A stretch of 42,039 nucleotides of DNA from Candidatus Kerfeldbacteria bacterium (GTDB lineage Bacteria > Patescibacteriota > Patescibacteriia > JACPL01): NCBI GenBank assembly GCA_016182525.1, contig JACPGL010000041.1, forward strand, positions 1-42,039, written 5' to 3'. Below the pieces are notes generated by a model. The model saw nothing but the letters and a program-made list of their open reading frames with translations. It was not told where the DNA came from and did not search any database. This document shows, in pieces, positions 1 through 42,039 of this stretch. Within the stretch, counting starts at the first letter, position 1; each line of letters opens with the position of its first letter. The position numbers and the translations under genes were made by a program.

Positions 1-213
1 CGATCAGACCGGCAGAGCGAGGGCCGAGGAAGAGCGCAAAATCCTCGCAGGGGATTTTGACGCGTACTCCGAAGCGACACCTTTCCGGGCTCGCGGATCT
101 TGGGAGCAGCGCCTCTCGCGGTGACTGAAGCGAGAGAGATTGCTTCGGTCGCCTGAGGCGACCTCGCAATGACTGAAATCGAGTTTTTGGACAGTCTGTC
201 GCGAGTGACGGCT
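1..213. other. Intergenic stretch downstream of the 214-1848 gene
   Basis: No gene can be supported here. Several frames are open on both strands over 1-124, one of them ending in TGA at 122-124, so the tail of a gene starting left of the window is possible but undecided. A short inverted repeat (AAAATCC at 36-42 with GGATTTT at 53-59) and the dispersed palindrome at 134-173 are the only structures seen. Confidence 0.4.
134..173 (-). repeat. Dispersed palindromic repeat, CATTGCGAG...GAAGCAATCTC type
   Basis: Read on the minus strand it opens with GTCATTGCGAG, has a central stem GGTCGCC/GGCGACC and closes with GAAGCAATCTC. The same termini occur at 20888-20955, there inside a coding gene. It lies just past the stop codon of the minus-strand gene and may also act as its transcription end hairpin. 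Confidence 0.7.
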
Positions 214-1848
214 CTAGATTTCCTCTTTCTTCTCGCGCAAGTACGCGAGCCACTCCTCAAACGCCTCAATGAACGCCTTGAACGGCGCTTCAATCAAAAT
301 ATCCAAGATAAACACAAACACGTTGATCTTGGAAAACCGAACCGAAAACCATCGCCCAACGCGCAAGATCGGAATCGAGAAAAAGTCGAGAATGAGCGAG
401 AACACATTTTCTTTTTGATCGAGCACGATAATTTCGCGCGCGCGCTGCCGCAATTTAATCCCAAAGAAACTGATGATCGTCAAGAAAAAGATAAAGATGA
501 GCGTACTCACCACGCTAAAGTCAAGTTTCTGCAAGCCAATCCAGATCAAGACGAACGGAAGCAAAAACACAAGAGTGTAGATGAATCGAAAAATGATTGT
601 TTTAGCGGCACCGCGTGCTCCTGGCGGCGTAATTTTTTGCTGTTCCACGCCTGTCCTGCCCCCGTACACAATGGACTGGATTCCTTGAATAATTTTCTTC
701 GTATTTTTCTCAATCGGGACATGAATCGTGAGCGCGATGAACAGCATGAGCATCGGTGGGAACAGAATGTTAATCCCAAGCGACTGCGGGTTCACGCCAT
801 TTTCAAAGTAGACGTCGATCGGAATCTCAAGCACAAGCGCCAAGAACATCTTGGTAATAAAGATGTAGATGACCGTGCGCACGACGCTCCGCGTCAACCG
901 CGATCGCACTTTTTTGAAGTTATGCTTCGTCACCTCTTTGGTAATCTTCGACAGGCGTTCGGGTGTTGCAAGCGTATCACGCACCTCTTCTTCGTTGTTT
1001 TCTACCACATCGCGCAAGACATGAAACAGGATGGAGTATTTTTTGAAGAATCGGAACAGCGGCTCGGTGAGCGGATGATGCGTTTGATATTGAATCTCGG
1101 ATGCGTTCACGCTGAATCGCGAAATGGCTTTGCGGATCGTTTCTTTGTCGCCTTCAGTCCATCCCGGACTGTATCGCTTCCATAGTTCATAACGGATGAG
1201 CATGTCATCGGTGCGGAGAAGCGCGCGCCGAACAGCCAAAAATTTTTGAAGATCCACCTCTTCTTTGGGGAGCTCGCCCTTAATCATCATGTCCTCTTTG
1301 GTCACCGTGTACATGAGATTGACAAGCGCATGCTCGCGCGGCATGGGAGAGATGGATTCTTCGATTTCGCACGCCGCAATCCCGAGCACCCAGAGTGTGC
1401 GCTCGCGCGTATCGCGTTCGCTCCCAAGTTCCGGAACAGAATCAAGAAGATCGTAAAATTTTTGGATAATGACATTCACATCCTCGGCTTTTTTTTCGGG
1501 GATGGTGTCGTTTTCCAAGTAGCCGGCGCGGATAAGTTCAGCGATCAGGCCGCGACCAAACGGTTTGGGGCGGTGACTCCCCACGAATCCAAGCGTCTTG
1601 CGTTTAAGAATCCGAAACGTCGCGTTTTTTCGGAGCAACTGCTCTTCGTTGTAATCCACAACATTCCTGACTTTCTCATATAAAAACGCCATCTTGGAAA
1701 TGACGGCATGCACTTTGATTTTTGTGCCTTCGCTCGCGGCCTTCGAAGCCGGCGTTTCCACAACATCTAAAAATTCCTGAACTGGCTCAGAAATTTCGCG
1801 AGAAACACTTTCGGGCATGGATTGCTGCTTTTCGGAGTACCACGGCAT
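214..1848 (-). CDS. Polytopic membrane protein of unknown function (544 aa)
   Basis: I do not recognise a family with a known role. The N-terminal ~300 residues are soluble, charged and mostly helical (many KE/RK runs). From about residue 320 there are four or five hydrophobic segments, such as VIYIFITKMFLALVLEI, ILFPPMLMLFIALTI and FIYTLVFLLPFVLIWIGL. The C-terminus is again charged and ends KKEEI. It is probably an inner-membrane protein with a large cytoplasmic N-domain. The start at 1848 is chosen because a -10-like TAGTAT ends 7 nt upstream, matching the leaderless pattern of this window. In-frame starts at 1887 and 1818 are alternatives. It stands alone, divergent from the cyclase gene at 2069. 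Confidence 0.75.
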   Translation of the reverse strand: MPWYSEKQQSMPESVSREISEPVQEFLDVVETPASKAASEGTKIKVHAVISKMAFLYEKVRNVVDYNEEQLLRKNATFRILKRKTLGFVGSHRPKPFGRGLIAELIRAGYLENDTIPEKKAEDVNVIIQKFYDLLDSVPELGSERDTRERTLWVLGIAACEIEESISPMPREHALVNLMYTVTKEDMMIKGELPKEEVDLQKFLAVRRALLRTDDMLIRYELWKRYSPGWTEGDKETIRKAISRFSVNASEIQYQTHHPLTEPLFRFFKKYSILFHVLRDVVENNEEEVRDTLATPERLSKITKEVTKHNFKKVRSRLTRSVVRTVIYIFITKMFLALVLEIPIDVYFENGVNPQSLGINILFPPMLMLFIALTIHVPIEKNTKKIIQGIQSIVYGGRTGVEQQKITPPGARGAAKTIIFRFIYTLVFLLPFVLIWIGLQKLDFSVVSTLIFIFFLTIISFFGIKLRQRAREIIVLDQKENVFSLILDFFSIPILRVGRWFSVRFSKINVFVFILDILIEAPFKAFIEAFEEWLAYLREKKEEI

Positions 1849-1855
1849 AGGGAAA

Positions 1856-1883
1856 ATACTACATGTAAACAGATGGGAGTCTA
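1856..1883 (-). promoter_or_regulatory. Putative promoter of the 214-1848 gene
   Basis: On the minus strand TAGACT (1883-1878) and TAGTAT (1861-1856) are separated by 16 nt, and the -10 ends 7 nt before the ATG. A second possible box pair, TTGAAA (1906-1901) with TAGACT used as -10 and a 17-nt spacer, would give a short leader instead. Neither is strong. Confidence 0.35.
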
Positions 1884-1924
1884 CCACATTCTGAGCAGAA
1901 TTTCAACCTTTGGAGTAGAGGATG

Positions 1925-2015
1925 AGGATTTGGAAAAATGCAAAAATTTTCTCCAGGCGCTCCAGCGGAGCGAGAGTCTTGCGACTGGAAAAATTTTTGC
2001 ATTTTTCCAAATCCT
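1925..2015. repeat. Long hairpin element with conserved core, copy 1
   Basis: A ~90-bp inverted repeat. The arms AGGATTTGGAAAAATGC and GCATTTTTCCAAATCCT are perfectly complementary, and the core at 1956-1983 contains its own small hairpin (CGCTCC/GGAGCG). The core is identical, in reverse orientation, to 39571-39598, although the outer arms are unrelated. It lies between two divergent genes, so it is not obviously a terminator for either. Confidence 0.85.
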
Positions 2016-2032
2016 GCGTCCTTACCTAGATT

Positions 2033-2060
2033 TTGTATGGACTCCAAAATGTGATATAGT
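2033..2060 (+). promoter_or_regulatory. Promoter for the cyclase-kinase-dehydrogenase genes
   Basis: TTGTAT (2033-2038), a 16-nt spacer and an extended -10 TGATATAGT (TATAGT at 2055-2060). The ATG at 2069 begins 9 nt past the -10, so transcription should start at or next to the start codon, giving a leaderless mRNA. Confidence 0.55.
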
Positions 2061-2068
2061 AGGGCTGT

Positions 2069-2704
2069 ATGGAAGTCTACGACATCTCAACTCGGCTTAC
2101 TCCCGAGCTTGTAACGTGGCCTGGGGAGAAAGGGCTCACGCGGACAGTCTTTGCGACCGTTGAAACGAATGGTGTTGAACTGTCGCGTTTGGATATGGGT
2201 GGCCACACGGGCACGCACATTGATGCGCCGCGGCATTTTGTCGCGGGCGCCGGTGGGATTGATGGGATTGATCCAGCGAAGTGTGTTGGCCCTGCACGCG
2301 TGGTCGATTTGACCGACCGGACACGTGACATTACCGCCGAAGACATTCAAGAGCTCGGATTAACAGCTGGAGGCCGCGTGCTGATCAAAACACAAAATTC
2401 CGTGCGCCGCTTACTCGACAAACCGGATTTTCACGATGACTATATTGCGCTCACGCCTGAGGCCGCGCACGCGCTTGTCCAAGCCGGCGTGGTGTTTGTC
2501 GGCGTGGATTATCTCTCGGTCGAACGCAAAGGGTCGCCTGGCCACCCGGTGCACGTTGCACTGCTTGAAAAGGGCATCGTTATTCTCGAAGGTGCTGACC
2601 TCTCTCGCGTTCCGGCTGGCGACTACACTCTTGCCGCTTTGCCTCTCTCTATCCCCAATGGCGATGGATCGCCGACTCGAGCTGTTCTCACAAGCGACGT
2701 ATGA
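2069..2704 (+). CDS. Cyclase-family metal-dependent hydrolase (kynurenine formamidase-like)
   Basis: This 211-aa protein belongs to the Cyclase family (PF04199; arylformamidase KynB and relatives), which uses bound metal to hydrolyse amide or ester bonds, often in small cyclic substrates. The family signature HTGTHIDAPRHF is at about residues 46-57, where the His/Asp residues bind metal, and the second conserved block GVDYLSVE is at about 145-152. Length is normal for the family. It overlaps the kinase gene by 4 nt (ATGA), so the two are translationally coupled. With a kinase and a glucose dehydrogenase downstream, action on a sugar-derived lactone or ester is possible, but that is inference. 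No kynurenine pathway gene is nearby, so the kynurenine label should not be read literally. Confidence 0.85.
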   Translation: MEVYDISTRLTPELVTWPGEKGLTRTVFATVETNGVELSRLDMGGHTGTHIDAPRHFVAGAGGIDGIDPAKCVGPARVVDLTDRTRDITAEDIQELGLTAGGRVLIKTQNSVRRLLDKPDFHDDYIALTPEAAHALVQAGVVFVGVDYLSVERKGSPGHPVHVALLEKGIVILEGADLSRVPAGDYTLAALPLSIPNGDGSPTRAVLTSDV

Positions 2705-3645
2705 CCGATGTGATTCTCGCCGTGGATGGAGGAGGCACCAAAACTGATGTTATTGTCGCATCGCCGACTGGTGTGGCCATGGGTCGCGGGCACTCTGGCC
2801 CAGTGAACATGCATGATGAGGGGATCACTGCGCGAGACATTGAAAAGCGTTTGCGAACAGCGATCCAAGCGGCCATGAAGCAAGTACGAACGCGCGGGCG
2901 AGTGCGAATCGTTGCTGCGGTCGCTGGCATGGCAGGATGTAACTCCGCGAGAGATGAACGCATCTTGCGAGCCATCTTTCGACGCGCGTGTCCTGCTCTT
3001 CCCCGGTCGTTTCTTCTTGTGAACGACGTGATGATTGCGCGACGCGCAGGATCTGACCAGCCGTATGGCCTTGCGTTGATTGCTGGCACCGGTTCCAATG
3101 GATACGGCATTAATCCGCAAGGGCAAGAAGCGTGGGTCAGCGGGATTGGGCACTATGCAAGCGATGACGGAAGCGCCTATGATATCGGGATGCGGGTCTT
3201 GCGAGCTGCGGCACAGAGCGCCGATGGACGCGGTGAGCACACGCTTTTGGAACCGCTCGTGATTCACTATTATGGACTCAACTCGATCCGCGAAATTGAG
3301 TGGCCGCTTCATCACCAAGGCAAAGCCGTGAAAACGGAAATCGCAAAACTCGCCCCTCTTGCCGATCACGCAGCGCGAAAAAAGGATCGTGTAGCTCGAG
3401 AAATATTGCATGCTGCGGCTGATGCACAGGTATGCATGGCCACGACCCTGCTCCGGCGTCTTAACATGAAAAACAGGGAGTGTTCGTGCGTCTGCATTGG
3501 AGGAGTCTTCTCTCAAAACACTTTTATCTGGAAACGATTTTGCGCTCAAATGAAAAGGGCAGCGACATCCGTTCACTGTCAGCTTTTTCGCGGAAAGCCG
3601 GTTGATGGCGCCGTCAAACTCGCCATCGAAAGTATGAAAAAATAA
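2701..3645 (+). CDS. BadF/BadG-type ATPase, N-acetylglucosamine-kinase-like sugar kinase
   Basis: A 314-aa protein of the ASKHA fold. The phosphate-1 loop DGGGTKTD is at residues 9-16, and the adenosine/phosphate-2 region LIAGTGSNGYG is near residues 125-135. The Gly-rich CIGGVFSQN near 273-281 fits the C-terminal adenosine motif. Family members (PF01869) phosphorylate GlcNAc and related sugars or activate dehydratases; the single-domain length favours a sugar kinase. Its start overlaps the cyclase stop by 4 nt and its stop is 9 nt before the dehydrogenase, so all three probably share one transcript. The substrate cannot be read from the sequence. Gluconate, glucose or an amino sugar would each fit the neighbourhood. 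Confidence 0.8.
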   Translation: MTDVILAVDGGGTKTDVIVASPTGVAMGRGHSGPVNMHDEGITARDIEKRLRTAIQAAMKQVRTRGRVRIVAAVAGMAGCNSARDERILRAIFRRACPALPRSFLLVNDVMIARRAGSDQPYGLALIAGTGSNGYGINPQGQEAWVSGIGHYASDDGSAYDIGMRVLRAAAQSADGRGEHTLLEPLVIHYYGLNSIREIEWPLHHQGKAVKTEIAKLAPLADHAARKKDRVAREILHAAADAQVCMATTLLRRLNMKNRECSCVCIGGVFSQNTFIWKRFCAQMKRAATSVHCQLFRGKPVDGAVKLAIESMKK

Positions 3646-3654
3646 CTCTCTCCC

Positions 3655-4785
3655 ATGTTCGCCATTGGGCTTTCACAAAAAAAGAAGGGGATTCACTCGT
3701 TCGATATTCCAAAACCCGAAATCTCCACGGGCGATGAGGTCTTGATCCGAATTTTGCAAACCGGAATTGGTGGAACGGATCGCTCCCTTCTCAAACATCA
3801 CCTTGTTGATCCACCGGAAACTGATGACTTTCTGATTCTCGGCCACGAAACCTTTGGAGTGGTTGAAGATCTTGGCGACCAAGTCCGCGGATTGAAGAAA
3901 GGCGATGTCATTGTGCCTATGGTTCGACGTGGGTGCGGGATTTGCCCAAGCTGTCGTCACAATAAAAGTGACTATTGTTACACAGGATTATTCAAAGAGC
4001 ACGGCATTCACAAACTTCACGGATTTCTAACTTCGTATACCGTTGTCCCGGCAAAGTATGTGGTCAAAGTGCCTCGCGGGCTGCGGGATGTCGCCATATG
4101 GGCCGAATCCTTAAGCATCGTTGAGAAGGCGATCGCACAAATGCGACTCGTGCAGATGCGCGTGCCCAACCTCTGCGATCACCCACAGCACGAATGGCAC
4201 GATAAGAACTGGGGAGGGTGCAAGCGCGCTCTCGTCATCGGCGCCGGCCCGATCGGTTTTCTTGCGACCGCGCTTCTTCGGCTTGAGCAAATGGAAGTGT
4301 ATGTGCTCGAAATTGTGCCGGAAGACAGTCTCAAAGTCCAGCTCGTCAAAGAAATGGGAGCGCATTTTGTGGACGGCAATACGTTTCCGCCAGAAAAGAT
4401 TGTGGAGGCGATTGGCCATGTGGATATCATTTTTGAAGCGAGCGGTGTTTCTGATCTTGCGTTGCAGTTCATTCCGCTTATGGCGCGAAACAGCGTGTAC
4501 GTGATGACCGGAATCCCTCGCGCCGAAATAAAACCGACCGAGGTGGACGCGAATCTTTTACTCCGGCATATTGTGCGCCAAAACCAAGTGATCATTGGGA
4601 GCGTCAATGGCAACCGCGAACACTTTGAACGCGCTCTTATCCACATGATTCGTATTGAAAAAACATTCCATTCTATTTTGGAACGCGCCATTACTCACCA
4701 CTTCCCGCTCAAAGACTTTGAAAAAGGGTTTTATCTCAAAGACCCAAATCAGATCAAGGTTGTTTTCCAAGTCCACTCAAAATAG
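3655..4785 (+). CDS. Zinc-type sugar dehydrogenase, glucose 1-dehydrogenase-like
   Basis: A 376-aa medium-chain dehydrogenase. The N-terminal GroES-like domain carries GHETFG near residue 62 and the structural-zinc-like cluster CGICPSC at about 94-100, with a further Cys in DYCYTG. The Rossmann domain starts with GAGPIGFLA near residue 195. The EHGIHKLHGF block and the C-terminal segment resemble archaeal/CPR glucose dehydrogenases (Glu_dehyd_C) that oxidise glucose to gluconolactone with NAD(P). It is third in the cyclase-kinase-dehydrogenase run. Its last 32 nt overlap the end of the convergent membrane-protein gene. Other sugar or polyol substrates remain possible. Confidence 0.8.
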   Translation: MFAIGLSQKKKGIHSFDIPKPEISTGDEVLIRILQTGIGGTDRSLLKHHLVDPPETDDFLILGHETFGVVEDLGDQVRGLKKGDVIVPMVRRGCGICPSCRHNKSDYCYTGLFKEHGIHKLHGFLTSYTVVPAKYVVKVPRGLRDVAIWAESLSIVEKAIAQMRLVQMRVPNLCDHPQHEWHDKNWGGCKRALVIGAGPIGFLATALLRLEQMEVYVLEIVPEDSLKVQLVKEMGAHFVDGNTFPPEKIVEAIGHVDIIFEASGVSDLALQFIPLMARNSVYVMTGIPRAEIKPTEVDANLLLRHIVRQNQVIIGSVNGNREHFERALIHMIRIEKTFHSILERAITHHFPLKDFEKGFYLKDPNQIKVVFQVHSK

Positions 4786-5413
4786 CCTTGGCGCGAGGAG
4801 GATTCTCTCCTTGCTCAAGATGTTCTTCGGCGATTTCGAGTCGTGAGATGATAAATCCCATCACCACACCACCTGTGAGATTTAACAGAAGATCGATCAC
4901 GGTATCATATCCATCGCCCAGTCGATTCGAGCCGAACAGCACGTCTTCAAAGAACTCCTCCGACTCATACAAAATTCCGGCAATGCTTGCAAGTCCGAGC
5001 GAATACAAGAAGAGCACTTTTTTCGGCAACCGAATCCGGTGAATGCGAAAATACGCCCACACCATATACGAGAGCACGGCCATGGATGCAAATCCACCAG
5101 CGAAGTGAGCCACTTCGTCGTATCGGAGAAATCGTGAGTAGAGATTGGTCATGTCGCCAATCGCGTCAATCGAAAGGGGGAAAGCGACAAACAGCAACAA
5201 CCACCCCGACCATTCGTCGGCGATTTTACGATGGATGAAGAAGAGAAGGGTCTCGACAAATCCCCAGGCGATGACAAGGGTCACGATGAGCCCGAGCCAT
5301 GTAAAATCAAGATCAATGGATAGGACGCCTATCCAGGCAAGAATCTCAAGGGCGAGGAGACCGCCAAGAAAGAGCCGAGCGATGTGGCGAACAATGGTAT
5401 TGATCTTTTCCAT
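4754..5413 (-). CDS. YjdF/DUF2238-like membrane protein
   Basis: A 219-aa protein with about five or six hydrophobic segments. Two blocks match the YjdF (DUF2238) pattern: LRYDEVAHFAGGFASM near residues 96-111, and RLGDGYDTVIDLLLNLTGG near 162-180. Conserved acidic and His residues lie at membrane edges. Its role is unknown. The start at 5413 is supported by a -10 TATGAT ending 6 nt upstream. The charged C-terminus overlaps the end of the dehydrogenase gene by 32 nt on the opposite strand, with no terminator visible between them, so antisense read-through is likely. It shares a promoter region with the divergent ssb. Confidence 0.75.
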   Translation of the reverse strand: MEKINTIVRHIARLFLGGLLALEILAWIGVLSIDLDFTWLGLIVTLVIAWGFVETLLFFIHRKIADEWSGWLLLFVAFPLSIDAIGDMTNLYSRFLRYDEVAHFAGGFASMAVLSYMVWAYFRIHRIRLPKKVLFLYSLGLASIAGILYESEEFFEDVLFGSNRLGDGYDTVIDLLLNLTGGVVMGFIISRLEIAEEHLEQGENPPRAKAILSGLGKQP

Positions 5414-5419
5414 GGTGCT

Positions 5420-5448
5420 ATCATAAGATGAATTTCGAAAGTTGACAA
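5420..5448 (-). promoter_or_regulatory. Promoter of the YjdF-like gene, overlapping the ssb promoter
   Basis: On the minus strand TTGTCA (5448-5443), a 17-nt spacer and TATGAT (5425-5420). The -10 ends 6 nt before the ATG, predicting a leaderless mRNA. Its -35 shares five bases with the ssb -35 on the other strand. Confidence 0.6.
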
Positions 5449-5469
5449 TAGGTGGCGCTGTGCTATACT
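5442..5469 (+). promoter_or_regulatory. Strong sigma70-type promoter of ssb
   Basis: A consensus TTGACA (5442-5447), a 16-nt spacer and an extended -10 TGCTATACT (TATACT at 5464-5469). Predicted transcription start is about 5476. Confidence 0.75.
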
Positions 5470-5477
5470 GGATTTGG

Positions 5478-5499
5478 GCGTCCTCATTCGTGAGGGCGC
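5478..5499 (+). promoter_or_regulatory. Leader hairpin at the 5' end of ssb mRNA
   Basis: GCGTCCTCA pairs with TGAGGGCGC around a TTCG tetraloop (one G-U pair). It begins within a few nt of the predicted transcription start and is followed by a weak T-rich stretch. It could stabilise the mRNA end or act as an attenuator. No Shine-Dalgarno site follows. Confidence 0.5.
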
Positions 5500-5517
5500 T
5501 TGATTTATTATTAACTG

Positions 5518-5907
5518 ATGTCTATGAACATCAATCGTGCGATTCTCTTCGGACGGTTGACGCGTGATCCGGAAACGCGGACCACGCCGCAAGGGCGAAC
5601 CGTGACGAAGTTCGGCCTTGCCACCAACCGCAACTGGAAAGAGGGCGAGGTGTGGAAGTCGGCCGTTGACTTTCACAATGTCGTCGCATGGGCAGGGTTA
5701 GGCGAGCGAGTCAAAACCCTTTCCAAGGGCGATCTTGTGTTTGTCGAAGGTCGGATTCACAACGACGTGTGGGAGGGCGCTGACGGCCAAAAGCGGCGCA
5801 ATTCCGAAATCGTCGCCGATCGTCTCTACGCCGTGAACGATTCGGCGAGTGCACGAGCAAGCGACGACGTTACGCTCGACACACTCGAGGTTAAAGAGGA
5901 AGCGTAA
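5518..5907 (+). CDS. ssb: Single-stranded DNA-binding protein
   Basis: A 129-aa OB-fold protein that coats single-stranded DNA in replication and repair. The start NINRAILFGRLTRDPETR is typical of SSB, followed by FGLATNR, VDFHNVVAWAGLGE and GDLVFVEGRIHNDVW. The OB fold fills residues 1-107, and the short tail is acidic. The usual C-terminal tip (DDDIPF-like), which recruits partner proteins, is missing: the protein ends LEVKEEA. There are two possible starts, at 5518 and 5524. It has its own strong promoter and leader hairpin and a shared terminator, so it is a single-gene unit. Confidence 0.93.
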   Translation: MSMNINRAILFGRLTRDPETRTTPQGRTVTKFGLATNRNWKEGEVWKSAVDFHNVVAWAGLGERVKTLSKGDLVFVEGRIHNDVWEGADGQKRRNSEIVADRLYAVNDSASARASDDVTLDTLEVKEEA

Positions 5908-5914
5908 ATGCGAA

Positions 5915-5954
5915 AAGATGCCGCATCTTTCCGAAAGGCGTGGTGCGGCATCTT
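5915..5954. terminator. Bidirectional terminator between ssb and the 5969-6400 gene
   Basis: An 11-bp perfect stem AAGATGCCGCA/TGCGGCATCTT, with a nested CTTT/AAAG in the loop, extends outward as GAGGAA/TTCCTC. T-rich sequence follows on the plus side (CCTCTTTT). It serves two convergent genes. Confidence 0.75.
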
Positions 5955-5968
5955 CCTCTTTTAGCATT

Positions 5969-6400
5969 CTACGAATCGAAGGTGTTGAATTTTTCGTGGA
6001 ACTCGTCCGCATCTCCGTATTCTGCAAACGCGCGGTGGTGAGGTGGCGCGTGGAAATGCTTCGGATCGTTTTTGTGTTTGATCGGGCACCAATACCGTTC
6101 CGTGTCTCCCGCAATGCGTTGTGCATACATGATGAGTCCATTGGCATATCCGCAATACGCGCAATTCAGCTTTTGCATCCAGTCGAGGTACCCAAGCTTT
6201 TGTCGATCAATTTTGATGTACTCGCTGCGTTTGACTTTTGGGATCCCATACAGCGGGAAACACATCTCGTGATAGATCGTGAGGCCGAGATCGAGAATCA
6301 CCAACGGCACGATTTGCACGTAAATAAAAGGTGCAGAAAGAAGGTGCCGCACATTTTGTGGCAGTGTTTCGGGGATTTCTTTCAAGCGCGTGGTGATCAT
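5969..6400 (-). CDS. Conserved protein of unknown function with CxxC motif (143 aa)
   Basis: I recognise the type (a short protein widespread in bacteria) but not a function. A hydrophobic segment, SAPFIYVQIVPLVILDLGLT, at residues 22-41 could be a membrane helix or a buried hairpin. It is followed by the strongly patterned YGIPKVKRSEYIKIDRQKL and NCAYCGYANGL, with YWCPIKH later. The Cys/His set (C80, C83, C105, H109) could bind a metal. The C-terminal part is rich in His, Asp and Phe. The start is supported by a -10 TAGACT ending 6 nt upstream. It diverges from gnd and converges on ssb with a shared terminator. Confidence 0.75.
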   Translation of the reverse strand: MITTRLKEIPETLPQNVRHLLSAPFIYVQIVPLVILDLGLTIYHEMCFPLYGIPKVKRSEYIKIDRQKLGYLDWMQKLNCAYCGYANGLIMYAQRIAGDTERYWCPIKHKNDPKHFHAPPHHRAFAEYGDADEFHEKFNTFDS

Positions 6401-6406
6401 GTCCTT

Positions 6407-6435
6407 AGTCTAGCAAGCATTGAAAAAAGATTCAA
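6407..6435 (-). promoter_or_regulatory. Promoter of the 5969-6400 gene
   Basis: On the minus strand TTGAAT (6435-6430), 17 nt, TAGACT (6412-6407), then 6 nt to the ATG. A leaderless mRNA is predicted. The boxes interleave with the divergent gnd promoter. Confidence 0.6.
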
Positions 6436-6448
6436 ATTCCTGTACAGT
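6420..6448 (+). promoter_or_regulatory. Promoter of gnd
   Basis: TTGAAA (6420-6425), 17-nt spacer, TACAGT (6443-6448). It sits back to back with the opposite promoter, so binding of RNA polymerase at the two should be mutually exclusive. Confidence 0.55.
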
Positions 6449-6485
6449 GAAGGCGATCGCGAATACGTATTCATTTGTTATGCTT

Positions 6486-7403
6486 ATGAAACTTGGATAT
6501 ATTGGACTTGGCAAGATGGGGCACAATATGGTGCTTCGGCTCCTCGAAAAAGGGCATGAGCCGGTGGTGAATGATGTAAACGTGGATGTGGTGAACGAGT
6601 TGGGAGGGAAAGGCGCAAAAACGGCACACTCGCTTCAAGAGGTGGTGAGTCAACTCGAAGCGCCGCGCACTGTATGGGCGATGGTGCCGTCGAATGTTGT
6701 CGATGATGTGCTTGCGGAGCTGATTCCGCTCCTTGAAAAAGGTGACACCATTATTGATGGCGGCAATTCGCATTACAAAGAAACGATGCGGCGTGCTGAA
6801 CAGGTCTCCGGCGCGGGTTTGCATTGGCTGGATATTGGTACAAGCGGCGGCCCTGGCGGCGCGCGCAACGGCGCAGCCATGATGGTGGGCGGCAAACGGG
6901 AAGACTATGAGCGCTATACAAGCCTCCTCAAAGATTTGTGTGTGGACGAAGGGTATGGCTACATGGGCGATGCCGGCGCCGGTCACTTTGTGAAAATGGT
7001 GCATAACGGCATCGAGTATGGGATGATGCAAGCGATCGGCGAAGGTTTTGAAATGATGAAAAAATCTCCGCTCAATCTCGATCTCAAAGAGATCGCGCGC
7101 GTCTATAATCATGGAACAGTGGTTACGTCGCGCTTGATCGGTTGGCTTGAATCGGCGTTTGCAGCGTACGGCACCGAGCTTTCGGATATTTCTGGCACGG
7201 TTGGGCATACCGGAGAAGGGCAGTGGGCGGCCGAAGCGGCAAAAGAACTTGGCGTTCCAGCACCCATTATTGAAGGCGCGTTTCAGTTCCGTGTGCAATC
7301 GAAAGAGAATCCGTCGTATACCGGTCAAGTGGTTTCGGCGCTTCGCAACCAGTTCGGCGGCCACGCCCAAAAGAAAAACGAAAAGATTGACGGTCAATCG
7401 TAA
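6486..7403 (+). CDS. gnd: 6-phosphogluconate dehydrogenase, decarboxylating (short type)
   Basis: It converts 6-phosphogluconate and NAD(P)+ to ribulose 5-phosphate, CO2 and NAD(P)H. The N-terminal Rossmann motif GYIGLGKMGHNM is at residues 4-15. The substrate region DIGTSGGPGGARNGAAMMVG is near residues 118-137, and the catalytic block KMVHNGIEYGMMQAIGEGFE is near 170-189. The ending FGGHAQKKNEK is typical. At 305 aa it is the short homodimer/tetramer type, not the ~470-aa E. coli type. The start at 6486 gives the canonical N-terminus; 6480 is also possible. It is followed 10 nt later by the PGI/PMI gene, forming a small central-carbon operon. Confidence 0.93.
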   Translation: MKLGYIGLGKMGHNMVLRLLEKGHEPVVNDVNVDVVNELGGKGAKTAHSLQEVVSQLEAPRTVWAMVPSNVVDDVLAELIPLLEKGDTIIDGGNSHYKETMRRAEQVSGAGLHWLDIGTSGGPGGARNGAAMMVGGKREDYERYTSLLKDLCVDEGYGYMGDAGAGHFVKMVHNGIEYGMMQAIGEGFEMMKKSPLNLDLKEIARVYNHGTVVTSRLIGWLESAFAAYGTELSDISGTVGHTGEGQWAAEAAKELGVPAPIIEGAFQFRVQSKENPSYTGQVVSALRNQFGGHAQKKNEKIDGQS

Positions 7404-7413
7404 TTTTTTTTCT

Positions 7414-8373
7414 ATGATGCACGATGCGATTCGCGATTTCTCAAAACAGTTCGAGTTTGAACCGGTGATCCAGAACAAAGAAAACTGGAAAAAGTACGGA
7501 AAGTTTCTCGTGTGCGGCATGGGGGGGTCAAATCTTGCGTCTGAACTGTTGAAAGCGTGGAGACCCAAGCTCGATATTCAGACGTTCCGCGATTACGGTT
7601 TGCCGGCTGTGGTGGATCCGGATCGCATGATCATTGCCAGTTCGTATTCAGGAAACACTGAAGAAACACTTTCAAGCTTCGATGAAGCGAGGCAGTATTC
7701 ACTTCCTCTTGTTGCGCTTTCGGCAGGGGGCAAGCTTAAGGAGCGAGCTCTTGCGCAAAAGATTCCGTACGTTGAAATTCCAGCCACCGGCATTCAGCCG
7801 CGATCCGCGCTGGGTTTTAGTTTTCGCGCACTCGCTCGTCTCATGGGGCTTGAGGATGCGATCACCGAGTCAGCTCATCTTGCCACCATTTTGAAACCGA
7901 ACGAGATCGAACCGCAGGGCAAGAAGCTCGCAGAAACGCTGAAGGATCACGTCCCCGTGATCTACGCCTCTCTGCGCAATTTTGCCATTGCATACAATTG
8001 GAAAATCAAACTTAACGAAACTGGCAAGATTCCGGCCTTTTACAATCTCTTTCCTGAACTGAATCACAACGAGATGAGCGGATTTGACCGTAAAGAAAAG
8101 AGCGAGCATCTCTCCGAACGTTTTTCTTTTCTCTTTTTGAAAGACGCAGAAGATCGGCCAGAAATAAAAGAACGCGTGGAGGTGTTGGAATTACAGCTCC
8201 GAGATCGCCATCTCCCCGTCACCGCGCTCAACATGAATGGGGAACGGCTTGAAAAAATGTTCAACTCGCTTCTCCTTGCAGATTGGGTTGCGGTGCACAC
8301 GGCGGCCATCTACGGCCACGAAGCCGAGCAGGTTCCCATGATCGAAGAATTTAAGAAAAAAATAACATCGTAA
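7414..8373 (+). CDS. Bifunctional phosphoglucose/phosphomannose isomerase-like SIS protein
   Basis: A 319-aa protein of two SIS domains. GKFLVCGMGGSNLASELL (residues ~29-46) and IIASSYSGNTEETLSSFDEA (~71-90) are the sugar-phosphate binding loops of the PGI/PMI family. NLFPELNHNEMSGF (~211-224) and the C-terminal AAIYGHEAEQVPMIEEFKKK contain the Glu and His expected for isomerisation of glucose-6-P, fructose-6-P or mannose-6-P. Length fits the family. The first of two adjacent ATGs, at 7414, is chosen, 10 nt after gnd. Only T-rich sequence precedes it and there is no Shine-Dalgarno site, so coupling to gnd is likely. Confidence 0.85.
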   Translation: MMHDAIRDFSKQFEFEPVIQNKENWKKYGKFLVCGMGGSNLASELLKAWRPKLDIQTFRDYGLPAVVDPDRMIIASSYSGNTEETLSSFDEARQYSLPLVALSAGGKLKERALAQKIPYVEIPATGIQPRSALGFSFRALARLMGLEDAITESAHLATILKPNEIEPQGKKLAETLKDHVPVIYASLRNFAIAYNWKIKLNETGKIPAFYNLFPELNHNEMSGFDRKEKSEHLSERFSFLFLKDAEDRPEIKERVEVLELQLRDRHLPVTALNMNGERLEKMFNSLLLADWVAVHTAAIYGHEAEQVPMIEEFKKKITS

Positions 8374-8374
8374 T

Positions 8375-8941
8375 ATGGCAGAACGCGAACACCCACGAGA
8401 AGCAGGCGAGCACGAAGAGCAAGAGCAAGAAGTGATGGAGCGCATCCGAGAAATTACGCACGAACAGGTACGGCCTTTGCTCGATGCCGAATCAGGAGTT
8501 AAGAAAGATGCCGGAATTATTATTGTCCCGCTTCCTGATGTTCAATCGGTTGAACTCGAGCCGGGCGTGACGTATGATTATTACGCTGCCCGCGTCTTGC
8601 CATCTTCGGCAGATCATCCAAATTTCGTGAAGCCACATTACCATGAACACGGCAAAGAACCGTACCGCTTTTTACAAGGCACGGGATTCGAAATGAACAC
8701 CGGGACGGTTCAGGATGGCCGCGTGGAATGGGCAGAGCCGCAGGTCGTGCACGCGGGTGAGGAGTTTGTGATCGGCGAGAGCCAGGTGCATTCGCTTCGT
8801 AATAACAGCACAGCGCCCGTGGATTTTGTCTTTGCATGCCCGAAAAGTCATCTCACAACCAACACGCCCGAAACACCCGACGGCGATCGATATTTTACGA
8901 AGGATCTTGAAAACGGTCTCCCACCCCAGTATGAACAATAA
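8375..8941 (+). CDS. Cupin-domain protein
   Basis: A 188-aa protein with a charged N-terminus (Glu/Arg rich, residues 1-35) and a single cupin barrel. HYHEHGKEPYRFLQGTGFEM (~90-109) is the first metal-binding cupin motif (HxH...E), and EEFVIGESQVHSLRNNS (~128-144) supplies the second His. Cupins can be isomerases, dioxygenases or binding proteins. The motif differs from archaeal cupin-type phosphoglucose isomerase, so I do not assign that role. The start is 1 nt after the PGI/PMI stop, so the genes are co-translated. A perfect palindrome follows the stop. Confidence 0.75.
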   Translation: MAEREHPREAGEHEEQEQEVMERIREITHEQVRPLLDAESGVKKDAGIIIVPLPDVQSVELEPGVTYDYYAARVLPSSADHPNFVKPHYHEHGKEPYRFLQGTGFEMNTGTVQDGRVEWAEPQVVHAGEEFVIGESQVHSLRNNSTAPVDFVFACPKSHLTTNTPETPDGDRYFTKDLENGLPPQYEQ

Positions 8942-8945
8942 GCTG

Positions 8946-8976
8946 AAAGTGGCAAAAGCTAAGCTTTTGCCACTTT
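8946..8976 (+). terminator. Palindromic terminator after the cupin gene (AAGCTAAGCTT type)
   Basis: A 31-bp perfect palindrome around a central A: AAAGTGGCAAAAGCT mirrored by AGCTTTTGCCACTTT. A related palindrome at 25281-25303 shares the centre and differs by a compensating pair. There is no T run beyond the stem. Confidence 0.6.
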
Positions 8977-9006
8977 AGCCGTCGCTGTCACAGACGTTTG
9001 GCATCG

Positions 9007-9031
9007 AAAAAACAGCGTTGCCGCTGTTTTT
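9007..9031 (-). terminator. Rho-independent terminator of the DUF378 gene
   Basis: On the minus strand AAAACAGCG, loop GCAA, CGCTGTTTT followed by further T. It overlaps the TAA stop codon of the DUF378 gene by two bases. Confidence 0.85.
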
Positions 9032-9251
9032 ATGCTGTTGCCGGTTCTTTTTTCGACATCATGCCCGCGCTGTAGATCATATAGAGGGCTCCCAAGCCAA
9101 CAAGAACGTAAATCACTCTCGCGACTCCTGATCCGTCGCCAAAAATACTCGCTACAAGATCGTATTCGAAAAGGCCAACAAGCCCCCAATTCAGCCCACC
9201 AATAATCACGAGAACCATGGCAACCCAATCCACTGCGTTCATTTTCTTCAT
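9030..9251 (-). CDS. DUF378 (YuzA-like) small membrane protein
   Basis: A 73-aa protein with two membrane helices. WVAMVLVIIGGLNWGLVGLF (residues ~8-27) carries the GGLNWGLVG signature of DUF378, and ARVIYVLVGLGALYMIY (~43-59) is the second helix. Its function is unknown. The start at 9251 is fixed by an unusually strong Shine-Dalgarno site, AAGGAGGTGATC, ending 4 nt before the ATG. Apart from the GC-rich genes, it is the only gene here with such a site. It is a single-gene unit with its own promoter and terminator. Confidence 0.88.
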   Translation of the reverse strand: MKKMNAVDWVAMVLVIIGGLNWGLVGLFEYDLVASIFGDGSGVARVIYVLVGLGALYMIYSAGMMSKKEPATA

Positions 9252-9291
9252 CCCGATCACCTCCTTCCCCCAAAGGGTTTTTCTAGAGTGA

Positions 9292-9300
9292 AGTATAGCA
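9292..9300 (-). promoter_or_regulatory. Extended -10 promoter of the DUF378 gene
   Basis: TGCTATACT on the minus strand, identical in the box and preceding bases (CTGTGCTATACT) to the ssb promoter. No convincing -35. The leader to the ATG is about 35 nt. Confidence 0.5.
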
Positions 9301-9355
9301 CAGTTTGAATCCGCAGGGAAGATTTTTGTCCACATGTTCAAGTCCACGAACATAT

Positions 9356-9385
9356 TTGACAGGCACCGATGAATTCATCTACACT
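9356..9385 (+). promoter_or_regulatory. Promoter of the exported-protein/M4 protease genes
   Basis: TTGACA (9356-9361), 18-nt spacer, TACACT (9380-9385). The ATG at 9392 starts 7 nt past the -10, so a leaderless transcript is expected. Confidence 0.6.
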
Positions 9386-9391
9386 TCATCT

Positions 9392-9961
9392 ATGGAAAAC
9401 GAACGAATACCCGAAGAAGTCGCTCGTCCACAACCAAAAAAACGGACGTCGTTTCGGCGCGCGGCGCTCGTGGCCGCGGGTCTTGCATTTGGAGGAGAAC
9501 ACGCAGAGGCTCAACCAATCGTGCCATCGGATACCGCGCACGCAACCGAGGTTCAGAAGACCGCGTCGGAAAAGGCCGCAGAACAAAAGGAGGCTCTTCG
9601 CGCTCGACTGGAATCTTTTAGGTGGGTGACTGGAATCACGTCAGATCTCGCCTATACGAAGCCCGATGAATTGTACACGAATACATTCACTCCCGAATTT
9701 ATTGATTGGATTCTTGCGTTTGAATTTGCAGATGCACAAGCTCGCGAGGAAGTACTCGGAATAGGAGTACCCGACCTCGCACATGCAATATTGGAATCCG
9801 CGCCGCCATCCGAAAAATTTAATTCCCTCTTTCAGGTGGCCGAACTACGCTATAGAATTGAAAATGGGAAGTACGCCACCATTCAAAAAGAAATGTCCAA
9901 GGGCGATGCTGAGAGATACATCCAACTTCTCAAAGACACCAGGACAGAGCGCGAGCCATAA
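9392..9961 (+). CDS. Exported or membrane-anchored protein of unknown function (189 aa)
   Basis: No family recognised. The N-terminus is basic (KKRTSFRRA) followed by AALVAAGLAFGG and a possible cleavage site after AEA, at residues ~20-45. This looks like a signal sequence with a twin-Arg-like pair, though the hydrophobic core is weak. The rest is helical and rich in Glu/Ala, with conserved-looking aromatic patches (FIDWILAFEFADAQ). The start at 9392 agrees with the leaderless promoter. It is 19 nt upstream of the M4 peptidase and probably co-transcribed with it, so it could be an accessory or chaperone, but nothing in the sequence proves this. Confidence 0.65.
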   Translation: MENERIPEEVARPQPKKRTSFRRAALVAAGLAFGGEHAEAQPIVPSDTAHATEVQKTASEKAAEQKEALRARLESFRWVTGITSDLAYTKPDELYTNTFTPEFIDWILAFEFADAQAREEVLGIGVPDLAHAILESAPPSEKFNSLFQVAELRYRIENGKYATIQKEMSKGDAERYIQLLKDTRTEREP

Positions 9962-9980
9962 GAGAATTTTTATCTTTCCT

Positions 9981-12668
9981 ATGAAACGAGCACTTTTTGT
10001 CTTCCTCTTTGGACTTGCCCTTCTCTTTCCCACGGGGAGGAGTGACGCGGCAGAGGCGCACGTTGAGCCAACGGTTATAACGAATCCCAGCACCAAAACG
10101 CTGCTCCTTTTTGCCGCTCACGCTGGCGAGTTCTTCTCTGACGCGCTTCCGCCCGATTCTTCTCTTGAAGCGCACGCCAGAGCTTTCCTACATGCTCACG
10201 CCTCGGAGTATCGCCTTTCCGAGAGCGATGATTGGGCGGTCGCCAAGCAGTGGACAACATCAACAAGTGACCCAACGACTCACGTACGTTTTCAACAAAC
10301 CACGAACGGCGTTCCGGTGTTTGGTGCTGAACTCGTGTTTCATTTTGATGAGCAACGTCGGCTGCAATCGGTGAACGGGATCACGGTTCCAGATATTACC
10401 ACAAGTCCAACGCCGACGATTGCTCGCAGTGATTCGGCTGAACTCATTTATCTAAACCTCGGAATCTTTGAAGGCAAATCAACGGAAACGCATCTTGCGT
10501 GGAAGAGCGAAACAGATGAATCGATCTCATTTGTGGATGCGCATACGGGCGAGACGCTTCTGTCGTACGCACGCGAATACGACCTCAAGAATCGCGAAGT
10601 CTATATCTCTCGGAGTTTAGGCGATCTTCCTGGATTTCAGATCATGAATGAGCAAGGATTTCTCTATCCCGAGTGGCGAATCCCGTGGTTTATACAAGAC
10701 GATACCGAAGCGGTGTACAATTTTCTTGGAGAAACCTACGACTATTTTTGGAATACCTTTGCACGCGACAGTTATGATGGGAATGGTGCGATCGCAGCGG
10801 CAACGGTTATCTACGACCCCATTCAATGTCTAAAATCTCCCTATCCCGTATGGCGCACGGTTTTTATGACCGTTTGTTCAGGCAAATTTACGGATGATGC
10901 TGTTGCGCATGAATTTACCCATGGTGTTGCGCAAACATCAGTCGGCGATCATGGGGAAAATTTTGTGAATTTCGCGCAATCCGGCGCGCTTGGCGAAAGT
11001 TATTCTGACGTTTTCGCCGCCATGGTGGATCGCGAGGATTGGCTGATGGGCGAAGATCTCCCGAAAGGTGCGATACGGAGTATGGAAAATCCGCCTTTGT
11101 ATAATCAACCGGATCACATGTTGAATTATCGAGAATACGAACCGCCCTGTTTTGAGGATGGAAAAGATAATTGCGGCGTTCATAAGAATGACGGTATTCC
11201 AAACAAGGTTGCGTATCTGATCGGTGAACCTGGAACGCATGAGCACGGCGGCCACACGGTTGAAGGAATTGGCCGCGAGAAGCTCGAACAGATTTACTAC
11301 AAAACGCTCACTGAAAAACTCATCCCATCCACCACCTTTTATGCCTCTCGCGTGTGGACCGTGCAGACGTGCCGTGAAATGATCGGGACGTTTGACATTA
11401 CCGAAAACGATTGCGCGCAAGTTGAGGATGCCTTTCTTGCCGTTGGAATTGTACCCGATAACACGCTTTTCCCAATCGCGGAATTCTATGGCCGAGAGGA
11501 AGAAGATCGACTTGGTACCTCTGTGGCATCAGCCGGAGATGTGAATGGGGATGGATATCCGGATATGCTCATTGGCACGTATGGCAAGGGTCAAGGCGTT
11601 GTGGATCTGTATTTTGGAGGAGAAAACTTTGATACGATTTCTGATATTCAATTCACCATCGAAGGCGATCCGGACTACTATGGCTTAGGCATTGTCGTGT
11701 CAAGCGCGGGAGATGTCAACGGCGATGGGTTTGGTGATATTCTGGTTACGGCCCGTGGGGTGAATTACTTCCGCGATCGGGTTTCACTCTATTTTGGTGG
11801 CGAACCAATGGATATCATTCCTGATCTTCAGTGGATTGGTTCTGATCTAAATTTTGGTATTGCGCTCGGACACGGGGATGTGAATGGAGATGAATATGAT
11901 GATGTAATCATTGGGAATGATTATGCCGATTTTCCAAACAAGAATAATGCGGGAGCTGTCTTCATTTCCTTTGGAGGTGAAACAATGGATGCGGTGATTG
12001 ATGTGACACTCGAGGGGCTTGAGCAATACGATTATCTGGGAAGGTATGTCTCGAGTGGGGATGTCAACGGTGATGGGTATGATGATGTGGTGACAGAATT
12101 ATATGATACGGATGATGGTGTTTTTGTCTTTCTCGGAGGAGAGGAAATGGATTCCACACATGATACCACGATTGAGTTTGGTCTAGCCCCAAATGTCGAT
12201 GCCTCGGGAGATCTGAATAACGATGGATACAACGATATTCTTATTGGGGATTCGTCGGGAAAAGGAAAAGTTGAGATTTGTCTTGGATCGCGATCTCTTC
12301 AGCTCGACTGTAATGGAGAGCTCCTAGGGCTCTACGACGGAGATAGGATTGGTGACTCGCTCCGTGTGGTCGGGGATCTTAACAATGACGGTTTTGAGGA
12401 CGTGATGGCGGGAAGTGTCGAAGCAAACGATTACGCCTACTCGGCTGGGAAACTCTATTATTTTCAGGGAGGGCGAAGTGATTCTTTGCCCGAAAGTGCC
12501 CTCCTTGGCAACAATCAACAGGAACACTTTGGAAATTCTCTCGATCGCCTCGGAGATATCAACGCCGACGGTGTGCAAGATGTCGTGATTGGCGCGTGGG
12601 GAGATAACACCAATGCGCCCTTTGCCGGCAAGGCAGGGGTGTATTCTTTGCTCGATGAACTGAATTGA
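9981..12668 (+). CDS. Secreted M4 (thermolysin-type) metallopeptidase with FG-GAP repeats
   Basis: An 895-aa protein. The signal peptide is at residues 1-26 (RALFVFLFGLALLFPTG core). A propeptide with an FTP-like segment follows (TTHVRFQQTTNGVPVFGAEL, ~93-112). In the peptidase domain, HEFTH at ~310-314 supplies two zinc ligands and the catalytic Glu. GALGESYSDVF (~335-345) supplies the third ligand. GVHKNDGIPNKVAYLI (~397-412) and HTVEGIGREKLEQIYY carry the usual catalytic-site residues. From ~512 to the end there are seven FG-GAP/integrin-type repeats with calcium loops such as DVNGDGYPD, predicting a beta-propeller. It is probably exported and surface-bound, digesting or binding host or neighbour proteins (inference). 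Confidence 0.92.
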   Translation: MKRALFVFLFGLALLFPTGRSDAAEAHVEPTVITNPSTKTLLLFAAHAGEFFSDALPPDSSLEAHARAFLHAHASEYRLSESDDWAVAKQWTTSTSDPTTHVRFQQTTNGVPVFGAELVFHFDEQRRLQSVNGITVPDITTSPTPTIARSDSAELIYLNLGIFEGKSTETHLAWKSETDESISFVDAHTGETLLSYAREYDLKNREVYISRSLGDLPGFQIMNEQGFLYPEWRIPWFIQDDTEAVYNFLGETYDYFWNTFARDSYDGNGAIAAATVIYDPIQCLKSPYPVWRTVFMTVCSGKFTDDAVAHEFTHGVAQTSVGDHGENFVNFAQSGALGESYSDVFAAMVDREDWLMGEDLPKGAIRSMENPPLYNQPDHMLNYREYEPPCFEDGKDNCGVHKNDGIPNKVAYLIGEPGTHEHGGHTVEGIGREKLEQIYYKTLTEKLIPSTTFYASRVWTVQTCREMIGTFDITENDCAQVEDAFLAVGIVPDNTLFPIAEFYGREEEDRLGTSVASAGDVNGDGYPDMLIGTYGKGQGVVDLYFGGENFDTISDIQFTIEGDPDYYGLGIVVSSAGDVNGDGFGDILVTARGVNYFRDRVSLYFGGEPMDIIPDLQWIGSDLNFGIALGHGDVNGDEYDDVIIGNDYADFPNKNNAGAVFISFGGETMDAVIDVTLEGLEQYDYLGRYVSSGDVNGDGYDDVVTELYDTDDGVFVFLGGEEMDSTHDTTIEFGLAPNVDASGDLNNDGYNDILIGDSSGKGKVEICLGSRSLQLDCNGELLGLYDGDRIGDSLRVVGDLNNDGFEDVMAGSVEANDYAYSAGKLYYFQGGRSDSLPESALLGNNQQEHFGNSLDRLGDINADGVQDVVIGAWGDNTNAPFAGKAGVYSLLDELN

Positions 12669-12679
12669 CGCGAGATCAG

Positions 12680-13411
12680 CTACGACAGCCCGAGGGTGCG
12701 ATTGCTCAAGCTACCGATCGCATATCCAACAATCGCGGCAACGCTTGCAAGAGCGGTGATTTCAAGACCGGATTTCCACCACGAACGTTTGGTGAATTTT
12801 GTCGTGGCCACTCCTAAACAGAAAAGGCCAATGAGCGTTGCGATGACGGAGACCGTCACTCCTTGCCGCATGCTTGAGAGCAACAGATAGGGGAGCACCG
12901 GAATCGCTCCACCCACGATATACGACACCAACATAAAGAGCCCATTCTTAAGTGGGTTTCCCTCTTCGGGCGTAATGGCCAGTTCGCGATATGCCATTTC
13001 TTTAAGCAGGAGTGATTTATCTTTCGCGGCTGTGTTCGCCATTTCGAGAGCAAGTTTTTCTGGCCAGCCGTCTCTCACATACATCTCAATAAGTTCACGG
13101 CGCTCTTCTTCGGGGTATTCGTCAAGCTCAATCCTTTCTTCGTCCAATTTTCGGTTGTTCACTTCTTGCACGGATTTGGCGGAGAGGTAGGATCCGACGC
13201 CCATTGAAATCGATTCCACCGCGACAATCACAAATCCTGAAAGCACAACAGTGAAGTGATTCTGCGTACCGATCGCAATGCCCGTCAGTGCTCCAAGAGT
13301 GGAAACCATGCCATCTTCCGCACCAAACACAATTTCGCGAACGCTATCGAGGAATCGCGATTGTTGGTGATGGATAAAATCTTTTCGTCTGGGGATTTCT
13401 TGGATTTCCAT
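12680..13411 (-). CDS. VIT1/CCC1-family iron/manganese transporter
   Basis: A 243-aa membrane protein of the VIT1/CCC1 family, which moves Fe2+ or Mn2+. The first helix block VREIVFGAEDGMVSTLGALTGI (residues ~22-43) and the following VAVESISMGVGSYLSAKS (~63-80) are the family hallmarks. A central cytosolic segment rich in Glu (ERIELDEYPEEERRELIEMY), the metal-sensing region, precedes three C-terminal helices. Length is normal. The start at 13411 is chosen because a -10 TATACT ends 6 nt upstream and the protein then begins MEIQEIPRR. It converges on the protease gene with an 11-nt gap and no visible terminator. Confidence 0.92.
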   Translation of the reverse strand: MEIQEIPRRKDFIHHQQSRFLDSVREIVFGAEDGMVSTLGALTGIAIGTQNHFTVVLSGFVIVAVESISMGVGSYLSAKSVQEVNNRKLDEERIELDEYPEEERRELIEMYVRDGWPEKLALEMANTAAKDKSLLLKEMAYRELAITPEEGNPLKNGLFMLVSYIVGGAIPVLPYLLLSSMRQGVTVSVIATLIGLFCLGVATTKFTKRSWWKSGLEITALASVAAIVGYAIGSLSNRTLGLS

Positions 13412-13417
13412 ACGAGG

Positions 13418-13423
13418 AGTATA
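13418..13423 (-). promoter_or_regulatory. -10 box of the VIT1/CCC1 gene
   Basis: TATACT on the minus strand, 6 nt before the ATG (leaderless pattern). The -35 is poor, so metal-dependent activation is possible but not shown. Confidence 0.45.
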
Positions 13424-13458
13424 CCAAAAAACGATGAAAAGAACTACTGGACTCAAAA

Positions 13459-13487
13459 TTGTACAGAGAAAACGAGTGTGGTATACT
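13459..13487 (+). promoter_or_regulatory. Promoter of the 13523-13981 gene
   Basis: TTGTAC (13459-13464), 17-nt spacer, TATACT (13482-13487). A small hairpin (ACTCTA/TAGAGT) overlaps the -10 and the predicted transcript start. Leader about 30 nt. Confidence 0.55.
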
Positions 13488-13522
13488 CTATTCTAGAGTA
13501 CATTATTATTCATATCACGCAA

Positions 13523-13981
13523 ATGAGATATCTATCAACGGTTCTGCTTGCTCTGGGCCTGGGCGTTGCCCTCCTCCCAGCTATGGCCGTGGCAAGCATG
13601 CCCGAGCGAACCTATGTCGGCTACGGAGTGGTCGAGGGCCAGGGAAAAGGATCGCTATCGTTTGAAGGAGACGGCAAGTTGGTCCTTCTCACCTACGGAC
13701 AAGGCATATTGAGCTATTCGAAAAATACCGAAGTCCAACTCTCGGGACACATGGGAATCCAAACCGAGACAGACACCCTCATCACCCTTACCGGATTTGA
13801 CGGCTTGGCCATGATGGAAGGCGATGATGTGTTCGGTTCATACGCCGGAGGAACGCAATATTTTATGATCAGCGGCGAGGGCCGAGTCAATGCGGCCGGG
13901 AAGGGCGTTTTGGATGCCGAACGATGGATGCCGCTGCAGCCGACGCTCACCAATCCATCAACTTTTCTTCATCGGTACTGA
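13523..13981 (+). CDS. Small exported protein of unknown function (152 aa)
   Basis: The signal peptide spans residues 1-24 (LSTVLLALGLGVALLPAMAVA) with likely cleavage after AVA or VAS. The mature part alternates Gly with beta-prone residues (YGVVEGQGKGSLSFEGDGKL, ISGEGRVNAAGKGVLDAE), suggesting a small all-beta domain. No family with a known function is recognised. It is a single-gene unit between its own promoter and a strong terminator. The start at 13523 is the first ATG giving an intact signal peptide. Confidence 0.7.
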   Translation: MRYLSTVLLALGLGVALLPAMAVASMPERTYVGYGVVEGQGKGSLSFEGDGKLVLLTYGQGILSYSKNTEVQLSGHMGIQTETDTLITLTGFDGLAMMEGDDVFGSYAGGTQYFMISGEGRVNAAGKGVLDAERWMPLQPTLTNPSTFLHRY

Positions 13982-13990
13982 ATCTGAAAC

Positions 13991-14022
13991 AAAAAACTGG
14001 GTCTAAGCAGACCCAGTTTTTT
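13991..14022. terminator. Strong bidirectional rho-independent terminator
   Basis: AAAAAACTGGGTCT, loop AAGC, AGACCCAGTTTTTT: a 14-bp perfect stem with T runs on both strands. It serves the exported-protein gene (plus) and the tRNA-Asp gene (minus). Confidence 0.92.
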
Positions 14023-14047
14023 GTTTTTGCTGCACGAATTTCCCATT

Positions 14048-14123
14048 TGGCGGGGGCGACGGGATTCGAACCCGCGATCTCAATCGTGACAGGATTGCGA
14101 GATGACCGCTACTCCACGCCCCC
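14048..14123 (-). tRNA. tRNA-Asp (anticodon GTC)
   Basis: The minus-strand cloverleaf has acceptor GGGGGCG/CGCCCCC, anticodon stem CAATC/GATTG with loop CTGTCAC (anticodon GTC), T arm GCGGG-TTCGAAT-CCCGT, discriminator G and an encoded CCA. G73 and GTC are both aspartate identity elements. The D stem is only 3 bp (GAG/CTC). Confidence 0.95.
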
Positions 14124-14164
14124 ATTTTGAACACACGCATCCTACCATAGATTTCGCACCCTGT

Positions 14165-14671
14165 CTAGGTTAAAATGAGGCGGAGAAACAGCAAAAGCGT
14201 CCCCGACTGCATGAGCAAACCGACAGCATAAGGCAAATCCGGGCGGCAGGCATGCGTCCACTCGTGCACCTTCCAAAATTCCTCCAAGAGCCAGCCGTGG
14301 AGCGTGCCCTCATACAAACCGATCCGCTGCAGAATTTCTCGTGCCCCGCTCAACAAATCCGGAAAAATTCCTCCCACAATCCCAGCAGCCACGAGATACG
14401 GATGCGCATCAGCGCGAAACAACACGGTTGTAACCACAAGAATGGAGATCGCTGCATCAATAAGAATCGTCCATGCCGTGAGGCGATCGTGGTCTTTTTT
14501 TGATCCGCTTTCTTTATACTTCCAGCCTAAAACTTCAAACGATCGCGTATCCCCATGCGGCACGAGGTCAAACAAAAAATGACTCACGACGCCAACAAGA
14601 AAGGCCACCCCAAGATTGTCAGACGTCGTAGCAAGCGCTGCTCCAATAGTGCTGTGAACCGCAGTATACAT
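14165..14671 (-). CDS. DUF457/YdjM-like inner-membrane protein (metal-dependent hydrolase-like)
   Basis: A 168-aa protein with about four hydrophobic segments. VGVVSHFLFDLVPHGDT (residues ~27-43) carries a His-x3-Asp...PHGD set, and IVGGIFPDLLSGARE (~106-120) carries a second Asp, the pattern of the YdjM/DUF457 inner-membrane family. Its role in the cell is unknown. The start at 14671 is chosen because a -10 TATCAT ends 7 nt upstream; a longer frame to 14824 would begin inside the insertion sequence. The IS1595-type element is inserted just upstream of its -35 box. Confidence 0.72.
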   Translation of the reverse strand: MYTAVHSTIGAALATTSDNLGVAFLVGVVSHFLFDLVPHGDTRSFEVLGWKYKESGSKKDHDRLTAWTILIDAAISILVVTTVLFRADAHPYLVAAGIVGGIFPDLLSGAREILQRIGLYEGTLHGWLLEEFWKVHEWTHACRPDLPYAVGLLMQSGTLLLFLRLILT

Positions 14672-14678
14672 AGGAGCA

Positions 14679-14707
14679 ATGATATCACGCGCGCGAACCA
14701 TACACAA
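14679..14707 (-). promoter_or_regulatory. Promoter of the DUF457-like gene
   Basis: On the minus strand TTGTGT (14707-14702), 17 nt, TATCAT (14684-14679), then 7 nt to the ATG. The insertion-sequence target duplication begins 16 bp beyond the -35. Confidence 0.5.
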
Positions 14708-14731
14708 GGCGCCTATGCATACGTTTGCGTA

Positions 14732-15598
14732 GGGTAATCCTAACAAGTTGGAACAGGCATAAGGGTTTTCGATAAGTATTGACTGGGCGATTCGAAGATT
14801 TCCGGTGAGGAAAATCTGATGCAAAATTCACTCACATATTCTGGCAGATATTCTGGAGTCGTATGATGATACATTCTGCGGATAAAGGTGCGTAACACTC
14901 CGAACATTCCTTCAATCTCCGAGGTGCGGCCAAACTGGAACTTTCGATGAATGTCTACCGTATGCCGAACAGGCCACCAGCGCTCAATCGCTTTGTAGAT
15001 TCCTGCTCCATCGGTCTGAAGGTTGCTCTGGGGTTCAACGTGCTGAAACAGAAACTCTGTGGCATCACGTTTGTCCACCGAGGGTTTGGGAAGGACAACA
15101 TGTGCAAGGCACTTGCTTCCGATCTGCTTCGCCATGACGAGAGACAGGGAGGAAAAGTACGCTTCATCCATTTGGATCACTCCGTTCAAAATGGGGTCAA
15201 AATCAGGCAAATGAAGACGAAACTGCCGAAACCAGTGAGCAACCGACACCTCGCTCACATGGCAGAGCTTCTGGGTCTGCTGTACCGGAACTTTTTGGGT
15301 CCAACACCAGAGCAGCGCCCAGAAGGTTCGGAGCGAAAGCTTCAGATTGGCAAGCCATGTTCCGGAAAGCAGCGAGAAATGTGTTCGACATCGGGTGCAC
15401 CAGTATCGCGCTTCTGAGCGATGGACGTGTCGGGATCGACAGAAGGGACAAAACACATTGCGTCCAAAGATGATCTTCCGAAGTTCTTTCCGAATGGTGG
15501 CTTCCGAGGGGATTTGATGTAAGAGGGCGATCATAGAACAAGGGGGTTACGAATGATATCTCTAGTCTACACCTTGTTCCAACTCCTTTAGTATACCC
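14732..15598 (-). mobile_element. Intact IS1595/ISXO2-type insertion sequence (867 bp)
   Basis: The ends form imperfect terminal inverted repeats: the left begins GGGTAATCCTAAC and the right, read inward, begins GGGTATACTAAAGG, both continuing to GTTGGAACA. The element is flanked by an exact 8-bp duplication TTTGCGTA (14724-14731 and 15599-15606), the length expected for IS1595. A single intact transposase fills it. Clean ends and duplication suggest a recent insertion. Confidence 0.93.
14740..15534 (-). CDS. IS1595-family (ISXO2-like) transposase
   Basis: A 264-aa DDE transposase. The N-terminal zinc ribbon, CPFC at ~29-32 and CTRC at ~46-49, is followed by a helical segment, LRTFWALLWCW. 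The catalytic core shows D in GVIQMDEAYF (~118-127), D in NLQTDGAGIYK (~171-181) and E in the RTSEIEGMFGVLR block (~204-216). The ending RRMYHHTTPEYLPEYVSEF is typical of ISXO2 proteins. There is no frameshift, so it is probably active. The stop lies 8 bp inside the left element end, as expected for a minimal insertion sequence. Confidence 0.93.
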   Translation of the reverse strand: MIALLHQIPSEATIRKELRKIIFGRNVFCPFCRSRHVHRSEARYWCTRCRTHFSLLSGTWLANLKLSLRTFWALLWCWTQKVPVQQTQKLCHVSEVSVAHWFRQFRLHLPDFDPILNGVIQMDEAYFSSLSLVMAKQIGSKCLAHVVLPKPSVDKRDATEFLFQHVEPQSNLQTDGAGIYKAIERWWPVRHTVDIHRKFQFGRTSEIEGMFGVLRTFIRRMYHHTTPEYLPEYVSEFCIRFSSPEIFESPSQYLSKTLMPVPTC

Positions 15599-15610
15599 TT
15601 TGCGTATATA

Positions 15611-15639
15611 TTGAATTCTTTTTCACTTTCTGGTATAAT
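15611..15639 (+). promoter_or_regulatory. Promoter of the DUF5663 operon
   Basis: TTGAAT (15611-15616), 17-nt spacer, consensus TATAAT (15634-15639). The right copy of the insertion-sequence target duplication ends 4 bp before the -35. The leader of ~30 nt is unlike the leaderless genes elsewhere. Confidence 0.7.
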
Positions 15640-15677
15640 TTTTTCATCCGCATCTTGATCTTTAACGAGAATTTTCT

Positions 15678-16007
15678 ATGGCCGATGCATTTTATCGCGA
15701 TTTCATCCGTGAACTTTTCACGCGCACAAAATTTGTGAATCCGAACGGAGCCGTGGATGAGGCTCAAGTTGAGTCTATGGCCAACGAACTTGAAAAGCGC
15801 ATGGGGCTTTCAATTTTGAATACGTTGCCCAAGGAGCAGATGGAGCCGTATTTCACGCTCATTAAGCAAGATGTGTCTGCTCAAAAAATTCAGGACTTTC
15901 TCAGAACAAACATCAGCGATTTTGATGATAAACGGCGAGCCGTGCTCGAGAACTTTGCCCGAGATTTTGTGCGGCGAACCGAAACGATGCGTCAAGCGTT
16001 GTCGTAA
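15678..16007 (+). CDS. DUF5663-like small helical protein (109 aa)
   Basis: An all-helical protein resembling DUF5663, a family I know mainly from Patescibacteria. The central block MANELEKRMGLSILNTLPKE (residues ~34-53) followed by IQDFLRTNISDFDDKRRAVL (~74-93) fits the family pattern. Function unknown. There is no signal peptide or membrane helix, so it is probably cytoplasmic. It is the first gene of a three-gene run ending in the 1,700-aa protein (gaps of 5 and 26 nt), so it may assist that protein. Confidence 0.68.
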   Translation: MADAFYRDFIRELFTRTKFVNPNGAVDEAQVESMANELEKRMGLSILNTLPKEQMEPYFTLIKQDVSAQKIQDFLRTNISDFDDKRRAVLENFARDFVRRTETMRQALS

Positions 16008-16012
16008 TATTC

Positions 16013-16195
16013 ATGAACGCGCCGACACGATCCAATCCCGATCACGAAACCGTGGAGCGCATTCATGCGATCTATGCCGATTTTGTTCAGCACCTCAACA
16101 TCTTAAAAAGCGAACGGCGCGAAATTGTCGATGCGATTATGAAACGGATGGATGAACAGCACATTCAAGAGTTGTTGAATCAACTCAAAAAGTAA
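16013..16195 (+). CDS. Small protein of unknown function (60 aa)
   Basis: A charged, fully helical 60-residue protein (ERIHAIYADFVQHLNILKSE; later DEQHIQELLNQLKK), perhaps a short coiled coil. No family recognised. It lies 5 nt after the DUF5663-like gene and 26 nt before the giant gene, and its codon use resembles theirs, which supports it being real. Confidence 0.6.
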   Translation: MNAPTRSNPDHETVERIHAIYADFVQHLNILKSERREIVDAIMKRMDEQHIQELLNQLKK

Positions 16196-16221
16196 CTCCT
16201 TTATTTATTAGCGAACGAGGT

Positions 16222-19200
16222 ATGCCACGAACAACAGATTCCCCCCCAGACACAAGTGTTGACGAGCAAGATGGAGAAACCGGGTCTGCGCGCAGCCCCG
16301 AACGTCGCGCTGAAGCGACTCTTGATGAAGCGATGCGCGAGGTTCGAGCGCGTTTTTCACGTGATAAAGCAGATTGGAGTCGAGATGTCGATCGGACGAG
16401 TGATACGGTTGCCCACGGCACACCAGAAGAGAGCACGCGTGTTGAAACCATTGATACAGAGGCCGGAGAACTTATTGAAGACACGCGAGAGTCTTTGGAT
16501 TCTCTTGATGAGCGAAATTCGAAGATCCCGCTTGAATTCCGGGATATTCTTCAGCATCAAGAGGTTCAAGACTTTTTCAGCGGTCTTTCTCTGCACGATC
16601 TCGATGATCCTGATCTATTGAAGCAAAAGTTTGTCGATCTTTTTAGGTATCCAGAACTGTGCAAAGAACTTGGCATTGATACAAAATATTCGGAGAGCCT
16701 TGCTGGGCGATACGCTTTCGACCTTCGGGCAAAAGGTGAGCAGTATCTCCGTGAAGAAATGGCGCGCAAAAAAGGAGCTGCTGGTCTCACGAAGCAGCTT
16801 GGAATGGGTGCGCTCGGAGGGGCGCGGTATGCCGCTCTGCGTCGTGGTGCCGAACTGGTTCTCAAAATTGGAACGACAGCCGCGCTTCCTTTGAAGATGG
16901 GTGTTGGTGCTGGAGTCGGTGCAGTCGATGCTGCACTCACGTATTCGTTCCCGCGGCTTGCCAAGCGTTTCAAAAAAAGCGAAACCAAAAAAGCCGCCGA
17001 AGCTCTTGATGGGGATGCGGCTGTTCGCACGTATATTCTTGATCAGTTGCAAGCAGACTTAGCGTATGATATTGGTTTTGACCGCGATCGGGTGCAGAAC
17101 ATTCAAAATCTTCGAGCGGAACTTCGGGCAATGGATACTGATCAACTGACCGCGATGTTTGGAGAGGATGAAGGTGATAAAAGCCCCGATAATAGGCGCC
17201 GTTCCCTTCAGGTTCTTCTCGAAAGAACAGAGAATCTTCAGACATCACGCGATGAGTCGACTGAAAGCGATGTAGAGGCTCGGCAGGAGCTCATCAAGAA
17301 ATTACTCGATGACGGAACCCTTGAGCGCTACGCCACGGCGCATGCGCGAAAAGCGATTGAAGAAATGCGCACGCAGTATGGCGAGGGTGCTCTTGATGAA
17401 AACACCAAGAGCAGATTTTTGATGGACATACATATCATGGTTGAACAACGCATGAACGCGATCCTTGGGGATGTGGTTGCGCAAGAAAAATTTGCAGAAA
17501 TAGACGATGCGTCCAAAAAGTCCTTTGCTGAAACCGCGCTTGCCCGTGTCATGGGTCATGAGCGGCCTGAATCGTTTGTGCAAGCCGTCATTGCTGGCGG
17601 CGCGCGTGGTGCCGTTGCGGGAGCTGCGCATTCAGATTATCTTGTTGGTACGCTCTACATGGCCGGGATGGGTTTGCAGAGCGGACTCCGCCAAGAGATT
17701 ATGGGTCGGCGCGAGCGCATTGTGAAAACGCCTAAGGAGATCACAGAAGAGATCCACGCCCTTGATGAAAAAGTTCGGAACTTTGCTCCTGTGAATGTGA
17801 CAGAAGCTCGCGACCTCATTCGCGATGCCCGCGCTCGCATCAAACTGCCCGACATACAAGGCCCTGATCGCGCGCGCATCGAAACTGAAATTGCAATGTT
17901 GGAGCAAGCCCTCGTCTGGGTGGGTTTTCAGGGCGATCTTGTACAAGCAAATGAACAGGATACAGATGCGCTTGTTGCTGAATTCGCACAGGGCGCATTG
18001 CACGAAAGAGGAAAAAGCGTCAGCCGCGCTGCTGAACTTGCGCGCAGAGAACGAAAAGCCACAAGTATCATCGGTCTTGGAGCAGAATTTTGGAAACTGT
18101 CACGAAAAGAAAAAAGAGCCGTGTGGCTCGGTGCGGGGAGGAAAGCGGCTATTGGTGCTGCTGCGGGTTTGAGTGGCGGCTTCCTTGCTGGGGAAATTTT
18201 CGACGGTATTGGCGTGTCAGCAGCTCATGCCATGGGGCGCGAGGATGCCGTAGAGGCCCCTCGAGTAGGGGATACGCCACGCACGGAGTTCCCGCATCTT
18301 CACGCCAGTGGAGCAGATACGTCTCCGACTCCGGATGCTGCTCCAGCTGGAAGCTCGGGAACAGCAGGTGATATCGAGGCAGGGGCAGGCGCTCCAGGCG
18401 CGCCCGAAGCCGCGCCTGATGCCGCACCGCCAGATCCCCTAGCCGAGGCTGCTTGTGAAGTAGAACCGGATGCAACTCCAGACCAACTACAGGCGCTCCA
18501 AGAAGCGATCGACACCGCGCACATCCCGCAGGATGTTGCGATTGAAATTTTTACAGCCCATCCTGAACTCATTGACAATCCAAACCCCTTTATTGAGTTT
18601 TATGATGCCATCGAAGCCGCGCACATCCCGCAAAACATTGCTGATGGACTCATCACCGACCATCCTGAACTCATTCAGAATCTTTCGCCTATCATCGACG
18701 TTCAAACTGAAATGGATTCTGCCGGCCTGAATTCTGAATGGGTAGATCTCGTCATTGCACACGCGCTCATCGATGCGACGCCTGAAGGGCTTGAGAACGC
18801 CGCGGCACTCGCGAGCCAGATCGGCGAGGGCTTTGCCGCACTTGATCTTTCGGGTGACCAGCGCACTGAACTCATCGTCAACCATGCTGATGTTGCGCAA
18901 GCCATTATCGAAAATCCCGAGCTTCTCTCGACCGTGAACACCGCTCTCGACACCGCAGGGATTCTCGAAGCCTCTCAAGGAGAAGTGCTCCTCGCTCACC
19001 CGGAGTTTGTCCAAAATCCGGCAGTGGTGACCGATCTTGCCACGCGATTTGAAACGGCAGGAATTTCTGATGCGACGCTCACAGAACTCCTTGCCGATAA
19101 TACGATGGGGGATCTCTCCAACCTCGATGATGCGATGCGTGTCAAGCTGTTGGAGGCCGGAGTGGAGAAAGACTATGCTGGGGTGAATGAGGAACATGGC

Positions 19201-21324
19201 TACACGGTCACGGTTGACGCGTCAGGCACGGTGCATGTTGAGATGGATGTGGAATCGGAGAAATCACTTGGCGAGCAAGAGCAGATCTATGCGCAACTCG
19301 CCGCCTCGCGTTTTGAAGGTGAAGATTTGCTGGCAGAAGACGGTAAGCTCTCGGATATTGGCGCAGCGAAGATCATTAACGTCTCAGAGAATCTCGTGAA
19401 CCTCACAAATGGTCACGGGCTTTCAAGTCTTGCCGAAGATTTTGCCAAAGCTGGTGTGACCTTTGAAGATGGTAAACTGGTGATTGCTGATATGGCGGCG
19501 TGGAATCATGTTGTCGGTCAGCTGATCGAGCGCGCAAACGGAAACGAAGAAGCGCTCATGAGCGGAGCTGTTGCCTACATCGATAACTATTCTGCCGAAA
19601 CGTGGGATGAGGTGGTCGCTCTTTACGGAGCCAAAGCGGGCGCTACGCTTGAGGTTCCGGAATTTTCGAAATATCCATCGGTTCAGCGTGCTGAACAGCA
19701 GATTGGTCGCGCCGAAGTGCGAGCGGCTTTTGGTGATTCCGTCGACCCCGATTCGATTGAGATCGTTGACGAGAATACCGCATCGTGTGTCGTGAATGGT
19801 CAGGCGGTTGAAATTCGTGGTGGAAGTATTGTTTCTATTGGCGATCTTCGGGATGTGAATATCGATGTCACGCATTTTCAGGCAGAGGGTTTGCGCGGCA
19901 CTGTGCAGGCAACGGCATTTGAGGCGCAAGTTCGGTCAGTCGTGGGCGCGGACGCGGGTTCCGATGATCTTGCCGCGGCAAGAGAAGTGGCGGCGGCTGT
20001 TCATGGGGGGTCTGACATTTTGTTCCCGCGCGAACTTTCGACGGTGAAGACGGTTCATGGTTCGGGCGTGTCGGTTGAAACGCTGAAAGCCGGCGGAGAT
20101 GATATTGACGATGATCTGGTTGGAGTTGTGGAGAAGCATCCGGGCGTCACCGATACTCAAATGAAAGAAATCGCCCATTCACGCGATGTGTTGCGTGAAG
20201 TCGCGCCGAGCCTGTCGGCGGATAGCGTGCATGACATGCTTGTCAACGAACACTGGAAAGTGATCCCACACAAGGAGGATCCGCATACGGTCATGTTGTA
20301 TAACGAGCGCTCGCATAGTGGGTTGAATGTGCGTGCTGCAGGCGGTGGGGTAGAGGCCACGTATGCGCCGCATGCTGTGCCCGAAAGCGCGGGTGGCGCA
20401 GAAGTGGTGCAGTCGGTGATTACAGAAAAGCCCATCACTGAAACGCTTTCTGACCTTTCGCCGCGCGCACTTTCGCATACTGTGAACGCGATTGAGATGC
20501 GCGAAGGGCTTGAGCAGGAGCTTGCGGGTGAGGTGGATTCAGAGCGCCGTGATTCTGGCGTGTTCGCGTTTTTTAAGCGCGAATTGAAAGTGCCCGAAGT
20601 CGAAAAGTTTATGCGGGATGTGACAGTCGAGGATCTTCAGCATTTGGATTCCAAAGGAATCGCCGAAATAATTGGAACAAACCAGTCGGATGATGTGAAA
20701 GATGTTGTGGAGTTGGCGCAGGCGACGCTCGCACAATCGAAAGGCGAGTATCCCGACGGCATGTCTGTTGGTGAAGCGCTTTCTAAAGCGTTGGCTGAAC
20801 AAGCTGCAGCGCAACTGGATGCCACAGAGCACCAGGCAGGTGCACCGGAATCGGGCGCCCATGAGGCCACTCCTGAGCCTACTTCCCCGTCATTGCGAGC
20901 CGCCGAAAGCGCAGGTTCGTCATTGCGAGGAGGCGAAGCCGACGAAGCAATCTCTCCCGAGCCCGCGCACGAAACTCCAACGCCCGAGGCTACCGTGGAG
21001 GGTGTGGGTCGAGAAACAGAGCAGAAAGAGGAGCCTGGGTCAGTAGAAAACGACCGACAGTTTATCTTGAATGAAGCTTCGGATGGTTTGGGTCGTCAAT
21101 GGACATTGGAAGATGTTGCATCAACAACGGATGCGGATTCGCTTTCAACCTTGAGCGAGAAACTTGAAGAACTCTACAAAGATGCGAAGGCTGCCATTGA
21201 CATTGCGAAGACCGATGCCGAAAAATCTGATGCGCAGGATTTGTCCACTCGCGCGCAAGAGGTGCGCGATGCGGTAACTGCCCGCCTCGACCAACTCAAG
21301 TCCACCACTCGCCCCGCCGTATAA
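16222..21324 (+). CDS. Giant helical protein of unknown function (1,700 aa)
   Basis: Not recognised as a known family. Residues 1-100 are acidic and probably disordered. About 180-250, 455-490 and 640-665 are Gly/Ala-rich hydrophobic stretches (GMGALGGARYAALRR, GGARGAVAGAAH, GAAAGLSGGFLAGEIFDGI) that could be weak membrane or packing helices. About 680-740 is a Pro/Ala/Gly linker. About 750-960 holds repeated ~35-45-residue helical units with the motif HPELI/HPEFVQNP. The C-terminal half is mixed alpha/beta, then a Pro/Glu linker at ~1550-1620 and a final coiled coil. The linker includes an in-frame palindromic repeat (20888-20955). The start follows a weak GAGG. Confidence 0.85.
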   Translation: MPRTTDSPPDTSVDEQDGETGSARSPERRAEATLDEAMREVRARFSRDKADWSRDVDRTSDTVAHGTPEESTRVETIDTEAGELIEDTRESLDSLDERNSKIPLEFRDILQHQEVQDFFSGLSLHDLDDPDLLKQKFVDLFRYPELCKELGIDTKYSESLAGRYAFDLRAKGEQYLREEMARKKGAAGLTKQLGMGALGGARYAALRRGAELVLKIGTTAALPLKMGVGAGVGAVDAALTYSFPRLAKRFKKSETKKAAEALDGDAAVRTYILDQLQADLAYDIGFDRDRVQNIQNLRAELRAMDTDQLTAMFGEDEGDKSPDNRRRSLQVLLERTENLQTSRDESTESDVEARQELIKKLLDDGTLERYATAHARKAIEEMRTQYGEGALDENTKSRFLMDIHIMVEQRMNAILGDVVAQEKFAEIDDASKKSFAETALARVMGHERPESFVQAVIAGGARGAVAGAAHSDYLVGTLYMAGMGLQSGLRQEIMGRRERIVKTPKEITEEIHALDEKVRNFAPVNVTEARDLIRDARARIKLPDIQGPDRARIETEIAMLEQALVWVGFQGDLVQANEQDTDALVAEFAQGALHERGKSVSRAAELARRERKATSIIGLGAEFWKLSRKEKRAVWLGAGRKAAIGAAAGLSGGFLAGEIFDGIGVSAAHAMGREDAVEAPRVGDTPRTEFPHLHASGADTSPTPDAAPAGSSGTAGDIEAGAGAPGAPEAAPDAAPPDPLAEAACEVEPDATPDQLQALQEAIDTAHIPQDVAIEIFTAHPELIDNPNPFIEFYDAIEAAHIPQNIADGLITDHPELIQNLSPIIDVQTEMDSAGLNSEWVDLVIAHALIDATPEGLENAAALASQIGEGFAALDLSGDQRTELIVNHADVAQAIIENPELLSTVNTALDTAGILEASQGEVLLAHPEFVQNPAVVTDLATRFETAGISDATLTELLADNTMGDLSNLDDAMRVKLLEAGVEKDYAGVNEEHGYTVTVDASGTVHVEMDVESEKSLGEQEQIYAQLAASRFEGEDLLAEDGKLSDIGAAKIINVSENLVNLTNGHGLSSLAEDFAKAGVTFEDGKLVIADMAAWNHVVGQLIERANGNEEALMSGAVAYIDNYSAETWDEVVALYGAKAGATLEVPEFSKYPSVQRAEQQIGRAEVRAAFGDSVDPDSIEIVDENTASCVVNGQAVEIRGGSIVSIGDLRDVNIDVTHFQAEGLRGTVQATAFEAQVRSVVGADAGSDDLAAAREVAAAVHGGSDILFPRELSTVKTVHGSGVSVETLKAGGDDIDDDLVGVVEKHPGVTDTQMKEIAHSRDVLREVAPSLSADSVHDMLVNEHWKVIPHKEDPHTVMLYNERSHSGLNVRAAGGGVEATYAPHAVPESAGGAEVVQSVITEKPITETLSDLSPRALSHTVNAIEMREGLEQELAGEVDSERRDSGVFAFFKRELKVPEVEKFMRDVTVEDLQHLDSKGIAEIIGTNQSDDVKDVVELAQATLAQSKGEYPDGMSVGEALSKALAEQAAAQLDATEHQAGAPESGAHEATPEPTSPSLRAAESAGSSLRGGEADEAISPEPAHETPTPEATVEGVGRETEQKEEPGSVENDRQFILNEASDGLGRQWTLEDVASTTDADSLSTLSEKLEELYKDAKAAIDIAKTDAEKSDAQDLSTRAQEVRDAVTARLDQLKSTTRPAV
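20888..20955 (+). repeat. Palindromic repeat inside the giant gene, read in frame
   Basis: A partial copy beginning CGTCATTGCGAGC is followed by a full copy from CGTCATTGCGAGG to GAAGCAATCTC, the same termini as at 134-173. It is translated as SLRAAESAG then SSLRGGEADEAIS, within a low-complexity linker at residues ~1556-1578. The reading frame is kept. Confidence 0.8.
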
Positions 21325-21331
21325 GGCAAAA

Positions 21332-21490
21332 ATGTCAAGTTAAGCAATGTCACCTTTAAGGAATGTCGTGAACAATGTCATGGTAAGCCATGTCACAGTG
21401 AGCCTGTCGAACTGCTGTCGAAGGAAATGTCATGCTGAAAGTAATTGTCATGCTGAGCAATGTCAGGGTGAGCCTGTCGAACCCTCGTCG
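21332..21490 (+). repeat. Degenerate tandem repeats (AATGTCA-N-TGAGC units)
   Basis: About eight units of 12-18 nt beginning AATGTCA, several ending TAAGC or TGAGC. Two are extended into longer palindromic units containing GTGAGCCTGTCGAAC and TGTCGAAG. It fills the gap between the giant gene and the GIY-YIG gene. Confidence 0.7.
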
Positions 21491-21509
21491 AAGCATGGCG
21501 AGTACCTTT

Positions 21510-21821
21510 ATGAGAACCTACTGGGTGTACATCCTTAAATGCTCAGATGATTCTTACTACACTGGTGTTTGTAATAATCTCGAGCGACGCATTGCGGAAC
21601 ATCAACAGGGTGTAGATTCGAATTGTTACACGTATACGCGACGACCTGTCGAATGTATTTTTGTTGAGGATTCACCTACAATCATAGAGGCGATAGAAAG
21701 AGAAAAGCAAATTAAGAAGTGGTCGCGCGCAAAGAAAGAAGCACTTATTCATGCGGATTATAAGCGACTGATAGAGCTTTCAAAGTCAAGATCCCGTCAT
21801 GGTTCGACAAGCTCACCATGA
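21510..21821 (+). CDS. GIY-YIG nuclease domain protein (UPF0213-like)
   Basis: A 103-aa single-domain GIY-YIG protein. YWVYILKC and YYTGVCNNLERRIAEHQQG carry the two Tyr and the Arg of the active site, and the Glu lies in IEAIEREKQIKKWSRAKKEA. Such stand-alone proteins may act on DNA ends or branched DNA; their role is mostly unknown. The start at 21510 (MRTYW) is chosen because a longer frame from 21432 translates repeat sequence. The last ~11 codons (RSRHGSTSSP) and the stop are supplied by the flanking palindromic repeat, so the native C-terminus ends near RLIELSK. Repeats on both sides suggest a link with repeat mobility (inference). Confidence 0.85.
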   Translation: MRTYWVYILKCSDDSYYTGVCNNLERRIAEHQQGVDSNCYTYTRRPVECIFVEDSPTIIEAIEREKQIKKWSRAKKEALIHADYKRLIELSKSRSRHGSTSSP

Positions 21822-21921
21822 CATTACTCACTATACCCCACTCTGTCATCCCTTGAGCTTCACTCTGTCATCCTGAGCAATGTCAGGGTGAGCTTTCGAA
21901 CCCTTGTCGAAGGATCTCTTC
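21795..21921 (+). repeat. Cluster of palindromic repeats after the GIY-YIG gene
   Basis: Contains GTCATGGTTCGACAAGCTC...CATGAC, then GTCATCCTGAGC, and CAGGGTGAGC...TTGTCGAAGGATCTC. These are variants of the units at 21389-21490 and 23484-23528. The first unit overlaps the end of the GIY-YIG reading frame. Confidence 0.75.
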
Positions 21922-21932
21922 CAGCAAAATAT

Positions 21933-22038
21933 CTCCAATTTTAAGAGGCCACCGACGCGGGTTGCGTGGGTGGCCTCGAACCTGTCCTTTGGGCAGGGTA
22001 CTGAAGTGATGGAGTGGGGGGCGCGTCACGCGTCCCCC
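21933..22038 (-). terminator. GC-rich terminator region of the 22050-22973 gene
   Basis: Two hairpins downstream of the minus-strand stop. The first is GGGGG...CGCG/CGCG...CCCCC at 22016-22038. The second is GAGGCCACC/GGTGGCCTC at 21945-21977, followed on the minus strand by TTAAAATT. Confidence 0.6.
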
Positions 22039-22049
22039 GCGTTGCGTTC

Positions 22050-22973
22050 CTAGTCGCGGCGGGGCTCGAGGTCGACCGGCTCTCCGTCGTCCTCGTCCGC
22101 GAACCGGATTTCGCTCCGGCCGCGGTAGCGGTCGAGCAGGGCGCGGGCGCGGCGAGTCCGTTTCTCGTCGACCTTCTCCTTAAGGTCGACGTGCTCGAGC
22201 GTGGACTCGAGCGCTGAGACGCGCTCCTGCGTCCGCTCGAGCTCCGCCCGCAGGAGCTCGGTGCGGGCGTTGATCGCTCGGCCAAACTCCGTGGTTGCGT
22301 CCCCATACTCGTCGAGGCGATCCTCGACGGAGTCGACGCGGGTGGCGACGCCCTCGGTGCGCGTCGCGACGGCGGCGATCTCCTTGCGGAGCTTTCCGTC
22401 GTCCGCGGCGACGCCAGAGGTCGTCACGACCCCCCGGCCCTTGAGGAACATGTGCTCGCGCATGGCGAGCACTCGCTCCTGCACGGTACCGGTCGAGCGG
22501 GCGGGAACCCCGTACCGCTTTGCGAGGAAGCGATACCGGTCGTCGGCCGAGGCCGGGTCGGCGGCGACCCACGAGCTGTCGAGGTCGACCTCGCCAGTGG
22601 CGGGGTCGTAGGTTCCGAGCACCTCGTCCAGCTTCTTGGGCCCGATTTCCGAACCCCAGACCTTCTCCTTCTCGGAGGTGGCCTTCTCATCGCGCTTCTT
22701 GGCCTCGGCCTGGGTCTTCTCGACCCTGACCTTCGCCTCGGTGATCTTGATCGCCGCATCGGTGACCTTGGTGCCGGCGTCCACCTCGCCGGCGATGAGC
22801 AGGCTGTCGGCGACCTCGATGGTCACCGGCACCTTGACCGTCCGGGTCTTCACCCCGGTCGTGTCCGCGGGGTCGGAGACCGTGACCGGCATGGTCGGGG
22901 TGGAGGCGGCGGAGGTGGGGGAAACGAGGGTAGCGACGGCAAGCGCTGCGGCGGCGAACATTGTGCGGAACAT
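22050..22973 (-). CDS. GC-rich exported coiled-coil protein of unknown function (307 aa)
   Basis: The signal peptide is at residues 1-25 (MFRTMFAAAALAVATLVSP, AxA site SAA). A short beta-rich domain follows (TVKVPVTIEVADSLLIAGEV). There is a helical Glu/Lys segment at ~75-110 (EKTQAEAKKRDEKATSEKEK), a middle part resembling no family I know, and a C-terminal coiled coil (~200-285, VDSVEDRLDEYGDATTEF). Codon use is strikingly GC-rich at third positions, unlike neighbours. The start at 22973 follows a Shine-Dalgarno-like AAAGGAAC. A 9-bp hairpin (22988-23020) precedes the site. Foreign origin is inferred from composition; the source is unknown. Confidence 0.75.
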   Translation of the reverse strand: MFRTMFAAAALAVATLVSPTSAASTPTMPVTVSDPADTTGVKTRTVKVPVTIEVADSLLIAGEVDAGTKVTDAAIKITEAKVRVEKTQAEAKKRDEKATSEKEKVWGSEIGPKKLDEVLGTYDPATGEVDLDSSWVAADPASADDRYRFLAKRYGVPARSTGTVQERVLAMREHMFLKGRGVVTTSGVAADDGKLRKEIAAVATRTEGVATRVDSVEDRLDEYGDATTEFGRAINARTELLRAELERTQERVSALESTLEHVDLKEKVDEKRTRRARALLDRYRGRSEIRFADEDDGEPVDLEPRRD

Positions 22974-22987
22974 TGCTGTTCCTTTCT

Positions 22988-23020
22988 CCCGCTCGGTTGC
23001 GGGAATGTGCCCCGAGCGGG
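22988..23020 (-). promoter_or_regulatory. Leader hairpin upstream of the GC-rich exported-protein gene
   Basis: On the minus strand CCCGCTCGG pairs perfectly with CCGAGCGGG and the stem ends just before the AAAGGAAC ribosome site. It may control translation or protect the transcript. Confidence 0.5.
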
Positions 23021-23204
23021 GGCGAGAAGTGCTCACCCAGTCGGCCGACCGGATGAGCCGGGACGCGCGACCCACGGTCCAGTAAAGGACCAGGGATTGG
23101 AGGAGGCGAGTCCATATCCTCTTAGGAGGGAGAGAGGGTACAAACTCAAGCATCTCCTCCGACCCATGGTCCTTCGGAGGGTGGTCACCCGCGAGCGAGG
23201 TGAA

Positions 23205-23275
23205 GAGATCCTTCACTTCCCCTTCACTTCGTTCAGGGCTCGCTACGCTCGGTTCAGGATGACACTTCGTGTCAC
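23205..23275 (-). repeat. Dispersed palindromic repeat (CATCCTGA...GGATCTC type)
   Basis: On the plus strand it begins GAGATCCTTCACTTC, has an inner GTTCAGGGCTCGCTACGCTC block and ends CAGGATGACACTTCGTGTCA. Terminal blocks are shared with 23329-23388, 26484-26537 and 30723-30759. Confidence 0.7.
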
Positions 23276-23328
23276 TTCAGTTGTAATGAACATGAGGTCA
23301 TCTCTGTCCTCGGTAAGGGATACTCACC

Positions 23329-23388
23329 GAGATCCTTCGGCCGCACGAACGTGCGACCTCAGGATGACATTCGTTTTCGCGAATGTCA
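23329..23388 (-). repeat. Dispersed palindromic repeat (CATCCTGA...GGATCTC type)
   Basis: Begins GAGATCCTTCGG, has the central stem CGCACG/CGTGCG, then CCTCAGGATGACA and a second hairpin TGACATTCG/CGAATGTCA. Confidence 0.75.
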
Positions 23389-23483
23389 GTCCAGAATAAA
23401 AACGGCCTCGAGACCAGCAATTGTCTCCCATGCAACGTGCTACACTCCAGGCCATTTGTTGGAAAGGTTCGCCCTTCGGCAAG

Positions 23484-23528
23484 GGGTTCGACAGGCTCAC
23501 CCTGACATTGCTCAGGGTAACATTCCCT
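23484..23528 (+). repeat. Dispersed palindromic repeat (TCGACAGGCTCACCCTGACA type)
   Basis: GGGGTTCGACAGGCTCACC followed by CTGACATTGCTCAGGGTAAC: the reverse complement of the unit at 21463-21490. Confidence 0.75.
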
Positions 23529-23592
23529 GCGAACGTTTTTATTTTCGAACAAGCAAGCGTATCATATCTTGCCCCTTTTGTCAATCCCCGAT

Positions 23593-23652
23593 GCTAAAAA
23601 AATCGCTAACATAAGCTAATATATTGAATTTTTTAGCAAAATATGATATACT
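23593..23652 (+). promoter_or_regulatory. Promoter and possible operator of the DUF6922 gene
   Basis: TTGAAT (23624-23629), 17-nt spacer, TATACT (23647-23652), extended by TGA; the ATG follows after 6 nt (leaderless). Upstream are three GCTAA boxes (23593, 23605, 23615) and a mirror TTTTTTAGC between the -35 and -10, forming an inverted repeat that could bind a repressor. Confidence 0.5.
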
Positions 23653-23658
23653 CCATCA

Positions 23659-23925
23659 ATGAAACGCTCCAAAATACGCACAAAAGCTCGTCCAAAAGTG
23701 ATGAAGTTCCGCCCCTCGCTCTTTTGGGATGTGGATCCGAAAACCATCGATCCAAAGCGTCATTCGGTGTATGTGATTGAGCGGATTATGGATTTTGGCA
23801 TGGATGAAGAAGTTCGATGGATGTGGCGGTATTACTCCCATACACTGTTGAGAAGAGTTGCCGAGACTTCTCGATCTCTCCACCCTAAAAGTAAAAATTT
23901 TTGGAGACTTGTACTCAAGAAATAA
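23659..23925 (+). CDS. DUF6922-like protein, possible antitoxin-type regulator (88 aa)
   Basis: A small basic protein. LFWDVDPKTIDPKRHSVYVI at residues ~21-40 and ERIMDFGMDEEVRWMWRYY (~41-59) match the pattern of DUF6922 proteins, often found next to nucleotidyltransferase-type toxins. Here no such partner follows directly. VanZ is next, and the MntA-HepT pair lies 490 bp further on. The start at 23659 is supported by a -10 ending 6 nt before it. Regulation through the GCTAA boxes in its promoter is plausible. Function not established. Confidence 0.7.
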   Translation: MKRSKIRTKARPKVMKFRPSLFWDVDPKTIDPKRHSVYVIERIMDFGMDEEVRWMWRYYSHTLLRRVAETSRSLHPKSKNFWRLVLKK

Positions 23926-24032
23926 GGATGCTCGAGTTGTATGACGAAAAGATATATGTGTCAGCATTTCCAAGAGTGCGGAGTGGTTTTTCGCCTTTTG
24001 TCCAAGAGTGCGATGTGTGTTAGGGTGAGAGC

Positions 24033-24398
24033 ATGAAAAAGCTCTCGAAACACATGAACATGCTTTTGCCTCTTGTGTGGATGGGAGGGATTTTTTGGTT
24101 ATCGTCGACACCGGATCTTGCCACCGAGTTGCCTCCGCTGTGGGATTTTGTGTTACGCAAAATCGGCCACGCCGCGGCGTTTGGCGTGCTGGCCGTGTTG
24201 TGGTTGCGCGCGCTGCCGAGTGGGTGGAGTGCGAAACAGCGGTATGGAGTTGCTGCGACGATTGCAGTTTTGTATGCGATGTCGGATGAGTATCATCAAA
24301 CGTTTACGCTCGGCCGCATTGGCACGTGGACGGATGCGCTGATTGACAGTTGGGGAGTTTTAATTTTCCTCGGCTTGGCAAAGAGGTCGAAAATGTGA
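24033..24398 (+). CDS. VanZ-like membrane protein
   Basis: A 121-aa protein with four membrane helices. RKIGHAAAFGVLAVLWLRAL (residues ~42-61) and YAMSDEYHQTFTLGRIGTWT (~81-100), followed by DALIDSWGV, are the VanZ (PF04892) signature with conserved His, Asp-Glu and Arg. VanZ proteins affect teicoplanin sensitivity in enterococci, but most homologues have no known role. It is a single gene; an 11-nt direct repeat CCAAGAGTGCG occurs twice (23970 and 24002) in the upstream gap. Its stop precedes mntA by 15 nt, with a possible mntA promoter inside its end. Confidence 0.87.
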   Translation: MKKLSKHMNMLLPLVWMGGIFWLSSTPDLATELPPLWDFVLRKIGHAAAFGVLAVLWLRALPSGWSAKQRYGVAATIAVLYAMSDEYHQTFTLGRIGTWTDALIDSWGVLIFLGLAKRSKM

Positions 24399-24413
24399 TA
24401 GAGTGTGGGTGAT

Positions 24414-24842
24414 ATGATCACCTATTCCAAGAAAAAACTTGCCAAGGTTGCGAAGCTGTATGATCTGAAATTTGTCATTCTGCACGGCTCGCACGCAAAA
24501 AATGCCGCTCACATCGGGAGTGATTGTGATATTGCCGTTCTTGGAAACACCGTGCTCGATTCGTCGCGTATACTGCAACTCCATGGGGATATGGCCGATG
24601 TGTTTGGAGATGACCCTGATCGGGAATTGGATCTCAAAACACTCCACAAAGTTGATCCGTTATTCAGATATTACGTTGTCCGCGATGGTGTGCTCCTTTA
24701 TGGAGATCACACAGCATATGAAGAGTTCAAGTCCTTTGCGTATCGCGCCTACGAAGATTCGCGTCCGCTTCGTGAATTAGAGAGAATCCTTTCCCTCAAG
24801 TATCAACGTCATTTAAATGCTCTCGCACGCAAGTATGCTTGA
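24414..24842 (+). CDS. mntA: MntA-type nucleotidyltransferase antitoxin
   Basis: A 142-aa minimal nucleotidyltransferase. The active site GS-x10-DxD is complete: GSHAKNAAHIGSDCDIAV at residues ~24-41, with a third Asp in RELDLKTL near 70. In the known HepT/MntA system, MntA inactivates the HEPN toxin by adding AMP to a Tyr near its active site. It overlaps hepT by 8 nt, the usual order and spacing of this pair. A possible promoter (TTGGCA, 18 nt, TAGAGT) ends 9 nt before the ATG. A GTG at 24405 is a less likely start. Confidence 0.9.
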   Translation: MITYSKKKLAKVAKLYDLKFVILHGSHAKNAAHIGSDCDIAVLGNTVLDSSRILQLHGDMADVFGDDPDRELDLKTLHKVDPLFRYYVVRDGVLLYGDHTAYEEFKSFAYRAYEDSRPLRELERILSLKYQRHLNALARKYA

Positions 24843-25257
24843 TCACGAATTTCTCCAACGAAAAGTAAAATTGATTCAGGAGGATTTGAACACACTCGAG
24901 CAGTTCAAGGATTTCACGTTTGATGAACTCGCAAAAGATTCTATAATGTTCAGTGCAACCGAACGGTATCTTGAGCGGATTGTCACACGAGCGATTGATA
25001 TCAACCGGCATGTTCTTGCGGAGCTGGGGACTGGTGCAGAATCGGCTCGGACGTATGAAGATACGTTTCTTGAGTTAGCAAAGTTAAAGGTGTATCCCGA
25101 AAATTTTGCCAAAGAGATTGCGCCGTCCGCCGGCTTGCGGAATGTGTTGGTTCATGAATATGATGAGGTGGATAAGCGTCTTGTGTATGAGTCGGTCGGG
25201 AAGGCGCTTGCACAATACGCGCGATATTGCGAATATGTGTTAAAACTCGTCGCGTAG
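24835..25257 (+). CDS. hepT: HepT-type HEPN ribonuclease toxin (DUF86)
   Basis: A 140-aa helical HEPN protein. The RNase motif R-x4-H-x-Y is intact (RNVLVHEY, residues ~100-107); the Tyr is the residue AMPylated by MntA in the characterised Shewanella pair. Preceding blocks RYLERIVTRAIDINRHVL and the final EYVLKLV fit DUF86. Length is normal. It is translationally coupled to mntA and followed by a palindrome (25281-25303) that may be its terminator. Likely role: toxin in stress or phage response (family knowledge, not shown here). Confidence 0.9.
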   Translation: MLDHEFLQRKVKLIQEDLNTLEQFKDFTFDELAKDSIMFSATERYLERIVTRAIDINRHVLAELGTGAESARTYEDTFLELAKLKVYPENFAKEIAPSAGLRNVLVHEYDEVDKRLVYESVGKALAQYARYCEYVLKLVA

Positions 25258-25280
25258 GGTTTTTCTTGAGTGGTAATAAG

Positions 25281-25303
25281 TGGCCAAAGCTAAGCTTTGG
25301 CCA
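25281..25303 (+). terminator. Palindromic hairpin after hepT (AAGCTAAGCTT type)
   Basis: TGGCCAAAGCT mirrored by AGCTTTGGCCA around a central A. It is the same centre as 8946-8976, with one base pair exchanged (C-G for A-T). Confidence 0.55.
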
Positions 25304-25312
25304 AAGTGAAAC

Positions 25313-25337
25313 CGCCCGAGTCCTCCTGGCTCGGGCG
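25313..25337 (-). terminator. GC-rich terminator of the 25403-26266 gene
   Basis: CGCCCGAG/CTCGGGCG stem with a 9-nt loop; on the minus strand it is followed by GTTTCACTTT. A second inverted repeat (GTGCGCG/CGCGCAC-like, 25341-25372) lies between it and the stop. Confidence 0.6.
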
Positions 25338-25402
25338 TGTTGGTGCGCGTTATGCACGCGCGGTTTGGATGTAGGCTGGCAGTCGGCGAGGTGCGGCTCG
25401 AG

Positions 25403-26266
25403 TCAGGTATCGAGCCGTTCGAGGTACCACGCCTTATCCAGCGTGGTGCACTTCCCAATGGAGGTGCGAACCTCTTTGTGCCACGTGGCGGCCTCGGGCA
25501 TGTTGAGTCGGGCGGCCATCCTGGCCATCCAGAAGCGGTAGACCAGAACGAGATCATCGCCCTTGGTGCCGCCGCCGAGACTCATCCATCGCCGAAGGAA
25601 CCGACCCTCCAGCTTTTTGGAGGCGTTGTAGAGGTAGTCGGGATCTGCCTCTACCGTCTGCCAAAGCGCGGGCATGTCTGCGTGGCTCGCGACCCAGTAG
25701 TCGCGGAGCCACTGGCGCGCAACACTCCCCGTAAGCACGTTGAGCTTCGCGGTCTGCTCCAGCACCCACTCGCCGATGAGGCGCAGCTTCGCCTCGTCGT
25801 TGGCGAGCGCGGCCAGGTCGCCTTGACCTTCGTGGCATCCTCTCCCCCAGTTGGGCCTGAAGCAGAAGTCGACGATCTGGACCTCCTGGATGTAGTTCTC
25901 CTGGGGATTCTCCGGCTCCGTTTCGCCAAGTATGTCGATCGTCCCTTGGACGATCCCGCTCCACGACATCCCCCAAGGGGATGGGATACCGGCGACGGTG
26001 TCGGGCTTGGGAGCCGCCTCCTCGAGGGGCGTGTCGAGCAAGGCGAGGCTGCTCGCCGCCCGACCCGCCTTCAGCGCCGCGAGTTCCTTGCGGACCTGCG
26101 CCAGGCTGTCACGAGCGACGGCTCTCGTCGCGTCGCAGGTTGTGAGCTCCTGTTTGTAGGCCTCGAGCTCGAGTTCGAGATCCTTCACCTGCGAGTTGCC
26201 GCAAGCGGCGAGGACGATGGCCAGCGAGAGCAGAAGGGTGGAACCGAGCACCTTGAACGTTCTCAT
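25403..26266 (-). CDS. GC-rich predicted lipoprotein of unknown function (287 aa)
   Basis: The N-terminus (FKVLGSTLLLSLAIVLAACGNS) is a clear lipoprotein signal with lipobox LAAC, Cys at residue ~21. It is followed by a short coiled coil (VKDLELELEAYKQELTTCDA) and a Pro/Ala linker. The rest is helical and Trp-rich, without a family I recognise. Codon use is very GC-rich, as in 22050-22973, in contrast to the hepT and rplT genes on either side. The start at 26266 follows GGGAGAACGGGA, a Shine-Dalgarno-like site. A consensus TTGACA at 26404-26399 lies in a hairpin upstream. Foreign origin is inferred. Confidence 0.78.
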   Translation of the reverse strand: MRTFKVLGSTLLLSLAIVLAACGNSQVKDLELELEAYKQELTTCDATRAVARDSLAQVRKELAALKAGRAASSLALLDTPLEEAAPKPDTVAGIPSPWGMSWSGIVQGTIDILGETEPENPQENYIQEVQIVDFCFRPNWGRGCHEGQGDLAALANDEAKLRLIGEWVLEQTAKLNVLTGSVARQWLRDYWVASHADMPALWQTVEADPDYLYNASKKLEGRFLRRWMSLGGGTKGDDLVLVYRFWMARMAARLNMPEAATWHKEVRTSIGKCTTLDKAWYLERLDT

Positions 26267-26385
26267 TCCCGTTCTCCCGAGCTGGACGCGTGAAACCACG
26301 ACCAGCAGCAGTGTCGTCTTGAGGACTTTCCACCTACCGCTCTGGCAGGCAAAAATCAACTCAATGTGACTCTGCTCCTTACCAC

Positions 26386-26411
26386 AGAACCCGTTGCCTG
26401 TCAACGGTTCT
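26386..26411 (-). promoter_or_regulatory. Inverted repeat over a TTGACA box upstream of the lipoprotein gene
   Basis: AGAACCGTT/AACGGGTTCT with a one-base bulge encloses TTGACA on the minus strand. No good -10 at the right distance, so it is only a possible operator or promoter. Confidence 0.3.
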
Positions 26412-26448
26412 GCGAACTTTTTCTTCTAACATTGGCATCTTTTTGCGG

Positions 26449-26478
26449 GTAAATCAAAACCCCGCCGGAAAGGCGGGG
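26449..26478 (-). terminator. Rho-independent terminator of infC-rpmI-rplT
   Basis: On the minus strand CCCCGCC, loop TTTCC, GGCGGGG, then TTTTGATTT. It lies 55 nt past the rplT stop, with a dispersed repeat between. Confidence 0.88.
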
Positions 26479-26483
26479 GATTT

Positions 26484-26537
26484 GAGAGAGATCCTTCGGT
26501 CGCGCGTAGGCGACCTCAGGATGACACTTCGTGTCAT
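26484..26537 (-). repeat. Dispersed palindromic repeat overlapping the rplT stop codon
   Basis: GAGAGATCCTTCGGTCGC...GGCGACC, CTCAGGATGACACTTCGTGTCA. The outer TGACAC/GTGTCA hairpin includes the TGA stop of rplT (26536-26534), so the repeat starts exactly at the gene end and is transcribed with it. Confidence 0.8.
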
Positions 26538-26881
26538 TTCTTTACCGATGCGACAACGCGAGCAAACACATCAGGGTGAAACTCCGCCAAGTCAGCAAGC
26601 ACTTTTCGATCCAGTGCGACGTTGGCTTTTTTCATGGCGCCAATCAGTTGACTATACGATGTGCCATTCTTTCGAGCACCGGCATTGATTTTAATTTGCC
26701 ATAAGCTCCGCGCCGTGCGTTTCTTCAGTCGGCGGTCGCGGTACGCATGCACGCCGGCGTGGAGAGACGCCGTCTTGGCCTGTTTCATCAAACTCTTGCG
26801 CCCCCATTTGTATCCTTTCACGCTTGCAAGCAGTTTGCGTCGTTTTTTGGCATGGATCAATCCACGTTTTACTCTTGACAT
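26534..26881 (-). CDS. rplT: Ribosomal protein L20
   Basis: A 115-aa large-subunit protein that binds 23S rRNA early in assembly. The N-terminus SRVKRGLIHAKKRRKLLASV and the block LWQIKINAGARKNGTSYSQL are diagnostic. Length is normal. It is last of the infC-rpmI-rplT operon; in other bacteria L20 represses this operon by binding its leader. AAGGA lies 4 nt before the ATG. The TGA stop lies inside a dispersed repeat. Confidence 0.98.
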   Translation of the reverse strand: MSRVKRGLIHAKKRRKLLASVKGYKWGRKSLMKQAKTASLHAGVHAYRDRRLKKRTARSLWQIKINAGARKNGTSYSQLIGAMKKANVALDRKVLADLAEFHPDVFARVVASVKK

Positions 26882-26887
26882 ACGTCC

Positions 26888-27082
26888 TTAGAAATTGTGA
26901 ATAAGTTTGCGGATGTTTTTCTCGTCAACATGTGCGAGTCCTTTATCGCTTCGTTTGTTTCGTGTGGTCTTGCCGGTATCGCGAGCATTAAAATGATCTT
27001 GGCCTGTGGAACGCTTGATCAATTTTTTCCGTCCGGTCACTTTGAATCGTTTGGCTGTGGCTTTGTGAGTTTTTTGTCGCAT
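26888..27082 (-). CDS. rpmI: Ribosomal protein L35
   Basis: A 64-aa basic large-subunit protein. KTHKATAKRFKVTGRKKLI at the N-terminus and the TRNKRSDKGLAHVDEKN segment are typical. It lies between infC (9 nt) and rplT (6 nt). Confidence 0.97.
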   Translation of the reverse strand: MRQKTHKATAKRFKVTGRKKLIKRSTGQDHFNARDTGKTTRNKRSDKGLAHVDEKNIRKLIHNF

Positions 27083-27091
27083 AAAAGAATG

Positions 27092-27637
27092 TTAGTGTCG
27101 GAGCATGATGGCGCCGAGTCGGCCGCCTTCGCGCTGAATATCATCTTCGAGTTTCACCGGGAACGGAACGCTTTTCACGAAGTTGTAAATAATTTTTTTG
27201 GCAAGATCAATGTGCGCTTGTTCACGGCCGCGGAGCAACATGTCAATTTTCACCTTGTCGCCGTTTTCCAAAAATTTAGTGGCTTGTGCCGTGCGCACCT
27301 CGATGTCGTGCTTGCTCATCTTGAGCGTGAGACGAATGCCTTTCGTCTCCACGGTTTTTTGCCGTGCGCGCTGTTTGCGTTCGAGTTTGTCTTGCTGATA
27401 TTTGAACTGGCCAAAGTCCACGGTTTTCACAACCGGGGGGTTGGCAAGCGGAGACACTTCCACAAGGTCAAGGCCTTTTTCGCGAGCGCGTGCAAATGCG
27501 TCGCGCAAGGGCATCACATCCGCGCTTCCGGCTTCTTCATCCACTAAACGGACAGGGTCAGCAAAAATGCGTTCGTTCACGCGGTATTGTTTTTCTTTGA
27601 TCTTCGGTTTGGACCGATGGATTCGTCGTCTGCGAAT
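27092..27637 (-). CDS. infC: Translation initiation factor IF-3, probable ATT start
   Basis: IF-3 binds the 30S subunit and checks start-codon pairing. The N-domain shows YRVNERI and GLDLVEVSPLANPPVVKTVD, and the C-domain shows KGIRLTLKMSKHDIEVR and MLLRGREQAH. The open frame reaches an ATG at 27781, but that part overlaps the tmRNA 3' end and encodes non-IF-3 sequence. The only ATG-free solution giving the usual length (181 aa) and a basic IRRRRIHRSKPKIKEK start is ATT at 27637. A -10-like TAGTAT ends 7 nt upstream. AUU starts in infC are known from E. coli, where they allow autoregulation. Confidence 0.93.
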   Translation of the reverse strand: MRRRRIHRSKPKIKEKQYRVNERIFADPVRLVDEEAGSADVMPLRDAFARAREKGLDLVEVSPLANPPVVKTVDFGQFKYQQDKLERKQRARQKTVETKGIRLTLKMSKHDIEVRTAQATKFLENGDKVKIDMLLRGREQAHIDLAKKIIYNFVKSVPFPVKLEDDIQREGGRLGAIMLRH

Positions 27638-27661
27638 GGGAGTGATACTAAAGAGTTGGAG

Positions 27662-27726
27662 AAGAATGTTGCTTTTTTGGATGCAGTGCGCGGCAACAAA
27701 GCAATGCGCCAAAAAGAAACATTCTT
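27662..27726 (-). promoter_or_regulatory. Long imperfect hairpin in the ssrA-infC gap
   Basis: On the minus strand AAGAATGTT-CTTTTTGG-GCA-TGC pairs with the matching right arm ending CCAAAAAAG-AACATTCTT. It starts 4 nt after the tmRNA CCA end. It could be a tmRNA terminator/processing stem or an infC leader structure for autoregulation. Confidence 0.55.
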
Positions 27727-27729
27727 GTC

Positions 27730-28125
27730 TGGTGGAGATGGTGGGAGTTGCACCCACGTCTAAGCGCCATGAACACCGCACACTACGAGCGTAGAATGTT
27801 TATGTTGGTCAGCATGCGGAATCGAAACATTCAAAAATACCGTATGCTCGAGCTTCAAATGGTCAGCGCGCGTTGAAGCGGACGCGTGCTCATGTCTCAT
27901 GGGTTGGCACCCGTTTCATTCTATGAGACCTCGAATGGACGGATGGCTGCGGGGTTTAAGCCGCAACAGGAGCGAAGGCGAAAGATTGCGCCAATGCGCG
28001 AACTCCGCTCTTCACTTTTGATACAAAGTTTGCACTTCGTATGTGAATGGGGGTTTAACGAGTCTTCCATTCATCCTCGGCTCGCGTGGGTTGTCAATGA
28101 TCGCTTATCGATGCTAGGCATCCCC
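27730..28125 (-). ncRNA. ssrA: tmRNA (ssrA)
   Basis: This RNA rescues stalled ribosomes with SmpB. The tRNA-like ends pair as GGGGATG/CATCTCC (one G-U) with an encoded ACCA. The T arm is GTGGG-TGCAACT-CCCAC. A long P2 helix joins TAAGCG...GAGC near the 5' end with its complement before the T arm, and PK1 is seen as CCGAG...CTCG. The resume codon GCA is at 28033-28031. The tag frame encodes 25 residues beginning ANFVSKVK, ends SFAFAPVAA, and stops at TAA (27958-27956). The 396-nt length is typical. The tag end is PVAA rather than the common ALAA. Confidence 0.92.
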
Positions 28126-28307
28126 GGAATCATTTCAATGGCGGTATCTTCGCGTATCCTAAGCCCGTCCCCCAGCGGGACCCGTCAGATGGGCCCCTGT
28201 CACTCTTCTCTCGGTGGTCGAAGAGTAACACCTTTCCCATCTGCCACCCGCTGGATCCAGGCTTATACGTTCCTGCCCGTCGTATACTCAACATCCAAAA
28301 TGATTCC
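28126..28307 (-). ncRNA. Rod-shaped structured RNA abutting tmRNA (6S-like candidate)
   Basis: This 182-nt segment folds end to end. The closing stem is GGAATCATTT/AAATGATTCC; then CGTAT-AAGCC/GGCTT-AGG-ATACG; then CCAGCGGG/CCCGCTGG, CAGATGGG/CCCATCTG, and a tip stem GTTACTCTTC/GAAGAGTGAC. Unpaired sequence between the first two stems forms a central bubble. Size and rod shape with a bubble resemble 6S RNA, but no conserved 6S sequence was identified and SRP or RNase P motifs are absent. It begins 8 nt after the smpB stop and its last base touches the tmRNA 5' end. Confidence 0.5.
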
Positions 28308-28315
28308 GTGGTTGT

Positions 28316-28771
28316 CTAGCGCATCTGAGTTTTTAAGTGGCGGCGAATATCACGGTCAATTTCGCGTTTTTTGATGACCGCCCGCTTATCGTGTTTCTTT
28401 TTGCCGCGCACAAGCGCAACCTCGACCTTGATAAGCCGCGCCTTAGTATACACGTTTAGGGGCAGGATTGTCAAGCCCTTCTCATTCAGCTTGCCGACGA
28501 GTGAGTGAAGCTCCTGTTTGCGCACCAAGAGCTTGCGGGTGTGGCTTGGGTCGTAGTTTCGCTGCACCGTTGCTGCTGGTTCGTACGCCGAAATATGGGC
28601 ACCTTTGAGCCACAGTTCACCCTTTTCAAGCGAGATGTAGCTGCCTTTCAGATTCATGCGTTTCATGCGCACCGATTTCACCTCTGGCCCGGTCAACACA
28701 ATACCCGCTTCCCAGGTATCGAGGATGTCAAAGCTATTTTGGATTCCTTTAGAGATGGCTAAGATGGACAT
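28316..28771 (-). CDS. smpB: SsrA-binding protein SmpB
   Basis: A 151-aa OB-fold protein that carries tmRNA to stalled ribosomes. SFDILDTWEAGIVLTGPEVK (N-terminal), LKGSYISLEKGELWLKGAHI and the basic C-terminal tail RGKKKHDKRAVIKKREIDRD are diagnostic. The start is ATG 28771, supported by a -10 TACAAT ending 6 nt upstream; a GTG at 28777 would extend it by 2 codons. It lies directly before the structured RNA and tmRNA on the same strand, so protein and RNA partners may be made from one transcript. Confidence 0.97.
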   Translation of the reverse strand: MSILAISKGIQNSFDILDTWEAGIVLTGPEVKSVRMKRMNLKGSYISLEKGELWLKGAHISAYEPAATVQRNYDPSHTRKLLVRKQELHSLVGKLNEKGLTILPLNVYTKARLIKVEVALVRGKKKHDKRAVIKKREIDRDIRRHLKTQMR

Positions 28772-28777
28772 GAGCAC

Positions 28778-28806
28778 ATTGTAGCGGGATGTGGCTCGTC
28801 CGTCTA
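28778..28806 (-). promoter_or_regulatory. Promoter of smpB
   Basis: On the minus strand TAGACG (28806-28801), 17 nt, TACAAT (28783-28778), then 6 nt to the ATG. A leaderless mRNA is predicted. Confidence 0.55.
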
Positions 28807-28817
28807 GGGCAGTTGAC

Positions 28818-28857
28818 GGCTCGGAGCGCGAAGACCCGTTCTGGCTCGGAGCGCGAA
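28818..28857 (+). repeat. 15-bp direct repeat upstream of argS
   Basis: GGCTCGGAGCGCGAA occurs at 28818-28832 and 28843-28857, and a second pair CTTTCAGAATT occurs at 28882 and 28902. They lie between the divergent smpB and argS promoters. Role unknown. Confidence 0.6.
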
Positions 28858-28892
28858 AGGTCTATTTCGCGCCGACTCAGACTTTCAGAATT

Positions 28893-28921
28893 TTGATTTA
28901 TCTTTCAGAATTCAGTATAAT
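28893..28921 (+). promoter_or_regulatory. Promoter of argS
   Basis: TTGATT (28893-28898), 17-nt spacer, consensus TATAAT (28916-28921), then 7 nt to the ATG. Leaderless. One of the CTTTCAGAATT repeats lies between the boxes. Confidence 0.65.
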
Positions 28922-28928
28922 CTCTAGT

Positions 28929-30596
28929 ATGAAGCAGGAATTGTCTGCGGTTATTTCAGATACCATCAAAGAGTTTCTCCTCGAAAAGGAACGCAAAGAT
29001 GTTGCGGTTCCGAAATTTGACGTGGATGTTCCGCAAAATGAAAAGCATGGCGACTATGCGACCAACGTCGCGTTTTTGCTTGCGCCGAAACTTGGCGGCG
29101 CGCCCATGGAGGTGGCCGAACAACTCGTGGAACGATTCCGCCGCGAGCAGTATGCAAAGTATATCAAAAAGGTGGACGCTGCTCCGCCGGGATTTATCAA
29201 TTTCCGGCTGTCCAACACCGTGCTCGAAGAAGGTATTCGGTATATTTTGGATAAAGGCGACCTGTTCGGAACGTCGCCAGCGGGTCGCAAACGAAAAGTG
29301 AATGTCGAGTTCATCTCCGCCAATCCCACGGGCCCGTTGCATCTTGGCAACGGACGCGGCGCATTTTTGGGGGATGTGCTGGCGAATGTCCTTGCAGCGA
29401 GCGGCTACACGGTGACGCGCGAATACTATATCAATGATCAAGGCAATCAAATAGACATGCTCGGCGACTCGGTCACGCGGCGCTACTTGCAACTCCAAGG
29501 CTTGAATGTTCCGTATCCCGAAGAGTGCTACCAAGGCGACTACATCAAAACCATTGCCTCCGGGCTTCGATTGCGCAATTACAAACTCACCGAGCAAAGC
29601 AAGATGGAAAAAATCCGCGAACGAGTAAAAGAGTTGGCGCTCACCAAAATGCTCGACGACATTCGTCGGCTCGTCGAAAAGAAGTTGAAAATCAAAATGG
29701 ATGTGTGGTTTTCGGAACGTCAGATGTATGAGAGTGGGGAAGTGGACGAGCTGTTGCAGTATGTAAAGAAGAGCGAATTGTTGTACAAGAGCGAAGGCGC
29801 GTGGTGGATGCGCACGTCCCGATTCGGAGATGACAAAGATCGCGTACTTATTAAAGATGACGGCAGTCCAACCTATTTTCTCTCCGACATCGTGTATCTC
29901 TACGACAAACTGCTCAAGCGAAAATTCCGGCGCGCGATTATTTTGCTCGGCGCAGATCATCACGGGTATATCAATCGGCTGCATGCAGTAGAAGAAGCGC
30001 TCACGAACGAAAAGGGTCGGCTAAACATCGTGATCATGCAGCTTGTGCGGTTGATTGAAGCGGGGATTGAGATTCGCATGTCCAAACGAAAGGGCAAGTT
30101 TGTGACGCTCGAAGATGTTATTGACGACGTCGGATTGGATGTGACGCGATTTTTCTTTTTGATGCACGCGCCTGGCACGCACATGGATTTTGATTTGTCG
30201 CTGGCTCGCGATCGATCTGAGAAAAACCCTGTGTACTACGTTCAATATGCGCACGCGCGGATCGCAAATATCTTGCAGCAGCCAGAAGTGAAAGCAGTGA
30301 TTGGAGTGAAATTTTCTCGCGGTGTGCAGATTACCGAAGATGCCGAACGTGCGCTCGTCTTTGAATTGTTGAAGTATCCGGATCTTGTGCAAGAAGTGGC
30401 AGGGTCGTATGAAGTGCAGCGCCTGCCGTTTTACGCTATGGACATTGCGCGCACGTTTCATACCTTCTATGCGCAATGCCGTGTGATTGATCAAGGGAAG
30501 ATTCACGAGAGCCGAGTGGCGATTGTGCAGGCGACAAAGATTGTGTTAGCGAATATCTTAAAGCTCATGGGAGTGACTGCGCCCACGAGGCTGTGA
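28929..30596 (+). CDS. argS: Arginyl-tRNA synthetase
   Basis: A 555-aa class I synthetase joining arginine to tRNA-Arg. The N-terminal Add-1 domain (DVDVPQNEKHGDYATNVAF) is followed by the catalytic block VEFISANPTGPLHLGNGRGA (HIGH-like HLGNGRG near residue 138), YYINDQGNQ, and the KMSKS-equivalent MSKRKGKFVTLEDVID near 383. The C-terminal DALR-type helical domain ends the protein (FHTFYAQCRVID). Length is normal. The start at 28929 is fixed by the leaderless promoter and by homology; a longer frame to 28791 has no family match. The following glycosyltransferase starts 3 nt after its stop. Confidence 0.97.
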   Translation: MKQELSAVISDTIKEFLLEKERKDVAVPKFDVDVPQNEKHGDYATNVAFLLAPKLGGAPMEVAEQLVERFRREQYAKYIKKVDAAPPGFINFRLSNTVLEEGIRYILDKGDLFGTSPAGRKRKVNVEFISANPTGPLHLGNGRGAFLGDVLANVLAASGYTVTREYYINDQGNQIDMLGDSVTRRYLQLQGLNVPYPEECYQGDYIKTIASGLRLRNYKLTEQSKMEKIRERVKELALTKMLDDIRRLVEKKLKIKMDVWFSERQMYESGEVDELLQYVKKSELLYKSEGAWWMRTSRFGDDKDRVLIKDDGSPTYFLSDIVYLYDKLLKRKFRRAIILLGADHHGYINRLHAVEEALTNEKGRLNIVIMQLVRLIEAGIEIRMSKRKGKFVTLEDVIDDVGLDVTRFFFLMHAPGTHMDFDLSLARDRSEKNPVYYVQYAHARIANILQQPEVKAVIGVKFSRGVQITEDAERALVFELLKYPDLVQEVAGSYEVQRLPFYAMDIARTFHTFYAQCRVIDQGKIHESRVAIVQATKIVLANILKLMGVTAPTRL

Positions 30597-30598
30597 GT

Positions 30599-31792
30599 AT
30601 GAAAATTGGAATTGACTGTCGAACGATTCTGGATCCACGTGCCGGCGAAGGCGCGGGCGTTGGGCATTACACGTCTTTGCTCGTCACGTATCTCCTGCAA
30701 GCTGACCGCGACATCCGTCGTGGTCATCCTGAGTCCGCCAAAGGCGGACGAAGGATCTCCTACAACAGCTATGTTCTCTTTTTTGATCCGCATGCGTCAG
30801 ACACGAAAAGTTTCGCGCGCAAAAATGTGAAAATCGTTCTGTTCCCCGAAGAGAAACGCCACATCCCGTTTTGGCATTCGCATTTTGTAACCGCACGAAC
30901 GATTGCGCGAGAAAAGGTGGATCTGTTTCATGGGCCAGCAAATACTCTCCCGTATTGCTACGCGGGCAAAAGTGTGGTCACGGTGCACGATCTTTCGATC
31001 TACGCTCATCCGGAATGGTTCCCTAATGGTCAATGGTTTACCAAAAATGTGGTTGTACCGCGGTCGCTTCGAGCCGCAAAACACATTATTGCGGTGTCAC
31101 GAGCAACCAAGCAGGAGATCATGAATCGATTTACGATAGCATCGGGTCACATCACGGTGATTCCTGAAGGAGTGGCACTGCATAAACAACCGATGAAAAG
31201 AGGAGCGCGGCGCGAATCCGAACACGATTTCCGTGAGCGGTTAAAACTCGGCGATCGATACATTCTTTTTCTCTCGACACTCGAACCTCGGAAAAATATC
31301 GAGCGGTTGATCGACGCCTTTGATCTTGTGCACAAAGACCGGCGGTTCAGCGATGTGCAACTCGTGTTGGCCGGAGCGCGCGGATGGAAAGATGAACCAA
31401 TCTTGAAAAAAGTGATTCATGCAAAAGCCGGTCCACACATTCGCTATGTCGGCTACGTTGACCACAACGACAAAATCGACCTCTTCAAATACGCGGAGGT
31501 GTTTGCGTTTCCGAGTCTTGATGAAGGATTTGGGTTGCCCGCGCTCGAAGCCATGGCGCTTGGCGTTCCTGTTGTTGCAGGGAGTGCTGGCGCGCTCCCC
31601 GAACTTGTGGGTCGATCCGGCATTCTCGTGAATCCGCAAAAAACAAAAGAGATTGCTGGCGCGCTCCAAAAAGTTCTTGCAAGCCCCGCACTTCAACGCG
31701 AACTTTCAGGTAAAGGCAAACGCCGCGCGGCCGCATTCACCTGGGAGAAAACAGCAAAGAAAACATTGGCGGTGTATACAAGCGTTGTATGA
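30599..31792 (+). CDS. GT4-family glycosyltransferase with an in-frame repeat
   Basis: A 397-aa GT-B glycosyltransferase of family GT4, moving a sugar from a nucleotide-sugar to a glycan or lipid. MKIGIDCRTI at the start, a VTVHDLSIYAHPEWFP block, RYILFLSTLEPRKNIERLID (~220-239) and the donor-site FAFPSLDEGFGLPALEAMAL (~301-320) are typical. Residues ~41-55 (RGHPESAKGGRRIS) are encoded by a dispersed palindromic repeat (30723-30759), inserted between LLQADRD and NSYVLFFDP where relatives have a short turn. The start at 30599 follows argS by 2 nt and the stop overlaps the DUF167 start (ATGA). A GTG at 30593 is less likely. Confidence 0.9.
   Translation: MKIGIDCRTILDPRAGEGAGVGHYTSLLVTYLLQADRDIRRGHPESAKGGRRISYNSYVLFFDPHASDTKSFARKNVKIVLFPEEKRHIPFWHSHFVTARTIAREKVDLFHGPANTLPYCYAGKSVVTVHDLSIYAHPEWFPNGQWFTKNVVVPRSLRAAKHIIAVSRATKQEIMNRFTIASGHITVIPEGVALHKQPMKRGARRESEHDFRERLKLGDRYILFLSTLEPRKNIERLIDAFDLVHKDRRFSDVQLVLAGARGWKDEPILKKVIHAKAGPHIRYVGYVDHNDKIDLFKYAEVFAFPSLDEGFGLPALEAMALGVPVVAGSAGALPELVGRSGILVNPQKTKEIAGALQKVLASPALQRELSGKGKRRAAAFTWEKTAKKTLAVYTSVV
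30723..30759 (+). repeat. Palindromic repeat inside the glycosyltransferase gene
   Basis: GTCATCCTGA, stem GTCCGCC-AAA-GGCGGAC, then GAAGGATCTC. The termini match the intergenic copies at 23329 and 26484. It is read in frame with no stop. Confidence 0.85.
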
Positions 31793-32037
31793 TGCTTTCC
31801 GTAAAAGTCATTCCGAATGCCGCGACTACTGAAATTGTTGGGTATGTTGGAGACGTGATCAAGATTCGTGTTCAAGCTCCGGCGGAGAAAGGAAAAGCCA
31901 ATGCCGAGCTTGTGTCATTTCTTGCCGAGAGGCTTGGTGTGCCGAAAACCGCAGTCGAGATTGTGCGCGGGGCGGGTTCATCACGAAAACTCATCCGCAT
32001 TTCCGGAGTTGACGCGACGGCTCTTCCCTTGGTATAG
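31789..32037 (+). CDS. DUF167 (YggU-like) protein
   Basis: An 82-aa protein of the DUF167 family, function unknown. KVIPNAATTEI, IKIRVQAPAEKGKANAELVS and the final VRGAGSSRKLIRISG are the family pattern. Its ATG overlaps the glycosyltransferase stop (ATGA), so it is coupled to that gene; a second ATG follows at once. The promoter of the Nudix gene lies in its last codons. Confidence 0.92.
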   Translation: MMLSVKVIPNAATTEIVGYVGDVIKIRVQAPAEKGKANAELVSFLAERLGVPKTAVEIVRGAGSSRKLIRISGVDATALPLV

Positions 32038-32038
32038 T
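32009..32038 (+). promoter_or_regulatory. Internal promoter for the Nudix-ileS genes
   Basis: TTGACG (32009-32014), 18-nt spacer, TATAGT (32033-32038). The leader to the ATG at 32051 is about 6 nt after the predicted start. Confidence 0.5.
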
Positions 32039-32050
32039 TCACTTTATTCT

Positions 32051-32464
32051 ATGGAACATCGTGTTTCCGTCTGGGCATTGATTCAAAATGCTGAAGGCAA
32101 CTATCTTTTTACACGCCGTCATCCGGGTGATGACTTCGGTGGATGTTGGGATATCCCCGGCGGGAGAATGCAGGAGGGAGAGCAGCCCATTGAAACCGTT
32201 TTGCGGGAAGTCCGCGAAGAGGTTAGCTTGCGTCTTGCCCATGGCAAACTCTTGACGGCAGTTTCCGAACAAGGGCATCACGATACGTGGGTCACATTTC
32301 TTCTCTATGCCTTTCAGTTTTTTGGGGATCCAAACGATGTTCACCTTGACGACGACCATACCGACTATCGCTGGCTTACAGTCCAAGAGGCGCGGCGTGA
32401 ATGTGAATTCGCCTCTGCGGCAAAAAAACTTATTGATCAACTTGTAAATGAAGGCTATGTCTAG
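32051..32464 (+). CDS. Nudix hydrolase
   Basis: A 137-aa Nudix-fold protein that cleaves nucleoside-diphosphate-linked compounds. The box is near complete: GG...E...REVREE within GGRMQEGEQPIETVLREVRE at residues ~37-56, with the metal-binding Glu cluster. The substrate cannot be told. Its end overlaps the ileS start by 8 nt, so the two are co-translated, perhaps as house-cleaning next to a core gene. Confidence 0.93.
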   Translation: MEHRVSVWALIQNAEGNYLFTRRHPGDDFGGCWDIPGGRMQEGEQPIETVLREVREEVSLRLAHGKLLTAVSEQGHHDTWVTFLLYAFQFFGDPNDVHLDDDHTDYRWLTVQEARRECEFASAAKKLIDQLVNEGYV

Positions 32465-35375
32465 ATCATTTTCGAATCGTCCAAATTTTCCGGAAGAAGA
32501 AGAAAAGTTGGTCGCGAAGTGGAAAGCGAACAAGACATTTGAGAAGTCGGTCGAGATGCGGCCGGCGTCGCGCGCGTATTCGTTTTACGATGGTCCGCCG
32601 TTTGCTACCGGCTTGCCGCATTACGGACATATCGTTGCCTCGCTTATGAAAGACATGGTGCCACGGTTTTGGACAATGCGCGGGCGCCGAGTTGAGCGTC
32701 GTTGGGGATGGGATTGTCATGGTCTCCCTATTGAAAACATTGTCGAGGCAGATCTCAATCTCAAGCACAAAAAAGATATTGAGACGTTGGGCATCGCCAA
32801 GTTCAATGAAGCGTGCGAATCCAAAGTGCTCATGTACGCCGAAGAGTGGAAAAAAACCATCGCACGACTTGGCCGCTGGGTGGATATGGAAAGTGACTAC
32901 AAAACCATGGATCTCTCGTACATGGAATCGCTGTGGTGGGTGTTCCGCACATTGTGGGATCATGGGATGATTTATGAAGGTAAAAAGGCGATGCACATTT
33001 GCCCGCGCTGCGAAACTCCACTCTCCAATTTTGAAGTGACGCAAGGATATAAAGATGTCGAGGATACGTCAGTCATTTGGAAGTTCCCGCTGGTGAGTGA
33101 TCCAAAGACCTCGCTCGTTGCCTGGACAACCACTCCGTGGAGTACGCCGAGTACCATGGGCTTGGCTGTTGGGCCAAAGCTGACCTACGTGAAAGTTCAG
33201 GTCGGCGATGAGTTTTTGATTTTCGCCAAAGAGCGTCTTGAATTTGTGCTGAAAGACGCCGAGAACTACGGCGTTGTCGAAGAGATGAAGGGCGCAAAAC
33301 TCGTCGGGCTCGAGTACGAACACATCTTGCCATGGTACAAAGATCTCCCCGAAGTCAAGAACAATCCCAAGGTCTACAAAGTCTACGGCGAAAGGTATGT
33401 GGATGTGAATGAAGGAACCGGCATTGTCACGATCAACGGTGCGTATGGTGAAATTGACTATCAAGCCGCCATGAAAAATGGATTGCCACTTATGATGGAT
33501 GTGGACATGGGCGGAAAATTCACTGCCGCTGCCGGTCCGTATGAAGGGATGTATGTGAAAGATGCCGAAAAAAAATTGATCGCGGATGTGACTGCGCGCG
33601 GCCGCGTGTGGAGAGCAGAACTCTTTCACCACAGTTACCCACATTGCTGGCGTTGCGAAACCCCGCTTTTGAATTACACCACCTCCTCTTGGTTTGTACG
33701 CGTGACCAAACTGAAACGCGAACTCTTGAAAAACAACCGCAAAATCCGGTGGGTGCCAGAACACATGAAACAGGGGAGATTCGGCAAGTGGCTTGAAGAA
33801 GCAAAAGATTGGGCTGTGTCGCGCAGCCGCTACTGGGGCACGCCGCTTCCGGTCTGGCGCAATGTGGATGATGCAAAAGACGTGTTGTGCGTGGGCAGCG
33901 TCGAAGAACTGAAACTCCTTTCCGGCACGCGCGTCACTGATCTACACAAACATATTGTGGATGAAATCACGATCACGAAAGACGGCAAAACGTACAAACG
34001 CATTCCCGAGGTTTTGGATTGCTGGTTTGAATCGGGCGCTATGCCGTATGCGCAGATGCACTATCCTTTTGAAAATCAAGAGAAATTTGCGTCGAGTTTC
34101 CCTGCCGAATTTATTGCTGAAGGGCAAGATCAAACCCGCGGATGGTTTTATACGCTTCACGTTTTGGCAACAGCGCTCACGTCTGGAGAAAATCCTCCCG
34201 TGCCCGTCAAACGTTCAACTCCCGCATTTAAGAATGTGATCGTGAATGGAATTGTGTTGGCCGAAGACGGCAAAAAGATGGCAAAGCGATTGCAGAATTA
34301 TCCCGAGCCCGATCTCATGTTTGCAAAGTACGGAGCAGACAGCGTGCGGTATTACTTAGCCACAAGCCCAGTGATGCACGCCGAGAATTTGAATTTTTCT
34401 GAAAAGGGCGTGGCTGATGTGTTTCGCCGAACCGTGCTCACGCTCTGGAATGTTGTCTCTTTCTATACACTCTATGACGACGGCAAAAAACACAAAGTTC
34501 CAAAAGATCCGTCTCATGTTTTGGATCAGTGGATTCTTGCCAAGTTGAATCAGCTCATCTCCGATATCACCGATGGATATACATCCTATGATTTAAATAA
34601 AGCGTCGCGGCCCATCGATGAATTTGTGCAAGAGCTTTCCACGTGGTACGTGCGCCGCAGCCGTGAACGTTTCAAGCAAGAGGGAAGTGATCGTGATCAC
34701 GCACGCGCGACTCTTGGGCATGTGTTGCTCACCCTTTCAAAACTTATGGCACCGGTGATGCCGTTCATGGCCGAGATGATCTACGAGGCCGTTGGCGGTA
34801 AAAGCGAATCAGTCCATCTTGAAAACTGGCCCAAAGCAAAAAAGCAATCACCGAATGAGCAGACTATTCTTGAGACAATGGCAAGAACACAAGACTATGT
34901 TGAAGCGGCGCATGCGTCGCGCAAAGAAAAAGGGGTGAAGGTGCGCCAACCCTTGCTTGGATTGACCATTCCGAACGCAGTTGACGACGCCTATGTTCAG
35001 ATCATCAAAGAGGAGGTCAATGTAAAGGGCGTAACTGTGGATCCAAAAGCACCGATCTCGCTCGACCTGACGATGACTCCTGAACTTGAAGAAGAGGGGC
35101 TTGTGCGCGAAATGATCCGCTCAGTCAATACGTTACGTAAAAAAGCAGGCCTCACTCTTGACGACCGGATTGAACTGGTGTATTCTGTTGCGTCTGGTGA
35201 TCCTCAAGTTTTTGAACGCCACAAAGATTCCATTCTTTCAGCAACCCTTGCAACGTCTCTTGTGCCGGGACGGCCAGAGACGGAAACCTATCACTCTAAC
35301 GTGAGGCACGGCGCCACAACGGCGCACGTTGGCTTCACCATATTGGGAGGTGGTGATGGGCCAACCGGCCCCTAA
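32457..35375 (+). CDS. ileS: Isoleucyl-tRNA synthetase, type 2 (eukaryote-like)
   Basis: A 972-aa class I synthetase. FATGLPHYGHIVAS near residue 50 (HIGH region; the PHYGH form marks the type-2, eukaryote-like enzyme), WGWDCHGLPIE, the CP1 editing domain (~190-390), and KMAKR near 606 (KMSKS equivalent). The C-terminal anticodon domain extends to DRIELVYSVASG. Type-2 enzymes are usually less sensitive to mupirocin (family knowledge). The start at 32457 is used; 32448 adds three residues. The last ~15 codons run into the leader of the GC-rich gene at 35356, giving an odd Gly-rich end (GGGDGPTGP), so the native C-terminus may have been altered. Confidence 0.96.
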   Translation: MSRSFSNRPNFPEEEEKLVAKWKANKTFEKSVEMRPASRAYSFYDGPPFATGLPHYGHIVASLMKDMVPRFWTMRGRRVERRWGWDCHGLPIENIVEADLNLKHKKDIETLGIAKFNEACESKVLMYAEEWKKTIARLGRWVDMESDYKTMDLSYMESLWWVFRTLWDHGMIYEGKKAMHICPRCETPLSNFEVTQGYKDVEDTSVIWKFPLVSDPKTSLVAWTTTPWSTPSTMGLAVGPKLTYVKVQVGDEFLIFAKERLEFVLKDAENYGVVEEMKGAKLVGLEYEHILPWYKDLPEVKNNPKVYKVYGERYVDVNEGTGIVTINGAYGEIDYQAAMKNGLPLMMDVDMGGKFTAAAGPYEGMYVKDAEKKLIADVTARGRVWRAELFHHSYPHCWRCETPLLNYTTSSWFVRVTKLKRELLKNNRKIRWVPEHMKQGRFGKWLEEAKDWAVSRSRYWGTPLPVWRNVDDAKDVLCVGSVEELKLLSGTRVTDLHKHIVDEITITKDGKTYKRIPEVLDCWFESGAMPYAQMHYPFENQEKFASSFPAEFIAEGQDQTRGWFYTLHVLATALTSGENPPVPVKRSTPAFKNVIVNGIVLAEDGKKMAKRLQNYPEPDLMFAKYGADSVRYYLATSPVMHAENLNFSEKGVADVFRRTVLTLWNVVSFYTLYDDGKKHKVPKDPSHVLDQWILAKLNQLISDITDGYTSYDLNKASRPIDEFVQELSTWYVRRSRERFKQEGSDRDHARATLGHVLLTLSKLMAPVMPFMAEMIYEAVGGKSESVHLENWPKAKKQSPNEQTILETMARTQDYVEAAHASRKEKGVKVRQPLLGLTIPNAVDDAYVQIIKEEVNVKGVTVDPKAPISLDLTMTPELEEEGLVREMIRSVNTLRKKAGLTLDDRIELVYSVASGDPQVFERHKDSILSATLATSLVPGRPETETYHSNVRHGATTAHVGFTILGGGDGPTGP

Positions 35376-35625
35376 ACGTCAAGCTGAGGTTATTCCTCTG
35401 CCCCTTCCAGCCGATGAAGGCGAACGCCCAGCTCCGAAGCTGAAAATCGTTCGCCGGACGCGGCGAGTTCGGGAGTGCTACGACACGTTCGTGTATGTCC
35501 CGGGCTTTGGCCTTCTGTTCTCTTGTGAGGTGTGCGGCACATACCGCGTGCCATTTCACCTCATCGAGGAGTTCATGGAGGCCTTGAGCTTCCGGGATGT
35601 GCTACGGTCTATCGCGGCACGTTGA
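35356..35625 (+). CDS. GC-rich small protein of unknown function (89 aa)
   Basis: Begins MGQPAPKRQAEV, has a Pro/Glu-rich first third, a basic KIVRRTRRVRE stretch, then FVYVPGFGLLFSCEVCGTYR and a helical end. The single CxxC could bind metal as a dimer. No family recognised. The start at 35356 follows a clear Shine-Dalgarno site, GGGAGGTGGTG. Third positions are GC-rich as in 22050-22973 and 25403-26266, and it too ends with a GC-rich hairpin. It overlaps the end of ileS by 20 nt in another frame. Confidence 0.65.
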   Translation: MGQPAPKRQAEVIPLPLPADEGERPAPKLKIVRRTRRVRECYDTFVYVPGFGLLFSCEVCGTYRVPFHLIEEFMEALSFRDVLRSIAAR

Positions 35626-35650
35626 GGGTCGACCTCGAAGGGTTGCTTCC

Positions 35651-35679
35651 GCGCACGGTGTGCCCTCGGCACCGTGCGC
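35651..35679 (+). terminator. GC-rich terminator of the 35356-35625 gene
   Basis: GCGCACGGTG/CACCGTGCGC, a perfect 10-bp stem with a 9-nt loop, followed by CCCTTCCTTTT. Confidence 0.7.
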
Positions 35680-35705
35680 CCCTTCCTTTTGGGAAAAGTT
35701 CGCGG

Positions 35706-35711
35706 TACAAT
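35706..35711 (+). promoter_or_regulatory. -10 box of recO
   Basis: TACAAT, then 7 nt to the ATG at 35719 (leaderless pattern). The -35 is poor. Confidence 0.45.
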
Positions 35712-35718
35712 ACCAGGC

Positions 35719-36483
35719 ATGGCCGCAACATTCCAAACAAACGCTATCGTCCTCAAACGCAAAGACTTCCGAGAAAAAGATCGGCTCGTCACGTTTTTCA
35801 CCGAGGAGTACGGCAAGATCCAAGCGCAGGCGATCAGCGTGAAAAAGTTTCACAGCAAACTTGCAGGCCATCTTGAGCCGTTTTTGCATACGCGCATCAT
35901 GATTGCGAACGGTCGCCGCATCGACAAAATCGCGGGCAGTGTGACGATTCACGCCTTTCGCCATCTTCGCACGTCAGCGATCGGCGTCACTCTTGCAAGT
36001 CACCTTGTCGAAATGATAGACGTGTTCACGCGCGATCACGTCTCTGATCCATTCACCTTTGCGCTTCTTCGCGATACACTTGCCGCATACGACACGCTCC
36101 TTACCGAAGAACCAAAATCTCGCCGAAAACTCACGCTGCTCTTCGACCGCTTCCTCTTGCACTTTGTCGGCGCGCAAGGATTTCGCTTGCACCCGAATCG
36201 CTGTTCGACGTGCGGTGAACAGCTCGGCGAGGAAGCGACTTTCTCGCCATCGAACGGCATGATGTGTACCCGCCACCCGACGACATTCGATGCTACTCCC
36301 ATGCTCGCGCGCGACCGCGAAATTTTGGAGCGCATTGAAAGCGCGTCTCCAGCAGGCTCGCTCGCCATCCCGCTCGAAGAGGACGAGCACCGAAAACTTC
36401 ACCGATGGCTCACGTCGTTTGTCACGTATCATTTTGAACGGCGGCTGCGCACCGAACCATTTGTGCGCAGGGTCTTTGTCTGA
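35719..36483 (+). CDS. recO: DNA repair protein RecO
   Basis: A 254-aa protein that anneals DNA and loads RecA with RecR. The N-terminal OB fold opens with TNAIVLKRKDFREKDRLVTFF, and the middle is helical. The C-terminal zinc-finger region is RCSTCGEQL near residues ~173-181, with MMCTRH near 196. Length is typical. The start at 35719 is chosen from the family N-terminus and the -10 position; a frame from 35674 adds 15 unrelated residues. It is a single gene between a terminator and the next leaderless gene. Confidence 0.93.
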   Translation: MAATFQTNAIVLKRKDFREKDRLVTFFTEEYGKIQAQAISVKKFHSKLAGHLEPFLHTRIMIANGRRIDKIAGSVTIHAFRHLRTSAIGVTLASHLVEMIDVFTRDHVSDPFTFALLRDTLAAYDTLLTEEPKSRRKLTLLFDRFLLHFVGAQGFRLHPNRCSTCGEQLGEEATFSPSNGMMCTRHPTTFDATPMLARDREILERIESASPAGSLAIPLEEDEHRKLHRWLTSFVTYHFERRLRTEPFVRRVFV

Positions 36484-36503
36484 ATGGGAGCTTGGTGTAT
36501 AAT
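36476..36503 (+). promoter_or_regulatory. Promoter of the 36510-38447 gene
   Basis: TTGTCT (36476-36481), overlapping the recO stop, a 16-nt spacer, consensus TATAAT (36498-36503), then 6 nt to the ATG. Leaderless. Confidence 0.6.
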
Positions 36504-36509
36504 AGAGAT

Positions 36510-38447
36510 ATGCCACTCCCCACGTTCAAAAGGATTCCTGTGCGTAAAGTTGTTGTTGCGCCGGTCGAGAACAAAAGAACCGATCAGGATCTTCATCATA
36601 TTTATCATGATCCCGAAGGTGCGAAGTCCGATATGACGCGCTTGGAGAGACGAAAGCCGAAAAAGGGTCGCGTGTTTGCGCTTGTCGTATTCATCCTCCT
36701 TCTTCTTGCCGGCGTTGCATGGGCAGGATTTTTTTTCTTTGGAGCGGCAAAAGAAACGCGAGGGTCAAGCGTGAAGCTTGAATTCTCCGCGCCGCGAGCA
36801 GCAGCAAGCGGGGAAGAGGTTGAATTTGATGTCGTCTACACGAATACCGATACTGTCCCTCTGCAAGATTTGGAAATGACGATGCAGTATCCGGATGGAT
36901 TCCGATTCACGCGATCAGAGCCAAAAGCTGTGAATGAGTTTGGAACCGTATGGTCGCTGCCGAAAGTGTTGGCAGGCGGAACCGCGCGCGTCAAAGTGAC
37001 AGGCCAAATTTTCGGCGAGGTGAACAGCTCCAAAACATTCGACGCGCAGATCTCGTATCAGCCGTCGAATTTTAGTTCAACGTTTTCCGAAAAAGCGTCG
37101 CATTCGATGTTGATTGATCGTTCTATTATTACGCTCGCCATGAATGCTCCGACGCGCATTGTGAGCGACCAAGATTTTACCTATTCGGTTGATCTTGTGA
37201 ACACGTCAACCGCAGCTCTTGAGGATATTCGTCTCATGACCATTGTTCCGCAAGACTTTACGTTCAGCTCCACCGAGCCTGCGCGCACGAATACCGAGCG
37301 GCACTACTGGGATGTTGAGCGGTTGGCGCCGAGCGAAAAGAAAACGATCAAAGTGCACGGCAAGCTTTCGGCTGGTTCCGGCGAGACGCGCGAGTTCCGT
37401 TTCCAGATCGGGATTGTAGATGCCTCAGGCAATTTCACGATGCAAACCGAATCCCGAGCCATTATTTTTGTGGTCAAGCCCGAACTGAATTTGCAGCTTT
37501 CGTTCAATGCAAGCACAAACGAACAGGCTGTTGCGCTTGGCCAAGAGCTCTCGTATGAGTTGGCGTATGAAAACGCATCTGACCTTCAACTGTTTGATGT
37601 GGCGCTTGAACTGGAGTTTGAATCCGAACCCGCCCTTCTTGATTTTGATTCGTTCAACGATGAACACGAAGCGGAAGTCGAGAAAGGAAAAGTGACATGG
37701 ACAAAAGAAGAAGTGCCAGAATTTGCCGAGTTGAAGCCAAACGACAGCGGCACGTTAGAGTTTTCGATCAAGGTCAAAGATGCTTTTTCTCCGGCGAAGG
37801 ACGAGGATACGAATGTCAAAATGTCTACGCTCGCGCGAGTGAAATCGCTTGTCTTGAAAGATGTGGGAGAGGGGGAGTTTGAAGTCAAAAGCGAGAGCAA
37901 CACGGTAACCGCAAAGCTTATCACTCGAAGCGATGTGCAAGCCGAAGCGCGCTACTATGACGACGAAATGGAAACGGTTGGCTCTGGCCCGCTGCCTCCT
38001 GAAGTCGGCAAAACAACAACGTATCGCGTCTATTGGTATGTTTCAAATACGACGAATGATGTTGAGGATGCCGTTGTGCAGGCGCGGTTGCCAGAAAATA
38101 CACTGTATGGCGGGCGAGGGAGTGTCACCACTGGTTCTGCGCTGACGTTTGATCCTGAAACACGTGTGGTCACATGGAAAGTCGGTCGCGTTCCTTCGCT
38201 CACGGGTACGGTGTTTTCAAATGCGATTGCAAGTTTTGACGTGAGTGTGACGCCGCTCGAATCTGATCTTGGATCGCGTTTGCTTTTGATCGAAGAAACA
38301 ACACTCGTTGCGAAAGATACCTTTACCGACACAACGGTGAATAATAAGTTCGGACGCGTCACATCGGATCTTGAAAATGATCCGGGAGGAGCGGGTAAGG
38401 GGGAAGTTGTGGAACCGAGTAGCGAGGGCGACGAACCTGCGCAGTAA
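36510..38447 (+). CDS. Membrane-anchored protein with Ig-like/DUF11-type domains (645 aa)
   Basis: A cytoplasmic N-terminus of ~55 residues, rich in Lys/Arg, is followed by one membrane helix (VFALVVFILLLLAGVAWAG, ~61-79). A large outer part then contains about four beta-sandwich modules. Repeated patterns such as VEFDVVYTNTDTVPLQDLEM, FTYSVDLVNTSTAALEDIRL and LSYELAYENASDLQLFDVAL each mark one module and resemble DUF11/CARDB-like Ig folds. The acidic tail ends EGDEPAQ. It is a likely cell-surface or scaffold protein; no enzyme motif was seen. It is 8 nt upstream of tgt and probably co-transcribed, though without a functional link. Confidence 0.8.
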   Translation: MPLPTFKRIPVRKVVVAPVENKRTDQDLHHIYHDPEGAKSDMTRLERRKPKKGRVFALVVFILLLLAGVAWAGFFFFGAAKETRGSSVKLEFSAPRAAASGEEVEFDVVYTNTDTVPLQDLEMTMQYPDGFRFTRSEPKAVNEFGTVWSLPKVLAGGTARVKVTGQIFGEVNSSKTFDAQISYQPSNFSSTFSEKASHSMLIDRSIITLAMNAPTRIVSDQDFTYSVDLVNTSTAALEDIRLMTIVPQDFTFSSTEPARTNTERHYWDVERLAPSEKKTIKVHGKLSAGSGETREFRFQIGIVDASGNFTMQTESRAIIFVVKPELNLQLSFNASTNEQAVALGQELSYELAYENASDLQLFDVALELEFESEPALLDFDSFNDEHEAEVEKGKVTWTKEEVPEFAELKPNDSGTLEFSIKVKDAFSPAKDEDTNVKMSTLARVKSLVLKDVGEGEFEVKSESNTVTAKLITRSDVQAEARYYDDEMETVGSGPLPPEVGKTTTYRVYWYVSNTTNDVEDAVVQARLPENTLYGGRGSVTTGSALTFDPETRVVTWKVGRVPSLTGTVFSNAIASFDVSVTPLESDLGSRLLLIEETTLVAKDTFTDTTVNNKFGRVTSDLENDPGGAGKGEVVEPSSEGDEPAQ

Positions 38448-38455
38448 TTGTATTC

Positions 38456-39541
38456 ATGTCTTTCACGATTCATACAACACGGGGGCTTGCGCGGCGAGGA
38501 ACACTGAAGACGTCTCATGGCAAAATCGAGACGCCGTTTTTTATGGCCGTAGCGACCAAAGGGAGCGTGAAAGCGGTGACACCCAGTGAACTTCACGAAC
38601 TCGGTACACAAATTGTTCTCTCGAATACATATCACTTGGTGCTGCGGCCCGGAATGTCTGTCATAAGAAAAGCAGGAGGCTTGCATCGGTTTATGAAGTG
38701 GGATGGGCCAATCCTCACCGACAGTGGCGGGTATCAAGTCTTTAGTCTTGCCAAGTTTCGAAAGATCACCGACCGCGGAGTTGTTTTTCGATCGCACGTT
38801 GACGGATCGCGACACGAGCTCACTCCTGAATCGTCGATTCACATTCAAGAGGCGATTGGCTCTGACATTATGATGGTTCTTGATGATGTGCGTGCGCACG
38901 ATGTGCCGCGCTCAGTTGTGCGAGAGGCGGTGGAACGGACAACCGCATGGGCAGCGCGATCAGTGAAAGCAAAACGCTCGCGAACAGCAAAAGTGTTCAG
39001 CATTGTTCAAGGTGGAATTCACAGAGATATGCGCCAGACCAGCGCGAAGCAGATTACGAAAATCGCGTGCGATGGATATGCGATCGGCGGGCTTGCGGTC
39101 GGTGAAACGGAGAAAGACATGTACGCGATGACCAAACTCACGACTGCGCTCCTCCCAAAAAACAAACCGCGATATTTTATGGGTGGCGCTCGGCCATATC
39201 AAATTGTGGAGCTTGTGAAAAGGGGAGTCGATATGTTTGATTGCGTCATCCCAACCCGAAATGCGCGGCATGGCAAGCTCTATGTGTGGAAGAAAAAACC
39301 TCACACGCTTTCCGCATTTGGTAGAACGTTTTTCGCGGAGATGAACATCAGAAGTGCAACGTATGCGAAAGATATGCGGCCTGTGGATGCATCGTGCGCG
39401 TGCATGACATGCACCACATTTTCGCGCGCCTATCTGCGTCATCTCTTTGCCGCGGAAGAGCCCCTCGCTTTACGTCTCGCCACCATTCACAACCTCGCTT
39501 TCTATCTTGAGTTGATGTCCAGAATTCAAAAAAGCATATAA
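38456..39541 (+). CDS. tgt: Queuine/preQ1 tRNA-guanine transglycosylase
   Basis: A 361-aa TIM-barrel enzyme that swaps guanine-34 for preQ1 (or queuine) in tRNAs reading NAY codons, including tRNA-Asp(GTC), as found at 14048. The catalytic LTDSGGYQVFSL is near residue 86, and the nucleophile Asp lies in DMFDCVIPTRNARHG near 261. The zinc site CACMTC at ~313-318 with a following His is intact. Length is normal. No preQ1 synthesis gene is in the window, so the base may be salvaged. A terminator hairpin begins at its stop codon. Confidence 0.97.
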   Translation: MSFTIHTTRGLARRGTLKTSHGKIETPFFMAVATKGSVKAVTPSELHELGTQIVLSNTYHLVLRPGMSVIRKAGGLHRFMKWDGPILTDSGGYQVFSLAKFRKITDRGVVFRSHVDGSRHELTPESSIHIQEAIGSDIMMVLDDVRAHDVPRSVVREAVERTTAWAARSVKAKRSRTAKVFSIVQGGIHRDMRQTSAKQITKIACDGYAIGGLAVGETEKDMYAMTKLTTALLPKNKPRYFMGGARPYQIVELVKRGVDMFDCVIPTRNARHGKLYVWKKKPHTLSAFGRTFFAEMNIRSATYAKDMRPVDASCACMTCTTFSRAYLRHLFAAEEPLALRLATIHNLAFYLELMSRIQKSI

Positions 39542-39629
39542 AAAAAGAAACGCCCAGAAATTTTTCCTGTCGCAAGACTCTCGCTCCGCTGGAGCGCCAG
39601 GAGAAAATTCCTGTGCGTTTCTTTTTTTA
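39541..39629 (+). terminator. Terminator of tgt; long hairpin element with conserved core, copy 2
   Basis: The outer arms AAAAAAGAAACGC...TTTCC and CAGGAG...GCGTTTCTTTTTTT form a long stem ending in a T run, a strong terminator. The inner block 39558-39609 is the reverse complement of 1945-1996 except for one swapped base pair. Its core (39571-39598) is identical to the copy at 1956-1983. Confidence 0.88.
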
Positions 39630-39644
39630 TTCCATTTTTGTAGC

Positions 39645-39672
39645 TTGACTTTTTGTGTAGTTATGCTATAAT
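39645..39672 (+). promoter_or_regulatory. Strong promoter of the L,D-transpeptidase gene
   Basis: TTGACT (39645-39650), 16-nt spacer, extended -10 TGCTATAAT (TATAAT at 39667-39672). Predicted start about 39679. Confidence 0.75.
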
Positions 39673-39681
39673 AGTATATGT

Positions 39682-39706
39682 AAAGGCTGCAAAAAGAGCA
39701 GCCTTT
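39682..39706 (+). promoter_or_regulatory. Leader hairpin of the L,D-transpeptidase mRNA
   Basis: AAAGGCTGC, loop AAAAAGA, GCAGCCTTT: a perfect 9-bp stem starting at the predicted transcript 5' end, as in ssb. It is followed by A-rich sequence to the ATG at 39737. Confidence 0.55.
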
Positions 39707-39736
39707 GATCAAAAACAAAGACAAATTCAAAAATAC

Positions 39737-41182
39737 ATGTCAACGCACGCTCTGCCGCGCACTTTTGTTGGTATACCCCGACATCTCCTAAGTGGTGGAG
39801 CGATTATTGTTGGAAGCATCGGAATGGTGCTTCTTTTTGGTTTTGTGTCGTATGCCTCTCTGAATAGTGACAATTTTTATCGCAACACCGTTCTCGGAAG
39901 CGTGGATATTGGAGGAACGAATTACGCTGAGGCCCGAACAGAAGTCGCCGCGGCCATTGCGGACTATGAGAAAAATATCTCTCTTCACGATTCGACGAAT
40001 GTCTATCGCCCCTCGTTTCACGATCTTGGGGTGACCATTGATCTCGATCACAGTCTTCGTCGAGCATGGGAGGTTGGTCATGCCGGGTCGGTCACCACGC
40101 GCGTTGCCGATATGACGAATAGCGTTGTGAGCGCCGAAAATCTTCCGCTGGTGTTTGAAGTGGATACGGATGTCATGTATGAAACGATGTTTCAGATGGC
40201 TGAGGAGTTAAACGTGCCGATGAAAAATGCGGCCATCGAAATTGCAGAAGGCCGCGCGCGCGTCATCCATCCGCAAACTGGGCGACGCGTCGATATTGTT
40301 TCCCTCGAACAAGCGATCCGAGATTCGATCTCGTATCTCCGACCGATTGAAGTCGAAGTTCCGTTCGTCGAAACGCCTCCCGTCATTTTCACCGAGGATC
40401 TTGCGGTTCCCTTGCAACGTACAAACGTCGCTCTCTCAAGAGCGATCACCATGACCCACGACAGTCACTCGTATGAGGCGACTCCGCCGATGATTGGAGA
40501 ATGGATGAGCTATTCTGAAATTCCGCATCCAACGAATCGCGAAAGAAAAACGCTTGAGCTTGGTCTGAACGAAGAAGCAGTGATGCGATATTTCGATTCG
40601 ATTGCAGGAGATGTTGAGGCCGAAGGAAAAACGCGAAAGGTGATTCCGGCCGTGTATCGCGATGAGCTTGAATCCGGCGAGCCCACGCTACTTATCGCGA
40701 CACAACAGAACATTGAGGCACTCGAAAAGATCCTCCTGAGCCAAGATTCTCGCACCATGGAAATTGTGACCGAGCACCAACTCCCACATGAAGAAATACT
40801 CACACCACCTGCGCCGCCAACACGAGAGGGGAAAGCTATTAGTGTGGATATTGCAAAACAAATTGCGTACGCATGGCTTGATGGTGAGTTGCAGTATTTT
40901 GCCAAAGTTTCTTCAGGAAAGGGCGGCCACAAAACTCCAACAGGAAGCTTTAAGGTCTACAACAAGAGCCGAGATCAAAAAATGAGCGGAGCAGATTTTT
41001 ATCTTCCGCACATTCCGTACATTTTGTGGTATAATGGAGACTACTCCCTCCATGGAACATATTGGCATAACAATTTCGGCACACCCATGAGTCACGGCTG
41101 TTCAAATCTTTCTATCCTCGATGCAAAATGGTTTTTTGAATTTGCGGAGATTGGAACTCCAGTCATTATTTTTGAAAGTTAA
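39737..41182 (+). CDS. Membrane-anchored L,D-transpeptidase (YkuD) with VanW/PG-binding region
   Basis: A 481-aa protein. The N-terminal membrane helix is at ~16-38 (GGAIIVGSIGMVLLFGFVSY). A long extracellular region follows; YRNTVLGSVDIGGTNYAEAR and later beta-rich stretches resemble the PG_binding_4 domain of VanW/L,D-transpeptidases. The C-terminal YkuD domain shows HGTYWHNNFGTPMSHGCSNL, with SHGC Cys near residue 454 as nucleophile. It makes 3-3 peptidoglycan cross-links outside the membrane or attaches proteins to the wall. The start at 39737 gives a proper anchor; a frame from 39653 is longer but begins before the predicted transcript start. The next gene follows after 17 nt. Confidence 0.92.
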   Translation: MSTHALPRTFVGIPRHLLSGGAIIVGSIGMVLLFGFVSYASLNSDNFYRNTVLGSVDIGGTNYAEARTEVAAAIADYEKNISLHDSTNVYRPSFHDLGVTIDLDHSLRRAWEVGHAGSVTTRVADMTNSVVSAENLPLVFEVDTDVMYETMFQMAEELNVPMKNAAIEIAEGRARVIHPQTGRRVDIVSLEQAIRDSISYLRPIEVEVPFVETPPVIFTEDLAVPLQRTNVALSRAITMTHDSHSYEATPPMIGEWMSYSEIPHPTNRERKTLELGLNEEAVMRYFDSIAGDVEAEGKTRKVIPAVYRDELESGEPTLLIATQQNIEALEKILLSQDSRTMEIVTEHQLPHEEILTPPAPPTREGKAISVDIAKQIAYAWLDGELQYFAKVSSGKGGHKTPTGSFKVYNKSRDQKMSGADFYLPHIPYILWYNGDYSLHGTYWHNNFGTPMSHGCSNLSILDAKWFFEFAEIGTPVIIFES

Positions 41183-41199
41183 CGTATTTTTCATACTCT

Positions 41200-42039
41200 A
41201 TGTCACACCATTTTCGATTACGAAAACCAAGTGAGGTCAGTGTGCTGACAAACAAGAAAGTAGAACTCGCACAAAAAGTGATCCACGCAGTAAGTGTGCT
41301 GTCGATTTTTGCAGCCTCTGCCATTGTGGGAATTGGTTTTTATGAAGCTTCGCGCTATCCGTATTTAAAAGATACGCAAGAAAATTTGTTTAAGCCTGTG
41401 GAACGACCAGAAACGGCCACAACAGACAAATTCGGCGGGTATAAAGAAGTCACAAGCCAGGCCACAGGGTACTGGTATTTCACAACGGTGAACGAGAAAA
41501 ATACGCTCATTGATCCGTTGGGCAATGCGTTCGCAATGATTGGCGTGAATAAAGCCCGCCGCGTTGGCTACGACGATGCCGCGTACCGCTCGCAGTATAA
41601 AGGCCGCAACAGCCAATGGGCCAAGGACACATCCCTGTTTCTGGCGTCTCTTGGCATGAATGTCATCGGCGATCGATCAGAACACACGGAATTTCAAAAA
41701 CCGTTTGTTCAACAGACTCCCTATTTCGTGCTTGGAGATTTTTTATCACCTGAAGCTCCTCGCGAGGACACCGAATGGCCCGATCCATGGTCGGCGAGTT
41801 TTCAACAAAAAGCGATCAATGTGGCAAGGAGCATCGCGCGATTATACGGTGACGACCCGTATTTCATTGGTGTGAAAGTCTCGAACGAGTCGAACATCAA
41901 TTTGCGAGTTATGGACGGCAGCGAAAATCCGTGGGCAGATTGGTGGCATGTGCTCATTGATCCGCAGTATGAGCACACGGACGCGCAAGCCAAATGGGAG
42001 GAGTTGATGGCGCTCCGCTACAATAATGACATTTCGGCG
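41200..42039 (+). CDS. Partial membrane-anchored glycoside-hydrolase-like protein (cut by window end)
   Basis: It runs off the right edge after 280 codons. The N-terminus is MSHHFRLRKPSEVSVL, then one membrane helix at ~34-48 (VLSIFAASAIVGIGF), then an outside domain. YWYFTTVNEKNTLIDPLGNA and FAMIGVNKARR (~92-120) resemble the opening strand of agarase-like/GH-A clan glycosidases (a pattern of treated sugar plus DPxGxxFxxxGVN). The later VKVSNESN near 228 could be the Asn-Glu acid/base pair of that clan. The family call is tentative. It follows the L,D-transpeptidase by 17 nt, suggesting joint work on the cell envelope. Confidence 0.6.
   Translation, partial: MSHHFRLRKPSEVSVLTNKKVELAQKVIHAVSVLSIFAASAIVGIGFYEASRYPYLKDTQENLFKPVERPETATTDKFGGYKEVTSQATGYWYFTTVNEKNTLIDPLGNAFAMIGVNKARRVGYDDAAYRSQYKGRNSQWAKDTSLFLASLGMNVIGDRSEHTEFQKPFVQQTPYFVLGDFLSPEAPREDTEWPDPWSASFQQKAINVARSIARLYGDDPYFIGVKVSNESNINLRVMDGSENPWADWWHVLIDPQYEHTDAQAKWEELMALRYNNDISA

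Follow-up and report, generated by a model that had tools for sequence, protein, structure and literature searches.

The 182-nt rod-shaped structure between smpB and ssrA, the tmRNA gene, is in our reading one copy of a lineage-specific hairpin repeat, non-coding, MITE- or REP-like and dispersed between genes, that lies in the leader of the tmRNA; we give this explanation, under which the rod is no RNA gene in its own right, a probability of about 0.78. The rod thereby adds a new family to a known kind of element and illustrates how a conspicuous structure next to a housekeeping RNA may turn out to be a dispersed repeat. More interesting and more useful than the rod itself is a putative ssrA promoter, which likely lies within the smpB reading frame and is kept across the bacterial class to which this genome belongs. 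The features of the locus, numbered from the first letter of the window (the whole stretch of 42,039 nt that was analysed), are the following.

28316..28777, minus strand: smpB (153 aa), an open reading frame with 74 SmpB relatives, lying upstream of ssrA in 84/90 class loci
28445..28474, minus strand, directed toward ssrA: putative promoter TTGACA-N18-TATACT (11/12), read as codons TTG ACA ... TAT ACT, from a promoter scan and class conservation
28298..28320, minus strand: smpB-side arm of the outer stem, GCTAGACAACCACGGAATCATTT, which includes the smpB stop codon
28126..28307, minus strand: the 182-nt rod between smpB and ssrA (MFE −81.3 kcal/mol, z −6.3)
28156..28266, minus strand: core of the rod, a family A copy of the dispersed hairpin repeat (88 to 93% identity to copies C48, C3, C44, and C28; match to covariance model R1)
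28171..28255, minus strand: superfamily skeleton, GGGTGGCAG..GGGAA..//..ACAGGG..CCC..CTGACNGGNCCCG, found in 22 copies
28113..28135, minus strand: tmRNA-side arm of the outer stem, AAATGATTCC plus tmRNA nt 1 to 13, also paired in the MFE fold of the precursor
27730..28125, minus strand: one-piece tmRNA (ssrA; Rfam RF00023, 105.5 bits), whose mature form folds with an acceptor stem
27956..28033, minus strand: likely tag reading frame, ANFVSKVKSGVRALAQSFAFAPVAA-stop, read by eye, with a presumed resume codon

On the minus strand, which carries all three, positions 28777-27730 read smpB, an 8-nt spacer, the rod, and the tmRNA; all of the smpB-ssrA gap except these 8 nt is rod. The original prediction, which placed the rod at 28126-28307, downstream of smpB and directly against the tmRNA, was right to the base: smpB, also on the minus strand, has its end at 28316, and base 28126 adjoins the 5′ end of the Rfam tmRNA match (28125-27730, minus). 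ARAGORN reports no tmRNA at 27730-28125 despite this match. The minus-strand rod is predicted to fold with 64 pairs, and none of 200 dinucleotide shuffles was equally stable; its termini pair with each other, GGAATCATTT at one end with AAATGATTCC at the opposite end. Nested perfect stems had been proposed from the first base to the last, and of this picture the long rod and its paired ends stand; the stems are not perfect, several internal loops lying among the 64 pairs, and the complementarity does not stop at the ends, an outer stem extending it on both sides. The plus strand also folds stably (MFE −66.4 kcal/mol, z = −5.9 against dinucleotide shuffles), as a DNA palindrome should. No intrinsic terminator was found at the rod.

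The core of the rod is dispersed through the 1.04-Mb genome, where five close copies, the rod included, share 88 to 93% identity over 86 to 108 nt, the four others each on a separate contig. The genes adjoining the close copies are unrelated to each other; from reading the proteins, we take them to be a ribonuclease H-like gene, a cysteine desulfurase and an oxidoreductase gene, ndk, and thyA with a phosphodiesterase-like gene. The R1 model, built from the five close copies, revealed a second, commoner subfamily, and a 16-copy model then returned 22 superfamily copies from the genome, with no match having an E value between 1.6e-10 and 0.01. The two subfamilies have the skeleton in common, with stems altered on both arms, and superfamily copies stand in either orientation to their neighbor genes and in no common gene context. 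Across 381 class genomes, the 16-copy model gave matches at E ≤ 0.001 only in four others, namely, G359 and three genomes of one genus; these matches are weaker and keep the skeleton with different tips. The element is thus lineage-restricted, yet probably not confined to one species. In one arm of four copies (three on C49 and one on C16; L229, L230, L231, and L234), a 20-nt palindrome, CCTGCCTGCCGGTAGGCAGG, is nested. A hairpin copy in the distant genome G252 (L237, 1501-1631) reads GGGTGGCACCGCGGG, which resembles the T-box motif; a T-box leader was considered and rejected, as Rfam gives no T-box match and the mixed gene contexts are not tied to aminoacyl-tRNA synthetase or amino-acid genes. 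A phage or plasmid source of the rod was likewise rejected, the core having no match there and the exact pattern being absent from viral contigs.

Such a repeat is not a fixed part of the locus. We collected 90 tmRNA loci of the class, and in 84 of them smpB lies directly upstream of ssrA on the same strand; the gap between the two has a median length of about 50 nt (below 60 nt in 47 of the 84), and none of the 84 gaps holds a homologous rod. The stems are accordingly not conserved in relatives with an smpB-ssrA gap, and the core recurs at unrelated loci, which makes it unlikely that the rod is a new RNA kept at the smpB-ssrA locus, as had been envisaged. What survives of that proposal is a shared smpB-RNA-ssrA precursor, in which a promoter inside smpB would place the rod in the leader; an independent conserved RNA does not survive. 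Folding reaches z < −3 in 18 of the 37 gaps of 55 to 200 nt, compared to 4 of 113 control stretches from further upstream, and the gap hairpins of L143 and L106, each sought in its own genome, are both high-copy repeats, with 63 matches in G026 and 79 in G010 (both strands counted). Since both tested hairpins are high-copy repeats and half of these gaps fold strongly, the smpB-ssrA gap appears to be filled repeatedly by lineage-specific hairpins. The idea that relatives keep a hairpin precisely at the 5′ end of the tmRNA was not borne out: stems are enriched gap-wide, with no peak at that end. Unrelated quasi-palindromes are present in the gaps of L106, L114, L135, L140, L143, L150, L156, and L161, often composed of short, degenerate motifs, for example, TTAGTAG or GGTTATTG. 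Several of the G010 copies consist of two arms about 85 to 200 nt apart, as if flanking different interiors.

Within 450 nt upstream of ssrA, sense-strand promoter sites matching at least 10/12 positions occur at 76 of 85 class loci (our own included), compared to 0 on the antisense strand at the same 85 loci and over the same 450 nt, and nearly all of the sense sites sit at identical smpB codons. When an embedded site is defined by a −35 element with at least 5/6 matches and a −10 element of the form TATNNT, 74 of 85 class smpB genes carry one. The codons concerned are strongly biased relative to the remaining smpB, with (i) TTG for Leu in 76/79 (18% in the remaining smpB), (ii) ACA for Thr in 65/83 (25%), (iii) TAT for Tyr in 78/81 (61%), and (iv) ACT for Thr in 63/64 (24%); Fisher p values run from 1e-12 to 1e-48, although the shared ancestry of the genomes means that they overstate independence. 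Judged by this comparison of sequences, the codons are fixed well beyond the needs of the protein. Even when Tyr is followed by Asn, Ser, Pro, Leu, or Ile, TATNNT is often retained in the DNA, the variants kept without Thr being TATAAT, TATAGT, TATCCT, TATCTT, TATATT, and TATTCT. At L120, L169, L178, and L191, four of the 11 loci that lack the embedded site, a 10 to 12/12 promoter has moved to the smpB stop or into the gap. L112 and L141, also lacking it, show weak gap sites of 9/12, of a kind seen as well in 8 of 38 genomes with an embedded site. L130, L145, L154, and L188 have neither an embedded promoter nor, by the same scan, a replacement in the gap, which counts against the repeat-in-leader explanation.

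A separate search gave 74 SmpB genes, of which only three carry an embedded site by the above definition. Two of them (L019 and L037) are from Patescibacteria and have ssrA directly downstream; the third, from an alphaproteobacterium (L030), has ATGACA and TATTTT and probably qualifies by chance. Neither L015, a Berkelbacterium with its tmRNA on the opposite strand, nor L068, with the tmRNA downstream, has such a site. The promoter coincides with a Thr of SmpB at a position where most other SmpB examined have Phe or Trp. Taken together, these patterns point to an ssrA promoter that likely lies within the smpB coding sequence and is kept class-wide. If true, this would be a plain example of a promoter that constrains a protein sequence and fixes synonymous codons, and it would offer part of the reason for the lasting association of smpB with ssrA. 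The neighborhood itself is known from elsewhere, e.g., Streptomyces coelicolor, where smpB likewise lies beside ssrA and where ssrA's own promoter gives most of the tmRNA (PMC2635970); the difference is that here the likely promoter lies within the smpB reading frame and is fixed class-wide. The papers searched, a coverage outside which most subscription literature lies, hold no description of an embedded ssrA promoter.

Based on these observations, we propose that the hairpin repeat was inserted, in this lineage, into a short gap between smpB and ssrA. Transcription of ssrA would start from a sigma-70 promoter in smpB (28474-28445), with read-through from smpB probably contributing as well, which would make the rod part of the 5′ leader of the pre-tmRNA, roughly 310 nt long and lying between the promoter and the mature 5′ end. 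The leader would fold into a long duplex likely to be cut by RNase III, by analogy with Neisseria, where RNase III cuts transcripts carrying Correia-element MITEs (PMC10969869). RNase P would then take off the remainder at 28126/28125, giving the mature tmRNA 5′ end; a cut at this place would release the rod exactly, and the rod would be lost during pre-tmRNA maturation. Hairpin insertions in the gap would be near neutral and are probably tolerated because they fall in nothing but pre-tmRNA leader, later discarded, and this tolerance would account for the many relatives with their own unrelated gap hairpin. Across the class, about 107 to 325 nt separate the embedded promoter from the tmRNA, an unconstrained leader length of the sort expected if the leader is cut away.

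The repeat-in-leader explanation leaves one significant feature of the locus unexplained, namely, the 23-nt outer stem. With 20 matches in 23 nt, it scores higher than all of 20,000 shuffles and 19,423 random pairs (0 reaching its score in either set), and it is locus-specific and too good for chance. Complementary flanks at every copy were suggested at first, but they are significant at the ssrA copy only (C3 is marginal, with p = 0.05, and C48, C44, and C28 are not significant). Given the outer stem, the ssrA locus is not simply a core with random flanks. The stem may have arisen from template-switch copying between the arms of the palindrome, or it may form a leader in which the 5′ end of the tmRNA is masked. 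The latter idea can be extended to a rod that is a cis-acting leader controlling tmRNA maturation, in which the smpB stop-codon region, paired with the 5′ end of the tmRNA, keeps the acceptor stem from forming until this pairing is opened, either by ribosomes completing smpB or by RNase III. The stem does span the smpB stop codon and tmRNA nt 1 to 13; the acceptor stem has a probability of 0.0 in the predicted precursor, compared to 0.76 to 0.90 in the mature RNA, and forcing it in the predicted precursor costs 9.2 kcal/mol. However, the acceptor stem is unformed in the prediction even without the smpB-side arm, which indicates that the effect is not specific, and relatives have no counterpart, many of them having almost no gap at all. 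We therefore hold such a cis-acting leader to be unlikely. A little less likely still is the broader version, in which the hairpin superfamily, found in several lineages of the class, is an undescribed structured element under selection that here sits in a leader coupling tmRNA maturation to smpB translation, through smpB-stop/tmRNA-5′ pairing in a transcript that starts inside smpB.

The stems of the superfamily covary, with at least one pair-preserving double change in 6 of 21 consensus pairs, and this could mean selection on structure, a further point against the repeat-in-leader explanation. Together with the conserved letters of the internal loops and the presence of 22 copies here and of weak ones in four other class genomes, covariation would also fit a transcribed, structured RNA with a trans function of its own, of which the ssrA copy is one paralogue. 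The same covariation is, however, expected from DNA palindromes with arm-to-arm correction, and the occurrence of copies in both orientations, their lack of shared gene context, and the absence of an Rfam match (other families, searched at permissive thresholds, match neither the rod nor its copies nor its distant relatives) make a trans-acting RNA decidedly improbable. A 6S RNA in tandem fusion with ssrA, which the original prediction had raised and which only the length and overall rod shape favor, retains next to no probability: in the Infernal/Rfam search on the rod stretch, the 6S model RF00013 gave no match at the gathering threshold or at E values up to 10, nor did it match genome-wide, the same search detects the 6S RNAs of E. 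coli, B. subtilis, and others, and copies of the rod core are present elsewhere in the genome.

The repeat resembles known bacterial MITEs (Correia, ERIC, RUP, and RPE; reviewed in PMC10969869) in being short, non-coding, dispersed, and intergenic, with strong stem-loop transcripts. It is a multi-copy element with palindromic arms (a parent transposon was sought as Y1_Tnp only) and differs from MITEs in having a conserved core with variable flanks and no recognized target-site duplication or parent transposon ends; no such duplication was seen by eye in the aligned flanks of the copies. With REP and REPIN elements and their RAYT genes (PMC2817692, PMC3116915, and PMC3733652), it shares the character of dispersed extragenic imperfect palindromes in many copies. 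These elements are defined by a unit of 20 to 40 nt with a GTAG or CGTC tag at one end (PMC3733652), whereas the unit here is 85 to 130 nt, lacks a family-wide GTAG or CGTC tag, and has flank letters that vary by subfamily. The genome holds two Y1_Tnp (RAYT-like) genes, and a Y1_Tnp protein is a plausible mobilizer of the hairpin repeat in the past. Direct linkage was rejected, the R2 model having no match around either gene. At or near each Y1_Tnp gene lie perfect short hairpins with 11-nt arms (L267, 1274-1303; L269, 1512-1534 and 2014-2036), which are candidates for cognate REP elements. Elsewhere in the window, a further repeat, TGTCATNCTGAGCAATGTCAGGGTGAGCCTGTCGAAC, occurs in several copies and in both orientations at 21376-21493, 21801-21915, and 23484-23524.
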